Position numbers and translations under genes: made by a program. Source: Chloroflexota bacterium (GTDB lineage: Bacteria > Chloroflexota > Limnocylindria > Limnocylindrales > CSP1-4). Taken from it: 8,540 nt of DNA. The notes under the pieces are model-generated. The model saw only the letters and a program-made list of their open reading frames with translations, searched no databases and was not told the origin of the DNA. Every line of letters starts with the position of its first letter. The first letter of the stretch is position 1. The DNA lies in contig JAJYMP010000783.1 of the NCBI GenBank assembly GCA_021786915.1, positions 1 through 8,540 of the forward strand, given 5' to 3'. Shown one piece after another: positions 1 through 8,540 of the stretch.

Positions 1-2
1 CC

Positions 3-656
3 GGCGGCCGCGTCGCCTACGACGTGGACCACCCGACGTCGCAGTTCCCGGCTGGGTCCGCGATCCGCATCCGCTCGCTGTCAGGCGGCACGCTGGAGCG
101 CACGATCGACACCCAGAGCCAGGTCGAGCGTCTTGCCCTCTCCGCGTCATCGGTCGCCTGGACCGAGTCACCCAACGCCGACGCCCCGGGCGGGCCGACC
201 CAGTGGCGAGTGATGCGTGCGCCGCTGGCGAGCGGGGCGGCAAGCACCGTCGCCCTTGGGACGCTCGGGCAGAGCTGGTTCGGGCCGCCCCTGTACCTCG
301 TGCTCGACGGCGACGCGGTGGTCGTCGCGGAGGGAGGCGCCGGGACGAACGCGGGCGCGACGCTGCGTGTGCAGGGGGGCTCGCTCGAGGTCCTGAACCC
401 CGACAGCGCCGTGAGCTGCGTGCCGCTCGCGGCGAGCTCGGGCATGGTGATCCTTCGCTGCGGGACCGAGGGTCGCAACGACGGCATCACGGCCTGGAGC
501 GCGGCGTCGGGCCTCAGGCTCCTCGCGGGCACACCGACCCCGAACATCTGGAGCGAGCAGCTCGGCGACGGCTGGTTCGCCTGGCAGAGCTACGACACCA
601 CGGGCACGAAGCTCGGAATCTCGGCGCTCCCGCTGAGCGCGCTCGCCGGCCAATAG
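3..656 (+). CDS. C-terminal part of a propeller-like hypothetical protein (5' end outside window)
   Basis: The reading frame is open from the first complete codon at base 3 and ends at TAG 654-656. The visible 217 residues are a C-terminal fragment, because the frame shows no clear ribosome binding site at the internal GTG (base 24) and continues upstream of the window. The residues alternate short beta-strand-like stretches with Gly/Asp/Ser turns: AIRIRSLSGG near the start, then LYLVLDGDAVVVAEGG, GMVILRCGTEGRNDGITAW and GDGWFAWQSYDTTGTKLGI. This pattern is typical of beta-propeller or TolB/WD40-like repeats in secreted proteins. No catalytic motif is visible and I do not recognise a family. 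It resembles in style the outer half of the large protein at 1413-3710, so it may be the tail of a similar anti-sigma/sensor protein; that is inference. The gene end is secure, the function is not. Confidence 0.7.
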   Translation, partial: GGRVAYDVDHPTSQFPAGSAIRIRSLSGGTLERTIDTQSQVERLALSASSVAWTESPNADAPGGPTQWRVMRAPLASGAASTVALGTLGQSWFGPPLYLVLDGDAVVVAEGGAGTNAGATLRVQGGSLEVLNPDSAVSCVPLAASSGMVILRCGTEGRNDGITAWSAASGLRLLAGTPTPNIWSEQLGDGWFAWQSYDTTGTKLGISALPLSALAGQ

Positions 657-662
657 CCGAGC

Positions 663-696
663 GGCACCGTCCTCCGGGTGGCGCGCCAGCGGTGCC
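663..696 (+). terminator. weak stem-loop downstream of the first gene
   Basis: GGCACCG (663-669) pairs with CGGTGCC (690-696) across a 20-base loop that contains a 10-bp perfect palindrome, TGGCGCGCCA (679-688). It starts 6 bases after the TAG stop, where a terminator would be expected, but no run of T follows. In this GC-rich DNA a 7-bp stem can occur by chance, so this is only a possible terminator. Confidence 0.22.
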
Positions 697-703
697 AGCC
701 CAT

Positions 704-731
704 CAGCAAGTGTTGCGGGACTGTTGATCGG
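704..731 (+). repeat. TIR-like motif upstream of the sigma operon, inverted relative to the copy at 3749-3775
   Basis: CAGCAAGTGTTG (704-715), a 6-base gap, then TGTTGATCGG (722-731). The same two blocks occur on the minus strand at 3775-3764 and 3758-3749 (CAGCAAGTGTTG, 5-base gap, TGTTGATAGG). The two copies therefore lie in opposite orientation on either side of the sigma/anti-sigma pair. The first block also matches the core of the transposon-like ends elsewhere in the window (GGCAGCA-A/G-GTGTTG). It lies about 150 bases before the sigma factor start, so a regulatory site is an alternative. No 8-bp direct repeat flanks the pair, so it is not shown to be a mobile unit. Confidence 0.45.
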
Positions 732-882
732 CGAGGACACTGGAACGGAGCACCTCCCGGCGCGACTGGACGCCGGATCGACCCGCGCCGACGATGACGT
801 CTGACGAAGATTGAACCTTTCGTCGCGCTCGGCAGTCATGTCGGTCACGATGGACGTCATCACGGCGTGGGAGACGAGGCAC

Positions 883-1416
883 ATGGCGACCCTGGATCGC
901 GCGGCTGCCCCGGGGGAGCGTGAGGCCGCGTTCGCACGCCTGGCGGAGACGCAGCTCGACGCGGCCTATCACCTGGCCACCTTCATCCTCGTCGGCGACC
1001 GGGCCGAGGCCGAGGACGCCGTGCACGACGCGGCGCTGCGGGCCTGGGAGCACCTCGGCGAGGTCCGCGATCCGGCCCGCTTCGAGGCGTGGTTCACGCG
1101 CATCGTCGTGAACGTCTGCCGGGATCGCATCGCCGGCCGTCGCACGCGACCCGTCACGCTGGCCGACCCGGACCCTGGCGCAGCGCCCGACCACGCCGAC
1201 GCCTTCGCCCGCTCCGACGCGCTCGAGCAGGCCATGCGCTCGCTCTCAGCGGACCAGCGCATCGTGATCGGCCTGCGCTTCGTCGAGGACCGCTCGATCG
1301 AGGAGATCGCCCTGCGCACCGGCGAACGACCGGGCACGGTCAAGAGCCGGCTCCACTACGCCCTGCGCGCGCTGCGCGCCGCGCTCGAGGCGGACGCGCG
1401 GGAGGTCGTCCCATGA
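883..1416 (+). CDS. ECF-type RNA polymerase sigma-70 family factor
   Basis: A 177-residue protein, the usual size for an extracytoplasmic-function sigma factor: only regions 2 and 4 are present. Region 2 spans about residues 20-85 (LRAWEHLGEVRDPARFEAWF, then TRIVVNVCRDRIAGRR) and would bind core polymerase and the -10 element. A short acidic/proline linker follows (about 88-112). Region 4 spans about 115-168 (LSADQRIVIGLRFVEDRSIE, then EIALRTGERPGTVKSRLHYA), with the helix-turn-helix that reads the -35 element. I chose ATG 883 because GGGAGACGAGG lies just upstream and the protein then begins directly before region 2. The frame is open back to TTG 811, with ATGs at 838 and 850, but these add residues unlike the family. 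The stop TGA overlaps the next gene's ATG by 4 bases, so the two are translationally coupled. That next gene is the likely membrane-bound regulator. Its regulon cannot be told from the sequence; I saw no convincing autoregulated ECF promoter. Confidence 0.9.
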   Translation: MATLDRAAAPGEREAAFARLAETQLDAAYHLATFILVGDRAEAEDAVHDAALRAWEHLGEVRDPARFEAWFTRIVVNVCRDRIAGRRTRPVTLADPDPGAAPDHADAFARSDALEQAMRSLSADQRIVIGLRFVEDRSIEEIALRTGERPGTVKSRLHYALRALRAALEADAREVVP

Positions 1417-3710
1417 ACGACGAGCAGTTCGAGCAGCGCGTGCGCGACGCGGCCCGCCGGATCGCGGACGCCGACCGGCCCGCGCCGGGGTCGCTGCACG
1501 CCCGGGTGGCAGGCATCCCGGCCGAGCATCTCCACGCCGTGGTCGGCCGACGCTGGTTCGGTGGGGGCCTGCGCCTCGCCGGAGCGGCGCTCGCCCTCGT
1601 CATCCTCGCCGTCGCGGTCGCGCTCCTCGCCTCGACGCTCCCGCGCAACAACGCGCTCGTGCCGGGCACGTCGAGCATCCCGAGCCCCTCACCCTCTCCC
1701 ATCGCGTCGCCCGCCGCGCCCGCCTCGCGAGCGCCGGGCGCGGTCGCACTGCCCGACGGGCTGACGAACCGCGCCTGGGTCGAGATGGGTCCGACTGAGG
1801 CCGCGCCGCCCTATGCCGCCGGCATGCTCGACGACAGCGCGCACCTCGAGCTGCCGGCCAACGAGCGTCCGCTCGGGGTGAGCGGCAACCTCGTCGTGTC
1901 GCTCGTCAGCCTCGGAGCGACCGGGAAGGACGAGCTGATCGTGCGCGACGTCACCGCCGGGGCCGTCGTGTCGCGCGCCGCGGTCCCCGCCCAGGTCGTG
2001 CCGACCGCGGTCGCGATGGCGCCGGACACGCTGTATTTCCTCGTGCAATCAGGTCCCGCCCTCGCTAACCCGGCCGTCTATCGGCTCGACCTGTCCACCG
2101 GGTTCGCAACCCCATTCGCCCTGAACATGCTCGCGAGCGTCCTCGTGGCGAGTCCGAGCGGGCGCACCCTCGTCGCCTGCGGCACCCCGGGCCTGGGGGC
2201 GAGCGCGGTCACGATGATGCGTCCGCTGGCCGGCATCCCGTACGTCCAGTTCTCGGTCCAGGGCATCGCCGTCGCCACGAACGACACGACGCTCATCACG
2301 TACGGCGGCCACACGCTCTACGGCTACTCGTTTGCGACCAGGCGGCTCGCCTGGACGATCCCCGACGTCCTGTTCGACCGCGGCTATGTCACGACCGACG
2401 GGTCGAGCTTCGTCATCCAGACTGGCCTCGATCCGACTTTCACGGGCAACCAGGGGGCCGGCCTCCCGGCCGCGGCCCTGCCCTCGCGCATCGCGATCGT
2501 CAGCTTCGGCGGAGCGCTACGTGAGCTCGTCACGGCGCCCGAAGGCACGCCCGGCTACCACCTCTGGACGCAGGTCTCGAACGATCACGCCGCCGTCCTC
2601 CTCCAGCCCGGCGAGTTCCCCCAGGCGGCGTTCGAGGCCGGCCACGGCACCCTTTCGCCGACCGTGCTCGACCTCGCGACCGCGAAGCTGACACCGCACG
2701 CGTTCACGCTCACGGAGGCTGCGCCCGCTCCCACGGCGACGCCGTCCCCCTCGACGACGCCATCGTTCCCGGTGACAGGGCGTCTCGTCGGACGCACGCC
2801 ACTGCCCTCCACGGCAGGGGGCCCGCTGTGGATCACCGTGGCCGACGGCGCGCCCTGGATCACCCTCGGCGGTGACCCCCAGGGAACGGTCGAACGGATC
2901 GACCCGACGTCCGGGAAGGTCACGGAGACCGTCAAGGTTGGTTTCGCGCCCAGCGCGCTCGCCGCCTACGGGACCTCGCTGTGGGTCACCAACAGCACGG
3001 GTGCCAGCGCCCATCCGCCGGGCCCATACGTGAACACCGTCCAGCGCATTGACACCACGACGGGTCACATCCTCGCGACCGTGCCGCTCGAGCTGCCCGG
3101 CCAACTCGTCGCCGACGGGTCAGGCGCGTGGGTCGTCAGCGCCCAGCACTCCCTCGTCCACGTCTCGCCGACCGGCCAGATGCTGGGGAGCGTCGTGCTG
3201 GCGTCGGGTTCGCCCAGTCAGGATCTTCCGGTGAGCGTGGCGATCGCGGGCGGGCGCATCTGGGTCGTCCTGGCGCACGGCGGAGCTTCGGACGTCACCC
3301 TCGAGGCGATCGATCCCGCGAATCTCAAGATCGTCCTGACGACCGAGGTGGCGCAAGGCCTCGGCTGGCTGGTTGCGACGTCGAATGCTCTCTACGGGGC
3401 GCAGGTCAGCGGCACGACGACGTTCGCCTGGACGCGCATCGATCTGCAGACCGGTCGCGTGACCATGCTCGGCGACCTGCCGGTGCACCCCGCCCAGTTC
3501 GAGGGCGTCGCGGTCACCGCGGACGGGGCGTGGGTGCTCGACCCGGGCGCTCCGCCCGCGCAGACGCCGCGGGTCATCCCCTTCGATCCGATGACGGGGC
3601 GCCAGACCGGTGCCGGCGTGCAGCTGACTGGATCCTTCGGCGACTTCATGGTCGCAAGCGGGCGCGACGTCTGGACGCTCGGCAGCGAAGTCGATCACCT
3701 GCGCTTCTGA
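1413..3710 (+). CDS. membrane-anchored propeller protein, probable anti-sigma factor/sensor
   Basis: A 765-residue protein starting at ATG 1413, with GGAGG (1401-1405) 7 bases upstream and a 4-base ATGA overlap with the sigma factor. Residues 1-50 are cytosolic and charged (MNDEQFEQRVRDAARRIADA), about the size of a minimal anti-sigma domain. Residues 53-76 form one hydrophobic span, followed by a Ser/Pro-rich stalk (SIPSPSPSPIASP). The outer part has two halves joined by another Pro/Thr/Ser linker (about 436-452, TATPSPSTTPS). The first half (about 95-435) is strand-rich and irregular. The second (about 464-765) holds six roughly 45-residue repeats of the type RIDP.TG.v...v followed by a Trp-Val strand (VERIDPTSGKV, VQRIDTTTGHI, TRIDLQTGRV, PFDPMTGRQT), as in YVTN/Vgb-like propellers. 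No HxxxCxxC zinc anti-sigma motif is present. The role as cognate anti-sigma rests on operon order, overlap and topology; the propeller probably senses a ligand or the cell envelope. Confidence 0.85.
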   Translation: MNDEQFEQRVRDAARRIADADRPAPGSLHARVAGIPAEHLHAVVGRRWFGGGLRLAGAALALVILAVAVALLASTLPRNNALVPGTSSIPSPSPSPIASPAAPASRAPGAVALPDGLTNRAWVEMGPTEAAPPYAAGMLDDSAHLELPANERPLGVSGNLVVSLVSLGATGKDELIVRDVTAGAVVSRAAVPAQVVPTAVAMAPDTLYFLVQSGPALANPAVYRLDLSTGFATPFALNMLASVLVASPSGRTLVACGTPGLGASAVTMMRPLAGIPYVQFSVQGIAVATNDTTLITYGGHTLYGYSFATRRLAWTIPDVLFDRGYVTTDGSSFVIQTGLDPTFTGNQGAGLPAAALPSRIAIVSFGGALRELVTAPEGTPGYHLWTQVSNDHAAVLLQPGEFPQAAFEAGHGTLSPTVLDLATAKLTPHAFTLTEAAPAPTATPSPSTTPSFPVTGRLVGRTPLPSTAGGPLWITVADGAPWITLGGDPQGTVERIDPTSGKVTETVKVGFAPSALAAYGTSLWVTNSTGASAHPPGPYVNTVQRIDTTTGHILATVPLELPGQLVADGSGAWVVSAQHSLVHVSPTGQMLGSVVLASGSPSQDLPVSVAIAGGRIWVVLAHGGASDVTLEAIDPANLKIVLTTEVAQGLGWLVATSNALYGAQVSGTTTFAWTRIDLQTGRVTMLGDLPVHPAQFEGVAVTADGAWVLDPGAPPAQTPRVIPFDPMTGRQTGAGVQLTGSFGDFMVASGRDVWTLGSEVDHLRF

Positions 3711-3748
3711 ACAACCTCGCAGGCTGCCGCGGCAGTGTGGGCGCTCGT

Positions 3749-3784
3749 CCTATCAACATCTTCCAACACTTGCTGCCGCACTAA
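3749..3784 (-). repeat. left arm of the insertion-site palindrome, resembling a transposon right end
   Basis: Read on the minus strand from 3784: TTAGTG, then CGGCAGCAAGTGTTGG (3778-3763), then TGTTGATAGG (3758-3749). The 16-bp block matches, with one mismatch and in inverted orientation, CGGCAGCAGGTGTTGG at 8314-8329 on the far side of the transposon. It abuts the left target duplication in the same register as the transposon's real right end: six bases separate the CTGCCG core from the 8-bp TCTCGTTC. It may be half of a host palindrome or the remnant right end of a related element. It lies in the short gap after the propeller gene. Confidence 0.7.
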
Positions 3785-3792
3785 TCTCGTTC
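3785..3792. repeat. left target-site duplication, 8 bp
   Basis: TCTCGTTC immediately before the first base of the left TIR. The identical octamer lies immediately after the last base of the right TIR (8300-8307). Eight-base duplications are usual for IS256/MULE-like and several other DDE families, which agrees with the transposase inside. Confidence 0.9.
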
Positions 3793-3829
3793 AGAGACCG
3801 GCAGGACGTGTTGATTGAGTGGTGGTAAC
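3793..3829 (+). repeat. left terminal inverted repeat
   Basis: A 25-bp perfect match (3793-3817) to the reverse complement of 8275-8299, followed after 4 bases by GTGGTAAC (3822-3829), which recurs in the right end after 3 bases. The conserved inner blocks (GTGTTGATTG and GTGGTAAC) are probably the transposase binding sites, and the outer AGAGACC the cleavage end; that division is inference. Confidence 0.92.
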
Positions 3830-3848
3830 CCCGACGAGATCCCGGGCC

Positions 3849-3876
3849 TTGACCGGCCGATACGAGCCGTTACGCT
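3849..3876 (+). promoter_or_regulatory. candidate sigma-70 type promoter for the cargo membrane gene
   Basis: TTGACC (3849-3854) and TACGCT (3871-3876) are separated by 16 bases and fit a -35/-10 pair of the TTGAC...TANNNT type common in high-GC bacteria. Transcription would begin about 3883-3884, just before or at an ATG (3884), and 21 bases before the preferred ATG 3905. It lies inside the transposon, so the cargo gene would bring its own promoter. Confidence 0.45.
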
Positions 3877-3904
3877 GGCGAGGATGGACCGAGCGAGGCG
3901 GACG

Positions 3905-4810
3905 ATGAGGACCGCGGCACACTCCGACCACCGAGACTTGGCTCCTGTGCCCGTTTGGGTGCGCCCCTTGGCAGGATGGGCGGCCGCCGCCCTCGCCGCG
4001 GCGATCGTGCTGTTGGACCTGATGATGCTGTGGCCTGGCGCTTCCGGGACTGCGTATGTGCTCTCGCTGGCGGCCGGCGTTGCTTCGGATGGGCTGATCG
4101 TCGGCCTCCTCGCACTCGTGCTGCTCCGTCCGGTCGGGCTCCGCTCCGCCGACCGCGGACTCGTCCTTGGTGCGGTCGTGTTTGCCCTGGCCGTGGTCTA
4201 TCGCGTCGGCATCAACCTGCTCGCGCGGCTCGCCGCACCGAGCGAGCCCACCCTCGCGCTGCCGACCGGACCATACGTGGATCCCTTGGTCGAGTCTGGG
4301 CTCCGCGCGGTTGGAGCCTGGCTCTTGGCGGCAGGCATTGCTCAACTCGTGGGAGCCCGACGGGGCCGTTTGGCCACATGGTCAGGCCCTCAGCTCGCGG
4401 CTGCCGTCAGCGGCATATGTGTGGCCGGACTCATTCTCGCGGCTGCGGCATTCGTGGCACCGGTCACACAGAACCGCGGAGAAGTCCCCTGGGCGCTCGA
4501 GGTGCTTGCCTGGACCGTCCTTGGGGTCGGCGCGCTGACCCGGCCGTTGGTGTCGCGGACCCGCTGGCTCGTCGCGGCCGGCGCGGGTCTCCTGGTTGCG
4601 AGCTCGGCGGTCGCCGCTGTTGATCTCCTTGTCCAAGGCTGGTGGTGGGGACCGGTTCGCGCCTGGTTCCCGGCCCTACTCAACTGGCACGGCGCATACG
4701 TCTATGTCGGCGAGCTCGACTTCCTCGGGTGGGCGGCCCTCTGGCTCGGCCTGGTCGGCCTCACCCTCGCGCCTGGGCCCACTGCCCCGGTCTCCACGCC
4801 CAAGCGCTGA
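3905..4810 (+). CDS. multi-pass integral membrane protein, transposon cargo, function unknown
   Basis: About 301 residues with roughly eight hydrophobic spans. Examples are LAGWAAAALAAAIVLLDLMM near the N-terminus, GLIVGLLALVLL, GLVLGAVVFALAVVY, VGAWLLAAGIAQLVG, GICVAGLILAAAAFVA, VLAWTVLGVGALT, LLVASSAVAAVDLLV and WAALWLGLVGLTLA. The loops are short and partly basic (RPLVSRTRW), and the tail ends in PVSTPKR. I recognise no family, transport motif or catalytic residue. Start ATG 3905 has GAGG six bases upstream. ATG 3884 is an alternative that could be leaderless, because it falls at the predicted transcription start; the frame is open back to 3815, inside the left end. The gene lies wholly inside the element and converges on the exonuclease gene. 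It could be an immunity, fitness or mere passenger function; nothing in the sequence decides. Confidence 0.75.
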   Translation: MRTAAHSDHRDLAPVPVWVRPLAGWAAAALAAAIVLLDLMMLWPGASGTAYVLSLAAGVASDGLIVGLLALVLLRPVGLRSADRGLVLGAVVFALAVVYRVGINLLARLAAPSEPTLALPTGPYVDPLVESGLRAVGAWLLAAGIAQLVGARRGRLATWSGPQLAAAVSGICVAGLILAAAAFVAPVTQNRGEVPWALEVLAWTVLGVGALTRPLVSRTRWLVAAGAGLLVASSAVAAVDLLVQGWWWGPVRAWFPALLNWHGAYVYVGELDFLGWAALWLGLVGLTLAPGPTAPVSTPKR

Positions 4811-4945
4811 CCTGGCCCTCGTCCGGCCCAAGGCGCGAGGGCACGAGCGCGGTCCGCCAGACGGCTGGGTTGATCGCCCCATCCCTGTCTCCTTCGCCGT
4901 GCATGCAGGCGATGGCTCCGTCAAGGTTGCGCTCGAGTGCGACAT

Positions 4946-4978
4946 CGGGCGGGGTAGCGACCGGCGTTACCCCGCCCG
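4946..4978. terminator. strong stem-loop between convergent genes, spanning the exonuclease stop codon
   Basis: An 11-bp perfect stem: CGGGCGGGGTA (4946-4956) pairs with TACCCCGCCCG (4968-4978) across an 11-base loop. The minus-strand stop codon TAA (4969-4967) of the exonuclease gene sits at the loop-stem border. It lies between two convergent genes, so it could end transcription or stabilise mRNA 3' ends from both sides. Neither strand has a T-run after it, so classic intrinsic termination is not shown. The rest of the 4811-4966 gap shows nothing I can support. Confidence 0.45.
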
Positions 4979-6601
4979 CAGGAATCTCGGCTGGCGCGTC
5001 GGGCGCTGCGGCGTGAGGGAGTGGTGATGCTCGGTCGGAGGGTGCGTCAGTCGGGCCAGGCGAGCTCCGACCTGAGCCGCACGGATCGCGAGGCTTGACC
5101 ACGCGGGATCAGTGCTCCCGTTCCGGGCGCGCAGGACGCGCCGGCAGTCCCGAAGAGCGGCAACGAGGTCGGTGGGGCGGCCGCCTGCCGACGTGGTGAT
5201 GGCCCGAGCCTCGGCGATGTAGGGGTCGCGGCAGCCCTCCTGGCGCCACACCTGGTCCGTCAGCTGCGCCGCCGTGCCCGCCTCGCCATGCTCCCGGTAG
5301 AAAGCGTGACAGAAGCGGAGCACGGTATCGGCGAGCAAGGGCGCGTTGCAGTGCATGGCCGCGTAGCCGCGCCCCGCGCCCTTGCTCGACGCCGCGACGG
5401 TGGCCGAGCGCGTGTTCCAGAAGGCGACGACCTGGACGCGGTCCGCGCTGATCACGGAGGAGACGAGCCCCGCGCGCCACACGTCAGTGGGACATGGATC
5501 CCCGGCGCGGCAGGCCGGACACTGATCGTGTGCTCCGCAGCGTTCGATCGGGGCCAGGAGGGCCTCGAGCCAGTTGTGCAGGGCTACCGCCACGCCGCGC
5601 TGACCGCGCTGCCCGGTGAGACGCGTGAGCTGGGGCCCTTCGGCTCGCATCGCCTCGATCGTGTCGGGGAGCAACCCCAGCAGCGGCATGAGCGCGCCGA
5701 GCACGGTGGCCGCGCCTGCCTGATCGCCAGCGGCCGCGGCGTCCCGCAGGGCCGCGAGCAGGAGCGTCCGCAGGTGCCGCGGCGGAGCGGCGGCGCTCCG
5801 ACCCGCCAACCCGTCGCAGCGGAGCGAGGCGCACTCGCCGATCCAAGTCCGCCATTGCGCGAACTGCCCTGGGGTCGGCTGCTCGGGCAGGATCTGCCCG
5901 TGGGTCTCGATGTGTGAGGGTGTGACCACGGGTGCCGCAATCTTCGGAGCCCGGGACCGCTCGAGCTGACGTGCCGCCACCATCGAACCCGTGGTCCCGC
6001 CATTGAGCTCGGTGAGCAGCGCGTCGAGGTCGGTGTAGCCGGCCTCCTCGGCTCGCCGCAGGAGCTCGCAGGCGGACTCCGCGGTGGCCGATGCGTCGGC
6101 GAGCGCGTCGTGCGCGGCGTGGTTCTCGATCCCGAGTGTCTCGAGCAGTCGCGTGAGCTTGTGAGAGCGAAGCGACACGCCGGCGAGGCGCACGAGCGGT
6201 CCGGCGGTGTCGAGGATGGGGAGCTCGGGCAGCGGCTCGCCCTTGACCCGCGCGATCTCGTTGCGCAGCACGGGCACGTCGAAACCCGCCCAGTGGGCGG
6301 CCAGCACCACCCGCTCGCGGTTCCGGGCCTCGAGGAGCCGCGCGAACTCCGGGAGCACCTCCGCGAACGTCGGCTCGTCGGCGAGGTGCTCGTCGGTGAG
6401 GTGGTGGATCGTGGTGGTCTTCCGATCTACGGGCACCTCCGGGTTGATGAGCCAGCCGAAACGCTGCTTGATTCCTCCGGCCCGACAGATGGCCACGCCG
6501 AGCGCCACGATGCGATGGGCGTTGCCGGGGGCCACGCACGTCTCGAGGTCGAGCACCACGAGGCGCAGGTTCGCGGGCGGGCCCCACAGCGCGCCGCTCA
6601 C
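4967..6601 (-). CDS. DnaQ-like DEDDh 3'-5' exonuclease with a long unknown C-terminal domain
   Basis: A 544-residue protein starting at GTG 6601, which overlaps the transposase stop by 4 bases (GTGA). GAGGAG lies 11 bases upstream, inside the transposase gene. The N-terminal 175 residues carry a full DEDDh active site: Exo I VVLDLETC (D18, E20), Exo II AAHWAGFDVPVL (D108), and Exo III NHAAHDALADASAT (H164, D169). Such domains remove nucleotides from DNA or RNA 3' ends using two metal ions. Residues 245-544 match no family I recognise. They contain a Cys4 cluster (C355-x5-C361-x2-C364-x5-C370, around RCGAHDQCPACRAGDPCP), which may bind zinc, then a region with further Cys and Trp residues. It is far longer than proofreading epsilon subunits or oligoribonuclease (about 180-250 residues). 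Its place in the transposase operon, inside the TIRs, suggests a role in transposition, end processing or overcoming host defences; this is inference. Confidence 0.88.
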   Translation of the reverse strand: MSGALWGPPANLRLVVLDLETCVAPGNAHRIVALGVAICRAGGIKQRFGWLINPEVPVDRKTTTIHHLTDEHLADEPTFAEVLPEFARLLEARNRERVVLAAHWAGFDVPVLRNEIARVKGEPLPELPILDTAGPLVRLAGVSLRSHKLTRLLETLGIENHAAHDALADASATAESACELLRRAEEAGYTDLDALLTELNGGTTGSMVAARQLERSRAPKIAAPVVTPSHIETHGQILPEQPTPGQFAQWRTWIGECASLRCDGLAGRSAAAPPRHLRTLLLAALRDAAAAGDQAGAATVLGALMPLLGLLPDTIEAMRAEGPQLTRLTGQRGQRGVAVALHNWLEALLAPIERCGAHDQCPACRAGDPCPTDVWRAGLVSSVISADRVQVVAFWNTRSATVAASSKGAGRGYAAMHCNAPLLADTVLRFCHAFYREHGEAGTAAQLTDQVWRQEGCRDPYIAEARAITTSAGGRPTDLVAALRDCRRVLRARNGSTDPAWSSLAIRAAQVGARLARLTHPPTEHHHSLTPQRPTRQPRFLRAG

Positions 6602-8226
6602 AGAAGGCCGCGCTCCTCGGCGATCGCGTTCATGAGCGCCTCGTCACGCAGTGAGCTGTATGTGCCGCGGCGCGGCTGCGGGTCGGCGATCGCGCGCAGC
6701 GGCACGGTCCAGCCGCCCCACGGCAGCTCGTCGGCCTCAATGAGGGCGGCCACCGCGTTGAGGTCAGTGAAGGCGCCCTCGGAGCGGCACACGGCGAGGT
6801 CGAAGAGGTTGTTCGTGCGCTCGATGTTGGCGAACTGGTATTGGCGCTGCGCGAGGAGCGGATCAATCCAGGTGTGGTTGAGGCTCTCGATGCCGCCCGT
6901 GCTCATGCCGAGGCGCGGATCGGCGAGCAGGGCCGGCAGCGCGGCGGCCATCCGGTCCTCGTAGTTGGCACGGCTGCGGCGCAGGTCGTCGAGCCTGACG
7001 GCCCGGCTCTGGATCGCCAGTGCCCCCAGCGTGTCCCACCAGGTGTGCCAGGCGGCCACGCTCTCCATTGCCTTGCCGTCGCGCGCGAGCTGCGCGAGGT
7101 GCGCCCGAAAGGCGTCGCGGTAGGGCCCGCGGAGGGCGTCCTCGAGCGCATTGTTCTCGAGCGCCTGTCCGATGTGCCAGATGCTCGGCACGAACAGCGG
7201 GCCGGGCGTTCCGAAGTGGCGGCTGACGCCGCTGATGATGCTCGTCGAGGCGTCCGAGAGGATCATGTCGGGCACGTAGCCCATCTCGGCAAAGGCGAGC
7301 CGCCAGGCCGTGCCGTTGAGGGCCGGCATCGCGCGGACGAGCCGCAGCTTGGTGGCGCCGGGCACGGCGGGATCGGTCCAGTCGAGTTCGGCGAGCACCA
7401 GGATGGCGTAGCCGCCGCTCTTCTTGGCGTTGCCCGCGGCGTCCCGCCCGTAGATGGGGAGTTCGTCCAGAATCCACACGAGTGGCTGGCCGGCCTCGCG
7501 CATCGAGGCTGCCCGCTGACGAAGGCGCGCCTCGACAGGCGCCCACACGACCGGCGCGAACGCCTCGACGAGCCCGGCGCCGATCTGCCAGAAGCGGCCC
7601 ATGTTCTTGCTCGCCGGCGAGCGGCGCTTGCGCTTCCGCGTGCTCCACCGCCGTCGCGGGCGCGGTGGCTTCGCCGGTGGCCGGCGGCGGCCCGGGCGGG
7701 TCGGCAGGCCCGCGGCGGTGAGCGCGCCGAGCCCTGTCTTCGCATAGCTCAGCCCGAGCGCGGCATCGGACAGGCCGCGGGCCACCACGCGTGCGGGGAG
7801 GCGGTGACGGCGCGCGACAGACCGCTCGCCGCGGTGGAAGCCCCGCAGCTCGAGGCACTCGCGGCAGCTCTCCCCAGCATGGACGTGCGCGCGGGGGAGT
7901 GGGGGCGTGAAGGTGTGCGGCTTGCTGCCGTCGGCCGGCGCGCAGCGGTATCGCTGCCGAGGGCGACCCGCGCGGGCATACACGCCGCAGCGCACGACGT
8001 GCGAGCCTGGATGCTTCGCGCAGGCAGGCGCCCCGCGGTGCCCTCGCCGGCGCGGTCCCGAGGCGAGCAGGACGGTGAAACGGTGAGGGTCGCCGACGGC
8101 CGGCGAGCAGCGGTAGCTCCGGTAGGTCCCTGAAGGGCGGTGGAACGTCCCCCAGGCGACGACATGAGATCCGCGATGGCGCGGGTCAAGGCAGCGAGCT
8201 GCCGGTGCTGATCTGGGTCGAGGCAA
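6598..8226 (-). CDS. MULE/IS256-type DDE transposase with N-terminal zinc-ribbon-like modules
   Basis: About 542 residues from TTG 8226, which has AGAAGGGAAG seven bases upstream. The frame is open to TTG 8277 inside the right TIR, but starting there would leave almost no element-borne DNA for a promoter. Numbering here is from 8226. The N-terminus has two similar modules, C12...GSHVV...SYRC40 and C69...GSHVVRC80...YRC95, then H116-x4-C121-x2-C124, suggesting tandem zinc-binding DNA-recognition units. A helix-turn-helix-like stretch follows (about 147-173), then a very basic linker (178-208). The catalytic core shows D254 in VWILDELPIYG, D325 in DMILSDASTSI, the MULE-like sequence LFVPSIWHIGQAL with H351, and E447 in STGGIESLNHTW, giving D-71-D-122-E. 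It cuts and joins the element's TIRs. The exact IS family is not certain. Confidence 0.87.
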   Translation of the reverse strand: MPRPRSAPAARCLDPRHRGSHVVAWGTFHRPSGTYRSYRCSPAVGDPHRFTVLLASGPRRRGHRGAPACAKHPGSHVVRCGVYARAGRPRQRYRCAPADGSKPHTFTPPLPRAHVHAGESCRECLELRGFHRGERSVARRHRLPARVVARGLSDAALGLSYAKTGLGALTAAGLPTRPGRRRPPAKPPRPRRRWSTRKRKRRSPASKNMGRFWQIGAGLVEAFAPVVWAPVEARLRQRAASMREAGQPLVWILDELPIYGRDAAGNAKKSGGYAILVLAELDWTDPAVPGATKLRLVRAMPALNGTAWRLAFAEMGYVPDMILSDASTSIISGVSRHFGTPGPLFVPSIWHIGQALENNALEDALRGPYRDAFRAHLAQLARDGKAMESVAAWHTWWDTLGALAIQSRAVRLDDLRRSRANYEDRMAAALPALLADPRLGMSTGGIESLNHTWIDPLLAQRQYQFANIERTNNLFDLAVCRSEGAFTDLNAVAALIEADELPWGGWTVPLRAIADPQPRRGTYSSLRDEALMNAIAEERGLL

Positions 8227-8263
8227 CGCCTGACTTCCCTTCTGGGACGCCAGGGACGCGTAC

Positions 8264-8299
8264 GTTACCACTTCCAATCAACACGTCCTGCCGGTCTCT
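8264..8299 (-). repeat. right terminal inverted repeat
   Basis: Bases 8275-8299 are the perfect 25-bp inverted copy of the left end. GTTACCAC (8264-8271) is the inverted copy of the inner GTGGTAAC block, with one base less between the two parts. An alternative TTG start for the transposase (8277) lies inside it, so transposase bound here could also affect its own expression. Confidence 0.92.
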
Positions 8300-8307
8300 T
8301 CTCGTTC
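8300..8307. repeat. right target-site duplication, 8 bp
   Basis: TCTCGTTC, identical to 3785-3792, directly after the last base of the right TIR. Directly after it another AGAGACCGGCAG begins, so this octamer also borders the next end-like repeat. Confidence 0.9.
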
Positions 8308-8342
8308 AGAGACCGGCAGCAGGTGTTGGTAGTTGGTGGTAA
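8308..8342 (+). repeat. second transposon-like left end, or right arm of the insertion-site palindrome
   Basis: AGAGACCGGCAG is followed by CAGGTGTTGG and TGGTGGTAA. Compared with the transposon's left end (3793-3829), the first 12 bases are identical, GTGTTG is identical at the same offset, and TGGTGGTAA recurs with a one-base shift. Its 16-base core (8314-8329) is also the inverted partner of 3763-3778. It is therefore either the left end of a second, related element continuing to the right, or one arm of the host palindrome into which the transposon inserted. Confidence 0.75.
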
Positions 8343-8384
8343 TCCGCGGGGGTGATTGGGTTCCCTGAAGCGAGGGGGGCTGCG

Positions 8385-8459
8385 ATGGTCAGATCAGGCG
8401 AGCGACTCGCGCAGGCACCGTTCGCGGGTCAGTGCGTGTTCGGGCTGACTACCTGGTAG
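8385..8459 (+). CDS. possible small ORF of 24 residues after the second end-like repeat
   Basis: ATG 8385 to TAG 8459 encodes MVRSGERLAQAPFAGQCVFG followed by LTTW. It has a strikingly good ribosome binding site, GAGGGGGG (8372-8379), five bases upstream. It ends 34 bases before the next probable start. It could be a leader peptide or a chance ORF; no family is recognisable and its length gives no coding statistics. Confidence 0.25.
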   Translation: MVRSGERLAQAPFAGQCVFGLTTW

Positions 8460-8493
8460 CAGGCGCGCGTCGGCTCTTGACGGAGGTCGCGTG

Positions 8494-8540
8494 GTGGTGA
8501 ACCGTGGGAGCGTGGAACGCTCGATCTCGGTCTTCGACGA
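8494..8540 (+). CDS. start of a gene running off the right edge, product unknown
   Basis: GGAGG (8482-8486) precedes three consecutive GTG codons (8491, 8494, 8497). GTG 8494 has the best spacing of seven bases. The 15 complete codons read MVNRGSVERSISVFD and the frame is still open at the edge. That is too short for any assignment. If 8308-8342 is a true element end, this would be the first main gene of a second element. Confidence 0.45.
   Translation, partial: MVNRGSVERSISVFD

What the first reader, a model, noticed from the sequence alone, without database searches (positions are those of the whole stretch)
4967..8226. Transposase co-translated with a DEDDh exonuclease inside one transposon
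The transposase stop and exonuclease start overlap as GTGA, and both lie between perfect TIRs and TSDs, so the exonuclease is a bona fide transposon gene. Its active site is complete (D18, E20, D108, H164, D169). Transposon accessory genes are usually resolvases, target selectors, TnpB-like nucleases or cargo; a proofreading-type exonuclease coupled to a MULE-like transposase is not an arrangement I know. Possible roles are trimming ends after excision, biasing donor-site repair, processing gap-fill intermediates, or degrading host nucleic acids.
Basis: partly seen in the sequence, partly recalled or inferred. Interest (0 to 1): 0.78.

Follow-up and report, generated by a model that had tools for sequence, protein, structure and literature searches.

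The report
Bacterial transposon built around an exonuclease
This is a bacterial jumping gene whose transposase is encoded back-to-back with a nucleic-acid-trimming enzyme, and because almost every relative found keeps the same pair, the trimmer is probably a working part of the jumping machine rather than baggage.

Summary
A 4,507-bp element (window 3793-8299) has perfect 25-bp terminal inverted repeats and an exact 8-bp target duplication; its transposase and DEDDh exonuclease genes overlap as GTGA. The pairing recurs: 15 of 16 related transposase loci (14 genomes) have the same exonuclease next door; the exception is an N-truncated transposase. A stop/start overlap is available in 15 of 16 pairs, window included. 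Six elements have exact 8-bp duplications. Catalytic residues are invariant in 43 of 43 aligned exonucleases, and distances of the two proteins co-vary (r 0.956). Matches spanning the exonuclease's own C-terminal half were seen only at transposase loci. Cargo on its far side varies. So the exonuclease is a core gene. The transposase has no significant Pfam, NCBIfam or PDB-sequence match; its fold is closest to the IS256-family ISCth4. Most likely role, inferred: trimming 3' ends during transposition, as Cas1-Cas2/DEDDh does. Eukaryotic KolobokD and Dada transposons also pair a DDE transposase with a DnaQ-type exonuclease; my searches listed no bacterial case. New variant of a known kind.

The parts
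3793..8299 (.). complete transposon, 4,507 bp
   Evidence: perfect inverted ends plus 8-bp duplication
3785..3792 (.). target-site duplication, left copy TCTCGTTC
8300..8307 (.). target-site duplication, right copy TCTCGTTC
3793..3817 (+). terminal inverted repeat, cargo-side end (25 bp perfect)
8275..8299 (-). terminal inverted repeat, transposase-side end (25 bp perfect)
6598..8226 (-). DDE transposase, TTG start inferred (frame open to 8277); candidate catalytic D271, D342, E464 and H368, numbered from 8277
4967..6601 (-). DEDDh exonuclease with a conserved Cys/His-rich helical C-terminal half
6598..6601 (-). 4-base stop/start overlap GTGA, translational-coupling geometry
4967..5926 (-). 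C-terminal half of the exonuclease with HxxxH, Cx4C and Cx5CxxCx5C pattern
   Evidence: no PDB sequence match at E 1
3905..4810 (+). passenger gene, convergent to the exonuclease; hydrophobic and membrane-protein-like by eye (no transmembrane prediction was run); no Pfam or PADLOC match
4946..4978 (.). hairpin (14-bp arms, 93% complementary) at the 3' end of the exonuclease gene; not listed by the terminator scan
   Evidence: inverted repeat I23

Best explanation
It is a bacterial transposon family whose core is a two-gene transposition module: a DDE transposase with an ISCth4/IS256-like fold, and an overlapping gene for a DEDDh exonuclease with its own Cys/His-rich helical half. The elements carry varied cargo between the exonuclease and the far inverted repeat and make an 8-bp target duplication. 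Shown by sequence: the module, its conservation, the overlap, the ends and duplications. Inferred: the exonuclease binds the transposase or its DNA complex through the C-terminal half and trims 3' DNA ends (donor-flank nucleotides beyond the transposon's 3' end, or 3' ends of an intermediate) up to a boundary protected by the transposase, so that an exact 3'-OH is available for strand transfer. That would make it a 'trimmer-transposase', working like the Cas1-Cas2/DEDDh trimmer-integrase. I put the core-component part at about 0.9 and the 3'-end-trimming step at about 0.4.
For: 15 of 16 fetched transposase loci (14 genomes; L010, L012 and L015 share one) have the exonuclease immediately downstream. 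A stop/start overlap is available in 15 of 16 pairs, window included: RTGA in 13, TGATG in 2 (start sites inferred). Six elements with exact 8-bp duplications when the end is set 6 nt before CGGC/CGCC: window, L001, L004, L005, L013, L014. Distances of the two proteins co-vary over 16 pairs, some truncated: r 0.956, 0 of 5000 permutations. Catalytic residues invariant in 43 of 43 rows. dN/dS 0.17 (transposase, 618 codons) and 0.29 (exonuclease, 406 codons, partial) between two copies in one genome. In 14 transposase-bearing genomes, 16 of 30 exonuclease rows reach beyond model position 215; they lie at 15 loci, all paired with the transposase, and the other 14 rows stop by 215. In 345 genomes of one class, 3 had such a match, all at transposase loci. 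Cargo differs while the pair stays. Precedent for the chemistry: Cas1-Cas2/DEDDh trims 3' overhangs before integration (PMC10284694, abstract, Main and Discussion read); the Dada authors suggested 3'-end processing (PMC3706591, passages).
Against: No biochemical data. DNA against RNA substrate cannot be told from sequence; the fold matches include both kinds (TREX1, Pol III epsilon, but also ERI1-type enzymes, RNase T). In IS256-type copy-out/paste-in as I recall it, flanks stay on 5' ends, which a 3'-5' exonuclease could not remove directly, so trimming needs a cut outside the end that is not shown. L002 lacks a usual start codon at the overlap (ATAA). A distant transposase relative in G014 (L091; E 3.9e-12, 2.9e-16) has no exonuclease in its 3.4-kb locus. 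L011, an N-truncated transposase on a 3.36-kb contig, has none either. Loci came from two peptide patterns, so distant members may be missed; one search scored at most 4 candidates per genome and did not list all matches. Four proteins with the C-terminal half show no exonuclease domain at all.
Confidence: 0.55

Rival explanations
1. The exonuclease acts on the donor side: after excision it resects the broken donor ends or degrades left-over transposon circles and intermediates, biasing repair towards copying from the sister or suppressing abortive products.
For: Same core-gene evidence. The KolobokD authors proposed that its DEDDh enzyme degrades DNA intermediates from the 3' end (PMC9587614, passages). 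TREX-type folds are among the matches.
Against: No donor sites or footprints were examined. 3'-end resection of the donor would not obviously help the element.
Confidence: 0.2
2. The exonuclease is an RNase or regulator: it removes RNA (antisense or host guide RNA) or tunes expression, or counters a host defence, and so is needed for spread rather than for the chemistry.
For: DEDDh enzymes include RNases (RNase T and ERI1-type enzymes); one homologue, P0119, also carries Pfam PF01424 (the name R3H is recalled).
Against: Conserved overlap with, and co-variation with, the transposase suggest a physical or stoichiometric partner. PADLOC hits of the window protein cover only the exonuclease half.
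Confidence: 0.15
3. The exonuclease is a chance passenger, a host gene picked up by one element.
For: Transposons do carry host genes, and this family has varied cargo.
Against: 15 of 16 loci have it directly downstream, 15 of 16 pairs with an available stop/start overlap; matches over its C-terminal half not seen elsewhere in the genomes searched.
Confidence: 0.02

Closest known systems
KolobokD transposons of animals (PMC9587614, passages read)
   Same: DDE transposase of the group related to MuDR, P and hAT, in a transposon that also encodes a DEDDh (DnaQ) exonuclease; a role was proposed in the passages read.
   Different: [quoted passage not shown] TTAA duplications (recalled) against 8 bp of varied sequence here. 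Gene overlap and cargo of KolobokD were not looked up.
Dada transposons (PMC3706591, passages read)
   Same: DDE transposase with a DnaQ-like 3'-5' exonuclease; authors suggest processing of cleaved 3' ends.
   Different: Exonuclease is DEDDy, lies inside the transposase and is reported for two hosts; Dada targets small-RNA genes.
Cas1-Cas2/DEDDh trimmer-integrase (PMC10284694, abstract, Main and Discussion read)
   Same: DNA integration enzyme working with a DEDDh exonuclease that trims 3' ends to size.
   Different: CRISPR adaptation; exonuclease fused to Cas2; Cas1 is not a DDE transposase (recalled).
IS256 family / ISCth4 (PMC7780238, passages read)
   Different: [quoted passage not shown] no significant sequence-profile match; Ser at the C/D position here; Cys/His-rich N-terminal half here.
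Tn7-like TnsA/TnsB (recalled)
   Same: Transposase plus a dedicated second nuclease in one element.
   Different: TnsA is a PD-(D/E)XK endonuclease, not a DEDDh exonuclease; other Tn7-type proteins were not looked for here.

Membership tests
DEDDh (DnaQ-like) exonucleases | five catalytic residues D, E, D, H, D in an RNase H-like exonuclease fold | tested here: met
   [not shown]
IS256 / Mutator transposases | sequence-profile membership (Transposase_mut PF00872) | tested here: not met
   0 hits for the window protein; 1 of 42 members at E 0.21; hhalign probability 1.7% against 8 IS256-type proteins
IS256 / Mutator transposases | D-D-E RNase H-like core with all-helical insertion before E | tested here: met
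   [not shown]
IS256 / Mutator transposases | C/DxxH motif | tested here: inconclusive
   His invariant 42/42, but Ser at the C/D position in 90% or more of rows
IS256 / Mutator transposases | copy-out/paste-in with a circular intermediate | not testable with these tools
   needs experiment
ISL3 transposases | sequence-profile membership (PF01610) | tested here: not met
   no Pfam hit; hhalign probability 7.6% against 8 ISL3-type proteins
Kolobok (KolobokD) | TTAA target duplication (recalled) | tested here: not met
   six different 8-bp duplications, none containing TTAA
Dada | exonuclease domain inserted within the transposase, DEDDy type | tested here: not met
   separate overlapping gene with the DEDDh His
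Tn7-like | TnsA-type PD-(D/E)XK endonuclease as the second nuclease | tested here: not met
   the second gene is RNase_T/DEDDh

The most novel reading that the evidence does not exclude
The first bacterial 'trimmer-transposase': a DDE transposase that depends on a dedicated DEDDh exonuclease to create its exact 3' ends, so that transposition is an integrase-plus-trimmer reaction as in CRISPR adaptation, and eukaryotic KolobokD and Dada reached the same solution.
Probability: 0.35. Interest if true: 0.85.

Novelty: new variant of a known kind. Interest (0 to 1): 0.72.

Why it matters
Exonucleases in DDE transposons were noted in a few eukaryotic families and their role proposed but, in the passages I read, not tested. 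A compact bacterial version with one overlapping gene pair, clear ends and clear duplications would make that question testable. It would also link transposition to the exonuclease trimming known from CRISPR adaptation, and it adds a transposase family without significant Pfam or NCBIfam match that moves varied cargo, including type III restriction-modification genes.

Tried and rejected
Chance passenger: rejected by linkage, overlap and co-variation.

Palindromic target preference: the window and L005 targets are strongly palindromic, but six targets together are not clearly so (44 of 120 positions, null 35.1, sd 5.1, P 0.052); not claimed.

Membership in IS256 or ISL3 by sequence: not significant (a first attempt, used wrong reading frames and is discarded). 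PDB by sequence: best matches of the transposase profile were E 0.015 (a ribose transport protein) and 0.33; none for the exonuclease C-terminal half at E 1. The fold-search rows for the exonuclease cover its first 210 residues, so nothing is said about the fold of the C-terminal half; for the transposase they cover mainly 232-509. Foldseek alone gave no transposase match at E 0.001 or better.

Plasmid and phage records: no transposase match; viral contigs: none. Phylum-wide samples of 400, 396 and 296 genomes gave 1, 4 and 2 genomes with the transposase, all already known. Searches list many of the same genomes, so they are largely one sample; at most 3 or 4 candidates per genome were scored. 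The promoter and terminator scan gave nothing above chance.

Ends: L006, L007 and L016 gave no right end above chance and L003, L010 and L015 have no sequence downstream; L009 and L011 gave none. L002, L008 and L012 have matching ends but no clean 8-bp duplication. In L004 the direct repeat is 12 bp, so the 8-bp register there is my choice.

Six of 37 proteins with the C-terminal half have no precomputed RNase_T. P0129 keeps part of it and P0132 begins inside an L013-like sequence; the other four (P0134, P0140, P0141, P0144) show none and may be fragments, decayed copies or real exceptions.

Alignments: A1 uses the window plus 41 of 70 hits, A2 the window plus 42 of 57; the other hits, mainly short or redundant, were left out.

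Literature: (open-licence PMC only) showed no bacterial transposase-exonuclease element in the rows listed; one search matched 1,029 papers and listed 15, searches listed 10 of 13 and 5 of 6. Subscription papers, preprints and ISfinder were not searched.

Full report
Observation. The window holds a complete transposon at 3793-8299. Its ends are a perfect 25-bp inverted repeat and it is flanked by the 8-bp direct repeat TCTCGTTC. Inside, on the minus strand, a transposase (6598-8226, TTG start inferred) overlaps a DEDDh exonuclease (4967-6601) by four bases, GTGA. A third frame (3905-4810, plus strand) is hydrophobic by eye and has no Pfam or PADLOC match. The finding's coordinates cover only the two overlapping genes. 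A partial transposase identical to this one is recorded from a Chloroflexi metagenome-assembled genome (P0001); no genome is held for the window.

Recurrence. A scan of one genome per species returned 16 loci encoding relatives of the transposase, in 14 genomes. Record titles name Chloroflexi, Actinomycetes and other actinobacterial groups, one Acidobacteria and one Saccharibacteria. The last two titles may mislead: the 'phylum of G003' sample lists the same genomes as the 'phylum of G004' sample, and G006 falls in the class of G005. So at least two phyla are involved. Of the 16 loci, 15 carry the exonuclease family directly downstream. The one without, L011, is a transposase matched only from about residue 170 on, on a 3.36-kb contig. 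In the 14 genomes, chosen because they hold the transposase, 30 exonuclease rows were found: 16 rows at 15 loci reach into the C-terminal half and all 15 are the transposase loci; the other 14 rows stop by model position 215. In 345 genomes of the class of G005, three had a match reaching the C-terminal half, all at transposase loci; not all weaker matches were listed. In the protein database, 31 of 37 hits to the C-terminal half carry RNase_T; of the other six, one keeps part of it, one begins inside a known copy and four show none. At least eight longest-contig lengths are shared between the transposase and exonuclease hit lists, which fits linkage but is weak evidence.

Overlap and co-evolution. 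Of 16 pairs (15 relatives and the window), a start codon is available in the overlap RTGA in 13 and TGATG in two; L002 has ATAA at the same place without a usual start. Pairwise distances of the two proteins correlate at r 0.956 (0 of 5000 permutations; some sequences are truncated). Two copies in one genome, L010 and L015, show dN/dS 0.17 and 0.29, so both genes are under constraint.

Ends and cargo. Six elements have exact 8-bp duplications with the end starting six bases before CGGC (CGCC in L001): the window (4,507 bp), L001 (3,823), L004 (4,583; a 12-bp repeat, register chosen), L005 (4,176), L013 (9,161) and L014 (8,658). L002, L008 and L012 have matching ends but no clean duplication. 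The space between exonuclease and far end holds different genes: a TPR protein (L004); an rve integrase-core protein and a DUF4232 protein (L002); dehydrogenase, TetR and DUF6326 proteins (L008); a type III methyltransferase and restriction enzyme (L013); a ResIII-type helicase and a RAMA-domain protein (L014). Some themes recur: ResIII-type proteins in L013 and L014, DUF4232 in L002 and, below its cut-off, in L013. L001 has no frame of 110 aa or more there. Cargo varies; the pair does not.

Mechanism. Shown: a conserved, overlapping gene pair with intact active-site residues within bounded elements. Inferred: the exonuclease works with the transposase on DNA. The most economical role is 3'-end trimming up to a transposase-protected boundary, as shown for Cas1-Cas2/DEDDh (PMC10284694; abstract, Main and Discussion read) and as suggested for Dada (PMC3706591, passages). 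A donor-clearing or intermediate-degrading role, as proposed for KolobokD (PMC9587614, passages), is the main rival. A difficulty is that IS256-type chemistry, as I recall it, leaves flanks on 5' ends (PMC7780238 was read in passages only), so trimming needs a prior cut outside the end.

Known or new. Pairing a DDE transposase with a DnaQ-type exonuclease is on record for eukaryotic KolobokD and Dada. My searches of open-licence papers listed no bacterial case; ISfinder, preprints and closed papers were not searched. I rate it a new variant of a known kind.

Limits. The loci came from two peptide patterns. The element looks rare: 1 of 400, 4 of 396 and 2 of 296 genomes, the last two samples largely the same, with at most 3-4 candidates per genome scored and none new. 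A distant transposase relative without exonuclease exists in G014 (L091), so the exonuclease marks this family rather than every relative. No function was measured.

Noticed in passing
window 3735-3784 and 8308-8342: Sequences resembling this family's ends lie directly outside both target duplications (14/20 and 18/20 identical to the element's end), so the element sits in an 8-bp gap between two outward-facing related ends, as if it had inserted beside older copies or into an end-to-end junction.
   Followed up: partly
window 696-3784: A possible second, decayed element: end-like sequences near 704 and 3784 enclose an ECF sigma factor gene and a large frame with weak Kelch and DUF6923 matches below cut-off, but no transposase was seen; no duplication of 6-10 bp was found.
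   Followed up: partly
L013 11306-15527; L014 13103-16364: Two relatives of 9.2 and 8.7 kb carry type III restriction-modification-type genes inside exact ends and duplications, so the family can carry defence genes.
   Followed up: partly
L091 1456-2709: A 418-aa frame resembling the Cys/His-rich N-terminal half of the transposase, with a weak C-terminal match and no exonuclease within the 3.4-kb locus; one further weak relative among 296 genomes.
   Followed up: partly
window 4967-5926: The exonuclease's Cys/His-rich helical C-terminal half has no PDB sequence match and lies outside the Pfam matches; 31 of 37 database proteins with it carry RNase_T, and four show no exonuclease domain.
   Followed up: partly
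G012:C3:97711-97729 and G007:C246:23368-23386: End-pattern matches on contigs other than those of the transposase loci in these genomes: possible solitary or non-autonomous copies.
   Followed up: no
L005 11884: A second end-like sequence lies inside the element about 180 bp from its far end.
   Followed up: no
A1 alignment, rows P0009, P0024, P0027: Some transposases carry long Cys-rich insertions in the N-terminal half.
   Followed up: no
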